Positions 1 to 64,000 of a stretch of DNA of 64,000 bases are shown in pieces; positions within the stretch are counted from its first letter, which is position 1; the number at the start of each line of letters is the position of its first letter. The notes under the pieces are model-generated. The model did no database searches. It was given only the letters and a program-made list of their open reading frames with translations, and was not told the origin of the DNA. A program made the translations under genes and the position numbers. The DNA comes from Neoscytalidium dimidiatum (lineage: Eukaryota > Ascomycota > Dothideomycetes > Botryosphaeriales > Botryosphaeriaceae): positions 3,720,001 to 3,784,000 of the forward strand of contig CM074699.1 of assembly GCA_037367355.1 (NCBI GenBank), written 5' to 3'.

Positions 1-3000
1 CTCCGCTCGCTCCGCCGCCGCCTGACAAGTGACAGAGTGACAGAGTGACCACCAGCGACCAGCCTGACAAGTCACGGCACTGCGCGGCACCTCATCGAGA
101 GCCTGCAGCCAGACACTTCGCCGCTACTGACCTGCCGATCAGCGCCGTCGTCACCCTCGCGCCGCCGCCGCAGCAGCAGGACGCGGCGCCCTGGCCTATC
201 ACAGTCCAGCCCAGCGTCCACCCTGGCCCCGTCCAGCCCCGGAGCAGCTGTCAGCGATCAAAGATTTTACTTGCAGCACTCCTGCGAGCCACGAACCATG
301 CCTTCCCACGCTTGCGGCCCGAGGTTTCATGGCGGTCCGAACTGAAACGGCTCTCTGATGCAAGAGAGTTTCGGGAGCCCATCGCTCGCCTCTACCTGCG
401 TCCTATTCGGCTCTCGGAACTCGGGCTTCTGTAGATGCTCGGAGATAATTATGCTGCTATAGCAATATACACGCTCGGAATTACCGTAGCGCTTCCGTAT
501 TACATGACTTGCCTATCTGCCTGCTGTCAGCTACGGCCGACGAACACGAACTATCGCCCGAGTCTTCGGATGACGGCATCCGACTTATTCCCAACTCGTT
601 CTGCACCCATGGTACACGGCCGAAGAGACATGGACCTACTCACGCACCAGTTCTTTGGGTGAAGCTTCAGCCACGACAGTGCTACGCATGTCTCGCCTGC
701 TTGCGCTTTTCCGGCATAGCGAGCACTTGGGCCTCCCTGCATCACCAAGCTTGCAGCAGCTCCTCCGCAAGCACGCCGACTGTGCTGCGACCGTCGAAAT
801 TGGTCGCGCGCCCGGACTCCTGAGTAGACTGATTTTCAGCAGATTATATTGGCGCGCGGCTGCAGTTGCAGTTGCAACGGATAGGCACTGGCCTAGCTGT
901 CAATAGTCCTCGGTGACAGCACGGATGGACTCGACAACGCATTGGCGACGACCACCGGCACGCATTCTCGCAGCAAAGATCTGCCCTTCACTATTGAACC
1001 GGTAGACCAGCTGACACTCTTCAACAGCACCCCCAAGCCAGTGTTTTGTGCTGTCTCTCCCTCGCAGGAAACGCGAGTGCGCCATTGACAAAGGGCATAC
1101 GCGGCCTCATTACCCCCTGTCCTACGTGCTATTTCCAGCGAACCACAGCACAGCCGCATTTTGAGACTTCGCCAGAGACGGCACTTTTCTCCACAGGGCC
1201 GGCCATCAGCCCTGCTTCCATCTTCCCTCGCCACAAACCTCTGACTCGGCTATCCCTATCTCGGACCAGGAAAAAATTTAAATTGATGAGCGCATCCAGA
1301 ACAGAGGAACCGTCCGTGGCGCACGTCCTATTGCCGGAAGGTGAGTCCGTTGCTTTGGTGTGTGGGGTGAAAGCTTTGCCGGCCCAAACCTACATGGGGC
1401 CTAAGGGAAGGTCTGTTCGACACCAATCGGTCCTCGATTAGCCTCTCCATAACGACAGTCTCGATCGCCTCAGCGACGTATCCCATCCCCACTCTTGATC
1501 AATGGTGAAGGCTTCACCAGAGGCGCAAGCTTTGGTGGCGCCGGTAATGGCGCTCGTTATGGCGCTCAACTGCGTCTCTTCGCGCTTATGCGGACTCGCC
1601 TACGTAAGGCTGAGACTTTCGTCCAACTGTTCAGCGGAGGATTCCAAGGCCACGCCATCACAATGCACACTTTCCAGCAACAAACCAATCATCCCACCTT
1701 CTCATGGAGAGGGGGCGAAATCTGCGACACCGCTGTCTTCTAGAACGCCTAGTGCCCCTCCCCCTCCATGACTCCATAATGCCTCTTAGACTAAAATGCC
1801 GTTTCCCGGAGCCAAGTGAGACATTCTGAAGGAGAATCACCGAGCTCCGAAGTCCCAGAGGGGAAATAGCCGTCCTTGAACAGCTGAGCGGTGGAGTTTC
1901 CTTATCTCAACTAGGCCTTATGGATGGCCCTCCCGGTTCCGCTGGTGTAAGGCCATAAGGCCCAAGGCTGCCCCGTTCGCTTTTCATGCAGAGAAAGGTG
2001 GCGATCCCTGAGCCACCACCCGTGGCGCAAGCTTGCCCCTGAACCTGCTTGTTTGAACGGTCTTCCTTCTCGCCCGTAGTCTGTGTTGGCCGCCTTGCCT
2101 GAGGATCTCCCTGGATAAGATACGGAGAATCAGGCCTATGGAGGCCAAGCCCCGATACGAAAGGAATCTCGTGAGAAGCGAGCGAGACTTTCAGGCTCTC
2201 CAACACGCATTGACGAGAGGGACCAGGGTTGCTTTGTTGCTTTTGATCGCTCATCCCGAGAAGTACGTGGAGCCGAATCCGTCATCGGCTCTTGGCGAGA
2301 AACAGCCCTCAACGGGTACTGCCCCTCGGTTGTAATGTGGAGTCAGGATGCGACACACCTATAGTGGGTTACAGGTAGGTAGAGCAGCTCTTGTCGAGGT
2401 GAGCGCGCATCGGACGACCCAATTCGGAGCCTGTCGAGCGGTGATCTCGCCGACATGAATACTGAGACGTTGGAGAGACCTCCTTTCGAAGGGGATCAGA
2501 CACATTTCCAGCAACCGGTCCAGAGCTTCTCACACTATTGAACAGCACGGAGTTCTGGGTGCACATGACTGTCAACAAAATTCAGTGGAGACTGTTCCGT
2601 TGAGCTCTGTCACACCAGACTTGCACTTATGGATCATGTCATTCCCACGGCGAGAGAGTGAGTTCCTAGTTACGAGACCTCGTTAATACTTTACTGATAT
2701 CGCATGAGGCGTATCACGATGACGGCTTTCGCAAGCTTTGATACTGGCACTAATTTCTTTCCAGAGCATCTTAAGTCTTTCTTTGCACAGTCAACACACA
2801 TTGACTATCGTTAGAAGCTTTAGGTGAGCCGATGTTGTAAGATTAAATTTTGTTTTCTATTATTTCCCATTTCCTTCTTTCTCCCCAGACACTTGAGGTC
2901 TTCCAGGACTGTACAGTAGCGGAAGTAGCAGTGACTTCAAGTGGCCAGTATTATCGAACGTACTACTTTCTATTTCTTTATCAGCACTTTCTTTTCAGAC

Positions 3001-4771
3001 TCCCCCATATGCTATCTTATTCTTAGTCGTGTTTCCAACCACATGAGGTCGGACCAGCCAGTGGGAAGTCCCATGAACGCACAGCCGTTGGTGTTCACCC
3101 GAAAGCCAACGAACACTTCCAAGTTATGCCCGTGATCCCCACTGCCGCCCGATTACTGTGCGAACAGCCTCACACATTCGATGTCAGATTTGATTGAGGG
3201 TGGTCACGTACAAGTCAGCACGTCATATTCTGACACCGAAAGTTCACCATAAGAAACGCACGCCAATGAGAAAATTTCTTTCAGCAACTCGATTCACATT
3301 GGCGGAATTTGCGAAGGTATCCCCCACTTCTCCGATGTCAAAAGCCGCTGGTACGGTGGTTCGTCTCAAGTCAAAGCAAGTTTAGGTATGACTGAGACGT
3401 TAGAGTTCCGGATAAAGGACAGAGACGCCGGCGCTCGCTTGGGTTCGTACACATCCGCACGAGGACGCGCCCAGCAAAGTATATGCAACAAGCGGCCCTG
3501 TTCTCAACTTCAAAAGCATTGTGTATCCGACCCGTTACTTAAGGCCGAGCTCTTCTGGGGACTGCAACAAAGTACAGAAGAGCGCGCATGGGCACAGTTT
3601 CGCGGACTTTTCGAGCACACACAGGACACTTCTGATACTCGGCCCGTTGCAGAAAGGCGCTGGTCAGATTCGGAGAATGAACCAACATTTTCAAATGGCT
3701 CCGGGCTGACGCTTCGGACAGTTGTCACACAGACATCTGCGCTAGCTGACGTTATGCAGCAGGACTTTACTCTCCGCAGAAAATAGAGTTCCCGTCCTAC
3801 CCCGGGGAAAGCTTAGGAGGATGGGTTGCCGACTTCCTGGAGGCGCTTGGCGACAGCAGCGGCCACGAATACACCCGGCAGAGGGTTCGCATTGGTTGGC
3901 GAGTGCGGATGCGACGGCGAGCAAGCATGCGTCTTATCGTGCTTGGTCCCTCCGGCAAGAACGGCTCCATTCCTTCGTCCATCAACTCCTCATCGACCGA
4001 CGTCGCTCTCGCCTGATCGATGCCTCAAGCCATCTTCCCATTCCATCGTCCATCCCATCCCGCGTTGCCCAGGTCTCGGCGCGCTCGAGTGATGCCGTCA
4101 TGATCGGGGTAAAGAAGCGACCCTCCCCGCAGAAAGCTGTTCTTCGAGCGGAGCAGCCAAGGTAACCAACCCGGCTTGGCGACGTCATGGCGGTCCAGTT
4201 CATCCCACCCCTCCCGAGACCTGTAACGCCTCCGTTCCGCGCCATCACTCTTCCAGCACAGAAGAAAAGGCTCGCAGGCGCGTGATTTGTCCGCATACTC
4301 TGCTTGCCCAGATGCCAGCACGCGCAACGCCTCTGCTGCTCTCGGGCAGCAGCAAGAGCGAGGAGGATGCGGACGGCGTTGTAGAAGAACGCGTGTGCAG
4401 CCGTAGCAGCCAAGAGCCAGGCATGCAGGTTCGACGGGTCGCTAATGCTGTATTCCGCGCGCCATGAGGCGACAATCCATCCAGATGGACAAGGGGTGCG
4501 GACGAATTGCGAGATCCGCGTCGCTGGGATAAATTGGGGGCAAGCCTCAGGTTCCTCGACCAGATTACCAATAAAGAGGCTGCTGCTGCCGCCGCCCGAT
4601 CTCCTCTTCTTCTGCTCCGAGTTCTCTTGCATCATTGCGCCGCAACAAAGATTGGGAGCTAGCCCTCCTTCTCTACTTAGCTATTAGCTAGCTCCGGGAG
4701 CTTCAATTGACGACCTTTCTACCTCAACCCAGTCTCTGAGAAATTACCAAAAGTCCATCTTGCACCCAAAC
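1..4771. other. No supported gene (4.8 kb)
   Basis: I see no convincing gene here. Open frames on both strands are short (under about 220 codons), lack recognisable domains and overlap one another. The longest, on the minus strand at 3982-4635, looks like chance coding in GC-rich DNA. The last few hundred bases are presumably the promoter of the PEBP-like gene that starts at 4772. No tRNA, rRNA or clear transposon ends were recognised. Confidence 0.5.
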
Positions 4772-5791
4772 ATGCAGTCCAAGCTTCTTTCCCTCGGCCT
4801 GCTTGCAGGCACAGCACTGGCCCAGACGCCGCCATTCTTCGATCCCAGTAGCGGCGTCAATCTTCCTGCTACCTTTGACGTCAATAGCACAAGCCCCCAA
4901 TTCTTCGTGAACGGCGGAGTGTTTGCCCGTAATGGTATGTTAGAAATTCAAATCCTCAGTCCCCTATTGGAAAAGATATCTCAATTCTTCCCCTACTCCT
5001 CTCACCATGCTGTAAATTGGTTTTTTTTTTCTAAAAAAAAAAAGTTAGAGTAAACGCTAACAACACCTCTCCCAGCTACCCAATCCGCCCCGCAGCTCTA
5101 CCTTCCCGCCAACTCGACCTTCACCTCCAACGGCACGACCCCGGCCACGTTCATCATCCTCATGGTCGACCCGGACGCGCCGTCGCCGCAGGACCAGTCG
5201 CGCGGCGAGATCCTGCACTGGCTGCAGCCGGGCGTGCGCCTGTCGCGCTCGATCGAGCCGACGGCCGGCCCCAACGGCACCGCGCTCGCGATGCTGTCGG
5301 CCGGCGACACGGGCACCGCGGCCATCGCGCCGTACGTCGGGCCCGCGCCGCCGTCGGTCGGCCCGCACCGCTACATCATCATGCTGTTCCGCCAGCCCGA
5401 GGACGACTTCGAGCTGCCGCGGGCGTTCGGCCAGTACGACGGCGGCGAGCAGCGCCAGAACTTCAACGCCAGCGAGTTCAGGGACGCCGCCCGCCTGGAC
5501 GCCCCGCTCGCCGCGACCTTCTTCCTCGTCGGCAACGGCACCCAGGGCGACGGCAGCCTCACCTACACCGGCAACGACGCGGCCGCGGGCATCGGCGGGA
5601 ACACCACGAACCCGGAGGGTGGGTCCTCGTCGACCGGGTCGGCGTCCGGGACTGGCGCGAGCGAGACGGGTGCGAGCGCGACGGGGACCGCGTCCGGAGC
5701 GGCGGCTACGCAGTCGGGCTCTGGTGCGGAGAAGTTGGGCGTGGGCGCGTTGATGGGCGCGGTTGCGGGCGCGATGGTGCTGCTTGGCTGA
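4772..5791 (+). CDS. Secreted, probably GPI-anchored PEBP-like protein
   Basis: Two exons, 4772-4934 and 5076-5791, joined across a 141-bp GT-AG intron, give 292 aa. I chose the ATG at 4772 over the in-frame one four codons upstream because it starts directly on a signal peptide (MQSKLLSLGLLAGTALA). The core has the phosphatidylethanolamine-binding protein landmarks: an MVDPDAPSPQ ligand-pocket segment, an ILHWLQPG strand and a GPHRYIIMLFRQP strand. PEBPs bind phospholipid head groups or act as peptidase inhibitors. After the domain comes a Gly/Ser/Thr-rich linker of about 60 residues and a short hydrophobic tail, which fits a GPI signal and a place at the cell surface. Several N-x-S/T sites agree with secretion. 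It converges on SDO1. The family call is firm; the ligand is unknown. Confidence 0.88.
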
Positions 5792-6364
5792 GTGGAGTGG
5801 GAGTTTGAACTTTTGAGGGAGTAGGGTCGGGGCAAGTCGCTATGATGTAACTGCCCTTGGTGTGAGTTATTGTGGTATTGAGGTTTTGGGGAAGTACCTA
5901 TTATACCCGGCGTATAGTCATTCCTTACGATGATGTTGGTTATGAAATTCTGGTCTGACGCGACGAATATACTTTTTCAAGTTGGATTGTTTGATTTATT
6001 CTAGACCAGGCACAGATACTTGCGATGTAGTGCTTCAAAAGAGGAATTCGAAGATCTATTTGGTTGATTGTTGAAAGTACTTTTTTTCTTTTTCAAGTGA
6101 AGCTCTAATGCACTCTTATTCCATAACAGCGCATTTTCATCTAGACTCCGTTCTATATCTCGTACTTGGATCTGTAAATTAGGATCACTCCAAGTGAGAA
6201 AGCACACTAAGCAACATGTTTTGCCCGTTATTTCACTATTTGTTGATTCTTAAATAATAATCTTGTACCAGTGATCCAAAACAGGATGGTATCTCATGTA
6301 CTTTTATCCTTCTGCTCTCCCCCAAACGCCGTGATGCTTGCAAAATAAAAACAATGAAATGCCC
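5792..6364. other. Convergent 3' intergenic region
   Basis: AT-rich spacer between the ends of the PEBP-like gene and SDO1. It should hold both 3' UTRs. I see no open frame of note. Confidence 0.6.
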
Positions 6365-7270
6365 TTAATCTTCATGCATGACAGCCATATCTAGCACCTC
6401 CGCTCTTGCGCGACCCTTCGTCTGTCCGCTGATAAATTCACTCAGAGAACGGAAGGCGCCAGGTTCCACGAAGCCAGTGCATTCCCATTCGTCGCCCAGA
6501 ACGTCCTGGTTTTCGACCTGCTCGACGTAACCCAATATGCGATCCTTGACAGTACCAGTTGCCTTGTCGTCGCCATCCTCGCCGGCCTTCGGAGCCGACT
6601 TGACGGGCTGCTTCAGAATGTTGGTCGGACAGGTGATGCGCAGCCTCATGCGAGCGCGCGCGACGGGGATCGGTTGGTGTGCGATAAGGGCTTTCATGGC
6701 TTCCAAAGCTTGCGACTTGGCAGACTTGTTGGTCGTGACGCCATTCCACTTGGGGAGATCTTTCTTGGATACGTCCTTGCCATCGCCGTTGTTGGGAGTG
6801 GAAGTGCCGCTGTTCGAGGAAGCTTGTGCTGTCTGCGAGCTCAATTGGTCGAGCGCCTTCTCAATCATGCCGGTGGTGTAGACGCGCTTCGTTTTCGGGT
6901 CGACAAGCTTGCCGGCGACGATATCGATGACCTCTGCGTGCACACGCTCCAGCTGGGCGTTGCGCTCCTTCTCGCCAACCTGCAGCTCTCCCTTCTTTAG
7001 GATCTCGAGGATGATGTCGTCAAGGGACTTGTCGGCGCCGAAGGCCTTGGCCAGATCTTGCGAGTTTGCGACCTGACCCTTGCTGACGTTCATGAAGACA
7101 TTGGGAATCTGGAGGACATTGTCGAGGTCCGTCTCGACGCCGTTGCGCCATTCCAGGACTTTGTTCTTGTAGCATGCTATCTCGAAGCGTTTCTTGCCCT
7201 TCTTCATGCGCACCAACGAAACGTTGGTGAGCTTGATCTGGTTGACGGGGGTTTTGATTCCGACGGGCAT
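6365..7270 (-). CDS. SDO1: Ribosome maturation protein SDO1 (SBDS family)
   Basis: A single exon of 301 aa. The ATG at 7268-7270 begins MPVGIKTPVNQIKLTNVSLV, the usual SBDS start, followed by the highly conserved VRMKKGKKRFEIACYKNKV. The N-terminal SBDS domain covers about residues 10-100, then the central helical domain and the C-terminal RNA-binding-like domain with ARMRLRITCP. In yeast and humans this protein works with the GTPase Efl1/EFL1 to release Tif6/eIF6 from new 60S subunits in the cytoplasm. A Ser/Thr/Asn/Gly-rich, then Lys-rich insert (about residues 150-185) lies between the second and third domains and is longer than in yeast. The frame stays open 42 codons upstream, but that part is unlike the family. 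It shares a 449-bp divergent promoter with carboxypeptidase Y. Confidence 0.96.
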   Translation of the reverse strand: MPVGIKTPVNQIKLTNVSLVRMKKGKKRFEIACYKNKVLEWRNGVETDLDNVLQIPNVFMNVSKGQVANSQDLAKAFGADKSLDDIILEILKKGELQVGEKERNAQLERVHAEVIDIVAGKLVDPKTKRVYTTGMIEKALDQLSSQTAQASSNSGTSTPNNGDGKDVSKKDLPKWNGVTTNKSAKSQALEAMKALIAHQPIPVARARMRLRITCPTNILKQPVKSAPKAGEDGDDKATGTVKDRILGYVEQVENQDVLGDEWECTGFVEPGAFRSLSEFISGQTKGRARAEVLDMAVMHED

Positions 7271-7719
7271 CGTGACGGACTGCGGGTTGCGGGGTGCGGG
7301 TTGCAGGCTGCGGCGGCAGTGTTGCAGAAAAGAGGGACGAGGCAGACACTGCCCTTGAGTTTTCGAGTCAGCCAAAAGTGTCGCTTCTGACGTCAATTAT
7401 TAAGCCTCGGCGCCAGGCCGGAAGCGGCAAGGCGGTAAGCTCGGAACCCTTATCGCAGTCCGGGCGCCACTCACATGGTCCCCAACCTCCGCGCTTGTGC
7501 CAGTCCGCGCCAGGCACCGCCGCCGACAGCTCATAGCTTCTTCTACCCCAGCTCTCCCTCGCTCCCCCCAACACCATCTCTGCCTTCCCTTACGTCCCGC
7601 TCATCATCCTCCATCCTCTCCTTTCATCTCCATCCTTCCACTGCCCTCCAGTTCCCAGCTGTGCGTGCAGCTTTGACAGCTCCCGCTAGCTTCTTATCGT
7701 TGTCGTCATACCAAGCACC
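7271..7719. promoter_or_regulatory. Divergent promoter SDO1 / carboxypeptidase Y, with CRE palindrome
   Basis: The 449 bp between two opposed start codons must drive both genes. A perfect TGACGTCA (7388-7395) is present, the CRE/ATF-type bZIP site. The right half is rich in CT tracts, common just upstream of fungal starts. Any regulation through the palindrome is inference. Confidence 0.5.
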
Positions 7720-9418
7720 ATGAAGGTCGCAGCATCCGCCCTGCTTCTGGGCGCTGCCTCCACTGCTGTCGCCCAGCGCCAGGAGGTCTTCAAGGACTCC
7801 AAGCCTGTCAAGGAAGCTGCTGATGCCTGGTCCAAGCCGCTTCACAGTCTTGAGGATGCCCTCAAGTCGCTGACTGGCGAGGCCAAGCAGCTGTGGGACG
7901 AGATGGCCCTGATGTTCCCCGACTCCATGGACAAGGCCAACTTCTTCTCCACCCCGAAGCCACACAACCGCAAGCATGACAGCGAGTGGGACCACATTCT
8001 GAAGGGCTCCGACGTCCAGTCCGTCTGGGTCGAGAACGCCCACGGTCAGAAGGAGCGGGAGGTCGAGGGCAAGCTCGAGGCCTACAGCCTGCGCACCAAG
8101 GCCGTCGATCCCTCGTCGCTCGGCGTCGATAAGGTCAAGCAATACAGCGGCTACCTCGATGACGATGAGGAGGACAAGCACCTGTTCTATTGTGAGTCAC
8201 ACGACCCTACGTCTTCACCCAGCCTCCTTGCATTCTCTAACAGGAAGTGTCTCAGGGTTCTTCGAGTCTCGCAACGATCCCAAGAACGACCCTGTCGTCC
8301 TCTGGTTGAACGGTGGCCCGGGCTGCTCGTCGCTGACCGGTCTGTTCATGGAGCTCGGCCCGTCGTCCGTGACCAAGGACATCAAGACCAAGTTCAACCC
8401 GTACTCGTGGAACGCCAACGCCTCGGTCATCTTCCTCGACCAGCCCGTCAACGTCGGCTACTCGTACAGCGGTAGCTCCGTCACCAACACTGTCGCCGCT
8501 GGCAAGGACGTCTATGCCTTGCTCACCCTCTTCTTCAAGCAGTTCCCCGAGTATGCTACACAGGACTTCCACATCGCCGGTGAATCCTACGCTGGCCACT
8601 ACATCCCCGTCTTCGCTTCGGAGATTCTCTCCCACAAGAAGCGCAACATCAACCTCAAATCGGTGCTCATTGGCAATGGTCTTACCGACGGCCTGACCCA
8701 GTACGAGTACTACAGGCCCATGGCCTGCGGTGAGGGTGGCTGGCCCGCCGTCCTCGATGAGAGCGAATGCCAGGCCATGGACAACGCCTACCCGCGCTGC
8801 GCTTCCCTGATTGAGAACTGCTACAACTCTGAGAGTGTCTGGTCGTGCGTCCCTGCCTCGATTTACTGCAACAACGCCATGCTTGCTCCCTACCAGCGCA
8901 CTGGCCAGAACGTCTATGACGTCCGTGGCAAGTGCGAGGACAGCAGCAACCTCTGCTACAGTGAGATGGGCTGGATTGCCCAGTATCTCAACCAGGACTC
9001 CGTCAAGAAGGCTCTCGGTGCTGAGGTTTCCAACTACGAGAGCTGCAACTTCGACGTCAACCGCAACTTCCTGTTCCAGGGTGACTGGATGAAGCCCTTC
9101 CACCGCCTCGTCCCCGGTATCCTCGAGCAGATCCCCGTCCTCATCTACGCCGGTGATGCTGACTTCATCTGCAACTGGCTTGGTAACAAGGCTTGGTCCG
9201 AGGCTCTTGAATGGCCCGGAAAGAAGGCGTTCTCTCCTCTTCCCCTCGAGGACCTCAAGCTCGGTGGTGACGGCAAGAAGATCGGCGAGGTCAAGAGCGC
9301 CGGCAACTTCACCTTCCTTCGCCTCCATGCTGGTGGCCACATGGTCCCCTACGACCAGCCCGAGGCCAGCTTGGACATGCTTAACCGCTGGCTCGGCGGT
9401 GAGTGGATCGAGAACTAA
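7720..9418 (+). CDS. cpyA: Vacuolar carboxypeptidase Y (serine carboxypeptidase S10)
   Basis: Exons 7720-8191 and 8256-9418, with a 64-bp intron, give 544 aa. A signal peptide ([19 protein letters not shown]) is followed by a propeptide of about 100 residues. The mature enzyme has the substrate-binding [10 protein letters not shown] loop, the catalytic Ser in GESYAGHY, the catalytic Asp in [10 protein letters not shown] and the catalytic His in [13 protein letters not shown]. All three triad residues are therefore intact. The junction restores W-F-F-E-S-R across the intron, as expected for the family. Carboxypeptidase Y removes C-terminal residues from peptides in the vacuole. Codon use is strongly C-ending, which suggests high expression. 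It is one of the surest calls in the window. Confidence 0.97.
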
Positions 9419-10231
9419 GTGATCGATCATCACGTTGGAAATTCGAATCTGTTACGAGAACGTGTTCTCTCAAATTGTGACGATTAGGAACAGGGGTTTT
9501 TGGACCGGTGGATGTAGATATACTTCTCTCTTTCGAGATTAAGAACGCTGATTATGGGACCGTTACTGTACACGCTAGTCACGGCGTTCGTTAGAGAACA
9601 CGGATATGGATAACCTTTGAGTAAATGGTGAATCTGTTCCCATTGACTAAGTGATATGCAAGATCAAGTCGTGCAACACTAGGCCGATTAGTTGCAAGAT
9701 GTAGGAGCTTCTTCCTGATGATCAAAGTGCTCTTCCAATACGCTATCCCTGTAAGCAAGATCTCCGCCTTTCAACCCTTGTCCGGCGTGGGATGTCTTCA
9801 TGCAAGCCACAGTCACGCCGACGTCCCAGCGCTCACCAACCACCAATCGCGATCTGTGGCCCGACAACCTCGGAATACGCGCTATTTGTTGCGAGGAAAG
9901 TGGGCGTGGATGTCTAAAAAAGATGTGGCGCTAGGCCGCTATAAGAACGAATGGTTTGCTGTTCTTGTTGCTTGCTGATTTTGCTGCCAGCAATGGTTAG
10001 TTTTCTCCCTGTCGCGAGTTTCTGAAGTATACATTGCGTATTTTCCTTCCTCCACTCTGAGCGGGTACCATAACCTTCCCCCCTGCGAAGTATTTCTTCT
10101 CTTATTATTTTCTTCTCTATATTTCTTCTTGGTAAAATAAATACTTCCTCGGTATGTTTGCCCTTTCGTGCAAAAAGCGTTCTTGACTAGAGGCACTGAC
10201 GAGCTTACAGCAAATAAAAAGGGACACGACC
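9419..10231. other. Intergenic, no gene seen
   Basis: The 3' flank of carboxypeptidase Y and the 5' flank of the APH-like gene. Short frames only. Confidence 0.55.
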
Positions 10232-11914
10232 ATGCAAGCCTTCCAGAAAAGGAAACTATTTTGCAATGGACCAAATCCGCAAACCAATCCACACCAGATT
10301 AACGCCGCTGCCACTATGACAAGTGCGACCAGCACACCAACTTCATTACGAGTAGACAACGATACCGGAAGGGCTCCTGGTTCGGGCGAAAGCGAGGATC
10401 CCGCACCTCTCCTTGCTCATCCAGACCAACCACATACACCACAAAGAACCGCCGCCCCCACCCCAACTCCGCAGCAGGACTTCTTCACCCGCAACGGCCT
10501 CTCCTGGGGCGACAAGCTCCTCTGCGACGACATCGCGCAGTCCCTCTTCCCGGCCCCGTCCTACACCACCTCCCCGCACGCCTGGCAAGGCTGGTGCAGC
10601 TACTCCGTCCTCGCTCGCCCCTCTTCTCCTTCCTCTTCCTCCTCTTCTTCCTCCTTCCCCTCCAATCCTTCTTCTTCTTCTTCTTCTCCTCCTCCTCCCC
10701 CTTCTCCCACCAAAACCGAACCCAACCCCCCAAACGCCCAAGCCTTCCTCATCCAGTTCCGCTCCCCCCGCCACGCCATCGACGCACGCGTGATGAACGC
10801 CGCGCGCGCAGTGTACGGCCCGGCGCGCGTGCCGAGCGTCGTGCGGGCGGGCAGCGTCGTGCTGTGGCCGCGGGCGGTGGGGCCGGCGAGGGAGCTGCTG
10901 CTGCTCGAGGGGAAGAAGAGCATCGAAGAGGAGGAGAAGAAGAAGAAGAAGAAGGGGGAGGAAAAAACGGGCACGGCGGCGGCGGCGCTCGGGCTCGAGC
11001 TGTGCGCGATGACGCTGCTGCCGGGCGTGCCGTACGGCGTCGTGCAGGCGCGGCGGGCGGCGTTGGCGAAGGAGGAGGAGGAGAGCGCGTGGCAGGGGGA
11101 GGTGGTGAGGGGGTTCGCGGCGTTCATGGCGAGCGGGTGGACGCGCGGAGGGGACGAGGCGGCGGCGGCGCGGTGGGTCGGCGAGCGCGGTCTCCCCGCC
11201 CGGCTGCACGCCGCGACGCCGGCGAAGCTGGAGCGGCTGGGCAGGGAGCTCCCGACCCCGTGGCTTCGGGGTCGTGCGGTCGGGGTTTTGAGGCGGTATC
11301 GCGAGCTTGGGTTCGATGCGTTGCCCGGGGACGCTCGACCGTCGGGGAGGAAGCCGTTGGTCCCGTTCACTCTGAACCATGGGGACGTTGTTCCGGGAAA
11401 TATAATTGTGGACGAAGGAACGGGGGAATTGAATGGGCTTGTCGACTGGGCGGAGGCGGAGGTTGGGCTTTGGGGCTTGGGGCTGTACGGACTGGAGTTC
11501 TTGCTTGGATACGTCAGTTCGTCTTCGCGCTCAGAAGAACAGGGCCGGCATGGTGAGAGTGGTTCCGATAGCAGCAAGAATGGCGTCGCATGGGGCGCGG
11601 AGGGAAAGGGGACAGACATGGGGAGAAAGGAATTCAGCTTCACGTATTACGAGCAGGCTCCGGAACTACGAGCGCTGTTCTGGTCGGAATTGGAGCGACG
11701 CCTAGGCGGGAGTTTCATCGCCCCAGAAGTCAGGGAAGCTATTGATGTGGTTAGAGACGTGGGAGTACTGTTATGGTTCGGATTCGCTTGGGATGATGGG
11801 AAGATTGATCAAGTGATTGATGCGAGAGAGGATCCCAGAGAGCTGCTGTTACTGGAGACTTTTTTGCAGTCGGAGCGAAGCGACGGAGGTGAAGAAGAGA
11901 GGGCGAAATTATAG
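10232..11914 (+). CDS. APH-fold phosphotransferase-like protein
   Basis: An unspliced frame of 560 aa. A second ATG at 10316 (532 aa) is an equally good start. The C-terminal half carries the aminoglycoside phosphotransferase/choline-kinase-like hallmarks: the catalytic loop LNHGDVVPGNIIVD and the metal-binding loop LNGLVDWAEAEVG, followed by a conserved glycine/leucine helix. Fungi hold many such proteins and their substrates are mostly unknown. Two low-complexity inserts are odd: a Ser/Pro run at about residues 131-160 and a Glu/Lys run at about 228-248, both placed in the N-lobe. They could be expansions tolerated in surface loops, or one could hide an unrecognised intron. The next gene, ATG27, converges on it. 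I would not assign a substrate. Confidence 0.8.
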   Translation: MQAFQKRKLFCNGPNPQTNPHQINAAATMTSATSTPTSLRVDNDTGRAPGSGESEDPAPLLAHPDQPHTPQRTAAPTPTPQQDFFTRNGLSWGDKLLCDDIAQSLFPAPSYTTSPHAWQGWCSYSVLARPSSPSSSSSSSSFPSNPSSSSSSPPPPPSPTKTEPNPPNAQAFLIQFRSPRHAIDARVMNAARAVYGPARVPSVVRAGSVVLWPRAVGPARELLLLEGKKSIEEEEKKKKKKGEEKTGTAAAALGLELCAMTLLPGVPYGVVQARRAALAKEEEESAWQGEVVRGFAAFMASGWTRGGDEAAAARWVGERGLPARLHAATPAKLERLGRELPTPWLRGRAVGVLRRYRELGFDALPGDARPSGRKPLVPFTLNHGDVVPGNIIVDEGTGELNGLVDWAEAEVGLWGLGLYGLEFLLGYVSSSSRSEEQGRHGESGSDSSKNGVAWGAEGKGTDMGRKEFSFTYYEQAPELRALFWSELERRLGGSFIAPEVREAIDVVRDVGVLLWFGFAWDDGKIDQVIDAREDPRELLLLETFLQSERSDGGEEERAKL

Positions 11915-12816
11915 AGGTGGTGCTAAATCTTTTAATATAGAGCTAGTAGCTGCTATCTGCTCTAACTTCACAATAAATAAAACCTCACGCATTTGCGGCG
12001 GTCAAGGAAGCAGCGTCGAGGAGTGCGAAGAGTAGGGCGATTTTATTCAGGAGAGTGTATGCCTCGCATCAGCGGAGACCAGACTCTCTTGGAATATATA
12101 TTTTGAATAACACGCAGTACGCACGTCACTACCAGAACTTGTTCTTGCATTCAGAATCTACATACAGACGCAGTGATATCGTGCTCTCCAGAAAGCACAT
12201 GCAGCGCCCCTTACCAAACCATCCAACTCCGTATCATCATAACAAAATTCAGTACACGAATGCAGCATAGAATAACTCCTCCAATAGAATCACGAACGTT
12301 CAATTACCACCAAAGAGAGAAAGAGAAGACCTTTGGTAACGAAAGGAACCATACTCCTGTAAAGCCTCATACTAAACCAAGACAGCGACGTCGACAATCG
12401 GATTTTTAACGGTGTGGCAGATGCAGCATGCTCAGAGCGACCTGTATCCCCGAACAACAGTTAGAAAAATATTTTTTTTTTCTGCCACTCTTTGGAAGCG
12501 AAGGTGATATCCAGGGCGAAAAAGAGGTCGGCGAGGGCATGGATAAGGAAGGAGCATGATACACTATGCTCTTTCTTGTGGATGGGGTCGCTATAATGTA
12601 TCCAAAGATAGCTTCATGAAGTGCTTCCCCTGCTTTATTTTATCCTCCACTGCTTTCTCTCACAGAAATTGTTGCCCAATGCTTTCCCCACTTGTTGAAA
12701 GAAAAGTACATTCACAAGTAGTTCATCGTCGAATGAACCCCACTGATCCAACCCTTCCCCCAATAAAAGAACACGTTGTGAATTTCTTAATGTATGGTTT
12801 TGATTTCTAAAGCAAC
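11915..12816. other. Convergent 3' intergenic region
   Basis: AT-richer spacer between the APH-like gene and ATG27. Only short open frames, no recognisable product. Confidence 0.55.
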
Positions 12817-14092
12817 TTACACAGCGCTGTAACCGCCTCTTGAGCCACCACCCTGCACGGAGCTGGTGACGCGGCGGCCGAAGTCCTTGATCAGGTATGG
12901 CAAGTCGCGGATGGTGTCACCGTGGGGCACAGCATCCCAACCTCGGGCGCCGTAGCGTTCGTAGTTGAGCCAGCTGCCAAAGATGAGGTATGCAGCAGTG
13001 CAAAGGAAGACGCTGAGGAGAAAGGCAATGGTCAGCAAATAGTTGCATCATGTGGATGATCGCGAAGGACGCCAGCTTACATGATGATAATCCAGGTGAA
13101 GAAGCCCCAGTGCTCCGACTTGCTAGAGCCTGAGCCGCTCTTCCCTCCGTCGTCGCAGGCGAACTTGGTGTACCACGTCAAACGCAGCACGTCCAGGCCA
13201 TCCTCCTCCTTGTAGCTGACGAACTGCAAGGCCTTGCTTTTGTCAGCCTTCTCCCCGTCATCATCGTCGTCATCCCCATCTTCGTCACCATCGTCATCTT
13301 CCTCCTCATCGTCGTCTGCCCTCACTCGCAGCTTCTTCGCCAGCCGCCTCATCCTCTTCTTCTCCTCCTCCTCCTCCTCCTCCGATCCCTCCTCGGTATC
13401 CCGCTCATCCAGGGGAGTGCCCTCGGTGCCGGTGCGGTTACGGTCGCAGATGAACTCGATCAGGGCCTTCTGCTTGGTGCTCTTCTTCTTGTTGAACGGG
13501 TACTTGCCGCCCTTGAGCTCGAGGCGCAGCCCCTCCTTCTCGGCGTCGGCGTTGGAGTCGGAGCCCCTCAGCTTCGTCCACTTGGGGTCGAGGTGGCCGC
13601 CCGACGAGCTCGCGAAGTTGCCCGCGATGGGCACGACCTTGTAGATGCTCGACGTGTTGTCGGCCGGGTTGTAGGCCTCGGTGACGCCGCACACTGCACG
13701 GTCGCGTTTCAGGATGTCAGCCTCTTCCGATCACGTCTTGTACGGGGGGTGCTTGGGGTCGTTTCATGTAGGCTGCGGCGGAGAGGAATGCTGCAGAGGA
13801 GACGCGACGGAGACGTACCTCGCGTGCCGGTTGGGCACTGATCTTCGGGCTTGATGCCCTTGATGACCTTTAGGTTCGCGCATATGTCGATGGTGAAAGT
13901 AGTGTTGAGGATCGAAGGTGGCTGCTCTTGTACCCAGTGTACCGCTCGCGGGCCGCCCAGCTCCCGGAAATCGTAACCCTTGCCGTCGACTCTGACGTCT
14001 TTGCAGTCGAGATTGACGCCGGAGACTACGGATGGCAGTGCCAATAGTAGCGTGGCGGCGGACAGCGCCGTGGAGTTTTGTGGTCGTCGCAT
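12817..14092 (-). CDS. ATG27: Autophagy-related membrane protein Atg27
   Basis: Three exons on the minus strand, 14092-13819, 13693-13081 and 13012-12817, give 360 aa. A signal peptide is followed by DCKDVRVDGKGYDFRELGGP, typical of Atg27 and its mannose-6-phosphate-receptor-like lumenal fold with paired cysteines. Near the C-terminus is one membrane helix (WGFFTWIIIIVFLCTAAYLI), split by intron 2. The protein ends in GGYSAV; in yeast the terminal Tyr-Ser-x-Val motif sorts Atg27 from the vacuole. Atg27 helps deliver Atg9 vesicles during autophagy. Unusual is a long acidic stretch in the lumenal part (about residues 185-230, runs of Glu and Asp). Both introns keep phase exactly, so the model is well supported. 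Confidence 0.92.
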
Positions 14093-14789
14093 CGTCGTCG
14101 GGAGCGATCGCGTGTAGATGCTCTAGGAGCTATCGAAAGAGGAGTGGAAGCTATAAGGCGGATGCTTGGTATCTGTATGATGCTATTTTATGCGATGTTC
14201 GGGTCTAGAAGGGTGGGGATGAAGGTCGGGTGTTGTTTTGGACGTCGTGGAGCTTGCGGGCAATGATGTAGATGGATGGAGAAGGTGGACGATACATATC
14301 CCGACAGCCTGGTTCGGCGCTGCTCTCTGACCGCCTGCCAAGACTCTTACTCTCACACAGCTGCTGCCCCGGGCACACACTCGCTCTTGGTCAAGCCTGG
14401 GCATGGATGAAACTTGCTTCACGTGCTTCTTTTCAATGCAAATGCTATAATGGGTATTTCATAGTCTTCCAGCCCAAAGTGCTCCTAGTTCCCCATGCAT
14501 AAACTGATCCCGCATCATTTGCAGAATGACCTAAGCATTCTGTCTTTTTATACAGCTTGGATATCTTCACGATTCCTCTCCCTCGACACCAGCACCGATC
14601 TGCTACCCTGCCTCTGTCTGCCCTTTCAGACTAGATCTCTCCCACAATGGCCCCCGACCTGGTGCTGTCGTAGGCTATCAATTCACGGTGAAGATGCTCC
14701 GTAAAGCCCGGGATATCCAAATTTCAACGTGCCGACAGGGTTGGATCGAACAACTCTGAGCGAGATAGCAAGCTATCCGCTCAGATAGT
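14093..14789. other. Intergenic between ATG27 promoter and SAP18 end
   Basis: About 700 bp holding the ATG27 5' flank and the SAP18 3' flank. No gene recognised. Confidence 0.55.
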
Positions 14790-15187
14790 TCAATAAGGTC
14801 TCGGCCCACGTCCTCCGCGGCCTCTCCCATACCCACCGGGCGGCGGTCCTCCGCTGGGTATCTCACCTCTCCGCCATTCTCCCGGGGGCACGCCTCCACC
14901 GCCGAGCCTTCCGCTGCCCTCATACCTCGGACCCCCGCCTCGCCTTCCATAGCCACCACCATAACTCCTGTCCCCGTATCCATTCTCTCGAGGCGGAGGC
15001 CCTCCCCTTCCCATGCCATATTCCCGCGAAGATGAGTAGCGGCTCGCCGGGGGCGGACCGGTGGCCACGGAGCCGTCGGCGCCGGGCGGCAGGATGCAGC
15101 AGGAGACGTAGTCGCCGATGACGAAGCGCGCGTCGGCCAGCGTCTTGTCGGCGTCGCCCTCCAGCTTGTCCAGCGCGCCGCGGCCGT

Positions 15188-15218
<31 letters not shown>

Positions 15219-15614
15219 AGCTGCGTCCTCGTCGTCCACGCCGGGCCCGCCGCCGCCGACGATCACGCTGCCCAGCTCCTTGCTCAGGTACCTGCCGGGC
15301 CCGGCATCCCTACCGCCGGCGCCGCCACCACCACCACCACCGCCGCCGCCGCGCGTGTCCGGGAAGATCAGGCGGAAGGAGAGGCGCGTGCCGATGGCCG
15401 GGTCCGGGAGCAGCGAGGGCAGGGCGGAGACGAGCAGGTGGGTGAGCTCGCGCAGCGAGCAGGTCGGCCAGGTGTAGATCTGGAGGTGCGGCGGCGGCGG
15501 GGCGGGGCTGTGCGGCGAGAACTCGTCGAGGCGGTGGAAGGCGTTGCTGCGGTAGAAGAGCTTGAGCAGGAACGGCGTCGTGGTCTGGCGGTCGACCTTG
15601 GGGGCGACGCTCAT
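14790..15614 (-). CDS. SAP18-like Sin3/ASAP complex subunit with RGG tail
   Basis: A single exon of 274 aa. I took the ATG at 15612-15614 because the SAP18 fold follows at once: TTPFLLKLFYRSNAFHRLDE, then LQIYTWPTCSLRELTHLL and later DARFVIGDYVSCCILPP. These are the ubiquitin-like SAP18 landmarks. In animals SAP18 sits in Sin3-HDAC complexes and in the splicing-linked ASAP complex. The fold is split by an insert of poly-Gly, acidic and poly-Thr sequence (about residues 88-145). The last 80 residues are Arg/Gly/Pro/Tyr-rich and end GYGRGRGGRGPRPY, an RGG-type tail expected to bind RNA. It shares a 306-bp divergent promoter with PRP18. Confidence 0.88.
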
Positions 15615-15920
15615 GGTTGCGGAGGTGCGGGTCGCGTGGAGCTGCGCGGATGCAGGCTGGATGTGCGACGGGCTTGGAGCGGCTTTGAGCGCGTGCGGGT
15701 TCTTTGATGGAGAGGCGCAATGGCTTGGGCTCGCGGGGAAGGCGCGCGCTGGTGAAGCCCCAGCTGCGATGGAATGTGCGATGCACGTCAGGCCGCAGTT
15801 TTGCCGGCCGTCACTCTCCATGAGCTGCTCCGACGCGCCTCCGCTACCCTGTCCGCCTTCATATTCCTTTCTATTCCGCTCGCTCACTACATTACTGGTC
15901 ACAAGCGCGCACCGCCCAGC
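15615..15920. promoter_or_regulatory. Divergent promoter SAP18 / PRP18
   Basis: 306 bp between the two start codons. It must contain both core promoters. I identified no specific factor site. Confidence 0.5.
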
Positions 15921-17060
15921 ATGGACTTCGCCAAGCTCATGTCCGCTCAGATCGAAAAGAGCAAATCGTCCTCGACGTCCAGCGATTCATCCAAAAAGTA
16001 CCTGAAACGCTCCGAGGTCGAGGCCCAACGTCAAGCCGCTTACCTTGCCGAACAGAAGAAAGCAGAGGAAGAACGCCTAGCCAAGCTTGAGAAGAAGCGC
16101 AAGCTCGAGGAGGAGGAACAGGAGCGCGAGCGCGAGCGCCAGGAAAAGAAGCGTCGTCTGGCCGAGCAGTCGCGCAAGCTGCGTGAGGAGGAGGAAGAGG
16201 CCGCCGAGCGGGAACGCAGGAGACGCCTCGGCCTGCCCGACCTGCCGCCCAAGGATAGGGAAAGCGAGAAGGAGGAGACACCGCTCCCGGAAGGCGAGCA
16301 GGACATTCCGGATGAGGAGCTGGTTGAGAAGCTGCGCGCGCTCGAGGAGCCCGCAAGGCTGTTCGGCGAAACACACAGGCAGCGTTTAAAGCGGTATAAG
16401 AGGCTTACAGGCCAGGCGGCGACCGTGAAGATGTACGATGGACCTATCCCTACGACGCTCGAACCTGTACCGGGGGGAGAGATGCTGGTCGCCGGCACAC
16501 TGCCGAAGGACGTCGAGGGCAAGCAGTTCCTTGCACGGCAACTGGGCTCGTACTTCAACATGGTGTTGCGGGAGTGGGAGATTGCGTTGGCTCAACGGCC
16601 CGACGAAGTCAAGACGAGCTTCCAGGGAAAGCAGGCGTACAACGCTATGGTACAGGCCAAGGAAAACCTGCGACCATTATTCAGGAAGCTCGAGAAAGAC
16701 GAGGTCGAAGACAGTGTTCTAGAGGCGGTTGTGGAGATCGTCAAGGCGGCACAGGAGAGACGATATGTTGATGCGAACGACGGTTATCTCCGCCTTAGTA
16801 TCGGCAAGGCGTAAGTTGCTACCCTAAGGTCTTTCTGGAGAAGTCCTACTGACACAATGTCTAGTGCGTGGCCCATTGGTGTTACCATGGTTGGCATCCA
16901 CGAACGTTCGGCACGAGAGAAGCTACACGAGAGCGATAAGGCGACTGCACATATCATGAGCGACGAGACGACAAGGAAGTACCTCCAGAGCATCAAGCGC
17001 TGCTTGAGCTTTGCGCAGACGAGGTGGCCTCCGGAGGACCAACTGCAGCTCATGGGTTAA
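15921..17060 (+). CDS. PRP18: Pre-mRNA splicing factor Prp18
   Basis: Exons 15921-16810 and 16865-17060 with a 54-bp intron give 361 aa. The start MDFAKLMSAQIEKSK is the usual Prp18 N-terminus. A long charged coiled coil (about residues 30-110) leads to the PRP4/PRP18 motif (LRALEEPARLFGETHRQRLKRY), and the C-terminal Prp18 helical domain follows, with YLRLSIGKAAWPIGVTMVGI spanning the intron and matching its conserved loop. Prp18 acts in the second catalytic step of splicing, docking the 3' splice site with Slu7. The divergent neighbour SAP18 also belongs to an RNA-processing complex in other eukaryotes. DML1 follows 343 bp downstream on the same strand. Confidence 0.96.
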
Positions 17061-17403
17061 AAAAACGGAGGACTTTAGCGGGATATAGATAATTCAGCTT
17101 AGAAGAATTGCTGCTAATAATCAGAAGAGTCCCATGGTGCGCTTTGGCGACTGTGTGAAGCGCGAGAAACGTGGGCGAGCGGAGAATGAAATGACGTCGT
17201 CCTGTGGATTCGCGCCAAGAACTGTAATATCAATATGAAGAACACCATTATCTGTTCTGAACTGCTCACGATCGTGTGTGCTCCGGGGGTTCGGGAAAGT
17301 GCGCATTCGGCAATAAAACGCCGTAAGAAAATCCGCACCCCGCCAAATCGCCTCAGCTTCACCCACGACCTGCCGACGGATCCCAACCTACGACACTTCA
17401 GCC
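17061..17403. other. Intergenic PRP18-DML1
   Basis: 343 bp with the PRP18 3' end and the DML1 promoter. Nothing else seen. Confidence 0.55.
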
Positions 17404-18551
17404 ATGCACGAGATTGTGACTTTGCAGTTCGGCCAACAGAGCAATTATCTCGGCACGCATTTCTGGAACGCCCAGGTAGGACTCCTGCATATGATTTACC
17501 CTTCGTCTCACCTCATGGACGGCCTTCTTATATTCCTAACCGTAGGAATCCTACTTCACGTACGACGACCCGGAAAAAACAGGCGACGCAACAGCCGCGG
17601 AGCCGTCGCCCGTCGACCATGACGTTCACTTCAGACCCGGCATCGGTGCTGATGGGTCGGATACGTTTATGCCACGCGCCGTCATTTATGATCTCAAGGG
17701 CGCCTTTGGAAGTATGAGGAAGATTAATGCCTTGTATGAGCCAGAGGACGAGGGAGATGCTTCGCTATGGTAGGTCCATTTTTTCTCTTCTCTTGACTTT
17801 TCCTTCCTCATGTCTATTCATTCTACTCTCTCCTGTTTTGTCATGGCCGGTACATTTAAGAAAGAGTCTGGGATTCCTGACAGGTCAGAGCGAGTGAGAC
17901 CAAGGTTGCGCTGTTCGATTTCTACATCTTGTTGTGGCAGTCTCCGTGCACCTCCAATGTATTATCATTCGTCATTTCAACCACTGTATGCCACAGAATA
18001 CCTAAGATTATATCTTCCTTTTCTCGTTATCAGAATACTCTTATCATCTGACGAACACTCTCCACATCCCAACAGGCCCGGCAGCACAATCACCCACCGC
18101 GCCCCGGCTATACAGCCCAGCGCTTACCAGCAAGCCCTCGACACGGGGCTACAACCGCCTGCGCTCACAACTTCCACGGTGCGCTACTGGTCCGACTACA
18201 GCCGGGTGTACTACCACCCGAAGTCCCTCATCCAACTCCACGAATACGAACTCCAATCGCAGCTCAACCCGTTCGAAGCGTGGAGCGTCGGCGACGAGCT
18301 CTTCGGCACGCTCGACAAGGAGCACGACCTGCTGGACCGCGACCTGCGGCCCTTCGTCGAGGAGTGCGACCAGATGCAAGGGCTGCAGGTGCTGAGCTCC
18401 GTCGACGACGCTTGGGGCGGGTTCGCGGCGCGGTACGTGGAGCGGCTCCGCGACGAGTTCGGGAAGCTGAGCGTCTGGGTGTGGGGGTTGGAGGAGGAGG
18501 AGAAGAAGGCGAGGGTAAAGTTTCCTGCTCTCCCTAGAAAAAAAGGGGGGG

Positions 18552-18592
<41 letters not shown>

Positions 18593-19040
18593 GCGCACGA
18601 CAGGCTAACAAAAAAAGCCAAAACAGGACCAAAAGCTCCGCCAACTGACCAACCACGCCCTCACCCTGCACGCCCTCGTCCCCACCTCCTCCGCCTACAT
18701 CCCGCTCGCCGCCGTCCCCAAGCCCGCCGCCACCTCCTCCCCCGCGTCGTCCTACATCCGCGCCTTCGACCCGTCGTCCCGCTGGCACACCTCCGCCCTC
18801 CAGGCCGCCGCCCTCGAATCCGCCACCCTGCCCTCCCGCCTCCGCGACGGGAGAGCGCGCGCCCCGCTCGCGCAGCTCGAGGCCGTCTTCAACAACGGCG
18901 GCAACCGCCGAGTCGTCGAGGCGCGCATGAGCGTCGCGGACCCGGGCCGCCTGGCGGCCGCGCTCGAGAAGCGTGTCGAAGAAGCGACCGCCGCGGCCGC
19001 AGCCGTGGCGAAAGCGGCCGGGGGGAAGGGGTACGCTCGG

Positions 19041-19071
<31 letters not shown>

Positions 19072-19616
19072 ATGGAGACGAGGACGAAGATGAAGAGGGC
19101 GGCCGCCCGTTCGACCTCGACCTCTCGCGCCTCGGGCCGGAGGAGCAGATGCAGCAGGTTCTGCGGCGCGGAGGAGGAGTAGGAGGAGTAGGGGGCACGA
19201 GGGAGCGCGCCCACCTCTTCGGCCGCGCGGAGACGCTGCGCGGCGAGTGGGAGGCGGCGGAGCGGGTGGACGCGCTGAACCGCCGCGCGAGGGACCGGTT
19301 CAGCGGCGCGCGCATGGTGCAGCGGTACGGGGCGCCGGCGTCGCTGCTGTTCCCGCTGCTGGACTCTTATCCGCGCATTTTCGATTTCGCTGCCGCGGCG
19401 CCGGCGGGCGGCAAGGGGGAGGGTGTCGCGGTCAGGACGGCGTTGGAGACGAGTTCGGGGGTGTCGGAGAGGCTGAGGGGATTGGGTGGGTTGGTGGGGA
19501 GGCTGGTGGGCGTGGAGCAGAGGGAGGAGTTGGCGAATGGGTTGAAGACGCTGGCGGAGGAGTATGAGGAGGGGTGGGATAGTGGGCTAGAGGACAGTGA
19601 GGATGATGATGAGTGA
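17404..19616 (+). CDS. DML1: Misato/DML1 family mitochondrial inheritance protein
   Basis: Four exons, 17404-17475, 17546-17769, 18076-18514 and 18627-19616, give 574 aa. It begins [20 protein letters not shown], the tubulin-like N-terminus of the family. Exon 2 opens with ESYFTYDDP and holds the FRPGIGADG and [15 protein letters not shown] segments. Later come [11 protein letters not shown] and [17 protein letters not shown] parts of the DML1/Misato tubulin domain. The yeast protein is needed for mitochondrial DNA inheritance. Intron 2 is long for this genome (306 bp), and intron 3 carries a GA microsatellite. A Gly-rich then acidic insert (about residues 465-490) interrupts the C-terminal half. 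Phases close exactly, but the long intron leaves room for an unseen alternative exon. Confidence 0.9.
18557..18586. repeat. (AG)n microsatellite in DML1 intron 3
   Basis: About 15 uninterrupted AG units inside the 112-bp intron, between a G-run and an A-rich stretch. It probably varies in length between strains. Confidence 0.9.
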
Positions 19617-22600
19617 GTGAGAAACCAGGTTTGTGGGGTGGATTCACGGCTCTGACGAGCAGGCTGGGATGTACAGAGTTGATCTCGCTTGTAGCAGATT
19701 GTTGTTGGCTCTTCACGCTTTCTTGCTCTTCTACAGTAAAGAGTTGACCCACAACAGAAAAAGGAGCCACCGAGAGATGCAGCATGCTCAAGCATAGTAT
19801 TATGTCAACAGCCAATGGCTGTCAGATGCGCGGTATCAGCTGCTGAGTTGTACAAGCGACGGCGGTGAAAAGCAAGTGGGCCGACGTGATGCGATCAGCT
19901 CACTCGCGGAGAGCCAGGCTGTTGCCGAAGGAACGCGGCACGGCCAAGTCACGATAGCTGCAACCCCGGTCCGATCCACAGCTCGCTGACGCTTTCGTCG
20001 CCCTCCCGAGCGGCACAGACGACCGTTTTTCGGGCTCGCGCCGTTTGGATTTCGATAGCGCTTTTCTGGACGGACTTGCCGGCTGCCGAGGTGGAACCTA
20101 CCCCTCACTCCACCACGAGGGAATACGAGAAAAAGTCATCACTCTCTCATCAGTAAGCGCGGGGGAGGTGACTTGGAAGAGTGATTTCAAGTGACTATCG
20201 ACGGGAAGGATAGGCGCCATCGCTCGTATATACGCCCCGGGCGAGAGGGAAAGGATCGGGCGAAGGAATACGAAAGGAAGGTCACTCGATCATCCGCATT
20301 CGAGCCTTCGGCTGGCCGGAAAAATTGGAGATGATGATTATGACAGTGCTGTCCAGCGTCGTTTTTCCCTTGACAGAGTAGCGCACATGATTGTCACCCA
20401 CAACTGTTTACCATTTTCAGGCTCGGGAATCGTATTTTTTTTTTTTGAAGTTGCCTAAAGTCAGCTGATTGACTCTCATGAGTATGTGAAAGGAATTTCC
20501 CGGACGCGAGAGGGCCTTTCGTCCCATTCGCGCTCGGCGTCTCATGGGGGTTTTCCCTCCTTCGGAGGCAATGGAGGCGGTTAGGCTTTTTGGGTTTCTG
20601 GAAGCTGAGCCAGTCCGATTTTCCGGGGCCTCCGGCAACTGACGGCCAGAAAACGGGGGGGCTAGCTGTACCAGCGCTCTCGTGAACCCAAAGGTTGCTG
20701 TTAGTCATTGGCGGTAGTAGCAAGGTGGCAAGAAGATAGTCAAAGATGCTACGACGCGGCAGTTGCCAATGAGAAAATTTTCGGAGGTCGAAGGGCGAGA
20801 GGGCGGTCTAGTCTTCGGTTGAGAGGTGACGGGTACGCCGATGTCGAAATATTGTGGGGCCTGTCTACCGGTGTCGACATGTGTCAGCCTCAAGAGAAGA
20901 TCGCAGATGGTTGAGAGACGGAGCAGGCAGGGACGAACGGGCCCGACGCATCAAGCTTTCAGCAGGCGTCGAGATTCGGAAAAGGTGCAGTTGTGAGATT
21001 AAACTGCGATGATCCTGCTAGCGCGGCGTGGAGGATGAGCGGGCAGGCGTCGGGGATCTTCGCTGGACGAGCCGTGCGTCTCCAGTTTTTCCCTCTCGGG
21101 CCAGGAACGCCGCTGGTGCTGGCGCGCTGTCATTCGAAGGCTCGCGCGTGAGAAGGCCCGTCCACGGCGGCATGAAAGCGGCATATGCACGCGAGGCTAG
21201 GCACCGAGGCGGCGCGGACGCGGACGCGGATGCGGACGCAATTTTCTCTTTCTTTCGTCAGGGTTGCAGCAGTGGCAGCCACCGACGTGATGCTGTTCGC
21301 CGGACAACCGTGCCCACCAACCGCGGGGCTTAGTGCCTGAGCGCGCCCGTTGAAAGCATCTCAGCGGACGCAGGAACACCGGTCGAGCCAGTGGTTGAGC
21401 GGGCGGAGCTGACGGGAGAGACGGACGCGAGTCCGTCGACGAGAGGTCGGAGAGCCGGCGTTGGGCGGCGAGGAGAGCTGTGGCCTGTCGTGTCGAGCCA
21501 TGTCGTGTCGTGTTGTGTCGACAGTGCCGTGTCGTGCGGTGTCCGGGGCCTCTGCCTCGCTTGCACAGGCAGGCAGGCAGGCAGACAGGCAGGCAGGCGC
21601 TGCTGGGTGGAAGAGGGAACTGCCCGCGGCCGCTTCCACCTCAACCTGCCCTCGTCCCCGTCTCCGCACGCTGCCGCCTGGTTCTTCGAGAAGCCACTCG
21701 ACGCCCTCCACGACCAGCCTGCAAGAAATCGACCAGCCTCCAATCATCGCTCCAGCTGCCTCGAACCCGCCGCACCCCCGGCTAGCTTCATCCTCGCCTG
21801 CCTCTGACTTGTCAGCCATCCTATCCCTGCCGCTGCATGCAACGCTCCCACCTGCACCTTCGAGCACTCGAGCACACGAGCGTAGGGCCTTCATGCTGAC
21901 AGCGCAGCCAGCGCGAGCATCTGGGGCATTGATGCGCAGAGCCAGAGAGGCACGAGCTGTGGGCTGACCGGATCGTCGCCCTCTCCCGCACCCGCACCCA
22001 CACCCGCACCCGCAATCGCTCTCGCACGTACTCCCACCACCCGAGAAGAAGCGGCCGCCGGCTGCCGTTGCGATCGCGGGTCGCCCGGCCAGCCCTTTTC
22101 CGGCAAGGCGCTGCTATTCTTGGACTGCTGCCCGCCAGCTGCCAGCAGCAGCAGCAGCAGCAGCCTTGCCACCTCGCGATCAGAGCAGCCGCCTTGAGAA
22201 CGCAGCCCGTGCCAGCCACCGCCCAGTGCAGCCCAAGAAGACGGTAGCCCGCGCCGCTGCACGCGATGCAATGCCCATCCTGCTGCCCCGCTGGCCCAAA
22301 GCTTGGCCAATGACGCTATGCTGTCCCACCAGGGCGACCCGCACGAGCCTGGCGAGACCGTGATTCTACCAGACTTTGACCGTGCAGAGTTCTGCACCGC
22401 GAATTTGCCCGCCCGAGCGCTGCCCTCTGCCCGACGCAAGCATTGCTGCTGTTTGAAACTCGCTTCTTCCCAAGAGCAGCCCGTGTGGGCTGGGCGGTGG
22501 CTGGCTCTGGGAAGGCAATAGGCAATATTTGTTTTGGTGGGCTGGCCGCCGTCGGTGGTGAGAGCTGCTCCTTCGCCGTCATCCCGGTGCCTGCCCAGCA

Positions 22601-23060
22601 TCTACTGTTGAGCTACCTGCATTAGCCTGCCGCCCCGCCTGCCCTACCACATCAGAACGCCGACACCACGCCGTCCCAGATCGGCCTGGCTATACGAGAT
22701 GTGCCTCTTCGCCTGCTTGCCCAGCCCAGCTGCGCCAGGGATGCTCCACCTCTCACCACGCCCATATGAGGTCACTGCTATTAAGCTTCCATGCAACCCT
22801 ACCGTAAACGGATCATCCAATGCCTGCCGGAAAAAGCCTGCTGGTGGATCCCCGACCCAGACAGATATAGAGAGCCTCCTCCTGCCCACCCACCCACACG
22901 GTTCCGTCGTTCATATCAAGAAGCCAGCCCCGTGCTTTTGATCTCCAGCCTCCCAGGACGGTAACTCGCTCGCTACGGTTGCTGTTCATCCCTCGTTATA
23001 TCTACCCAACCTTCCCTCCTGTCGCTATCCACTCAGCGCACGGAAACCTTACTCCCAATC
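19617..23060. other. Long gene-free region upstream of wall protein
   Basis: 3.4 kb without a recognisable gene. The part from about 21.0 kb on is GC-rich and full of short repeats: GCGGAC units near 21215-21240, a GGCA run at 21565-21600, ACCCGC units near 21985-22015 and GCA units near 22142-22163. Overlapping open frames on both strands are low-complexity and unlikely to be genes. It may be a long promoter or 5' leader for the wall protein at 23061. Confidence 0.5.
21565..21600. repeat. (GGCA)n tetranucleotide microsatellite
   Basis: About nine GGCA/GACA units in tandem in the gene-free stretch upstream of the wall protein gene. Confidence 0.8.
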
Positions 23061-24506
23061 ATGCGTCTCTCTCTCGCTTTCCTCGCCCTCTTGGGCTCTG
23101 CTGCTGCTTGGGATAAGCCCGAATGGAACACCACCACTCCAAGCACTGAGACCGAGACCAAGGTCACTTATGTGACCACCACCATCTGCCCCGTGACAAC
23201 CACCCAGGGGCACACCACTATCACCACATTGACCACTTCGACTCTCACTGTTACTTCGTGCAAGGGAGGCTGCTCGCACTCCACTTACACTCCTCCTCCT
23301 CCACCGCCCACTACCTACACTCCTCCTCCTCCACCTCCTCCTACTACTACCTACACTCCACCGACTTCTTCCTCCAAGGAGATTCCCCCACCACCTCCTA
23401 CCTCTAAGAGCGAGACAACCTACAAGCCTTCCACCTCGGCGCCTCCGGTCTATCCTAATACTACCACCGAGCTCACAAGCACTTACACGGAGCACACCAC
23501 TGTCTACACTACGACCTGCCCTATTACTACGTCTACCGTTTCTACCACCACTGCCACCTCTATCATCACTGTTCCCTGCCATAAGTGCACTGGTGGTATC
23601 ACCACCACGCAGACTGTCACCACTTACACGACAACTTGGTAAGCTTCTCCCGAGTATTCCTACTTGAACTTCGATACTGACGACTTTTTCAGCCCTGTGA
23701 CGACCTCCACGACTTCGTACATCACTAGCGTGATCACTAAGCCGACGACTGTCCCTCTGCCGCCGCCGACTTCCACTCCTGAGGTTTCGGCTCCTCCGCC
23801 ACCGGAGACGACATCCAAGACGCATGTGCCTCCACCGCCGCCGCCTCCGGAGACGACCAAGACGACCAAGATCACGCCCACGCCGTCGACTATCTACCAG
23901 ACGACCACTATCACCAAGTCGTCTTCTGGAACCACCGAGATTTCCACAACGGTTGTTCCCATTCCGCCAACTTACTCTCCTCCCGCTCCATCTGTGCCAG
24001 CTCCATCTGTGCCAGCCCCATCTCCTCCCGCTCCATCTGTGCCGGCACCATCTCCTCCGGCACCTTCTGTTCCCGCCCCGTCTTCGCCGGCGCCATCCGT
24101 TCCGGCTCCCTCTGTTCCGGCTCCCTCTGTTCCGGCTCCCTCTGTTCCGGCTCCCTCTGTTCCGGCTCCCTCTGTTCCGGCTCCCTCTGTTCCGGCTCCC
24201 TCTCACTCGGCGCCTTCTGCTCCGGCGCCCTCCCCGCCAGCACCGAGCGCGCCGGCTCCGGTTCCCTCTTCTGAGGTCTCTCCTCCTCAGCCTCCGCCGG
24301 TTACCTACCCCTCGCCCTCACCCTCGGCCCCAGCTCCTGTCCCGACCACCAGCTACGCTCCGCCGCCGGTCGAGACTACCGCCTCCACGCCTGTGCCTAG
24401 TGCAACTACCCCTGCCGCTCCTCCTCAATTTACCGGAGCAGCTGCCAACTCCAAGCCTGCGGTTGCCGTCATGGCTGGTGTTGCTGCCGTCTTTGCTCTT
24501 CTCTAA
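23061..24506 (+). CDS. Thr/Pro-rich GPI-anchored cell-wall protein
   Basis: Exons 23061-23638 and about 23693-24506, with a short intron of about 54 bp, give 463 aa. A signal peptide (MRLSLAFLALLGSAAAW) is followed by two Thr-rich modules, each with a CPVT/CPIT pair and a CxxC-type motif (CKGGC, CHKC). The junction creates a third CPVTT, which supports the splice. Between and after them lie proline-rich segments with PPPPPP runs, then a long PAPS/VPAPS tandem block. The C-terminus is a small-residue site and a hydrophobic tail (AVAVMAGVAAVFALL), a GPI signal. Thr/Ser density predicts heavy O-glycosylation, so this is a structural or adhesive wall protein. No enzymatic domain is visible. Confidence 0.88.
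24099..24203 (+). repeat. 15-bp minisatellite encoding VPAPS, seven perfect copies
   Basis: Seven identical head-to-tail copies of GTTCCGGCTCCCTCT, each coding VPAPS, inside the wall protein gene. Degenerate copies with other synonymous codons flank it on both sides (about 23985-24250). Identity at third positions points to recent expansion. Confidence 0.95.
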
Positions 24507-25615
24507 ATTTCCACAGAAGATGCAGACGGTACAAGCATCCTAATGTTTTGTACTACGTTAATTTCCTTTCTACCTTTCTGTCTAATTTGATGACGAACAT
24601 GATTAATGTACCGATTCTCCGACCTGCTGCGTCGGAGGATGTCGGGCTATCACGCTCCTTCTTACGATACCAATGAATTGGGATACAACTTACAAGGAAA
24701 TGGAAAGGTGTGGATGCCATTCATGGGACTAGTCATGAGAGGGCTTAAAAACTCCCACGGAAGTGGGTGTTTGTGAAAGTCACGGGTGATCAACGAAACC
24801 GACCAACGGCCTCTACGGCTTGCGAGCTATAGCTAGGTAGATGCGAACTTTAGTTGGTAAAGTGTAATGTTGATAAGTTGATGTTCTACTCTTGGTATCC
24901 TGAGCCTCTTCCCACGATAATTTCACAGTGTGAAGGGGGATGTTGATAAGTGATGTTCAGCTAGCGTTTCCCGTGTCCCCTCTCTATCGTTTCAGAGTTG
25001 CGCATAGACTTCGGGGACCAACCTTTGTCCATGACTTGCGACGGGAACCTCAACAAGAGATCGGAAACACCAGAACACCATGCCGTGCTCCTCTCTATCT
25101 CTTTTGGGTGGGGGGAAAAGCATGCAACGGTTCCCCAGCCTCTGCACTTTCTGCTGCTTCCCTCTTCTTGTCTTGCCTCCTCACCTCATCTCTGCCCCTC
25201 GCTTCCTGCCTTACGGGTTGGGTTTTCTGGTCCCGTACGTGACGCGACAGGTCATGCAACTTTTTTTTTTTTTTTTCCCGTTTTCGTGAGGAGGTGAAGT
25301 GCATGAATTAGGCTCGCCCATGGCCTTGTTGTCCCTCTCCTCCCCGCCATTCCCATTCATTGTGCCTCCAACAAAGATGTCGTGCGACGCGGTGGCTTGC
25401 ATGGCATGATCGTCTTGCATCTCCGCACCCCCCGGTCGATGTGAGCGCATGTAAGACTGCGCTCGTGCACCAAGCCGCGTTGCTCCTTCCCGCTTCTCTG
25501 GGTCCTTTTTTTTTTTCTCTCTGAGGTTGGAGAAGCCATGCCCTTATCAGAGATTTACTTTTTTTTTTCTTAGTTGGGTGGCCTTGCTTCGATGTCTCAG
25601 CCGGGGGGTTGGATG

Positions 25616-25652
<37 letters not shown>

Positions 25653-26970
25653 CGGAGCATGTATATGCAAGGCCCGCAGGCGCAAAAAAGTCATGAGCCC
25701 GTCACGCATCTGCAATCGTCGTTCAACGATACGGTGAACATGTCGAGGGTGTCGGTCTTGTGCCGGCTCGAGTTGCCCGAGCCGCGCGCGCTCTCCCCCC
25801 ACCCGCTTCTGGCGTGCTTTGTCAGGTGTGGGAGGGGGGCTCGAGAGGCGTTGACATGGCTCTCCCGGCTTCTCATGCACATTACTTCGTAACGATGACC
25901 GGGCGGCGGAAAGATCGACCGATTTCCACTTTGATGATCTTCTGGATGCTGTTTTTTTCTTCTTCTTTTTTTTTTTTTTTTGAAGGTTCTGCATACAGTC
26001 ACAGCCCCATCTCTCGGCGGAGGCACCTAAGCATTGAAGCCAAGGCTCGTCGTACAGAAGAGAGCCCCGCATGACCAACGTGAACTCAACCTCCCTTGGC
26101 CTGTTTCTTCGACTTCATCTTTACGATGGATCTCTAAGATTCACGGCCATCTCCACTCGTCTTTGAATAGCAGAGTAACCAAGAAGACATCCAATATCAA
26201 TAGCCTGCGCACTGCCACGCATCTCTTCCCGACTTTGATACGTGCACAGCCCTGCGATCTCAGATACCGAGCGCAGAATACCGAGGGAGTATTGAAAGCA
26301 CACTTCATGATAGGGATATTAGCGAGCCGGGGGGGCTCAGCTTGCGCCGCACCGCCGATGCCAGTTTCATCTTCCCCAGACGAAACCCCAAAGAGCAAAC
26401 GCGCGAGAGGCTCGAAAAGCACGTGAAAGAGGCGAAATGCGCCGGAGCCCTCTTCTCACCAGAACCCAGTTGGCAGGAAGAAAGGAAACGTGAATTAGCG
26501 ATCTCCGAAATCCAACGCTTCTGCCAAGGACATTGATCCTGGTCTCACTTTTTCTTCGAAGGACTGTTCACGTCATCAAATTATCATTGACCATCGCTGC
26601 CTCTGTACGTACATCTCTATTCTCTTTATGACCAGCCGTAGTGCCCTCTTCCATTTGCCGGCGTTTGCGAGCGGTCATTGTATGTACTAATTCTACAGCC
26701 CTTTAAGACAGCCCAAAAAAAAAAAAAAAGGGATAATACAATACAGGGGCAAGAACGTACGTCACGTCATGCCATACATACTACTCCTTCATCTGAGAGC
26801 AGAAAAGAAAAAAGCAAGTCAAAACTCCCCCATGCTAAAATGCAGCAGCAACGAAACACCAGCACACCACCCCCACCATCCATCATCCATCGTATAAAAA
26901 GGGGAAAAATCAGGTATCATAACAAACAACAATCATCTCCGCCGCCCCTGACCATCATGTTCAATCACCC
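24507..26970. other. Convergent intergenic region (2.5 kb)
   Basis: No gene recognised between the wall protein and the lipase-like gene. It contains several homopolymer T/A tracts (about 25260-25276, 25507-25516, 25558-25569, 25967-25981, 26713-26728) and a GA microsatellite. Confidence 0.5.
25619..25649. repeat. (GA)n microsatellite
   Basis: About 15 GA units in the intergenic region, similar in type to that in DML1 intron 3. Confidence 0.9.
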
Positions 26971-29862
26971 TCAACACGCCTTCCCGTTCACCGCCCCTTC
27001 CACCGCAACCCCGTTCCCCTGCGCCTCACCACCCACCTTCCCACTCTCCTTGCTCTTCGCCGCGGCCGCCGTGGCGCCGCCTCCCCTGAACTCCTCGCCC
27101 ATGCCGACGCCGGCCTTCCGCCCCGCCACAACGGCGGCCAAGCACCGCCCGACGGCCTCCAGGTCGCCGAGCAGCGTGACGTGGCCGCGGTCGCTGCTGA
27201 CGCAGCCGCCGCGCACGACGCTGTAGCCCTCGGGCACCTGCGCGGCGCGCGCGAGCACGACGCCGTCGCCGCTCGCGAACGCCAGCTCGTCGTAGCAGTC
27301 GGTGTGGCGGATGTGCTCGACGCTGTTGACCTTCGCGCCGTACACGGTCGGGATGGACTTGCCGTAGATGACGGCGGCGGGCGGGTAGAGGTTGGCGGCG
27401 TCGGGCCCCTTGGCCGGCTGGAAGGCGAGCTCCTGCTTGAAGCGCTTGACGTCGGCGAGCGTGCGCGCGAGGTACGCGATGGCCGCGTCGCGCGGGATGG
27501 TGACGGCCGTGGCCGGGTTGTTGGTGTTGTTGTACGTCTGCGACGAGTACGAATGGGAGCTGTCGCCCATTTGCGGCGCCATGCCCGTCGCGCCTATTGC
27601 GCCGCCTTCGGCCCTGGCTTCTGCGTTGGCGGTCTTGGCGGCCGTGGCGGCTTTGGTCTTATCCTCCTTGGCCTTGTCCTTTTCCGACTGGAGAGAATTG
27701 GTGTTGTTGGACTTCGTGATGGAGCCTTTGCGGCCGAGTGAGGGAAGGACGCTGGCCATGGAACTCATGATGCCAGTGATGCCGGATGCGTTGGTCTCCT
27801 TCTGCGGGGGGAGCGGCGTTGCGACGACGGGGGAAAGTGCGTGGTCGATCCAAGTCTTGACGTCAAAGAAGTCCACGGGATATTCTTCCTTCGTGTGTTT
27901 GTTGAAGAAGCATTTTCCGTCTAGTGGGAGCAGTGCAAAGCTTGTCCGAATGGTGAAGTTGACCTGTGCTGTAAGCACACGAGAGCTGAGAAGAACGTCA
28001 TCGCCGTTGCGGAGAGGACCAAGGATGTTGACGCATGTATTAGGAGTGCCAGCATAAATAACGCCGGAGAACAGATCTGGCCGTTGGTTGATTGCATGGC
28101 GGGTGATAAGACCCCCAAGACTGTGCGCGATGACAATTGCTCCTCTCTTCTCCTTGGGCGTATCGGGTTGGTTGCAAGGCAGCTTCTCCAAGTATTGGAT
28201 GAGCTTCCGACTGAGCAGATGAGGGTTGAGTCTCCAATCGTACGAATACTCGTGGATGCGCAGCTCCCCATTGACGGCGTTTTCAGAAGCTCGCAGACGT
28301 TTGAAAAGCCTCCGCGCGATGTCAACCGGTCCGACATGTGTCAACATGCCACCGGGAATGACGCGTTCCTCCATATTTTCATCATCTTCCGGATTCAGAC
28401 CGACCTCCAGATCCACCTTTCGAAGATTCAGTCCGACCTTTATCGGAACCCAGAGTTGCCGGTGCGGTGGCTCCGCTGAACGCAGAATGGAGCCTCGATA
28501 TCCTCCCAGAATCACCACGTCGCCCTTGAGGTCTTTCACGGCTTTGGTGAAAAAAGGGTGTTGGGCGGCATTGGCTGACGTCATTCCACCAGAGCCGCCG
28601 AATCTTGGACTCTTCTTGGCACTCTCGACGGTAGCTCGGCTCAAATTGAGCGGGCTCGGTGTTGGCTTCCGCGAACTGCTGGCGGAAGAGCCCTTTAACG
28701 AGCCAGAGCGCCCTCTTGTGAGGTCAGTCAGTGAGGAGGATATGTTGATGGTTGGCATGGATGGCATGCCAGGAAGTTTAAAGTTGGCATCCTGCCAAGA
28801 GTCCTTGATAGCTTTGAGACGACTGTTCACCTGCTCTGATACATGTTCAAATCGACTGTCGTCGCCAAGTGAGGAGGCACGGGAGAGGGTGCGGTAGAGG
28901 ACCAGAGACTCGTCTGAGGCGGATCTCCGCAGCAACCTCTCCTGGGTAAGTTGCCTATTCACCGGAGGTCGCGTGGGCGGTGGGTTCTGGACAGTCACAT
29001 GGGGCGTCGGCTGCAGGGTGACAGGGGGCTGGTCGGGGGAGGCTTTTGAGTTGTCGTTCTGTATTGTGGAGCGACGTTCAGGAGCAGACACATGTGAGCC
29101 ACTAGCATTTTTGGACGAGGTTGAGTCAATGTCCGGACGAGGGCTTGAGGGAGCCATGAGCGTCTGAGCCCTCCCTTTCCTCGACGCAGAAGCGGTATCA
29201 TTACTATCGCGGCGGTCCTGACTGCTTGACCGGCCATGGAAGGAGAAGCTGAGCAGGTTAGGACTCTTTGGCATGCTGAAGGGCAGCCGTTTCTTCGACC
29301 CCTCCGTCTGCGAACCCGACGACGCTCGCCGCCTGTGTCCGGCGAAACTCTCCCGCAGCGATTGTCTGATATCGTCGGACCGCTGGAAGACCTTGGGACC
29401 CGACCTCCAGGGCGAGGGCATCCTCTTGTCGGCAGGGTCGAATCTCGGGGTGGCCGGCTGGGGCGGGCTGTCCTTGGGCGAGGGCGGGGCGTTCGTGTCG
29501 GAGGCAGTTGGAGTGGACGAGGCTGGACTCTCGACCAGCCTGATGTCATTGGCGCCCTCCAGGCCGTACTGGCTCGAGTCTCCGAAGGGTGCTTCCATCA
29601 GGTCGTCCATGGCGGCAGCCTTCTCAGCGGCGGGGGTCGTGGGAGAGGTGAGGTGCGTCTGAGCATGGCCGATACTGACGCCGACGAGCGACTGGGCGTC
29701 GCGGGTAGCATGGTCATTTGGCGGCGCTGACTCGTCGTCGGAGGGCGTCGACACATCGGAGTGATTCATCGTGTTGTAGCGGATGTCGGCGAGCGCATTG
29801 GGCATGGTGGGATGTGGTTTTGGGGCGCGGGCCGGCGCGGAAACGTCTGGTGTTTGCGACAT
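26971..29862 (-). CDS. Large lipase-like (LCAT-type) alpha/beta-hydrolase
   Basis: A single exon of 963 aa. The first 430 or so residues are Ser/Pro-rich, charged and probably disordered. The hydrolase part then begins with GDVVILGGYRGSILRSAEPP, goes through ELRIHEYSYDWRLNP and reaches the nucleophile elbow IVIAHSLGGLITRHA (Ser near residue 582). This layout resembles the lecithin:cholesterol acyltransferase/phospholipase group, with the YDWR motif before the GxSxG-type elbow. A likely acid and the histidine lie later; TDCYDELAFASGDGVV is a probable catalytic-Asp region. A Lys/Ala-rich insert (about residues 700-770) splits the C-terminal half. Substrate and location are unknown; no signal peptide is seen, so an intracellular lipase is likely. 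The ATG at 29860-29862 is preceded by repeat-rich promoter DNA. Confidence 0.86.
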   Translation of the reverse strand: MSQTPDVSAPARAPKPHPTMPNALADIRYNTMNHSDVSTPSDDESAPPNDHATRDAQSLVGVSIGHAQTHLTSPTTPAAEKAAAMDDLMEAPFGDSSQYGLEGANDIRLVESPASSTPTASDTNAPPSPKDSPPQPATPRFDPADKRMPSPWRSGPKVFQRSDDIRQSLRESFAGHRRRASSGSQTEGSKKRLPFSMPKSPNLLSFSFHGRSSSQDRRDSNDTASASRKGRAQTLMAPSSPRPDIDSTSSKNASGSHVSAPERRSTIQNDNSKASPDQPPVTLQPTPHVTVQNPPPTRPPVNRQLTQERLLRRSASDESLVLYRTLSRASSLGDDSRFEHVSEQVNSRLKAIKDSWQDANFKLPGMPSMPTINISSSLTDLTRGRSGSLKGSSASSSRKPTPSPLNLSRATVESAKKSPRFGGSGGMTSANAAQHPFFTKAVKDLKGDVVILGGYRGSILRSAEPPHRQLWVPIKVGLNLRKVDLEVGLNPEDDENMEERVIPGGMLTHVGPVDIARRLFKRLRASENAVNGELRIHEYSYDWRLNPHLLSRKLIQYLEKLPCNQPDTPKEKRGAIVIAHSLGGLITRHAINQRPDLFSGVIYAGTPNTCVNILGPLRNGDDVLLSSRVLTAQVNFTIRTSFALLPLDGKCFFNKHTKEEYPVDFFDVKTWIDHALSPVVATPLPPQKETNASGITGIMSSMASVLPSLGRKGSITKSNNTNSLQSEKDKAKEDKTKAATAAKTANAEARAEGGAIGATGMAPQMGDSSHSYSSQTYNNTNNPATAVTIPRDAAIAYLARTLADVKRFKQELAFQPAKGPDAANLYPPAAVIYGKSIPTVYGAKVNSVEHIRHTDCYDELAFASGDGVVLARAAQVPEGYSVVRGGCVSSDRGHVTLLGDLEAVGRCLAAVVAGRKAGVGMGEEFRGGGATAAAAKSKESGKVGGEAQGNGVAVEGAVNGKAC

Positions 29863-30718
29863 GGCGCTGGGCAGAGGAGAAGGAGGCGGACTCAGGCGCT
29901 ACTTGTGGATAGACAGTCTGTGGGCAGGACCGGGGCAGTGCATGCTTCCGCGGGCAGCCGCTACGCTGGAAGGAGCGGGCTTACGGGCGTTGTCTGTCGT
30001 GTGCTGTCAATGAGTGGGCCTTGGTGTCGGCGAGGCGTTCGGGAGCGGAGCGGAAAGGCCCAAGAGCGGCGCCGGCGTGGGTGGTGGTTTATAGGGCAGG
30101 AGAGCAAAGGTGAGAGGCATGGCGGACGTGGGCTGGGGCTGTGGTTTAAGCTGAGGTCAAATGTCGTCAGAGGGCAGGCAGTTAGGGTGAGTGTGTGTGC
30201 GTGTGTGTTTTAGTGGAGGGCCGGAACAGCAGCGGCCCTCGATCTGCCCATTGCCCACTGCCCGCTGCCCACTGCCCACTGCCCACTGCCCGCTGCCCTA
30301 CAACTTTTGTTTCGCTGTGCTTCCGCTGCAAGGAACGCCTGCGCTAGCCGCCTGCAGCTCGCCAGCCCACCAACCAACCAACCAACCAACCAACCAGTCC
30401 GCGCTCGCCTGCTTGCCGCCTGTCGCCTGCTAGCATCTGCCAGCTGCCAGCCGCCTATCGCCTGCCCTGCAGCCTCTTACATTCTTTCTTTCTTTCCTGC
30501 CCGTCCGCCCGCCGTCCGCTGCTGCTCGGACCCCGGAAAGCTCGCGCTCCGAGCGCCCCTCCGCCGCTTGATGAGCGCGCACCTGCACCCGCACCCGCAC
30601 CCACACCCTCGCCCACATTTGCACCCGCCATCCGCCATCCGCCGCCGCCGCGGATGCAAGAAAAAACGAATCCGCAACGCGAACACGCTAATTCCCGTTT
30701 GCCGCCGGCGCTACCTCT
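29863..30718. other. Repeat-rich intergenic region
   Basis: The promoter side of the lipase-like gene and the 3' side of the F-box gene. It holds tandem CTGCCCA/G units, ACCA units (about 30367-30397) and ACCCGC units (about 30583-30610). Open frames over these repeats are artefacts of composition. Confidence 0.55.
30239..30299. repeat. Imperfect 7-bp tandem repeat (CTGCCCR)
   Basis: About eight units of CTGCCCA/CTGCCCG, with TTGCCCA variants, in the lipase-like gene's upstream region. Confidence 0.8.
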
Positions 30719-32206
30719 TCATTCGTCGTTCTCGTCCGCGCAGTATCGCGACGTATCACATTTGACGCCATTGATTTCGGACCCGTCGAGGAGTTCGAGC
30801 GCCGCTGGATTCCACAGCTTCCGGCACCCTCGTTGCGCGATACGCCGTGTTTTTCGTATCTCCAGTTGCTCCAGCCCGGGCAGACCGCGCCCTCGCCCCG
30901 CCTCGGCCAAAAGTCTTCGGCACATGTCCACCGTCTCGCATGGTGACCATTGATACAGGACCCAGTCCCCGAAATCTTGCGTGAGGATCAGCTTCTGCAG
31001 CGTCCCCGGCAGCGACCAGGCTCCGCAGACGCTGCCCTCGTCATCTCGCGATGGTGGCTCCCAGCCGAACATGGCGCACAGAGGGACGCGTAGCTCTTTT
31101 AGCCGCACCAGCCCATCGAGCGGCCCGATGCTTCCCCTGATGCCCCACGGAGCACGTGTCTCGGCCGAGCCGCCCCAGAACCAGTCGCTGTAGTGCGCCG
31201 GCTCCTGTTGTTCCTGTAGTCTGATATCCACGCGCTCCAGCTTCTCGGCTCGTCGTAGCGCCTTGCCCACCACTCCGATGTCGACGTAATCTGGCTGCTG
31301 CCGAAAGAACACTCGTGCATACCACCGGAAATCCACCAGTTCGGGGCAAGCGCTGAGCAGTCTCTCGATGTCTGTGACCTTCAGCGGCGTCCACTCGAGC
31401 GCCACTTTGGTCAACGTTGTTTGCGATGACACATCGAACTGCATTCCCCTTGGACCATTGTACCATTCTGTCCTCCTGTTTCTGACGACCAAGCTCCGCA
31501 GCGATGGGATATGCAGAAGGTACTGGTAGAGTTCCTCTCCGAACAGTCGTGTTGGAGACAGGTAACGCCTTGTTTCGATCTCGACCTCTCTCAAGCTGGG
31601 GAAGATGTCCGCCATCAGTTGGGGCGACAAGACGGTCATCGGCGTGCACCAGTCCACGAAGCCTACACATAGGCTCTGTAAATTCTTGAACTGGGTAAGT
31701 AGCCAACAAGTATCGAATTCAGCAGACGGTACGTTGATTGACGTGTCGTACCAGATAAATCCTTGCCAAAAGAGGTTGCATATGTCTGTGGCGGTCTCGA
31801 GGTGTATCTTATGCTCCTCGTCCGTCGCAGGTAAATGCTTTTCAACATTTGCACTGTCGTAGCTGTATCTTTTCACGTGCCTCGCGAGCTCCGGCCGATT
31901 GCGCACCGATCGGTATAGCGCGAAGCTGTGTCTAACGTCTGCGTACAGGTGCTTTTCTGCGATCTGACGAGCACACCTGCACGTCCTGGAGAAGGCTGAA
32001 AGTGCACGTGTTGGCAACTTTAAGATGATTATTTCGACGAGCTCGATTGGTAAGTCGCCAAATCTTCCCTTGTCTCGGGGTAACGTGGTGTCGCCTTGTT
32101 CCATGACTGCCTCAACTGCAACATGGGCGGATTTGCACCACGAATTCTTCATCCCTGAGACTATCTCGTTGTCGTTCCCGTCTGCCATGGGGAAGCTCCC
32201 GGGCAT
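30719..32206 (-). CDS. F-box protein
   Basis: A single exon of 495 aa with ATG at 32204-32206. The F-box lies at about residues 47-92: FGDLPIELVEIIILKLPTRA followed by LSAFSRTCRCARQIAEKHLY, the usual fungal pattern. The remaining 400 residues are leucine-rich and irregular (for example LTKVALEWTPLKVTDIERLL), compatible with degenerate leucine-rich repeats that would hold a substrate. Such proteins join an SCF ubiquitin ligase through Skp1. The target is unknown. The gene is intact and stands alone. Confidence 0.85.
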   Translation of the reverse strand: MPGSFPMADGNDNEIVSGMKNSWCKSAHVAVEAVMEQGDTTLPRDKGRFGDLPIELVEIIILKLPTRALSAFSRTCRCARQIAEKHLYADVRHSFALYRSVRNRPELARHVKRYSYDSANVEKHLPATDEEHKIHLETATDICNLFWQGFIWYDTSINVPSAEFDTCWLLTQFKNLQSLCVGFVDWCTPMTVLSPQLMADIFPSLREVEIETRRYLSPTRLFGEELYQYLLHIPSLRSLVVRNRRTEWYNGPRGMQFDVSSQTTLTKVALEWTPLKVTDIERLLSACPELVDFRWYARVFFRQQPDYVDIGVVGKALRRAEKLERVDIRLQEQQEPAHYSDWFWGGSAETRAPWGIRGSIGPLDGLVRLKELRVPLCAMFGWEPPSRDDEGSVCGAWSLPGTLQKLILTQDFGDWVLYQWSPCETVDMCRRLLAEAGRGRGLPGLEQLEIRKTRRIAQRGCRKLWNPAALELLDGSEINGVKCDTSRYCADENDE

Positions 32207-34044
32207 TTTATCGTTACTCTGCCGAGGACTCCGAGGACTTTCGAGCGTGGGAATTATCCCTTATGGACAGCTGTGGTCCGTATTGTTTTCTTGTCTGTGT
32301 TGGCGAGGTGGCAGTTGGAGTGTTGTTGGCTTTCGCGGGAAACTGGAGAGGAAGCTGAATAACCTGAGCAACAGGACATATCGACAATTTATTTTTCTTT
32401 CTTATGTGGGCTTGTAGATTATCTTTCCGCATACCATGGAACCTGTTCTTTCTGAGTGCACGGCTCAGGGTCTCTTGAACCAGAGGACTTTTAACGATAA
32501 GTCATCCTGACTCTTGCTTGCGACCAAACCTCTGTCGTCACTAGACCACATTTGAAAGCGACATCTGTCGCCCAGATAATCTTCATCCGCAAATACGCCG
32601 AACCGACTGGCTGGCGTAAGTGGGGCCTCCGCATCTGACGTGTGCATTTTAAAAGCACGTCTTGTCTCACCGACGCCCATGGTATGGTCCTTGCGCTCCG
32701 ATTCCCATGTTGCCTGAAATTTCGCTGCTTTGCCTCTAGTTTTTCTTTCCCTGTCTCTAGATTCCTAAAAGAGGAAATCTAGGATAATATGTTGTTAATC
32801 GATTTACTCCTCTGGGCCAGCTCGGCAATAGTTTCTTTGGGTGGTCGGGATCAGGGCCTGATTTGGCGAGCGATCTCCGCGCCTCAGCCAGGTTATTCAC
32901 AGTCTCCAGGCAACTTGAGAATAGAAGAGCAGATTTGCATATCTTCGTAAGCCACAATCCTACCATAAATTCAATGCGCCACAGGAGGATTCAGAAAGGA
33001 AAATCTTGGCAAACGTAGTAGAGGAAGAATTGCCTTGAATAATTAATCGAGCCTTCTGTTGGGACGTGAAGATCCCTATCTCATCATTGCATTACCAGAA
33101 AGCGCTTCTTATCTTGCGGCGAAGATGGGATACCACTGTAGAAACATATTCGCATGGAATTTCTAAGAATCTTCTCGTTTGTTCTTCAGTTGACTCGCTG
33201 TTATCCTTCGCCTACTGCTGATGGAGAATCGATAGAACAACCGTGGACTGCCCCAGATGAACATAGACAAATATTCTACCATGGAAGAAATCAATATGAA
33301 TCGGCCCATCACGTATAACTGGCCCACGAAGAGATGAATGCTCAAGTCAGAAATGCTAACGGCGGTTCGATGAACGGGTTATCAGCCCATCCAATCGTCT
33401 GAGCCCGAGACATTCAGGACAGTCATTCACTTCAACAGCCAACTCCACCAAATCAGCCTTGGTCTACTAACATCTGCGCTGACTTGGCTCAAATCTCACT
33501 CAGGTCTGCATCGGCAGCTTCAATATATCCAACGCGGAGAAGACGGCGCGCAGTGCGGCTGGTGCGATGGCGTTGTGCTATGGAAGGGCGGGTGGCGCAG
33601 AAGCGAACGTACCGTATGGAAGTGCTCAATTGTGAAAATGCTTATCAAGTAGCGATGATTCATCTCAAGACGCCGATTGCAGTCAAGTAAAATCACTACC
33701 ACGTTCTAATGCTATCATGAGGAAGTGTAAGTGCTTGTCCTTCACTTGTACGTTAACAGAGAGAAGATGGAAAGCTATCATTCCCAGAAACCGAATTGAT
33801 TGGTAACGAGCGAACAGCTACATACGATAGCCAAGTTGCACTGCAAAAGTCCTACAGTGCCCTCCTCAAACGACTATCCCCTTGAGAAACTAAAAAAAGA
33901 CACAATGGACAAAGCTAACGTCCTTTCGTAATCGATTTCGGGAATACTGGGAATCCTGCCCGTAGCTCGTCGGTCTGGAGCTTCTTCAGAACGCGTCACA
34001 AAGCTGACTCACCCAGTAGCCCGCCACGAGCCTGAACGAGCCGC
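32207..34044. other. AT-rich gene-free region
   Basis: 1.8 kb with only short open frames. No protein, tRNA or element ends recognised. Confidence 0.5.
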
Positions 34045-34878
34045 TCAAGCCTCGACAGCCTCCTCATCGCGCTTCCGGTATCCCGGGTTGAAGGGGTAGC
34101 TGGGCCACCTCTGCTGCGGCTGCTGCCGGGTGAAAATGTCCGGCTGGAGCAGCGAGACGAAGTTGAGGAAATTGGTCGGGTCCTGCCGCGCGCTGGTGCG
34201 CCAGTCCGGATCGAGGCTGTCCAGCAGGCTCTCGAGCGAGGACTCGTCCGCGTCGCTCCAGTTGGGATACGCGCTCCGCAGCAGCTGGACCACGTTCGGG
34301 TCCTGCCCGTTCCAGTCCTGCTGCACCACGTCCCTCCAGTTATAGTCGGGGTTCCAATCGTAGTTCTGAGGACTGGGCGCGTTGGCGGCCGCGGAGCGCT
34401 TGACGCGGCGGTCGTTGGGCCAGTTGTTATTGTTAGTCCAGGACGGGTCGTCGCTGAGGCTGTCGGTTCCGAGAAGGGAATTGCCAAACTGATCTGAATC
34501 GAATTGATTGGGGTCGAAGCTGGACCCGAAGCGGTTGTTCAAGCGGTTTTGAATTTGCTGGATGGCGGTCTGCGGGTCTTTCGCATTTGCTAACGAATTG
34601 AGGAAACCCTGGTCGCTGCGCAAAAGCTGCTGAACGTCCTGTCGGTTGAGAAGAAACTGGAGCTGTTGGTCTTGAGATGCAAGCTGCTGTAGCCATGCCC
34701 ATGCCTGATTCGAGTTGGGGTTATTGTTGCGCTGCGGGAAGGAAGCGCCGAATCGACTAGGATTATTGTTGGATTGACTGTTGCCCAAAGAACCTGGCGG
34801 AAGGCGATTGCCCTGGGGCGCAGGTGCGGCCGCCGCAACGGTAATCAGAAGTGCAAGAGTGGAGTGCGAGAAACGCAT
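34045..34878 (-). CDS. Secreted Q/N-rich protein with kexin cleavage sites
   Basis: A single exon of 277 aa. A signal peptide (MRFSHSTLALLITVAAAAPA) leads into a Gln/Asn-rich part with Trp and Leu. A dibasic kexin-type site (DRRVKR) lies near residue 160 and a second (YRKR) eleven residues before the end. If both are cut, a segment of roughly 105 residues rich in Trp, Asp, Asn and Gln is released. There are no cysteines in the mature part. Weak internal similarity is visible between the two halves (VQQLLRSDQ and VVQLLRSAY). I do not recognise a family. It could be a secreted effector-like or wall-associated protein. It sits alone in a gene-poor stretch. Confidence 0.75.
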   Translation of the reverse strand: MRFSHSTLALLITVAAAAPAPQGNRLPPGSLGNSQSNNNPSRFGASFPQRNNNPNSNQAWAWLQQLASQDQQLQFLLNRQDVQQLLRSDQGFLNSLANAKDPQTAIQQIQNRLNNRFGSSFDPNQFDSDQFGNSLLGTDSLSDDPSWTNNNNWPNDRRVKRSAAANAPSPQNYDWNPDYNWRDVVQQDWNGQDPNVVQLLRSAYPNWSDADESSLESLLDSLDPDWRTSARQDPTNFLNFVSLLQPDIFTRQQPQQRWPSYPFNPGYRKRDEEAVEA

Positions 34879-37800
34879 AGTGATGAATTTACCGAATGAA
34901 GAACTTAATCAATTGGTTGGTACGAAAAATGATAGTGTGTTGGATGTTCTGCTAACGTGAGGACTTACTGTCGTTTTTATACCTTGTCTGGTTGCTTTGC
35001 CTGCACCGCCTTCAAGGCTGGAGAAGCATGTATCCCGTCTGTCAGACGACCCGTAAAGGCTTAGCTTCGCATTCTGGAAAGTGTAATTCTCCGGTGAGAC
35101 ACAAGCATTACCAGTGGGAGTTGTACCTGCAGCAGCAGTGCATTACGAATGGATGCAGGGCGAGAACTGCAATGGCTTGTCGTTAACAGCCTGGCATTTT
35201 GCGGGCCTGCATTTGACTCCCGTGAACCTCCGGCCAAGACGTTTCAGATGTTGCATGAGGATGTTTACCTCTTTGCCGCTCTTGCTCGGGTGACGGCGGC
35301 GGGGAAGATCGGCTGGGTTTCGAGTTCCTCAATTGGTTGCGCCCCACCCGCAGGGCCTGGACAGAAACGGCAAATACGAATCAAAGCTGTACAGTCCGAG
35401 CACGAGTCCGTCACCATCCCTGCACGGATGCCTACCACAGCCGCGTCTAGCCCTACAAGGTAATTTTATGGTAGGATCATCCTGAACCCCTACTTCGCAC
35501 GAAGATCTGAGATGTCCGGTGCGGTGGTTGTCTGTAGGTATCGCCGAGAGGGTTCAAGAGCTACCGTAAAGTATAGCTGCGCAGTACGCAACTATAATGT
35601 GAGAAAGGATTGACAAGACAGCGTTACCTCATCCTATGAACCAAAAGAGACTTCGCGGCATGGTCCACGGGACGTTGTGTTGGGTTTCTTGATCGAACGT
35701 CGAAGAAGCAGCAGACTTTCCAACTAGTCAGTTCTCCACAACGCCACTAAAAAAATAACCTTCTCTTCGTCCGCATTTCAGAAAGCGAAGAAGAATTAAT
35801 TGTACCACGGATGGATCGGATGGCGCAATCAGGGACGCAGCTCTCGAAACGCACGCGTGGTTGGTATCCTTCAGTCGCACATGCCGACCATCTGACCGCT
35901 AGATTTGCCACCTACAGCGCCCATTTGAACGTAAATCTTCTAACTATTACGCAATGAGGGCAATAACGCCATTTTCGCAGAAAGAATCCAGGCGGTGGAG
36001 AGCAAAATTAATTACACGACGCGTAAACCAATGTTCGCGAGCCATATGCGAAAGCGCCAGTGATCCATTGTTAAGTAGAGCCCCAGACAGCTACAGATCC
36101 GCAAATTTGGCATGTTACTAAATTTGTCAACATATGGTCGAGGCCTCCAAGCAATAACGCCATCCCCCTCAGCATGATCACGAAGTGATCGTTCGCATCG
36201 ACCTTGTGATTAACGCGACTTCGACTCCTAAGTCATTCGTACCAAGATGAAGCGCCGCCTCCATCGAAAGAAGCATACTCGCCCTCCTGCAATGTGCTTC
36301 ACCCGTAGAGCCTGATCTTACCTCTTAGCTTCACTCGCGAGCACAGAGAATCCAGGCTCATGACTGAAGTCTGCTTGAAAACAAGAGTTTATACATGATC
36401 ATAGTGTTCGCTCAATTCTTGATTGCTCTATGAGTACTTCCATGGATGAGAAATGCTGTTCCAGATCAACCAGTCGGGCACTGAACCAGGTGAAACACAT
36501 CTGCTGAGAATGCCGAATTCGGCTTCCCACGGAAATCATAATATATCAAAAATTCTCAGCTCTGAAGAATTTCTACTCGGCGGAGCGTTCGGAAAGGCAT
36601 ACCCCACCTTCCGACATCCTCTAAGGCTGAGTATAATCCAAGGGGTTGCTGCTGCGTTATTCCATGCTCCGACCTTTAGCCTTTCCAAATATTCGGTAGG
36701 TTCGAAACACGCTAACGGGACACTTGTAAACAAAACGAGCCCGAGGCACCCTACAGCGCCTTGACTCTACTTCTCATAATCGAAGCTTCACAAATCTTGA
36801 GCAATCGATTTCATGGAAAACTATCTCAGTAATGTCTTATAGAAAGGCCTGCGTTAGAGCGCTGTCAAATGTGAGCTCAACATCCGAGCTCAATATCTCT
36901 AAAGGCGTCCGAGTGGTCATCTCCACACTTACAGACGCGTAAGGAAGACCAATTTCAACATGAAATTGACAGTCAGCATGGCGTGCGAGTCCACAATACA
37001 GTCACGAGTCTCTTGTGATCGGTCAACCAGACTGAAATCCGTCAAGATCCGTGGCAAAAGAAGCTATTATGAAAGTGGCATCGTTTTACTTGTAGCTGTA
37101 GTAACTGAGGCTAGGTTACCAAGTTCAATTGGTGAAAAAAAAAAAAAAAAACTCTCTCGCGGATTTGTCTTCCCAATCTCGTAAGCTTGCGGAAGGTTCA
37201 TCCATTCCCGCCAGCTACCAAACTCGACGATCTGGACAAGCTCCTCATGTCTTTTGTAAGTCAAGACCTGTCTGGACCACGGAACTGTAAGCTTGAGCCA
37301 GAAAACACCTCAATCCGAGCTGACATCGAGCTTGCGGTGAGGAAATCGAAGCTCAATGTGGCGTAATCGGATACTTACGGCTTCTTGCGCGATTGGTGCT
37401 GACAAGACTTACCACGCGGCTTCACTCAGGAACAGAATTTCCACAATGCTTAGCTAGTCGTTCACTCAGCCTTTAGTTTCAAAGTGGATCATAGTCCTCC
37501 TTTATGGCGTTTCAGTGAAGCTCCGGTAACCACTCCCACAAACTGCGCTACTGACGTCATAATGAATGAATCGAAGATGAATGGACTAGAAGCGGAGGGC
37601 GGGTCTCCGTATATGACTCGTTGGTGCAGAAAATTTAGCTGGAGAATCGGATGAGACGTGTTGGTCCGGGCGTATCGGGCGGAAACGTCAGTGACGGCAA
37701 AAAAGAGCAGGAAAGATACTGATGTGAAACAATTTGATACACAGATGATAGTCTTCTGTCAGCTAATATGCTAAGATTGAGAACAATCACTCTTGCCAGT

Positions 37801-38966
37801 GTTCTGGCGCTCGTAGGCCGTTAAAGGGTGTGCTCTGTGCCTTGTTGACCTGTCCGCCACAGGACAAACGCTGAGAACTTTTCATATTCTTTAATCTTAC
37901 ATGGCTATGTTATCAAGATGCAAGGTACGGGCTGATTTCAATACTAATGATTTAAACCGGCTGATTTCAATACTAAAATCTCATACGAATCGTGGAGATT
38001 TATGGCGTTTGTGGACGAGAATCACATAGCTTCTACTTTATTTTCCAGCCTAGGCATGGCAGGTTCAATTAGTTACCTTCATGCGAAAAGAGATCTTATA
38101 AGAGGGATTTGTCACTGTTCCAGGTGATACGGCGGCTATCGAGAAGAAATGGTAAGAGTACGGGGCATTTCCTTACTTGGACAATTGGCATGCACGTCGA
38201 GAGATTTCGCACGATGAGATCAACGCTAGTCGCGTACAGCAAAGTGTGCGCGATAGCGGGCGAGTGAAGATACGGATAACGATACTGGATGTGCTGTCGA
38301 TAGAGGTGTAGACCGGCAGTTGTTGTGAAACCAACGGTGTCGAGCTTTCCGACGGCGTCGCACTATAGAACACGCGTGGAACGCTCCGGCAGCCACCAGT
38401 CCACACGTCGCTTCCACAGCCTTCCAATTGTGGCTTCTGTCCATACAGTTGCAGAATGATCGTAATGCGATCGAAAGAAGGTGGTGATGGCCTTCAATCA
38501 GTTTCCAGGCAGAGCGTGCTGCAAAAGCGCCGAGTCGGCGGTGCTGAGACAGACACCATTATGCAACTGTTATGAATCCCAGGGTCTACCGGCCAAGGTA
38601 AGCGGCCAAATCGTCCATTTCGCGTCCCCAAAGGATGCCATTTTCCCTCAGCGGCAGGTGTCCCATGACGGTCTGTTCGCAAGCCCGATTTCACACTAAG
38701 TGTCTGAGCAGCATTTCATCGCAACGCCATGTTCCATCTGCACACCAAGCGCCTCGCTATTGCCCTTTCAGGTAAATGCAAAACCTTAAATCCATGCCTG
38801 TGCCACAGGGCGGCGCCTACCTCGGCTCGTTTCCACGCCCCATTGCCGTTACAGAAGGCGATTCGAGGTGCTGAAGGAGCAATGCAAAACTTCTTATACG
38901 TGCAGCGCCCCCGTGCGCCTCCACAAGGCTGCGGGCGTCGTACTATCTCGTCGTTTCTCCTCTGAT
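34879..38966. other. 4.1-kb gene-free region
   Basis: No gene I can support. Composition is near balanced to AT-rich, with no long frame and no clear transposon protein. It includes a duplicated 18-mer near 37.95 kb and a second TGACGTCA-like palindrome near 37552. The right end is the promoter of the GPCR gene. Confidence 0.5.
37930..37976. repeat. Direct 18-bp duplication
   Basis: GGCTGATTTCAATACTAA occurs at 37930-37947 and again at 37959-37976, 11 bp apart. Meaning unknown. Confidence 0.85.
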
Positions 38967-40423
38967 ATGCCTTACGACCCTCAAGTGGCTATCCCGACGC
39001 TTACGGGGAGTATTCTGTCGTGTATAGCCACCTCCTGCGTGTTGGTCTCGTACGTCGTGTATGCTGACCAGCAACGTTCTTTCCGCCATGCTCTCGTCCT
39101 GAACCTCGCTTTGGCTGGTTAGAAACCCTGAGCTCCTCCGCCACGACGTATGAACGCTGACGACTTGCAGAGTTTATAAACTCGCTAAACAACTCCATCT
39201 CCGGAATCTACGCGATATCCCACCGAGGTGTCATCGAGCGCGGGACGTCATGTACGGTCAATGGTTGGGTCGGACAGTGGTCGGTCCAGGTATGGGAACA
39301 ACTTCCGATCCTCCCAGGATCGCGCGGCTAAGCTTCATCAAGGCTGCGGACTTCTCGATCCTGGCAATAGCCATCATAACCCTCCTCACCATCACGCGCA
39401 AAACTTACATGCCAAACGAGTCCCTGAGCAAGAAGGTTCTCATTTGCGCGTCCGTCTGGGTCGTCCCTACGATCACCAGTGAGTGGTTCCCTCAGAAAGC
39501 CAAACGCCGCCCGCGACTCACGAAAACATACATAGGCTCCACGGCAGCTGGGCTTGACGAGCTTACTCCGGTGAGCGGCAACTGGTGCTGGATATCCGGG
39601 AAACGGACTGATCTCCGCTATCTCTTGGGCCACGGGTGGCGCTTCGCCATCATCTTCGCAACAATTGCTATTTACGGTTACATCTGGTTCTACATGAGGA
39701 GCCACTTCAGTCAGCTCAGTGCCGTCAGCCGCACGTACGTTACCGCTTCTGACGATGACGAGCGGGAAGTGCGCGGCGGCCAAGAAGAGGCCATCGAGAT
39801 GAGGTCCGAGTCCCGCCCGCTTTCACTGCGTGATATCCAGGTCGAGTACTGCTTTGAAGTGACGGAGAGCAAAGAGGAGAGCAACGTTTCTCAGAGCGCT
39901 GGACTCGACATGAGCAAGGACTTAAGCAGTGACCGGAGCATCGAAGACGACGGCGATACGACATCAATCCCCAGGAGCACTGTTCCAGAGTCAGCTTTGG
40001 GTTCATCTCTCCGTCCGCCCTGGGTATGTGCTTGAAGCTGACATTCTCGTTAACACAGTACCTCAAGGTCCCCCAACCAAGGGCAAGAGAAGGAGCATAA
40101 CAAAGCCAAAGATCTTTAGCTGCAGCACAACCACTTCGGTCATCGAGGGTCCACGGAGGCAGAAGCGTAACCGAACCCGCCATGTGGAGCGCGAGATCAA
40201 AAAGATGCTCCTTTTGAACGCGTATCCGATTCTGTACGTCGCGCTCTGGCTTCCTGGTATTATCAATCGCATCGTAGAAGCGACGGGGCATTCAAGCAAA
40301 GCGCTGGCAATCCTGCAAAGCTCAACGCAATACGTCGGATTAGCCAACGCGCTTACCTACGGTTTCAACGAGCATATGAGGGAACGGATAAGAGTGGATT
40401 TCCGGAGCTGGTTTAGACGGTGA
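38967..40423 (+). CDS. cAMP-receptor-like G-protein-coupled receptor
   Basis: Five exons, 38967-39117, 39171-39289, 39343-39478, 39536-40023 and 40082-40423, give 411 aa. Helix 1 is LTGSILSCIATSCVLVSYVV; then come the helix 2-3 region with CTVNGWVGQWSVQ, AADFSILAIAIITLLTITRK, a conserved Cys pair with SGNWCWISG in loop 2, a helix before IYGYIWFYMRSH, a long third cytoplasmic loop (about 130 residues, charged, with dibasic RRQKRNR) and helices 6-7 (LLLNAYPILYVALWLPGIIN). This is the fungal GprH/cAR-like class, sensing nutrients or small molecules through heterotrimeric G proteins. Phases close, but introns 2 and 4 need AAG acceptors, and introns are short (53-58 bp). Confidence 0.85.
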
Positions 40424-40531
40424 TTGCTGCGGATGTCGATGAGATGCATTTACCGGAGTCTGTCATTTTCGGGGCTCGGAATCGGGCTATTTACAGGATA
40501 TACCCCAGGGATGGATTTTGGTATCTTCCCT

Positions 40532-41515
40532 TCATGTAATTAATTTTGTGACGTCCTTCAGCGTCGCGGCGGCACCGCGCATGACGGCGCGCGCCGTGGC
40601 CGTGCTGCCCGTGAACGCGACCTTGTCGACGTCCGGGTGCGCGACCAGCGCCGCGCCGGCCTCGGCGCCCGCCCCGTTGACGACGTTGACGACGCCCGCC
40701 GGGAAGCCGGCGTCGCGGATGCAGGCGGCGAGGACGAGCGCGAACAGCGGCGTCTGCTCCGCCGGCTTGAGCACCACCGTGTTGCCGCAGGCCAGCGCGG
40801 GGCCGAGCTTCCAGGCGGCCATGCTGAGCGGGTCTTTGGCGCCCCCGTGCGTCTGGGTCAGCGGGCGTCTTCTCACCACTTTCGACTAGGAATCAACGGA
40901 AGACTGGGAGCGAGGGGCGGGGGGGGGGAAGATTTGGTTTCTTCTGCACAATTCCACGGGATGATCTGGCCCACGACGCCGACGGGCTGCCGCAGGGTGT
41001 AGGCGAACTTGCGGGCGCCCGTGGCGACGGTCTGGCCGGCGATCTTGTCGGCCCAGCCGGCGTAGTAGCGGATGGTGTTGAAGGCCTCGGCCAGGTGCTC
41101 GCCGTAAGCCACGCTGTAGGGCTTGCCGGTGTCCCAGGTGTCGATGGTGGCGAAGAGGTGCCGCTTCTCCTCGATCAGGGCGGCCAGCCTGAGCATCAGG
41201 TTGCCGCGGTCCGTCGGGTCCATGTCCTTCCAGGCGGGCGCCTTGAGCGCGGCGCGGGCGGCCGACACGGCGGCGGAGATGTCGGCGGCGGAGCCGGCAT
41301 GGACGTCGGCGATGGCGTTTTCGGTGCTGGGGGGCGTCGCGTGAGGGGGGTGGTTGTTTGGAGCTCTGAGAGGAGTGGATTGCTTACGCAGGGTCTATCG
41401 ACGTGATCTTCTTGCCCGATTAGGAGGGCACGAATTCGTTGTTGATGAACAGGCCCAGTGGTTGGGTGTACTTGAGGCCGTTCGGCGCGGTCAGCTCGGC
41501 GTAGAGGTCCGACAT
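40532..41515 (-). pseudogene. Truncated aldehyde dehydrogenase remnant
   Basis: The minus strand encodes the first half of an NAD(P)-dependent aldehyde dehydrogenase: MSDLYAELTAPNGLKYTQPL..., then RYYAGWADKIAGQTV, QPVGVVGQIIPWN and, after a probable intron (about 40834-40949), [20 protein letters not shown] and [15 protein letters not shown]. An earlier intron at 41327-41397 keeps phase. Two lesions show it is dead. Codon 32 is TAA (41420-41422), inside the family's VPS-x-SGKK segment. Homology stops after TLKDVT, just before the ELGGKSP segment and long before the catalytic Cys. The right half of the gene is missing; the break lies about 110 bp from the GPCR stop codon. It was probably a cytosolic oxidising enzyme of about 500 aa before decay. 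Confidence 0.88.
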
Positions 41516-42691
41516 GTTGTACTGATTCTTTCGTCCCTTTGGCCTTCACAAGACCACCCCCCCCCCCAATAATTCGAGACGAAGCTTTAAGTACAGGCGG
41601 CTGAAGTGGCCGAAAGTGGCGGGAAACTCACGATGCCTGAATAGGTGAGCGAAGGCGGAGGGATCGCATAGACCTTCCATTCTGGTGCAGCGTGCCGCGG
41701 TCGGGTGGTTCAGGCGCCTTCGAGCTCCAAGCTCTCTGCCCCACGCTCGTTATCTCTCCCGGTCGCTTTCCCGGCGGCGATACCGAAGCCTCGTCTTGTC
41801 ACTGCAACACCAGAGAACCCGCCTGCATGCATCCTGCCAGCCAGTTGGTCATGTGTCCGCATCCCTGTCGGCACCTGCTGCGCAACAGCTCTCTCCCGTC
41901 ATCAATGCCTTCCTCGCGCGTCAGCATCTTCTCCTCCTCCAGCGCCGTCGTCCTCCTCCTACCCCGCAAGCTGCAGCTATCCGCCTCGCGTTCACAGCCC
42001 TTCACCCACCGTTCGGTTGAGGAGATGAGCCAATGACTCCGAGGATACATCGAGAAGGTTTGCCATTGCCTGGGATCATCACTGCGTCGAACCATCGCCC
42101 TGCAGTGCCACCCGCGTATCGCTCCGCTCCGCCCAGCCCCAGCCGCAGCCTCGCGTCGCATGTGAAACCGCCCTGCCCGAGCTCTCTAGCGGATTGGAGA
42201 CGGCTTCGACGACGACTTGAATTATCAATGTGCCTATACACTACGCGCCTGAGGTCAGCGGCGCGCCGTTAGGCTGAGAATCCTCCAGGATCACGGCTGC
42301 GGCAGAACGAGACTGTTTGGTGGAATGGATGGCAAGAACTTTAGGGGAAGAAGAGGAAGAGCAGGCCGCCACAGAACGGTATCCTGCCTGGCCGCTCTTC
42401 GAACAGATTACCACATTACTGTCCATCAACTTTGTCCCTTTTCCCGATGCACGCGTTTCCCCTACTTTCCGGTGGCATACTGATATACAGCAGGGGTGAT
42501 GAACAGATGCAAACAGCTCCTCCGACCGCCCCGATGATGACAACTTTTCCTTTTCCCCACCGATTCCCCCACCCCCTAACTTTTTGTTTTCCCCCCTCCC
42601 GAAACCCGCTTTTTGTTCTGCCGAGACACAATTTTCGGTAAGGAAATGGGCCGCCGGCCGCCGTCCCCGTCGCAAATTACTTTTCGTTGTA
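41516..42691. other. Intergenic, no gene seen
   Basis: 1.2 kb upstream of the aldehyde dehydrogenase remnant and downstream of the small acidic protein gene. Overlapping short frames only. Confidence 0.5.
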
Positions 42692-43192
42692 TTACGCCGC
42701 CGCCGTACCGTTTCTCGCCGGGCTGGCCGTCCTGGAGACGCCGGTGCTGGAGAAGCCCCACGGGTCGCTCTTCTCGACCGTCTTGTCGTGCAGCCACACC
42801 TGGTACCAGTCGCGCTTCATGTGGTCCGCCATGCCGTTGCCGTGCGGGAGGCCGTGGAACGAGTGGGCCTGCTGCTGGTGCTGGGATGAGGACAGGGACG
42901 AGGAGCTGAGGTCTTCTCGGTGCTCTCCTTCTTCGTCGCCCGCGCACGAGGTCAGGTCGGCGGACGAGGAGAGGTCGGCGGAATGGGTGAGGTCTATTGC
43001 ACGCTCAGCCTCATCTTCCTCCCACTCAATGACGACGAATTCGTCTTCGGTGTACGTATCTGAAGCTGCGTATGATGACGGCGGCGGCGAGTGCAGCAGC
43101 AGCTCGGGCTGCTCCTTGTCGGGTGGTGGTGTGGGAGGCGTTTTGGTGAGATGCGGTGTGTGGCTCGCTGACGTGTCTCCGTTCTTCTGCAT
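42692..43192 (-). CDS. Small acidic protein of unknown function
   Basis: An unspliced frame of 166 aa from the ATG at 43190-43192. The first half is Pro/Thr/His-rich, the middle is acidic and Ser-rich (EEDEAERAIDL, then SADLSSSADL), and the last 45 residues are more ordered-looking with DWYQVWLHDKTVEKSDPWGF. No signal peptide, membrane segment or known domain is seen. The frame stays open further upstream, but that part is basic and unlike it. I do not recognise the family. The distinct C-terminal motif makes it more likely to be real than a chance frame, with moderate confidence. Confidence 0.5.
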   Translation of the reverse strand: MQKNGDTSASHTPHLTKTPPTPPPDKEQPELLLHSPPPSSYAASDTYTEDEFVVIEWEEDEAERAIDLTHSADLSSSADLTSCAGDEEGEHREDLSSSSLSSSQHQQQAHSFHGLPHGNGMADHMKRDWYQVWLHDKTVEKSDPWGFSSTGVSRTASPARNGTAAA

Positions 43193-43773
43193 CGCCGTGT
43201 CGATAGGGGATATGTCGGATTGCAGTGTTCGATGGATTGATGGAGGACGAAAGGGGTGGAACAAAGCCTGTAAGGCTGAAGGATTTTTTTTTTTATCGCA
43301 ATTGGAATGTTTGGGGAGAGCTTCCGAGAGGAAGAAGGCGCGGATAGGCTGGGATGTTCCCAGATTTTTATAGAGGGTGACGCAAGAAGGCCAGCGTGTG
43401 GTGATAAGCCCACCGCCCCCGCACACCCTGCATATGCTGTCCGCTGTTGTCTCGCGATCCGCTCGTGCCGATGCGGAGAAAGAGAGCGGACAGGCAGACA
43501 GACAACAAGCAGCTAATAACCCTGCATCGAGAGATAAAGAAGGGTGCTTTCGTGCTACCCTTGTGGCGTCGTTTGTTGGGGATGCGTGCAGCGGACATGG
43601 GCTCGATTCTCGACCTCCGCCTCCTCAACGAGATGCGCGCCCGTCCAATCCAACCAATCCCCCCAACCACGAGACAGAGAGACCGAAAAGTAAGAGATAC
43701 GAGGCGCGCGCGCGCACACACGCACACACACACACACTCTCTCTCTCTTTTGCTCTCACTCTCTCTTCCGTTA
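43193..43773. other. Intergenic with microsatellite
   Basis: The promoter of the small acidic gene and the 3' end of the RING gene. It contains an alternating GC/CA/CT tract. Confidence 0.55.
43705..43748. repeat. Compound (GC)n(CA)n(CT)n microsatellite
   Basis: Alternating purine-pyrimidine run of GC, then CA, then CT dinucleotides. Such tracts are prone to slippage and Z-DNA. Confidence 0.85.
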
Positions 43774-44522
43774 TCAGACCTGATCGCCGTCGCCCGCCTG
43801 CGCGTCGTGCAGTAGCTGCTGCAGGACGAGCCTGTGGCAGAGCGGACAGTAGTAGTGGCCCCGCGATACCCAGCTGTCCAGACACCCCGTGTGGAAGACG
43901 TGCGAGCAGGGCAGATCCCTGACCGAGTCCTTCTTGTCTACCAAGTCCAGGCATATTGCGCTTTATTCGGTTTAAGTCGAGCGTCAGCAACTGCATGCAT
44001 GCACACCACCACCACCAAAAAAAAAAAAAAACATCATCATCATCGACCCCTCCATTCGGCCCCCATCTTTGACGTTTCTCTCCTTTTTTCTTTCGGTATT
44101 TACTGGCTTTCGGAACTCACCATATTGCATTTTCGTATATGAGGCTGGACGGCTTTTGGAGCTGCAGCTCCAGCCAGGCACCGTAGGGCATCGAGGGCGC
44201 GGAATCATCGAGCATGGTCATAACGTCTTGCGGTGAGTGGAGGCCATCTTCAGCGGCCGACTGCACAGCGGGAACACTACACGACGCGCAGCGCAAGGGC
44301 AAAAAAATGTAAGTAAGCGAAAAAGCGAGGTAAAAACAAAGAGGGCGAACAGAGGGAATCAACGGACAACGCTCGGCGACGAAGCAGCAGCAGCAGCGGA
44401 GGATGATGAAGGCACACCCACAAAAGCACGGAAACGAAGAAGAGGAACACCAGGGCGGCGGGGATGACGGCGAGGAGCACTCGAGCTACCGGGTGCTCGA
44501 TCAAGCTGGGATCGTCATCCAT
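43774..44522 (-). CDS. RING-H2 membrane ubiquitin ligase
   Basis: The last exon (43960-43774) and the preceding exon (ending 44121) are firm. Joined, they read NAICAICLDLVDKKDSVRDL, then PCSHVFHTGCLDSW and YYCPLCH, a complete RING-H2 finger (C-x2-C-x14-C-x-H-x2-H-x2-C-x11-C-x2-C). The first Cys codon is made by the splice itself. Upstream in the middle exon is MPYGAWLELQLQKPSSLIYE. The first exon begins at the ATG 44520-44522 with MDDDPSLIEHPVARVLLAVI and one membrane helix, then runs of Leu and Arg. The junction of exons 1 and 2 is uncertain; donors at about 44368-44421 and acceptors at 44277 or 44261 would fit phase. Such proteins ubiquitinate targets at membranes. Confidence 0.75.
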
Positions 44523-46457
44523 CTCCTTTTCTCCTCTTTGCTTTCGCTTCTTTCCTTTTCACGGCGTGTAAAAGATGCTCGTCGCGACCGGCACTTTCTT
44601 GTTGGCGGAACTGGCGGACTCTGAAGTCAAGAAGGTCGAGGGGAGAGAGCCTTTCTTTCTTTCTTTCTTGCGAACAGTTTCTCTCTTGTAAGACAGAGCT
44701 CTGTTGTCGCAAAGGCCGTGTAGAAACAGATGGACGAATAAATGGCGGTCACGCGATCGCACGATCACGCTACCGTCGCGTCACATTCTACATGAATCCA
44801 GCGCATGTGTAGAATGTCGCATGCGACAGAGTGCTCAGGCGGACCGGCGGAAGGTCTGGCGAGGCATTTTGCGAAAGAGGTGGAAAACCACTGCGAGGAT
44901 TTCGCACGCAGGGCTTCGGTCAACCCTCTCTTTCCGCCGGAGTTAGGTGCGGAAGCTGCTGTGAAATAGGGCATGCTTATCGCAGAGTCGGGGGCGAAGC
45001 GAACTGGCGGCGGATAGGCGGGTTGATCGTCTGGGGAAGCTGGCATCGCTCCGATAAGCCGACGATTCCCGAGTGCCTTTGTGGGTCCCACTCTCACCAC
45101 TGCGGGGGTCCTCGACGGCCCCCCAGGATATATGAGGGGGGAAAGCATGATGTCGAATGATGGTTGGTTCAAATGCGGGAGACGGGATCTCAGGTAAGGT
45201 GTGGAAATTAAGACGAAACTTGCCTGGGGATTGAACGCACTTCGCATGCAGGCTCGACTGAGAACGGCAGTGCGGCGCCCTTGTGAGACTCCGATATGAA
45301 TCATCAAATATGCAGCCGGCCGTTGTGACAGTTCATATCAGACTAACGTCCTCCTTTCGTGGCCTGGCGGCGTTCAGGAACCAGCTGAGCCAAATTCTTT
45401 GCTGGACCATTCGAACGGCACGTCTGCGGAAGAACCAGCAATACGATTACTGACATCATGTCAGCTCGCACCAAGCTTTCTAACCAGGCGTCGTATACGC
45501 ATAAGACCACTGTTTTGCAGTTATCCCAAAGTCGACTTTCGCCGAGCCCTGCGGCTTTCCCGGCCGGTTTCACTGCTTCCGGTAGGACGATCATCTCCCA
45601 CAGAGTGATTTGCGGCGCCACGTCCTATTAATTACTTCACTGAGATGACTACCCCGGCGTCATATTTTCTCTCACAACTATGACAACATCCGAGAAAAGA
45701 CACACTGCTTCTGTTTCCGGAAAGTTCGGGCTGGTAGCATGTCAGGTCCTCTTCTTCTCTTCATCCTCATCTCTCTGTCTTCTATGCACCTTACAGTTCT
45801 TTTTTCTAATAACGACCCACTATATACTCCACACGGAGTCTAGGCAATGTGGATCTGAAAATGCTGCGTGACAAGTGAACGGCTGGAACTTGCGCGCGCT
45901 GCTAGTACCGGGCGAGAGGGTTCCACAGGCGCTTTTTCCTTCCACCGCTGCAGCGTTGATGGGATGTAACCATTGTGCGCTTGGCATGACCAAGCACCAC
46001 TTGATGCGTTCACTCGACGCCTTTGGTATTTGATTTCGACGCTGTTTCTTCCTGGCAGCAGTAGCATGTCCGTACCAGTGGCTTGAAGTTTCGCAGCCAT
46101 CTCGTAGGTGGACTGTGGGTCAAGCGTTAGCGTCAATGATCGACCGGCACATGTCTTGGATTAGGCAGGGAACATGCAGGTCGCGGATGAATACGAGCTG
46201 CCGTGGAGAACTTTAGGTTAAATACGCCAACCTCCTCTTGGGCCCTATACCAAAAGTTGACGTGTTTGTATTCCAACGTGAACACCACATGTCGTGTTCA
46301 GCGTGCCTTGCAGCTATGGATCTCTGGGGTCTTAGGACTGACTGCAGATATAAATTCACTTCTTTCTGCAACATCAGAGATCCTTCATCAGCTGGAGACT
46401 TCAAAGTCACCAAAAAAGCAAACGAAAGTCATGTTCACACCACTGATCACCACCGAG
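44523..46457. other. 1.9-kb gene-free region
   Basis: The promoters of the RING gene (minus) and the PhiA-like gene (plus) must lie here. A 180-codon minus frame at 44765-45307 shows no domain and was not accepted. Confidence 0.5.
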
Positions 46458-47111
46458 ATGCAACTCACCCCCGCCCTCTCCACCCTCCTCCTCCTCCTCC
46501 TCACCTCCCTCACCTCTGCCGCTCCCCAAGGCAACGTTTCTCCACCACCACCACCACCTCCTCCCTGCTCCTCCGAGAACCAAACCACCTTCGGCCTCAT
46601 CGCCATCCGCTCCGCCTCCCCAATCCACTACCTCCCCGTCGTCGCCACGCGCTCCGGCCTCCAGCTCAACTACCCCCAAGACGCGACCTGCGCCTCCCCC
46701 TCCCCCTACGCGACCTTCCTCCTCGACAACTCCACCCAAGAGCTCTTCCTCTACAACGGGCCCCTCGCCCCGGCCGCCGACCCCGTCTCCTCCTCCTCTT
46801 ACCAGCAGCTCTACACCGACCGCAGCGGCATGGGCCAGGGCGTCCTGCGCTACACCCTCGCCGCCAACCAGACCCTCAACCCGAGCCGCATCGAGACGCG
46901 CGGCTGGGCCGTTGCCGCCGACGGCGCGCCGCGCTTGCGGTTCGACGAGGCCGATCTGATCGCTTGTCCCGCCGCCGCCGCGGGGGATGATGCCAGTTGG
47001 AGCGTGTGGACGGATGCGGGCGTCGCGGAGCCCGGGTTCAACGAGGGGTGCTTGGGTTTCGCGGCGAGGGTGGTGGAGGTGGCGGAGCCGGTGAGGTGTG
47101 TGTATTCGTGA
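46458..47111 (+). CDS. PhiA-like secreted cell-wall protein
   Basis: A single exon of 217 aa. The ATG at 46458 starts a strong signal peptide (MQLTPALSTLLLLLLTSLTS); an in-frame ATG nine codons upstream is possible but would bury it. After a Pro run comes FGLIAIRSASPIHYLPVVAT, which matches the N-terminal block of the PhiA family of conidial and phialide wall proteins, followed by three N-glycosylation sites and four or five cysteines, with C in TCASP, ACPAAA, GCLGF and RCVYS. It is likely structural and extracellular. The family similarity is moderate rather than close, so a related secreted family remains possible. Confidence 0.72.
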   Translation: MQLTPALSTLLLLLLTSLTSAAPQGNVSPPPPPPPPCSSENQTTFGLIAIRSASPIHYLPVVATRSGLQLNYPQDATCASPSPYATFLLDNSTQELFLYNGPLAPAADPVSSSSYQQLYTDRSGMGQGVLRYTLAANQTLNPSRIETRGWAVAADGAPRLRFDEADLIACPAAAAGDDASWSVWTDAGVAEPGFNEGCLGFAARVVEVAEPVRCVYS

Positions 47112-47599
47112 GGAGGAGAAGGTGGTTGGGGGGGTTGGTGCGGACGGGATTGCGTGGACGAGGGGATGGGCTTTGAGGATGGGCTCAAGTGCGGTTAGAG
47201 GGAGGTGGTGGTGCTGGGACTTGTGCTTCAGTGATCGGTTTTGTAGGCCTGGTGCGTGATGTGTGTTTTCATAGTCCCGTGGTAGCCAAGGACTCTACCG
47301 TCGACCCACGCTCCTTTTTCGCTCTTCGTAGCACCTTTTAGCATAGTCCCAATACACAGGCCCTGATATGAGTCATTGTCGCCCAGAATTCCCCAAAGTC
47401 CATACCTTCTGGTCAAGATATCATCGTTGCCTCCACCATCGTCAGTATCACTACCATTCACCCATCGCCGCCATGGATATCCATCACAGCGTCCCTATCC
47501 TAGTACCCTCATATCACTTAAACAAGCATAAACGAATAAGTCAGCACTTGGAGACATTCTTGCTAGGTAGTGCTAATTCAGGCTCCCACGCGTCTGATT
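47112..47599. other. Convergent intergenic region
   Basis: The 3' sides of the PhiA-like gene and the MYND pseudogene. Nothing else seen. Confidence 0.55.
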
Positions 47600-50500
47600 T
47601 CACCTCTCTCGGCACGTTTTCTCGTGTCCCTTCCAATGCGCCTTCTGACAAGCATGCTTGCAGTACCGCACGCTCCTGCACCGCTGACACAATTTCAACC
47701 CTAGCTTCACCCGTGCGCAGTTGGCGCAAGCATGCTCCGCTTCGCCAGACAGGCTCATCGAACCGGCGGTGGCGGCGGCGAGGGCACGCAGTCCCGCGGC
47801 CGAGGACCGCACATCCTCAACGTACGGGACTGCGAACGGCACCGGCACGGCGATGCGGGCAGCGTGTTCGCGACGCTGGCCGCAAGCGTCCGCCGGCGGG
47901 AAACGCTTCCAGCATAGCTCCCTCACCGCACGAGCAGAGGGGGTTCGCGCCGGGCGAGAGGGACACGGGGACGCGGCCGCGGGACTCGTACGCGCGGGTG
48001 CCGCACGGTGGTGCTCCCAGGTCCGGCAGCGCTCGGCCATGGCGGTGAGGAGGTGCTTCCACAACGCTTTCTCCTCCTCCTCCTCCTCCGACACGCGCAG
48101 GAGCTCGGCGGCGACGTAGCTGTCCGCTGCTGGCTTGCCGTCGATGGAGGGGTGCATGAGAGGAAACGAAGTACGCGTCGAGCACGATGGATCCGGTATT
48201 GGCGTCGTGGAGAATCGTAGAGGGTACGATAGCTGCATCGCAACCGGCATCGCCCTTGCGGCCGAGATGGGCGGCCTGGGGATTGTCACCGTCTCGACCC
48301 TGCCTGGCCGCTTCGACGAAGAGTCGTAGCAGAGGCTTCTTGAGACGGGAAAGCGGCCTCGCGGATTCGCCGGGCTGGCCCGGTTCCTCGGGGCTGCGTG
48401 CTGCTTTCAGGAGGGCTTCGATCCAGTGATGGTCCGGTGGAACTTGCACGACGGGCGCGTTGCGTAAGACCACGCGGGGCGAGGCGCAAGAGAAAGATGA
48501 CCGCAGTGGTCGCGGAGCGCAGGGGTGAAGTTTCTGCCGGAGCCGGCAAGAGCAAGGGGTCCTGTCGAACTAGAAAAAGTACGACGCCGCACTGTTTCCA
48601 GTGCTTGGCTAGTGACCTTATATTGTCTCAAAGGTCCTGCCAGCGGAGCCGAAACTCAACCCACGAGCTCTTCCTGGCAACTCTCATCTTGAGTAAGCGG
48701 CTGTCGATGGCATATGGTAATTTAAGGGTAATGGGACAGCATCCCACGATCTTGACGACCACCGTGCACGAGGATTCAGAAACGGACATGACATTCGCGT
48801 GGCCCTTCAGAGCCAGCGAGGCAGGCGTGCCTGGTCCCAAATCCGAACGCGCGCTGGCCGCCTCCGCTCGCGAATCCTTGTCCAGTGTGATATGCACGAG
48901 TGGGCGTCGAGCGTCATGGGCGGTGACTTGGCGCTTGGCCGTAGGCTATGGCTCATCGCGAGCCTGTCGACGAGATGGTGCTTTTAGCAAATGCAGCCGA
49001 TTCGTGTCCGCAAGTCCTGCCTCGAAGACAGTGTGGGTTGGTCCGAGTTTCAAGGTGAACTGGATGGTTGAAGGAGCGGTGTCCGCCGTCAGAGCGACAT
49101 GAACGGCTTGCCTTGGGCCAAGGAGAAGCTTGAAAAGCGGTATCTGGCAAACGACGACGAGATCTGAGGTGCCCTTCCAACCAGTGCTATCCTCCTCTGT
49201 CGTGCGTACCCCTGCTTGTGCAGTCTCGACAATGCGCCCGAAAAAGCAATTGATGGAGTGGAAGGACTTCCAATAGCGTCATTACATGCCGTACGGAAAC
49301 GTGCAAGCCGGGAGTGCCAACCTCGTCGGGACTCTGGTCGATAAAAATGCCCAGCATTGACCTTGGAACAACCAGCGCCAGGAAAGCGACAGAGCGTACC
49401 TCCGGCTCTCCTAAGAGTCCGGTATCAGAGGCTGAGGGAGCAACCATTCTAAAAGGAAGAAGGCCGAGGTCTCTCGGATGACGTTCGAGCACGACATTTG
49501 GTGAAAGCCCTAAGGTGTGAAAGTGAAGGTATAATTCTTGCAAGCTGTTCGTACTGACCATGAGGCTTCGATCAAATTCTACCTGTTCTAGAAGGCGCTT
49601 GCTGCATTCCTCCCCGTCCGTGGTGACGTTAGACTTGATCAGAGTACAGATCAAGACCAGGTTGATGCGGCTGTAGTACCGAAGCTCGCCTGTGATAGGC
49701 GATGTAAGCTGGCGTGTCATCGAGCTCAAAGCTGTGTCGGAGAACGTTATGCTCCAGACTTCATGATGAAACATGTTGGGGTATAGGCGAAAGAGGAAAT
49801 CCGCCAGCTGCTCCGGTTCGAAGTAGGGATAAAGCCTTCGAACTCCATGGTGGAAAAGCTCGGGCACTTCTGAGATAGTGTCTTGATGTCCGAGAGCCGG
49901 TACCTTCCGGGGCACACGCAGCCGTAATTGTCGATTCGGGCAGCCGATAATCTCCGAGATACAGCTGTCTGCACTGGTTCCAGTCAGATAAGGCGTTGGG
50001 GCAATCCCTAGAAGAACCGAGATTGCCGTAACGTCTGAACAAAGCATGGAGCCAAGAGAGGACAAGGGATCCAGCGAGGCTTTCAGTAGGCTCTCGGTGT
50101 ATGTTGTCGGGGAAGCATTTCGACGGATAAGCGGCACGACTGCCGGAAGGACGTTTAGAATGCCGACATGGTTGAGGAGGTTGGAAGTGTCAATAATGTC
50201 AAAGAGGTCCGTGCCGCTACCGCCGTTGGCATGCAAGAGATGAATAGGAGCGGTGCTCCAAGAGTCCTTGGAGGCATGAGCAATTGTAGTAGGCTTTGCA
50301 ATCCCAGGCTTGTGTGCTTGGAGCTTGAAACAAAAGCGGAGAGCATCTCCGCAATAAAAAGATAGCAAAAGCCTTTGCGAGGCTTTTAGATACCGCATAA
50401 GGATGTCGCACAATTCTCGAAATTCCGACTTTGCAAGGCCTACGAGCCAATTTATGGTATCTGGAGTTTTGGTAGGGTCTGGCAAGTCAAAGGTAGGCGC

Positions 50501-51430
50501 ATGATGGAAGCTGTTGAAAGGGTCGGAACCGTAGTGGAGGGCTAAGTCTCCATCGGACGCCGAGGAAACAGCGAACAGCGGATTCATGTGCCCCCGTCCA
50601 TCGGACCCCAGAGCAGCAACATCCTCTTTGTTCCCGCCGACCGCGCCAGTTCTCCAGTACTCGCTGTAGGCTGAGGCCAAAACTCCATGCATGAGGCCCT
50701 GCCGAACGAACAGCGCCGCCCATCACACCCGCATCTTTGACCCTTGTCTTGTACATGCTCGAAATCCCGTTCCTGCCACGCCTTTCAAAGGCTCGACTCT
50801 GCTCTTTGGTGAAGGTAGAAGTCTCAGCATACTGCAGCCACACGCTGCGGATACGGGTCCGAGTGTCATCAAGGAATCTCGACCACGAGCTATACGGGGA
50901 AGATGACCATGAGTCGGAAGTAGCAGCGAGATCGGCTAGATGCTGTGCTTAGTGCTGGGTGATGGCTAAATCATGGTCGGCAATAACATGTGATAGAACA
51001 TGTGATACAACATGTTCCAGAGCGCGGATGTGGGAACACTGTGACCGAGTGCCCTGTCTTGCCTACTTCGGTCGGCTAGGAGCGTGAAGAGAATGAGGTT
51101 GCGAGCTAACTAAATGTTATTAAATGACAGCAGCAGGGAAAGGGCAGTGCTTACCTAGAATTGCAGGCTCCTGGTCGTAGCATGTAAAGTGGAAAGTAGT
51201 CGACGCTGAAGCACTTAGCTAGATTTTCGAAGGCAAGGATGGAACCTACAAAGAGTGTGCTCGGAGTGCAGCGAAAATAGGACGTTGCGTGGATCTCCAG
51301 CGCTCGCGGCTGGTTTTGAAGAGAGTTTGATGTAGCGACGTCACGCAACGAATTCACCACGGGATTGTTCCGGATGGGGCAAAAGAACTCGCGAAGTTTC
51401 ACGGACTGCCTCGTGATCAAGATGGTGGAA
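47600..51430 (-). pseudogene. Decayed DUF4470/MYND zinc-finger gene
   Basis: Reading down the minus strand, parts of one large protein appear in order but in changing frames: GDPRNVLFSLHSE (about 51.25 kb), TSTFTKEQSRAFERRGRNGI (50.8 kb), a long middle part with FDIIDTSNLLNHVGILNVLP (50.2 kb), SFHSINCFFGRIVETAQAGV (49.25 kb), LPYAIDSRLLKMRVARKSSW (48.66 kb), CDAAIVPSTILHDANTGSIV (48.2 kb), KALWKHLLTAMAERCRTWEH (48.05 kb), NPLCSCGEG (47.95 kb), and a C-terminal MYND finger with CANCARVKLGLKLCQRCRSV and YCKHACQKAHWKGHEKTC. Lesions include a 4-bp ATGC duplication near 50686-50693, a 1-bp shift near 49255-49275, an in-frame TAG at 48946-48948, a lost segment near 48.6 kb, and shifts near 48146-48155, 47998-48016 and 47872-47910. 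The zinc ligands themselves survive. The N-terminal end is the least certain. Confidence 0.85.
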
Positions 51431-52490
51431 TTGGGTCAAGGTGTCTCTGTCCTGTCCCCCCTGGTGACCATGCTGATCTGCCATGGCTTCTGCTTGGGAG
51501 CCATGGCCATATATCCGAAAATATCAGACGGCACAGATAATGTACATGAACCGGATACCTAGTTCCAGAACGGCCACGCCAACAAACTAAATGCGGAAGC
51601 AAATTGATATACCGCTTGCCTGCAGACATCAGGCTACTTTCCTACATGCATGCATGTCTGCCAGCTCAGATAATTGCAATGGCTCAATCAGCTGGATTTG
51701 CGTATCTTGAAGCTGGAGGATGGCACGGCACCCGGCAGCTAGAAACGTCATGATTTGCCTGTGTAGTTTCACAGAAAAACAGCGTCATCCTCATACTCAC
51801 CGCTTAATGGATCACTGTATCTGCAAAAATGAGTAGGTTTCCGCCTCATCGTCTACTAAGGAGCTGTATATCTGCTGTACCACACCGTCCATTTGCCTCA
51901 AACCTGCAATGCAACCTCTCTAGTCTCCAGTGCGGACTGCTTTCATCATATGTGAATACCGGGCCGCTCTGATGCCTCCGAGTATGCAATGAGACGTCAC
52001 AACAGTGCTACCACAAAAACGCCTGTTTCGCATTTCATCGTTTGATGTTTGATTTTTGTGTGCTGTTTTAGGTAGGGAGAGGCATTTGGCCCTACAGTTC
52101 TTCAACAGGTCTTGAACTACGCTAGCTATCACTCCCGAAACTAGTAGCTGTAGCTAACACATATACTGCCGATATCTGTGTCCTGGCAACGACAGGCGGT
52201 CTGCACGTAGCCGTTGAAGGACAGCGGGCACGTCAGATACCCAGTAACAGTGCGTAACTTCCTCTGTTCACGTGGAAGGTATTCTAACGTACATAGCTGG
52301 CTTTTCTGAGAGTATGCGTTAGAGATATAACACCATAGATTAGATACACGATGGAAAAGTGTTCACAATTAGGTTGAACTCCAAAAATACGCGGACTGTT
52401 AGTGGTTTACTCTGTAACACTTGCATTCTATTGCTTTTAACTCTTTGCCTAACGATAATCTCTTGACCTAAGGCTACATGAAATAAGCAG
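51431..52490. other. AT-rich gap left of the accessory cluster
   Basis: About 1.1 kb with no gene seen. I found no copy of the cluster promoter motif here, so the co-regulated block appears to start with the dehydrogenase at 52491. Confidence 0.5.
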
Positions 52491-53517
52491 CTAGTCGAAT
52501 TGATGGGCCTTGCCTAAGTTCTTCCTGGCCATCTCCCATGCGGGACCTACACGGGTCCCCTTCACGGCCTCGAACTCATCGAAGACTTGCTTGGCATGGC
52601 CAACGGCAATGGTCTCGTCTTTAGTGGCCAGGCCCCGTAGCGTGTCTTGGACAAATTCGGCGACCGGCATGCCTGGGTTGAAGCCAGGATCCCAGCCTGG
52701 CTGGCCGTCATGGAGTTCGGCTTCATGGTGGCAAAGCAGAATCATATCAGCGACTGGTGCTCTGGTAAAAGACCAAGATGAAAAGACTCAAAGACTCACT
52801 CTGAACAAGTGGCGTCACGATTTCAATGAGCCTGATCTTGCCTTCTGGAGTCTTAGCAAACTTAAGCTGCTCCCTGACGCTAAGGATGAACGAGTGGAGC
52901 GCTGCCTTTGAGGCGCAATAATTCAGCACCATGGGGTAGGGCACGGACATGAGGCTGGTGGTCGTGCTGAGGTGAAGAGTGTGAGCAATAATGCTTAGGA
53001 TGAGTGGGCTCACTTTGGACTCACTAGACGAGTGCTGATTCGGTGTTGGCGGGCTTGGCTTGGAAGAAGGGCAGGAAGGCGTGGGTCAGAGCAACCATGC
53101 TGATGTAGTTGACGGTGATCTCGTGCTGGATCTTAGAGATGTCAACGGTCCATGCCTTGCTGAAGTCCATGACGTACTGCACGCCGGCATTGAGGAACAC
53201 AGCGTCGAGGTCTGGGTGGGCGTCGATGATGCTGCACTCGAGTCAGCATTTGGGACGGCACGGTCAAGCATGGGGCCTTACCGCTTGGCAAAGCTTGGGA
53301 TCTGGTCAATCTTGGCAAGATCCAGTTGAGCAGCGGAGGCTTTGGCTGAACCGACTGTGGCTAGAAATGAGTCCAACCTGTCCTGGCGGCGGCCGGCGGC
53401 AATGACGAAGACGCCTTCGCCAGCCAAACGGTTAGCGAGCTCCAGCCCAATGCCGCTGGTGGCGCCGATTATGAGTGCTTTCTTGTAAGGGAAAGTCATT
53501 GCAAGCGACGAGATCAT
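52491..53517 (-). CDS. Short-chain dehydrogenase/reductase (cluster)
   Basis: Four exons, 53517-53282, 53231-53025, 52966-52800 and 52759-52491, give 292 aa; a second ATG at 53499 would give 286. The cofactor site is LIIGATSGIGLELANRL with AAGRRQDRL after strand 2, favouring NADP(H). NAG is in VFLNAGVQYV, the catalytic Ser in YTTTSLMSVP and the Tyr/Lys pair in NYCASKAALHSF, so the active site is complete. Intron 3 is only 40 bp and ends AGAG, which makes VQTPVADMILL. The C-terminal tail includes VAEFVQDTLRGLATKDETIA. It probably reduces a ketone or oxidises an alcohol in the cluster's pathway. A perfect inverted-repeat promoter motif lies 124 bp upstream of the start. Confidence 0.88.
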
Positions 53518-53640
53518 AGCGAATGTGTCCGTATGCGACTCAAGGGGCAGGTTATGGACCAGTGCCAGCTCGGAAATAACCCACATCTCCGGGGCTTATC
53601 TCCACGAGGGGTAGCGCCTACTACGTACGGCCAGTCCCAT

Positions 53641-53656
53641 TTACTCGGTGCCGAGT
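53641..53656 (+). promoter_or_regulatory. Cluster motif, copy A (best match)
   Basis: TTACTCGGTGCCGAGT: the arms ACTCGG and CCGAGT are a perfect inverted repeat around TG, a CGG-N2-CCG layout typical of Zn2Cys6 dimers. It is 124 bp upstream of the dehydrogenase start at 53517. Confidence 0.6.
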
Positions 53657-54003
53657 GTCCACGTGCTCAGCTGACATATTCTCACGCCGATATCTCCTAA
53701 ATCTTATGATTCTACACCACTGAATTCACATTTGCATCAGATGTTCCGTGGATACGCCGGCAGATGCCATCAACAGCACTTCGCGATAGTATGTTCTTCA
53801 ATTTAGTACGGCTGACCTGACGCCAGCGAGATAGACAACAGCACCAATCTCAGAACTGAATCTATGTTTCAATCTTCATCTACTGTGTTAGGTGATAAGC
53901 TTTCCGGCCTGATAGGTGCATAATTGGCTATGCCTTATCAAAGCACATGGCATAGCTGATCGTGGTTGAGACGGCCTGACCGCACAAGATGTGCGTCAAG
54001 TCC

Positions 54004-55162
54004 CTACAAGCATCCATCAAAGCCTTTGCAAAACAGCCAGCGCGTCTTTGATTTTAGGCCCTTCGTCATCCAGTCGTTAATCGTCTTGGGGAATAAATCG
54101 ATCTGATCCAACAACGACTCGTCGTGTGCAATGATCACGAAAATCCGATCATCGGCGTCGAGCTCCTCGATCTTCTTCACCGTATCCAGAGCATCTTCGT
54201 ACGCAGGGAAGAGCCTCTCGCAGACTGTAAAGAACGGCTCCGACGCGGTCTTCTTCGCATGCAACTGCTGGAGTACTGCCCCGGGACATGGCTGGCCCAT
54301 CTTCCGAAAGTAGCTGAGCGGACTCGGCGATAGTGTCTCGGGAAGGGGCAAGTGCTCGGTCGGGCGCAGCACACCCGGATGGTGGCATGCGTCGGCCCCC
54401 ATGAGGACGAACGAGTCGGGAGAGGTGGTCACGCGAGCCAGCCCGCACATGTGTCCGATGGCATGCCCCGGTGCGTCGAGAAGGTAGAACGACCCGTCTC
54501 CGAAAAAGTCCATGGCGTCGAAACGCCCGATCCTGAGGCCTTGGCTCTCCTTCTTCACGTCGATTTCACGGAGTCTGCGCCCGCTCACGTCCGCGTCGAG
54601 TACGATGGCATCCGGCCGGGTCGGGTAGCCTGGGAAAAGCTGGTCCTTTATTCCGGCGCCCACTACCAGCTCGGTCGAGGGAGGGAAGGTAGCGGGGTCC
54701 CCGATGTGATCGAAGTGGCCATGCGACCATATGACGGCCTCGATGTCCTTGCTCCGGATGCCGAGCCCAGAGCTGTCGTCGTCGAGGATTTCGGAAACAT
54801 TCTTCTCCGTTTGCACCACCGTTGTCGCTTTGATTAGCGCTACTGTGCGCGGCGCGTACTCCTCCCAGTCGCGGCGAACGCCCAGGTCGAAGAGGATGTG
54901 GCGGTCTCCGTTGGAGATTAGGAAGCAGTAAATTGGTGCTTTGACCAGATCAAGACCCTTGATGCTGGGCTTCCAAAAGAGCTCCGGGTTGATGTGTATG
55001 GTTGTGGTTCTGTCGTGACCAATGTTAGCTCCAAGAGTGATTTGCGATAAGTGCCCATTAGCGCCTGACGTACGAATCGATCACTCGCACCATCACCGTT
55101 GCCTGTGATGGTGGTATGCTGAGGGCGTAAGGGTCCCTGGGAGTGGCGAGGTGCGAGGTCAT
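54004..55162 (-). CDS. Metallo-beta-lactamase-fold hydrolase (cluster)
   Basis: Exons 55162-55074 and 55009-54004, with a 64-bp intron, give 364 aa. The protein starts MTSHLATPRDPYALSIPPSQ and shows the fold's first metal motif SHGHFDHIGDP near residue 127, the second His in DAPGHAIGHMCGL, the bridging Asp in LMGADACHHPG and a last His in IIAHDESLL. All expected metal ligands are present. The family includes lactonases and thioesterase-like enzymes; in fungal clusters such proteins often release or hydrolyse polyketide products, but that role is inference here. The N-terminal strand pair (SNGDRHILFDLGVRRDW) is typical of the lactonase-like branch. A copy of the cluster motif lies 82 bp upstream. 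Confidence 0.9.
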
Positions 55163-55243
55163 GGTGGCGCGCGTTTTCGAACTTTTTTCACACTTGGGCG
55201 AGAAGGCAAGCTGGTGGATAAAACACTATTTCCCTTGTGCCAG

Positions 55244-55259
55244 TTACTCGGCTCCGCGG
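55244..55259 (+). promoter_or_regulatory. Cluster motif, copy B
   Basis: TTACTCGGCTCCGCGG, 82 bp upstream of the hydrolase start. The left arm is perfect and the CGG-N2-CCG core is kept. Confidence 0.5.
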
Positions 55260-55440
55260 TCCATGCGTGTGTTGCAACTGCAAGGATCCAAGTACCGCCG
55301 ACCTTTGGCCTTACTCAGTGAGATGAAGGCGTGCTATCACTTTTATACGTAGCAGTCACGTTGCCGATTCGTGCCTACCGCGTGATTGGCATGTCATTGT
55401 CCCTGCTGCTATCCAAAACGATTGAGTACTGGCACATGTA

Positions 55441-56377
55441 CTACTTCTCTCTGTAAACGTTGCTGGCGGCGTCACCAAACACCTCCCAGCTGTGGGTCAA
55501 CTGCTCTGCCACAAGCTTGACTCTCGCCGCGACGTCGCGGCCCAAGGGTAGGAATCTCTCGTTTTCGTGTCCGGCTCCCACACCTTGGCCAACAGTGACC
55601 TCATAGATAACCTTTGCAGCCTTATCCTTGTCGCCGTCAGCGGCGAACTTGCCGCTGGCCATGTACTGCATAGTCTGGTCTGCCACAGAACCCTTGTAAT
55701 CTTCTGGTATAGGATTCTTGCCCAGGACGGTGGCGTTGCCCATGTTGGTGTTGAATGTACCAGGGCAAACGGTCAGCACGCGGATATTGAACGGTGCCAC
55801 CTCTTTCGCCAGAACCTTGGACATGCCTAGCCACAATTCAGCTCCGCGGTTCACGATGCACAAAACCGAGTAGATGCTCACCATCAAGTGCCGCCTTGGC
55901 CCCGGCATAGGCGCCCATGCTCTCTCGCCCTTCCAGGGACGCTCCGCTGCTGATGTTGACGATGGCGCCGAACCTCCGCTTGCGCATGTGCGGCAAAACC
56001 GCCCTGATCAACCTGGAGGGGCCAAAGTACAAGGTATCCATTTCGCGGCGGACCTCGTCTTCGGTGAACAACTCGACGGCGTTGTAGATGGAGAAGCCGG
56101 CATTGTTGACCAAAATGTCAATGTGCTGGCCTTGTTGCTCGAGGTCTTCAATCACGCGGCCGCTGTCGAGATCATCCACGTCCAGCTTGACCCACTTGCC
56201 GCCCTTGGACTCGACCTCAGCGACGAGCTCGGGCGTGCGCGATGGGTTGCGCGACGTTGCGATGACGGTGTGTCCGTGGGCCTGGGCTTCGCGGACGAGG
56301 CTAAGACCGAAGCCGGAGGAGCTGCCCGTGATGAGCCAGGTGAGAGCTCTGTTGGGAATTGTGAATGTCGCGGACAT
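55441..56377 (-). CDS. Short-chain dehydrogenase/reductase (cluster, second)
   Basis: Exons 56377-55882 and 55841-55441, with a 40-bp intron, give 298 aa. The cofactor motif is WLITGSSSGFGLSLVREA, strand 2 ends ATSRNPSRTPEL, LDVDDLDS follows, then DILVNNAGFSIYNAV. The active site is NISSGASLEGRESMGAYAGA followed by Lys, so Ser, Tyr and Lys are all present. After the intron comes AELWLGMSKVLAKEVAPFNI and VCPGTFNTNMGN. It differs clearly from the first dehydrogenase in this block and is closer to the classical group often found in fungal metabolite clusters. It lies 278 bp downstream of the hydrolase start on the same strand. A motif copy is about 195 bp upstream of the start. Confidence 0.92.
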
Positions 56378-57334
56378 GTTGGTTGGATGTGTTTGGGAGT
56401 GGCTAGAGGATCGCACGGAAGACAAACCAGTAATATTTATGCAACAGAATGTATGGACTTAAGGCTGCGCCGCCATGGAGTTTAGCGCCTAAAGTCCGGA
56501 TGGCCGTCGCGAATTCATGCCCTTTTCAGCCCCAGCACGTCGGGGAAAAAGACATGCTGCATTTGGTCGACCTCCGAGAACCGAGTAAATCTAACATAGG
56601 CAACCTGAACCTTCGACAAGGTTCCACACGCCGTCTGTAGAAGGTTACGCACGATAAGGCCTCCACATTTCCTGCATTATGAGATTCACAGTCCGTCCCG
56701 TTTGTCTTGGCATGGTGTTGTAGAAAGGGAGGGGAAGCTTCCGCTTGATCCGCCTCCTTTACGCTAAACTGCCTTTAGTGACTACCCACACGTAATATGC
56801 AACAGTCTCTACACAACTTCCCTCATTGCTTCATTATCTCACGTATACATATTGCTGCGCCAGCTCTCTTCTGATGCAGGCCCTCGATGAGGACAATATG
56901 ACGATGCTATCACTGAGACCCCGCGCGCGGCGCTTATCTCACGTTACAGGACAAGCGTTTTCGCCTAACCCATGTCATCTCCACGACGCACCCTCTCACA
57001 AAGTAAGTCACGTAGCAAGGGGAAGATGCGTATCAGTCGCGGTTTGAGGCAGTCAGGAGCGCCGTTGCCACAGCCCCGCTGATAAGACAAGTTCCATATT
57101 CACATGATAACGCTGCAGTTTGCAACTGATCGACGGAAACACAGACGGTTGATCGGCCCTACACAGTGATTGTGGTCTATATAGTTAAAAAGTCTCACTG
57201 ATTTCAAGAAGATAAATACCCCACTCCAAGGTTGTGAGGCGAGTAGAGCCGTGCGTTTCTCCCCAGCGGGATCAAATCTATACTCTTTAGTGGAATGTCT
57301 CGAAGGTCGTTCCCACAGGTGGCGCCTGGTTTTT
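56378..57334. other. Intergenic: dehydrogenase promoter and GMC 3' end
   Basis: No gene seen. It contains motif copy C and the 3' flank of the GMC oxidoreductase gene. Confidence 0.55.
56573..56588 (-). promoter_or_regulatory. Cluster motif, copy C
   Basis: Minus strand TTACTCGGTTCTCGGA. The TTACTCGG half is exact, the second half is imperfect. It lies about 195 bp upstream of the second dehydrogenase and in the same orientation. Confidence 0.45.
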
Positions 57335-59546
57335 TCAGTTGCCATTCTTGATGGCGTCCGCGATCTTCTCAGCCAACATATCTACTTCAGGTCAGCTCTC
57401 GAATTGTTTGACACTGCCAGGTTGCTACCTACATACGGCAGCCTGTGGAGCAGGGCCTATGCAATGAATCTCGGTTAGAGCGGTCGTTCAAAGGTCACGA
57501 GTAGAGTAGATTGGTCGCTCACCTGGAGGCAAAAATGGGAACGCAGATGCGTCAACAACGCGCACTGTAAAATAGCACCATCAGTAAAGAAGCTGCGATG
57601 ACCAGCTCAGGAGATACCAACAATTCTCGACTCCATACACCCTCCCGTTGGTATCCACAACAGCATATTCATCGTCAGGCTTGCCCATCTTACACGTCGA
57701 GCTCGCGTGGTACATTGCGTTGAAGCTCTTCTTGATCTGCTCGTAGATCTCCTCGTCGGTCTGCACGCTGGGGCCGGGGTAGAACTCCTCGCCAATGAGC
57801 ACATTTTCCGACAACGGGGCTGACGCAAAGATCTGGCGCAGGCGCTTGAACGCGGCGACGACGAGCTCGATATCAGACTGTTCGGTGAGCCAGTTGGGGT
57901 TGATGAGAGGCTGGTCGCTCATGCGCGGAGATGAGATGGACAGGTTGCCCCGAGACGACGGGGCCACCAGCGTCGCGAGGATGGTAGCATAGTTGTAGCC
58001 GTCGCGGGGAGCGCTGATGCTGGTGCTTTCAAGATCGCCGACGTAGCTCGGAAGCACGAGATACTGGATCTCTGGCCAATCGTCCGGAAACTCTGCAAGA
58101 GCTGCGTTCGTAGTGAGGACGTCAGTAGGTCACAGGTGATCAAGAGCATATGAAAGGGACATACTATCAATCGTTGCAGAGGAGAAGTTCGCACGAAGCT
58201 CTTCCGGGATCTTTTCATTCCCACAGAAGTCTCCTCCCGGGCTGGACAATGGCCCAGTGCCATTGGCGTTGAACTCGGCAATTGCAATCTCGAGGTTATC
58301 TCCGTACGATAGCATCGTCGAAGTCACTACGTTGACCTTGTGTCCGATACCAAAGAAAACGTGATCGTTCATACCGTGGCCTACGCCTGGCCGGTCTGCA
58401 ACAACAGGGATGCCGAGCCCTTCAAGCACGGCTGCGGGCCCGACACCTGAGACCTGCAAGAGCTGCGGAGACTGGAAGACACCGCCGGAAACGATGACCT
58501 CGCGGTTAGCTGTGAGCGTGTACGTCGTGTTTGCCGTTGTGACTTCGACGCCGCTGGCCACGGTGCCATTCGCAAAGATGATGCGCTCGGCGAGGGTGCC
58601 ATTGAAGAGAGACAGGTTCGGACGGCTGAGGTATGGAGTCAGAAAAGCCGTTTCGGCAGACTCACGGTAGCCATTTTGGTGCTGAACGGTGTCCAGCTGC
58701 CATGCCGATCCCATGAGGTTCCCATTGATGAAGGAGTTGGTGTTCGTCATACCGACGGCTGCCAGCCCCTTCGCCACCCACGTGCTCCAGCTCTGCGAGT
58801 AGGCGGGATAGGTGACGTCGAGTGGGCCTCCCGTTGCGGTGTCGTTCTCGTTGTAGGACGGCGTCGAGTTCGCCAACCTCGTTCCCATGTCCGGTGGTGT
58901 GAAGTTCATGCTCTTTCTGTAAAACTGGACCACGTTCTCGTAGGTGTATGACTGATCTCCCACCTCGTCCGCCCACTTCTGCATGGCTCCCTTGCTCGTA
59001 TGAGCGTATGCCATGAAGTTCAGGCCAGTGCTTCCGCCAATCTTGAAGATTGTCAGCAAAAGTCAACACGAGCATGCTCCAGAAATAACGCACTGTTTTG
59101 CCTCGAATGTAATGGAGTTGCTGACCGTCAGCGCCCTGCAGTGATAGATGGTTAGATCGCGGAAACCGTAGAGTACAAGAATTCTAGCGTACAGCCTGGG
59201 GAGTAGTAATAAAGCCCCAATCCACGTAAGGGATGGTCTCGTTCGGCGATTTTCCATTGTAGTGATAGTCGTAGCCCGGAACTGTGCTCTGGTTCCCAAC
59301 GACGTCTTCGTAAAAAGTGCCTGCTTCGACAATAGCAACAGAGACGGAGGAGTCCTCAGTCAGTCGATTGGCCAAGGTCAAGCCTGCAGGGCCTGCACCG
59401 ACAATCACGTAGTCAAACACGCTTCCGAGGGACTGGCGAACGAATGCATGCGCGCTGAGCGGAGTCGCGCTCACAAGGTACCACTGGTGAAGCAGAGACG
59501 CTACCAAGAACTGCAGCTTGACGGACGGAATCTGCATGTTGGACAT
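57335..59546 (-). CDS. Secreted GMC-family oxidoreductase (cluster)
   Basis: Seven exons, 59546-59193, 59135-59094, 59041-58165, 58101-57622, 57564-57523, 57456-57433 and 57381-57335, give 621 aa. A signal-peptide-like start is followed by the FAD site FDYVIVGAGPAGLTLANRL, signature 1 RGKTIGGSTGLNFMAY (made across an intron), signature 2 SGGVFQSPQLLQVSGVGP, the catalytic His in NAMYHASSTCKMG, and VVDASAFPFLPPG. About a dozen N-glycosylation sites fit secretion. The family oxidises alcohols or closes rings; patulin synthase is a secreted relative. Exon 6 is a 24-bp microexon. With it, the usual PPGHPQ segment reads PPGGPAPQ, lacking the second active-site His. Other splice choices break the frame, but transcripts should settle this. 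Confidence 0.88.
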
Positions 59547-59839
59547 TGTGGGTGCAGCGACAACGGGTCTGATTGGAGAGCCAGAGGTATACTGCAGGGC
59601 CGAATGCTGCAATGAAGTGGGCTAAGTGGAGTGGCCGAAGCAATCTTCTGGATTTAAAAGAGGGGAAACAAGGAAACGAAACAGACAATAGGGCGGCCCA
59701 GTCAGTACTGCGCCCAGCCAGGGTAAGGCTCTACAAACACGAGGAAACCCATGTCAGGGGCAAAGACGCGCATGCGAGTTGATGGCATGGACCTGTGAGT
59801 GACGACAGACTGATCAGGCTGCAGCTGGAGGGATCAGAA

Positions 59840-59855
59840 TTACTCGGTTCCAGCC
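59840..59855 (+). promoter_or_regulatory. Cluster motif, copy D
   Basis: TTACTCGGTTCCAGCC in the divergent GMC/methyltransferase promoter. The left half-site is exact. Confidence 0.45.
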
Positions 59856-59877
59856 ACTTTCGCTTACAAGCCCCGTG

Positions 59878-59892
59878 TACTTGGTGCCGAGT
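59878..59892 (-). promoter_or_regulatory. Cluster motif, copy E
   Basis: Plus strand TACTTGGTGCCGAGT. The right arm GCCGAGT is exact, the left has one mismatch. It is 332 bp upstream of the GMC start. Confidence 0.45.
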
Positions 59893-59949
59893 GGCTTATT
59901 CGTAACAAAATTTCTAGTTCTATTACAGCATCTAGAATTTTTGAAACGG

Positions 59950-59962
59950 TACTCGGATTCCG
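59950..59962 (+). promoter_or_regulatory. Cluster motif, copy F
   Basis: TACTCGGATTCCG, the same half-site with a 3-base instead of 2-base gap before CCG. Confidence 0.4.
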
Positions 59963-60158
59963 TTTGCGAAACTTATCATTATGTGTGTCAGCCATGTATT
60001 GGAGAATGTGGTCCGGGTCGTCGTCCAACAACACTCGCTAAATGCTGCACCAGCTGGCCGATATTGACGCATTTAGTTGGAGCCTCAATCTTTATGCGCT
60101 GCTCTTGTTGACACGATCAAGACTATTTAGGCTCATGGCTTGGGCTGGTAGCAGCCAC

Positions 60159-60174
60159 TTACTCGGGCCCGGGA
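60159..60174 (+). promoter_or_regulatory. Cluster motif, copy G
   Basis: TTACTCGGGCCCGGGA, 152 bp upstream of the methyltransferase start, with an exact half-site and a CGG-N2-CCG core. Confidence 0.5.
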
Positions 60175-60325
60175 CCAAAGCGGGGAGACATGATAAAACC
60201 AGTGACATCCTAGCGCATCAAACCCTACAAATAATTAGCATCAGAAACAGTGTATTCTCTTTCTAGACCGACTGAGTGCGTGCATTTCATCTGCCTAGGT
60301 CTCAGCAGCTACGGACGTGTGAAAG

Positions 60326-61706
60326 ATGGAAAATCCAGAACGCCTCCGAGAGCTCACAACCAAAGTTCAGTCAGCTGTGGACGCGTATATCGAGTCCGAA
60401 GATACTGCAGACTACAAAGCCTTGCAGGCCTGCATTACCCGCTTACAGGTCTGCGTGACGAAACCTGCGGATGTTCTTTACAGTTTCAGAACTCAGGTAT
60501 CAATCGCTGAACTGTCCTGGACACTCTCGCGCATGCTGAATTCTCTACAGGCCATCGAAAATGTTGCAATAGTCATCTTGACTGAAACGGGCGTTCTTGA
60601 TGCTCTGGTGGAGAAGCAGGGGGCTACAGCAACAGCCGCAGAGCTCGCAGCAGCAACGGGCTGCGACAAGCTTGTGATTGGTATGTAACACTCTCCTGTT
60701 CAATCCGATTGCTAAAAGCTCATAATCCATAGTGCGGCTCATGCGCATGGCATGCGCGCTGGTCTTTTGTGAAGAAACAGATGAGATGACATATCGGGCG
60801 AATGCCATAACCTCGTTGCTGGTCAAGCCAGGATGGAAGGGAGGCCTTCGATGGGCGGAAATCATCTATCCAGCCGTCATGAATATCAGGCGCTTCCTCG
60901 CCCAGACCGACTTCGTTCGCACTGGGGACCAGTCGGCGCCGAGCGCCTTTGAATTTCTGCAAGGCAAGAGTATATGGAAGGTCCTTGAGGAGCAACCCGA
61001 CGTGAGGCGAGACTTCGACTTATTCATGCGCGAGAGGAGAGAGTACGAGCAGCACCTCTGGTATCAAAGCTACCCACCGTCTGCGTCACTGAGCATCGGA
61101 GATCTGAAGGCCGACCCGGAGGCCGTCTTAATGGTGGATGTTGGCGGGGCGCTCGGTTCTCAGTTGGTGAACTTCAAGACCCAGTTCCCACATCTCCCTG
61201 GCCGCTACATCTTGCAAGATCTTCAGTTATCGGAATCAGCCAGTTATCCGGAAGGCATCGAAGTGATGGAATATGACTTCTTCACTCCGCAACCCATCAA
61301 AGGTAACTTCTCCTTCTTCCCCCTTTTCTTTTTCTCTCCTCCGTGCCACCAATTCGGAATCCCAGCTGATAACCTTTTCTCTAAAGGTGCCCGTTTCTAC
61401 TACTTTCGCCATGTCTTCCACAACTGGTCAGATCAAAAATGTGTTGAGATCCTACGTAATGTCGTTCAGGCAATGGACTCAGACTACTCCACCCTTTTGA
61501 TCGACGATTTTGTGCTACCAGTGAAAGGCTGCCAGCGCCGTGCTGCCATGGCTGATATGCTCATGATGGTCCTTTTGAACTCCATGGAGAGGACTTCGAC
61601 GCTCTACGAGGAGTTACTTCGTTCTGTGGGTCTGGAAATTTCGAATATTTTCTCAGTCGGCACGAACGAAGAGGCCATCATTGAGGCACGGATTGCACGG
61701 AAATAA
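60326..61706 (+). CDS. O-methyltransferase (cluster)
   Basis: Three exons, 60326-60680, 60733-61302 and 61387-61706, give 414 aa. The N-terminal dimerisation/winged-helix part (ALVEKQGATATAAELAAATG, with an intron before VRLMRM) precedes the AdoMet-binding Rossmann part: MVDVGGALGSQLVNFK is motif I, RYILQDL follows, and GARFYYFRHVFHNWSDQKCV holds the catalytic His. This is the plant/fungal small-molecule O-methyltransferase family common in metabolite clusters. Motif I has GGALG where the family normally has GGGxG; the second Gly-to-Ala change may alter but need not abolish AdoMet binding. The gene is divergent from the GMC gene across a 779-bp region with four motif copies. Substrate unknown, probably a phenolic hydroxyl. 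Confidence 0.92.
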
Positions 61707-63118
61707 ATTTTTACTGTTCTGAAATCTTCGTTTTGACTTCGCGTGCAAATCCGACTTTGTGAGCAGACACCTGAGATGTGAGGGCAATAGTGTGGTGCCG
61801 TGCTCTGTTACTACAACAGCCAGAAGGACTTCGTGGAATGCTGGGGGTGTTGTGGCACAAAAAGAGGTGAAATGAATTGGAAATTCTCTTTGCACTCTCT
61901 TAATGAGAATGATTTGTACGGTAACTGATAAAACAGAGCGTGCTGGTGTCGGCGTATTACTGTGCGCTCTGATTTAGCACGCTGGGGTGCTGGTGTCCAA
62001 GAGGCAAATCAACATTCCCTTAGCAGTGATGAGGTCGAACTTTAGCAAGTACATGTCACATTTCCATTTCGCAACATCATTCCTTCATCAGCATGACGTG
62101 GGTCAGTCACTGAATAGACAGGATGCCGCCCAGGACCTGGAACACCCGACTCCTAGCATGAACTGACCTCACAACGCATGGGAAGCTAAGAATTCAAGAA
62201 GAAAAAAAAATAAAGAGCTACCCCGCAGCGGGGCGTGGACCTGTCGGGGGGTGCTTGGGGTGGGGTGTTTGGGGAATCATCTACGCTGTCTGAGAGACGT
62301 AAGATGCGGTCTTTCGCTAGTGCTGAAAATCTCCTAATACGGCAGTCAATCAGTCTGGAAACACTCGGAAGCTGATACTTACGGCTATTGATTTGGCTGT
62401 ATTGGTATTGAACTGAAGTCATAATGAGTTGCAATGAGTACTGATGAGAAGTAAAAGAAGTGAATTGGCATGATAGTGGAGAAAATCAATGTGACCTATT
62501 CATACACATGGAAAATACGCTAATAAATGGTTCACTAATATGAGGGGCTTATGTGTACTCTAATGTATACGTTGCTGAATGCGTTATCGGTGTGAAAGTA
62601 TACTATTGTTTTAACTTACAATGGGTTTCACACCCGGCCCGATGGCGCAGAACGGTGCCTAGCGCTTGTCAGTGCAGACAAACTCGAAGGAGAAGCGATA
62701 AGAGACCTCTCTTCCACGTCACAGCTGGTGCTTTGTTCAGCCCTAAGACGGTGCGTATGCCAGGCTCGACTCGCGGCGGAGCTTGTGGACACGACCCACG
62801 GCGGGGTTCCAGTCAGTGAGCTGGCCTGGCAGGTGCGCAGAGTTCCCAGTGGTGGTGCTGTTGACAAGAAGCAGGTCAGGGTGGGTTCGCTGTGGCTAGC
62901 TGCCGATGCTGCCCCAAGCTTTAAGCAAGGGCACGGAGCCGGGCGAAGCGGCAGGGTCGACGTCGGGAGAAGAAACCGCATCAGCGAGGTCCATCTGGAG
63001 CTCTACAGGTGTTTTATACGAAGTTGTGCAAGCACAGATTTTTGATCTCACTCGAGTCCATGGGCTCAGCTTACAACCAATATTAGTGTCTTGTCGGCCG
63101 ATACTGACCGTGGGGCAC

Positions 63119-63133
63119 GTACTCGGTGTAGTG
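63119..63133 (+). promoter_or_regulatory. Cluster motif, copy H
   Basis: GTACTCGGTGTAGTG, 232 bp upstream of the P450 start. Half-site only. A degenerate further copy, TACTTGGATCCCG, sits at about 63148-63160. Confidence 0.4.
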
Positions 63134-63162
63134 TTAGGGTCGAATCGTACTTGGATCCCGAT

Positions 63163-63178
63163 TTACTCGGTGTCGATA
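63163..63178 (+). promoter_or_regulatory. Cluster motif, copy I
   Basis: TTACTCGGTGTCGATA, 187 bp upstream of the P450 start. Half-site exact; the second arm has one mismatch in the core. Confidence 0.45.
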
Positions 63179-63364
63179 AAATCTAAAGGAGAGAAATTAG
63201 TTTGGCAACTCACCATCTCTCCGAGATGGAAAGTGGAGGCCTTGTTTTATTAGTAAGATGAAGAAGATCTCTTGCTCGTGTACAGCGCTAGTCCGGTAGC
63301 CCAGTACTGGAATAGACACCTCATCCTTCTCATCGACTCGTTTTCCCAACCTTTGATAGCCATC

Positions 63365-64000
63365 ATGACGCCAAGCTCTTACCTGGCGATAGCAGCGTTG
63401 CTACTTCTGGGTTTCCAGCTGGTACGGACATGGTGGAGGCTGAAGAGCATCCCAGGCCCTTTCTGGGCCAAGATCACCAACTTCCAACGAGTCTTCTGGG
63501 TCAAGACTGGCCGTGCCCACGAAATACATATGGAGATGCATGAGAAATACGGTGATTTTGTGCGCTTTGGGCCCAACATGGTCTCCATTGGCGATCCCGC
63601 CGCCATTCCGACCGTCTACCCCATGCGCCCGGGCTTTCCAAAGGTAAAATGAAAAGAAGCCAACGGGAATATAATCGACATTTGGAGGCAATTTGCTAAT
63701 CTTGCGCTGGATTGTGCCACGTTAGAGCAATTTTTACAGAACGTTGATGCCCTATACGAAAAAGGGGGGTGCTCTGCCGGCTGTCTTCAATACTCGGGAC
63801 GAAAAGCTGCATAAGCAAATCAAGAACCCGATTGCGCCGCTTTTCTCCATGTCAAGTGTCGTGACGTACGAACCCTTCGTCAACGAGGTTCTAGAGATCA
63901 TGTGCAAGCAGCTTGACGAGCGATTCGTGAGCTCTGCCCAAATCTTCGACCTCGGGGAATGGTTGCAATTCTTTGCATTCGACGTAATGGGTACCCTTAC
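63365..64000 (+). CDS. Cytochrome P450, 5' part (runs off window)
   Basis: Exon 1 (63365-63643) starts with a membrane anchor, [20 protein letters not shown], then the proline hinge [14 protein letters not shown] and [20 protein letters not shown], the usual fungal P450 N-terminus. After an 82-bp intron (acceptor TTAG at 63722-63725), exon 2 continues [20 protein letters not shown] and [20 protein letters not shown], then [18 protein letters not shown], which resembles the pisatin demethylase/benzoate hydroxylase-like branch. The I-helix and haem-binding Cys lie beyond position 64000. P450s of this kind hydroxylate or demethylate small molecules at the ER membrane. Two motif copies in its promoter tie it to the cluster to its left. 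Confidence 0.9.

Follow-up and report, generated by a model that had tools for sequence, protein, structure and literature searches.

A CGG/CCG-type promoter element shared across a non-reducing polyketide synthase gene cluster and its likely AflR-type regulator

The closest described systems are the GliZ and SirZ regulons (gliotoxin and sirodesmin) and the AflR regulon (aflatoxin and sterigmatocystin). The site proposed for GliZ and SirZ is TCGGN3CCGA. A CGG/CCG inverted-repeat motif of this kind is found in eight sir promoters (PMC8191991) and, with the exception of gliZ and gliA, at all gli genes (PMC4006717). According to PMC7344883, AflR sites start with TCG and need no perfect palindrome, and the AflR cysteines are spaced CX2CX6CX6CX2CX6C.

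The locus described here is comparable with the GliZ and SirZ systems, as far as these sources present them: an in-cluster Zn2Cys6 regulator gene is combined with one CGG/CCG motif present in most promoters of a single secondary-metabolite cluster. Here the motif is also rare elsewhere. It lies at the right end of the window (the whole stretch of 64,000 nucleotides analysed), spans positions 52491-83480 (31 kb) and extends 19.5 kb beyond the window's right edge. A preliminary description of the window had counted six cluster genes; the cluster comprises 11 gene models, P450b and OMT2 among them, and one SDR remnant, the models being hand-drawn from open reading frames without RNA. Its core enzyme is a non-reducing polyketide synthase (NR-PKS) with a C-methyltransferase domain. 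A relative that encodes a 90%-identical regulator also has a PKS that is 93% identical. The genes referred to below by position are:

52491..53499, minus strand: SDR1, short-chain dehydrogenase (PF00106; hand-drawn model, introns not resolved)
54007..55162, minus strand: metallo-beta-lactamase-fold hydrolase, MBL (PF00753)
55441..56377, minus strand: SDR2, short-chain dehydrogenase (PF00106)
57336..59546, minus strand: GMC oxidoreductase (PF00732 and PF05199)
60326..61706, plus strand: OMT1, O-methyltransferase (PF00891)
63365..~65235, plus strand, crossing the window edge at 64000: P450a, cytochrome P450 (PF00067 fragments)
65589-66689, minus strand: AflR-type Zn2Cys6 regulator gene (PF08493, cysteine pattern)
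79393-80777: Myb-type DNA-binding protein gene, inside the motif-bounded cluster and a second regulator candidate

The regulator gene, which had been predicted to lie to the right of the window, was found there at a distance of 1.6 kb, between a cytochrome P450 gene and the NR-PKS. Its product matches PF08493 (AflR family) with 26.6 bits for a cut-off of 24, and its translation contains the pattern CX2CX6CX8CX2CX6C. Since the Zn_clus match (16 bits) is under the Pfam cut-off of 21, the zinc-cluster assignment is based mainly on this cysteine pattern.

The shared element is the 8-mer TTACTCGG, often followed by CCG. The sites and variants in the window are:

53641..53656, plus strand: site 1, TTACTCGGTGCCGAGT, a perfect ACTCGG-N2-CCGAGT inverted repeat, 142 bp upstream of SDR1
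55244..55256, plus strand: site 2, TTACTCGGCTCCG, 82 bp upstream of the metallo-beta-lactamase-fold gene
56574..56588, minus strand: site 3, TTACTCGGTTCTCGG, 204 bp upstream of SDR2
59840..59852, plus strand: site 4, TTACTCGGTTCCA, in the divergent GMC/OMT1 promoter, 294 bp to the GMC start
59879..59892, plus strand: variant site ACTTGGTGCCGAGT, one base short of a perfect inverted repeat
59949..59962, plus strand: variant site GTACTCGGATTCCG, N3 spacing, core GTACTCGG with one mismatch
60159..60171, plus strand: site 5, TTACTCGGGCCCG, 160 bp upstream of OMT1
63119..63126, plus strand: variant site GTACTCGG, one mismatch, 239 bp upstream of P450a
63163..63175, plus strand: site 6, TTACTCGGTGTCG, 195 bp upstream of P450a

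Nine core positions had been listed in the preliminary description. Six of them are exact copies (53641, 55244, 56581-56588 on the minus strand, 59840, 60159 and 63163), although the minus-strand copy had been placed at 56573. Those at 59949 and 63119 carry one mismatch, and ACTTGGTGCCGAGT, at 59878, departs from the 8-mer by two mismatches on either strand, not by one. Three further exact copies (66821, 76904 and 81654) lie right of the window in the same cluster. To the left, positions 1-53640 contain no exact copy; the earlier remark was that no such grouping was seen left of 52.5 kb.

The expectation used earlier, one given 7-mer per 8 kb, is correct for random DNA; in this genome the 8-mer itself occurs once per 63 kb (698 matches in 43.76 Mb, vs 973 for its reversed control word). 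This genome-wide count, proposed earlier as a refutation test, thus found the motif to be rarer elsewhere. The cluster (30,990 bp) has nine exact copies where the remainder of the genome predicts 0.49 (P 2.8e-9, with a crude genome-wide bound of 8e-6), and the interval 53641-63178 alone has six vs 0.15 expected at the genome rate (P 1.4e-8). When one mismatch was allowed over the whole window, 32 matches were seen vs 37.7 expected in shuffles; the excess is thus local and due to exact copies. All 7- to 10-mers were also enumerated without regard to the word, and at each length the cluster's top-ranked one was TTACTCGG or a shorter or longer form of it. Among 1,680 anagrams (strand pairs) of TTACTCGG, counted across the cluster's intergenic DNA (8,019 bp) with motif-overlapping words left out of the maximum, the mean was 0.21 and the maximum 3, vs 9 for TTACTCGG. 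For TTACTCGGTKY, 6 of the 39 genome places are in the cluster and no other 31 kb holds two; that the cluster is the densest in the genome is stated for this sub-pattern and for TTACTCGGNNCCG, the two that were listed in full. When these full lists were pooled, one other close pair appeared (C5:1881514 and 1889408, 7.9 kb apart). Among the TTACTCGG matches listed (100 of 698), the maximum per 31 kb was six, on C2, where 9.5 kb were read; the fourth TTACTCGG copy in this 9.5 kb lies in AT-rich DNA.

All nine exact cluster copies are intergenic, as had been claimed for every copy, and none occurs in the 22,971 bp of hand-drawn gene models. All eight gaps with a gene start contain at least one copy, and the three end-to-end gaps contain none; all nine copies lie within 300 bp of a gene start (P 6e-4 given intergenic location). 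The six window genes had been described as having a copy 80-330 bp upstream, and exact copies are found at 82-294 bp (142, 82, 204, 294, 160 and 195 bp in the order of the sites above). The regulator and the NR-PKS share the only exact copy in their vicinity, at 132 bp from the regulator start and 576 bp from the NR-PKS; it is a half-site without CCG. The distribution suggests that the motif marks the cluster ends, from SDR1 to OMT2, these limits having been set with the motif positions already known.

The best copy had been described as a perfect inverted repeat with a CGG-N2-CCG centre, and this is the case: ACTCGG-TG-CCGAGT, at 53643-53656, has 6-bp arms. Genome matches are 3 places for ACTCGGNNCCGAGT and 7 places for ACTYGGNNCCRAGT (2 in the cluster), vs 9 for the reversed control pattern, so such palindromes are neither common nor enriched genome-wide. 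In cluster intergenic DNA, ACTCGG-Nx-CCG gives six strand-hits at x=2 (the palindrome counted twice), two at x=3 and none at the 11 other spacings among 0-12; the CGG/CCG inverted-repeat geometry is thus present at N2 and N3 only. N2-CCG, the pattern of the preliminary description, follows the core in 4/9 copies in the cluster vs 14/689 elsewhere (P 4e-5), and TKY, a pattern picked after viewing the cluster sites, in 6/9 vs 33/689 (P 1.5e-6). N3-CCG alone is little enriched (the cluster has 1 of the 10 genome TTACTCGGNNNCCG places, P 0.006). CCG had been said to follow 'usually' 2-3 bases on. It does so at five of the nine positions listed then (53641, 55244, 59878, 59949 and 60159), for which 'usually' is slightly strong; among the nine exact cluster copies it is found at N2 or N3 in five and is absent at both spacings in four. 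The second half-site of the motif is variable.

Compared with GliZ/SirZ, the element here favours N2 over N3 spacing, has a longer left half (TTACTCGG) and is less strict in its right half; their clusters are of the epipolythiodioxopiperazine NRPS type, whereas the core enzyme found here is an NR-PKS. Exact TCGGN3CCGA does not occur in the cluster's intergenic 8,019 bp, where 0.18 would be expected by rate, and is therefore absent rather than depleted. With the AflR regulon (TCG(N5)CGA / TCGSWNNSCGR) the locus shares a PF08493 regulator in an NR-PKS cluster; it differs in the C-methyltransferase domain of its PKS and in the CX8 of the cysteine pattern where AflR has CX6 (PMC7344883), unlike what is expected of an AflR orthologue. 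The A. parasiticus AflR consensus TCGSWNNSCGR gave no match in the same DNA (1.1 expected by rate) and is not enriched; the looser TCGN5CGR gave five vs 9.8 expected, one of them being site 3. Both the AflR and the GliZ consensus were rejected as the code of this cluster, being absent, though no more than chance allows for rare words. The motif suggests a DNA specificity different from these two best-known cluster codes. We read the cluster as a probable further regulon of the known GliZ/SirZ/AflR-style kind.

From the enrichment of the word, its rarity elsewhere, its placement at gene starts, its preferred spacing and the presence of a regulator gene in the cluster, all of them read from the sequence, we consider it probable that TTACTCGG, often with CCG 2-3 bases on, is a shared promoter element of the cluster and the activating binding site of the AflR-type Zn2Cys6 protein. 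The in-cluster protein would bind TTACTCGG-N2/3-CCG, presumably as a dimer with a strong half (ACTCGG) and a weak half (CCG), and would activate, not repress, the cluster genes together. Through the single half-site at 66821 it may act on its own gene as well as on the polyketide synthase. We propose only tentatively that the word itself, in which the 8-bp TTACTCGG is the strong half (preferring also T at -6, C at -4 and A at -2) and CCG at N2 or N3 the weak one, is new for zinc-cluster regulators: none of the open PMC papers found with it, judged by titles and the beginnings of abstracts, presents TTACTCGG as a zinc-cluster binding site. If true, an AflR-family protein would recognise a long half-site together with a second, flexible one, and the Myb protein may be its partner.

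It is unlikely that the Myb-type protein itself binds TTACTCGG, alone or with the Zn2Cys6 protein. Its gene does lie inside the motif-bounded cluster, and two different proteins side by side could recognise an 8-bp core that has a loose second half; however, the closest TTACTCGG copy is 877 bp from the Myb gene, and the CGG-N2-CCG geometry is typical of zinc-cluster proteins and not of Myb sites. We give less credit still to the idea that the motif serves general regulation in fungi, as nitrate- or fatty-acid-type zinc-cluster sites do, and is dense here by accident. Site 2 extends into CTCCGCGG, which fits the NirA-type consensus CTCCGHGG, but the genome holds fewer copies of TTACTCGG than of its reversed control and no second 31-kb stretch with two TTACTCGGTKY sites. 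CCTCGG and CTCCGNGG, words of general fungal regulatory sites, show no clear enrichment in cluster intergenic DNA (3 vs 5.6 and 2 vs 1.25 expected).

An origin of the copies as remnants of repeat elements or promoter duplications, devoid of regulatory meaning, is very improbable and is largely refuted. Some other genomic groups of TTACTCGG are indeed repeats: the C2 stretch, with its six copies the densest 31 kb among the matches listed, is AT-rich (37% GC over the 9.5 kb read), and three of the four copies in that part belong to two segments that resemble one on C1 at 88-90%. In addition, a 20-bp match between SDR1 and its degraded paralogue includes the site. The C2/C1 repeat, however, has no match in 264 kb around the cluster, and the placement at gene starts is unexpected for repeats. 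The in-register flanks of the nine sites (-60 to -6 and +20 to +79) have mean identities of 25% and 23%, with a maximum of 40%, so that most copies were not made by copying. As for chance, the word was chosen after looking and shows no window-wide excess with one mismatch; the blind k-mer ranking, the anagram control, the frequency of the word in the genome and the excess of second half-sites at the cores nevertheless refute it at the sequence level, and it deserves next to no weight.

Control by the in-cluster Zn2Cys6 protein, the preferred reading, would make a testable unit with defined limits and a named likely switch out of a fungal region that lacks annotation. It would also give a way into a polyketide pathway, probably with a C-methylated product, of a Botryosphaeriaceae-like fungus and add one example of how binding words change among zinc-cluster proteins; a search of open PMC papers for Botryosphaeriaceae, polyketide synthase gene cluster and Zn2Cys6 found none. 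Elsewhere in the genome there are four other PF08493 places and eight other SAT-domain matches. A fully listed sub-pattern place is near just one of these four PF08493 places (C1:2480941, ~11 kb from C1:2491676), so the word is no general mark of AflR-type loci. For the regulator itself, 7,997 candidates were scored and, among the matches listed, one protein passed as a relative, being 90% identical.

We extended the window (C5:3720001-3784000 of a 43.76-Mb genome in 40 contigs) by 100 kb on either side, giving 264 kb around the polyketide gene cluster at 52491-83480. The 8-bp core TTACTCGG occurs exactly six times in the window, all within 53641-63170, and three further exact copies lie beyond it, at 66821, 76904 and 81654 (window numbering continued). 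The genome-wide count on both strands gave 698 copies, against 973 for the reversed word. The 30,990-bp cluster holds nine where 0.49 would be expected (P 2.8e-9, somewhat favourable since the cluster limits, although set by genes, were drawn with the motif positions known; P about 8e-6 after crude correction for every 31-kb window). The preliminary description had judged the density far above chance, and this is borne out in its own stretch alone (6 against 0.15 expected, P 1.4e-8). As it had also stated, no such grouping is seen further left: three copies occur in the 153.6 kb left of 53641, with 2.4 expected at the genome rate, and none in the 82 kb right of the last copy, with 1.3 expected. 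When one mismatch is allowed, the window as a whole shows no excess (32 seen, 37.7 expected).

Two controls are independent of how the word was chosen. Words of 7 to 10 bases occurring at least three times in 52501-83500 were ranked blindly under a fourth-order Markov model; at every length the top word was TTACTCGG itself, a shorter piece of it or a longer word containing it. The 8-mer, one of 17,982 distinct words, was seen nine times against 0.54 expected (P 6e-9). In cluster intergenic DNA the core's 1,680 anagram pairs average 0.21 copies.

The gene models are hand-drawn, with limits set by open frames and start codons and therefore approximate. The cluster is larger than the six genes first described. 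Its left arm carries SDR1 (short-chain dehydrogenase), a metallo-beta-lactamase-fold hydrolase (MBL), SDR2 and a GMC oxidoreductase, all on the minus strand, followed by OMT1 (O-methyltransferase) and P450a on the plus strand; the right flank adds the following, with segments L009 and L010 covering 64001-74000 and 74001-84000.

Genes and core sites of the cluster beyond the window
to 65235, plus strand: P450a, ending beyond the window
65589-66689, minus strand: Zn2Cys6 regulator, 367 aa
66821-66828, plus strand: site 7, TTACTCGG lacking the second half; distance to the regulator start 132 bp, to the polyketide synthase start 576 bp
67404-75176, plus strand: non-reducing polyketide synthase region
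75780-76640 (L010:1780-2640), minus strand: degraded SDR
76904-76916, plus strand: site 8, TTACTCGGTGCCG, 278 bp from P450b
77093-77105, minus strand: variant site, CTACTCGGCGCCG, 84 bp from P450b
77189-78835, plus strand: P450b
79393-80777 (L010:5393-6777), minus strand: Myb-type protein
81654-81667, plus strand: site 9, TTACTCGGTTCCCG, 181 bp from OMT2
81842 to about 83480, plus strand: OMT2, called from sub-threshold Pfam matches

The degraded SDR is an SDR1 paralogue interrupted by stops in each of the three frames; parts of it still reach about 44-62% protein identity to SDR1 (tblastx). The Myb-type DNA-binding protein gene shares the cluster with the zinc-cluster regulator.

The copies follow gene starts. 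All nine are intergenic on the hand-drawn models, as claimed at the outset, with none in 22,971 bp of gene models. Eight of the 11 cluster gaps contain at least one gene start and three lie between two gene ends; the core is present in every one of the eight and in none of the three. Each copy lies within 300 bp of a start, as does 44% of the intergenic DNA (P 6e-4). The nearest exact copy stands 82-294 bp upstream of SDR1, MBL, SDR2, GMC, OMT1, P450a, the regulator, P450b and OMT2, in keeping, for the six window genes, with the 80-330 bp first reported. For the degraded SDR the distance, measured from its drawn limit, is 264 bp; the polyketide synthase and the Myb gene are the exceptions, at 576 and 877 bp.

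A CCG had been said usually to follow the core after two or three bases. "Usually" is slightly too strong: N2-CCG is found after 4/9 cluster copies against 14/689 elsewhere in the genome (P 4e-5), N3-CCG alone is little enriched (one of ten genome places in the cluster, P 0.006), and four of the nine exact copies (sites 3, 4, 6 and 7) have neither. In cluster intergenic DNA, ACTCGG-Nx-CCG (x=0-12) gives six strand-hits at N2, a perfect palindrome being counted twice, two at N3 and none at the 11 other spacings; the 28 hits in the remainder of the 264 kb lack such a preference. The right half is loose despite this preferred spacing. TKY, a pattern picked after the cluster sites were seen, follows 6/9 copies against 33/689 elsewhere (P 1.5e-6), and to the left T at -6 (7/9), C at -4 (6/9) and A at -2 (7/9) are mildly preferred.

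Outside the cluster, two TTACTCGGTKY within 31 kb were found nowhere among all 39 genome places, nor two TTACTCGGNNCCG among all 18; pooling with the TTACTCGGNNNCCG list brought up a single further pair lying near each other, at C5:1881514 and 1889408. Some other groups of TTACTCGG come from a repeat: stretches of C1 and C2, at 37-40% GC, are 88-90% alike for as much as 1.8 kb. No match to this repeat was seen in the 264 kb examined, and the sequences flanking the nine cluster sites, aligned in register, average 25% and 23% identity (maximum 40%). The SDR1 and degraded-SDR sites may share descent: 20 bp are common there, on another diagonal than the coding matches. A repeat lying in AT-rich DNA (37-40% GC; segments L029:251-2048 and L030) holds TTACTCGGTATCG with another TTACTCGG at a distance of 790 bp, and TTACTCGGTATCG accounts for a good number of the 49 TTACTCGGNNYCG places in the genome.

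A Zn2Cys6 regulator gene had been predicted outside the window, and the one at 65589-66689 encodes six cysteines (CX2CX6CX8CX2CX6C) followed by a basic stretch. Its AflR domain scores 26.6 bits (cut-off 24) and its Zn_clus match 16 bits, below the cut-off of 21; a visible resemblance to the LAC9, PPR1 and GAL4 zinc clusters falls short of significance (E 0.9 to 4). Proteins with this kind of zinc cluster recognise half-sites that contain CGG, and commonly do so as dimers. The regulator would be predicted to bind TTACTCGG-N2/3-CCG, to activate the cluster and to control its own gene by feedback via the 66821 half-site.

TCGGN3CCGA was proposed for GliZ and SirZ from promoter analysis (PMC8191991, PMC4006717), and a GliZ homologue bound 3/7 gli promoters tested in EMSA (PMC7022936). 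The present cluster is of like design to the GliZ/SirZ systems (PMC8191991, PMC4006717) and to that of AflR (PMC7344883). Neither TCGGN3CCGA nor the TCGSWNNSCGR consensus occurs in the cluster gaps; the cluster was accordingly rejected as a case of either system and is, judged from its sequence, a further GliZ/SirZ/AflR-style design with its own DNA word.

The polyketide synthase region comprises, read as separate open frames and in order, a SAT frame, a multidomain frame (KS, AT, dehydratase/product-template-like domain, two ACP, C-methyltransferase) and an esterase-type hydrolase frame. Among its 120 best hits (L009:3302-9999), one close relative is 93% identical and the others 42-51%, the best named being Aplosporella, Sclerophora and Macrophomina; this gap suggests a patchily distributed cluster. 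The window also encodes a carboxypeptidase Y-like protein whose five best hits, from Diplodia, Macrophomina, Lasiodiplodia and Botryosphaeria, share 91-93% identity with it; judging from this single protein, the fungus probably belongs in or close to the Botryosphaeriaceae. An open frame at 23664-24506, in which PAPSVPAPS-type repeats form a long tract, possibly encodes a wall or surface protein.
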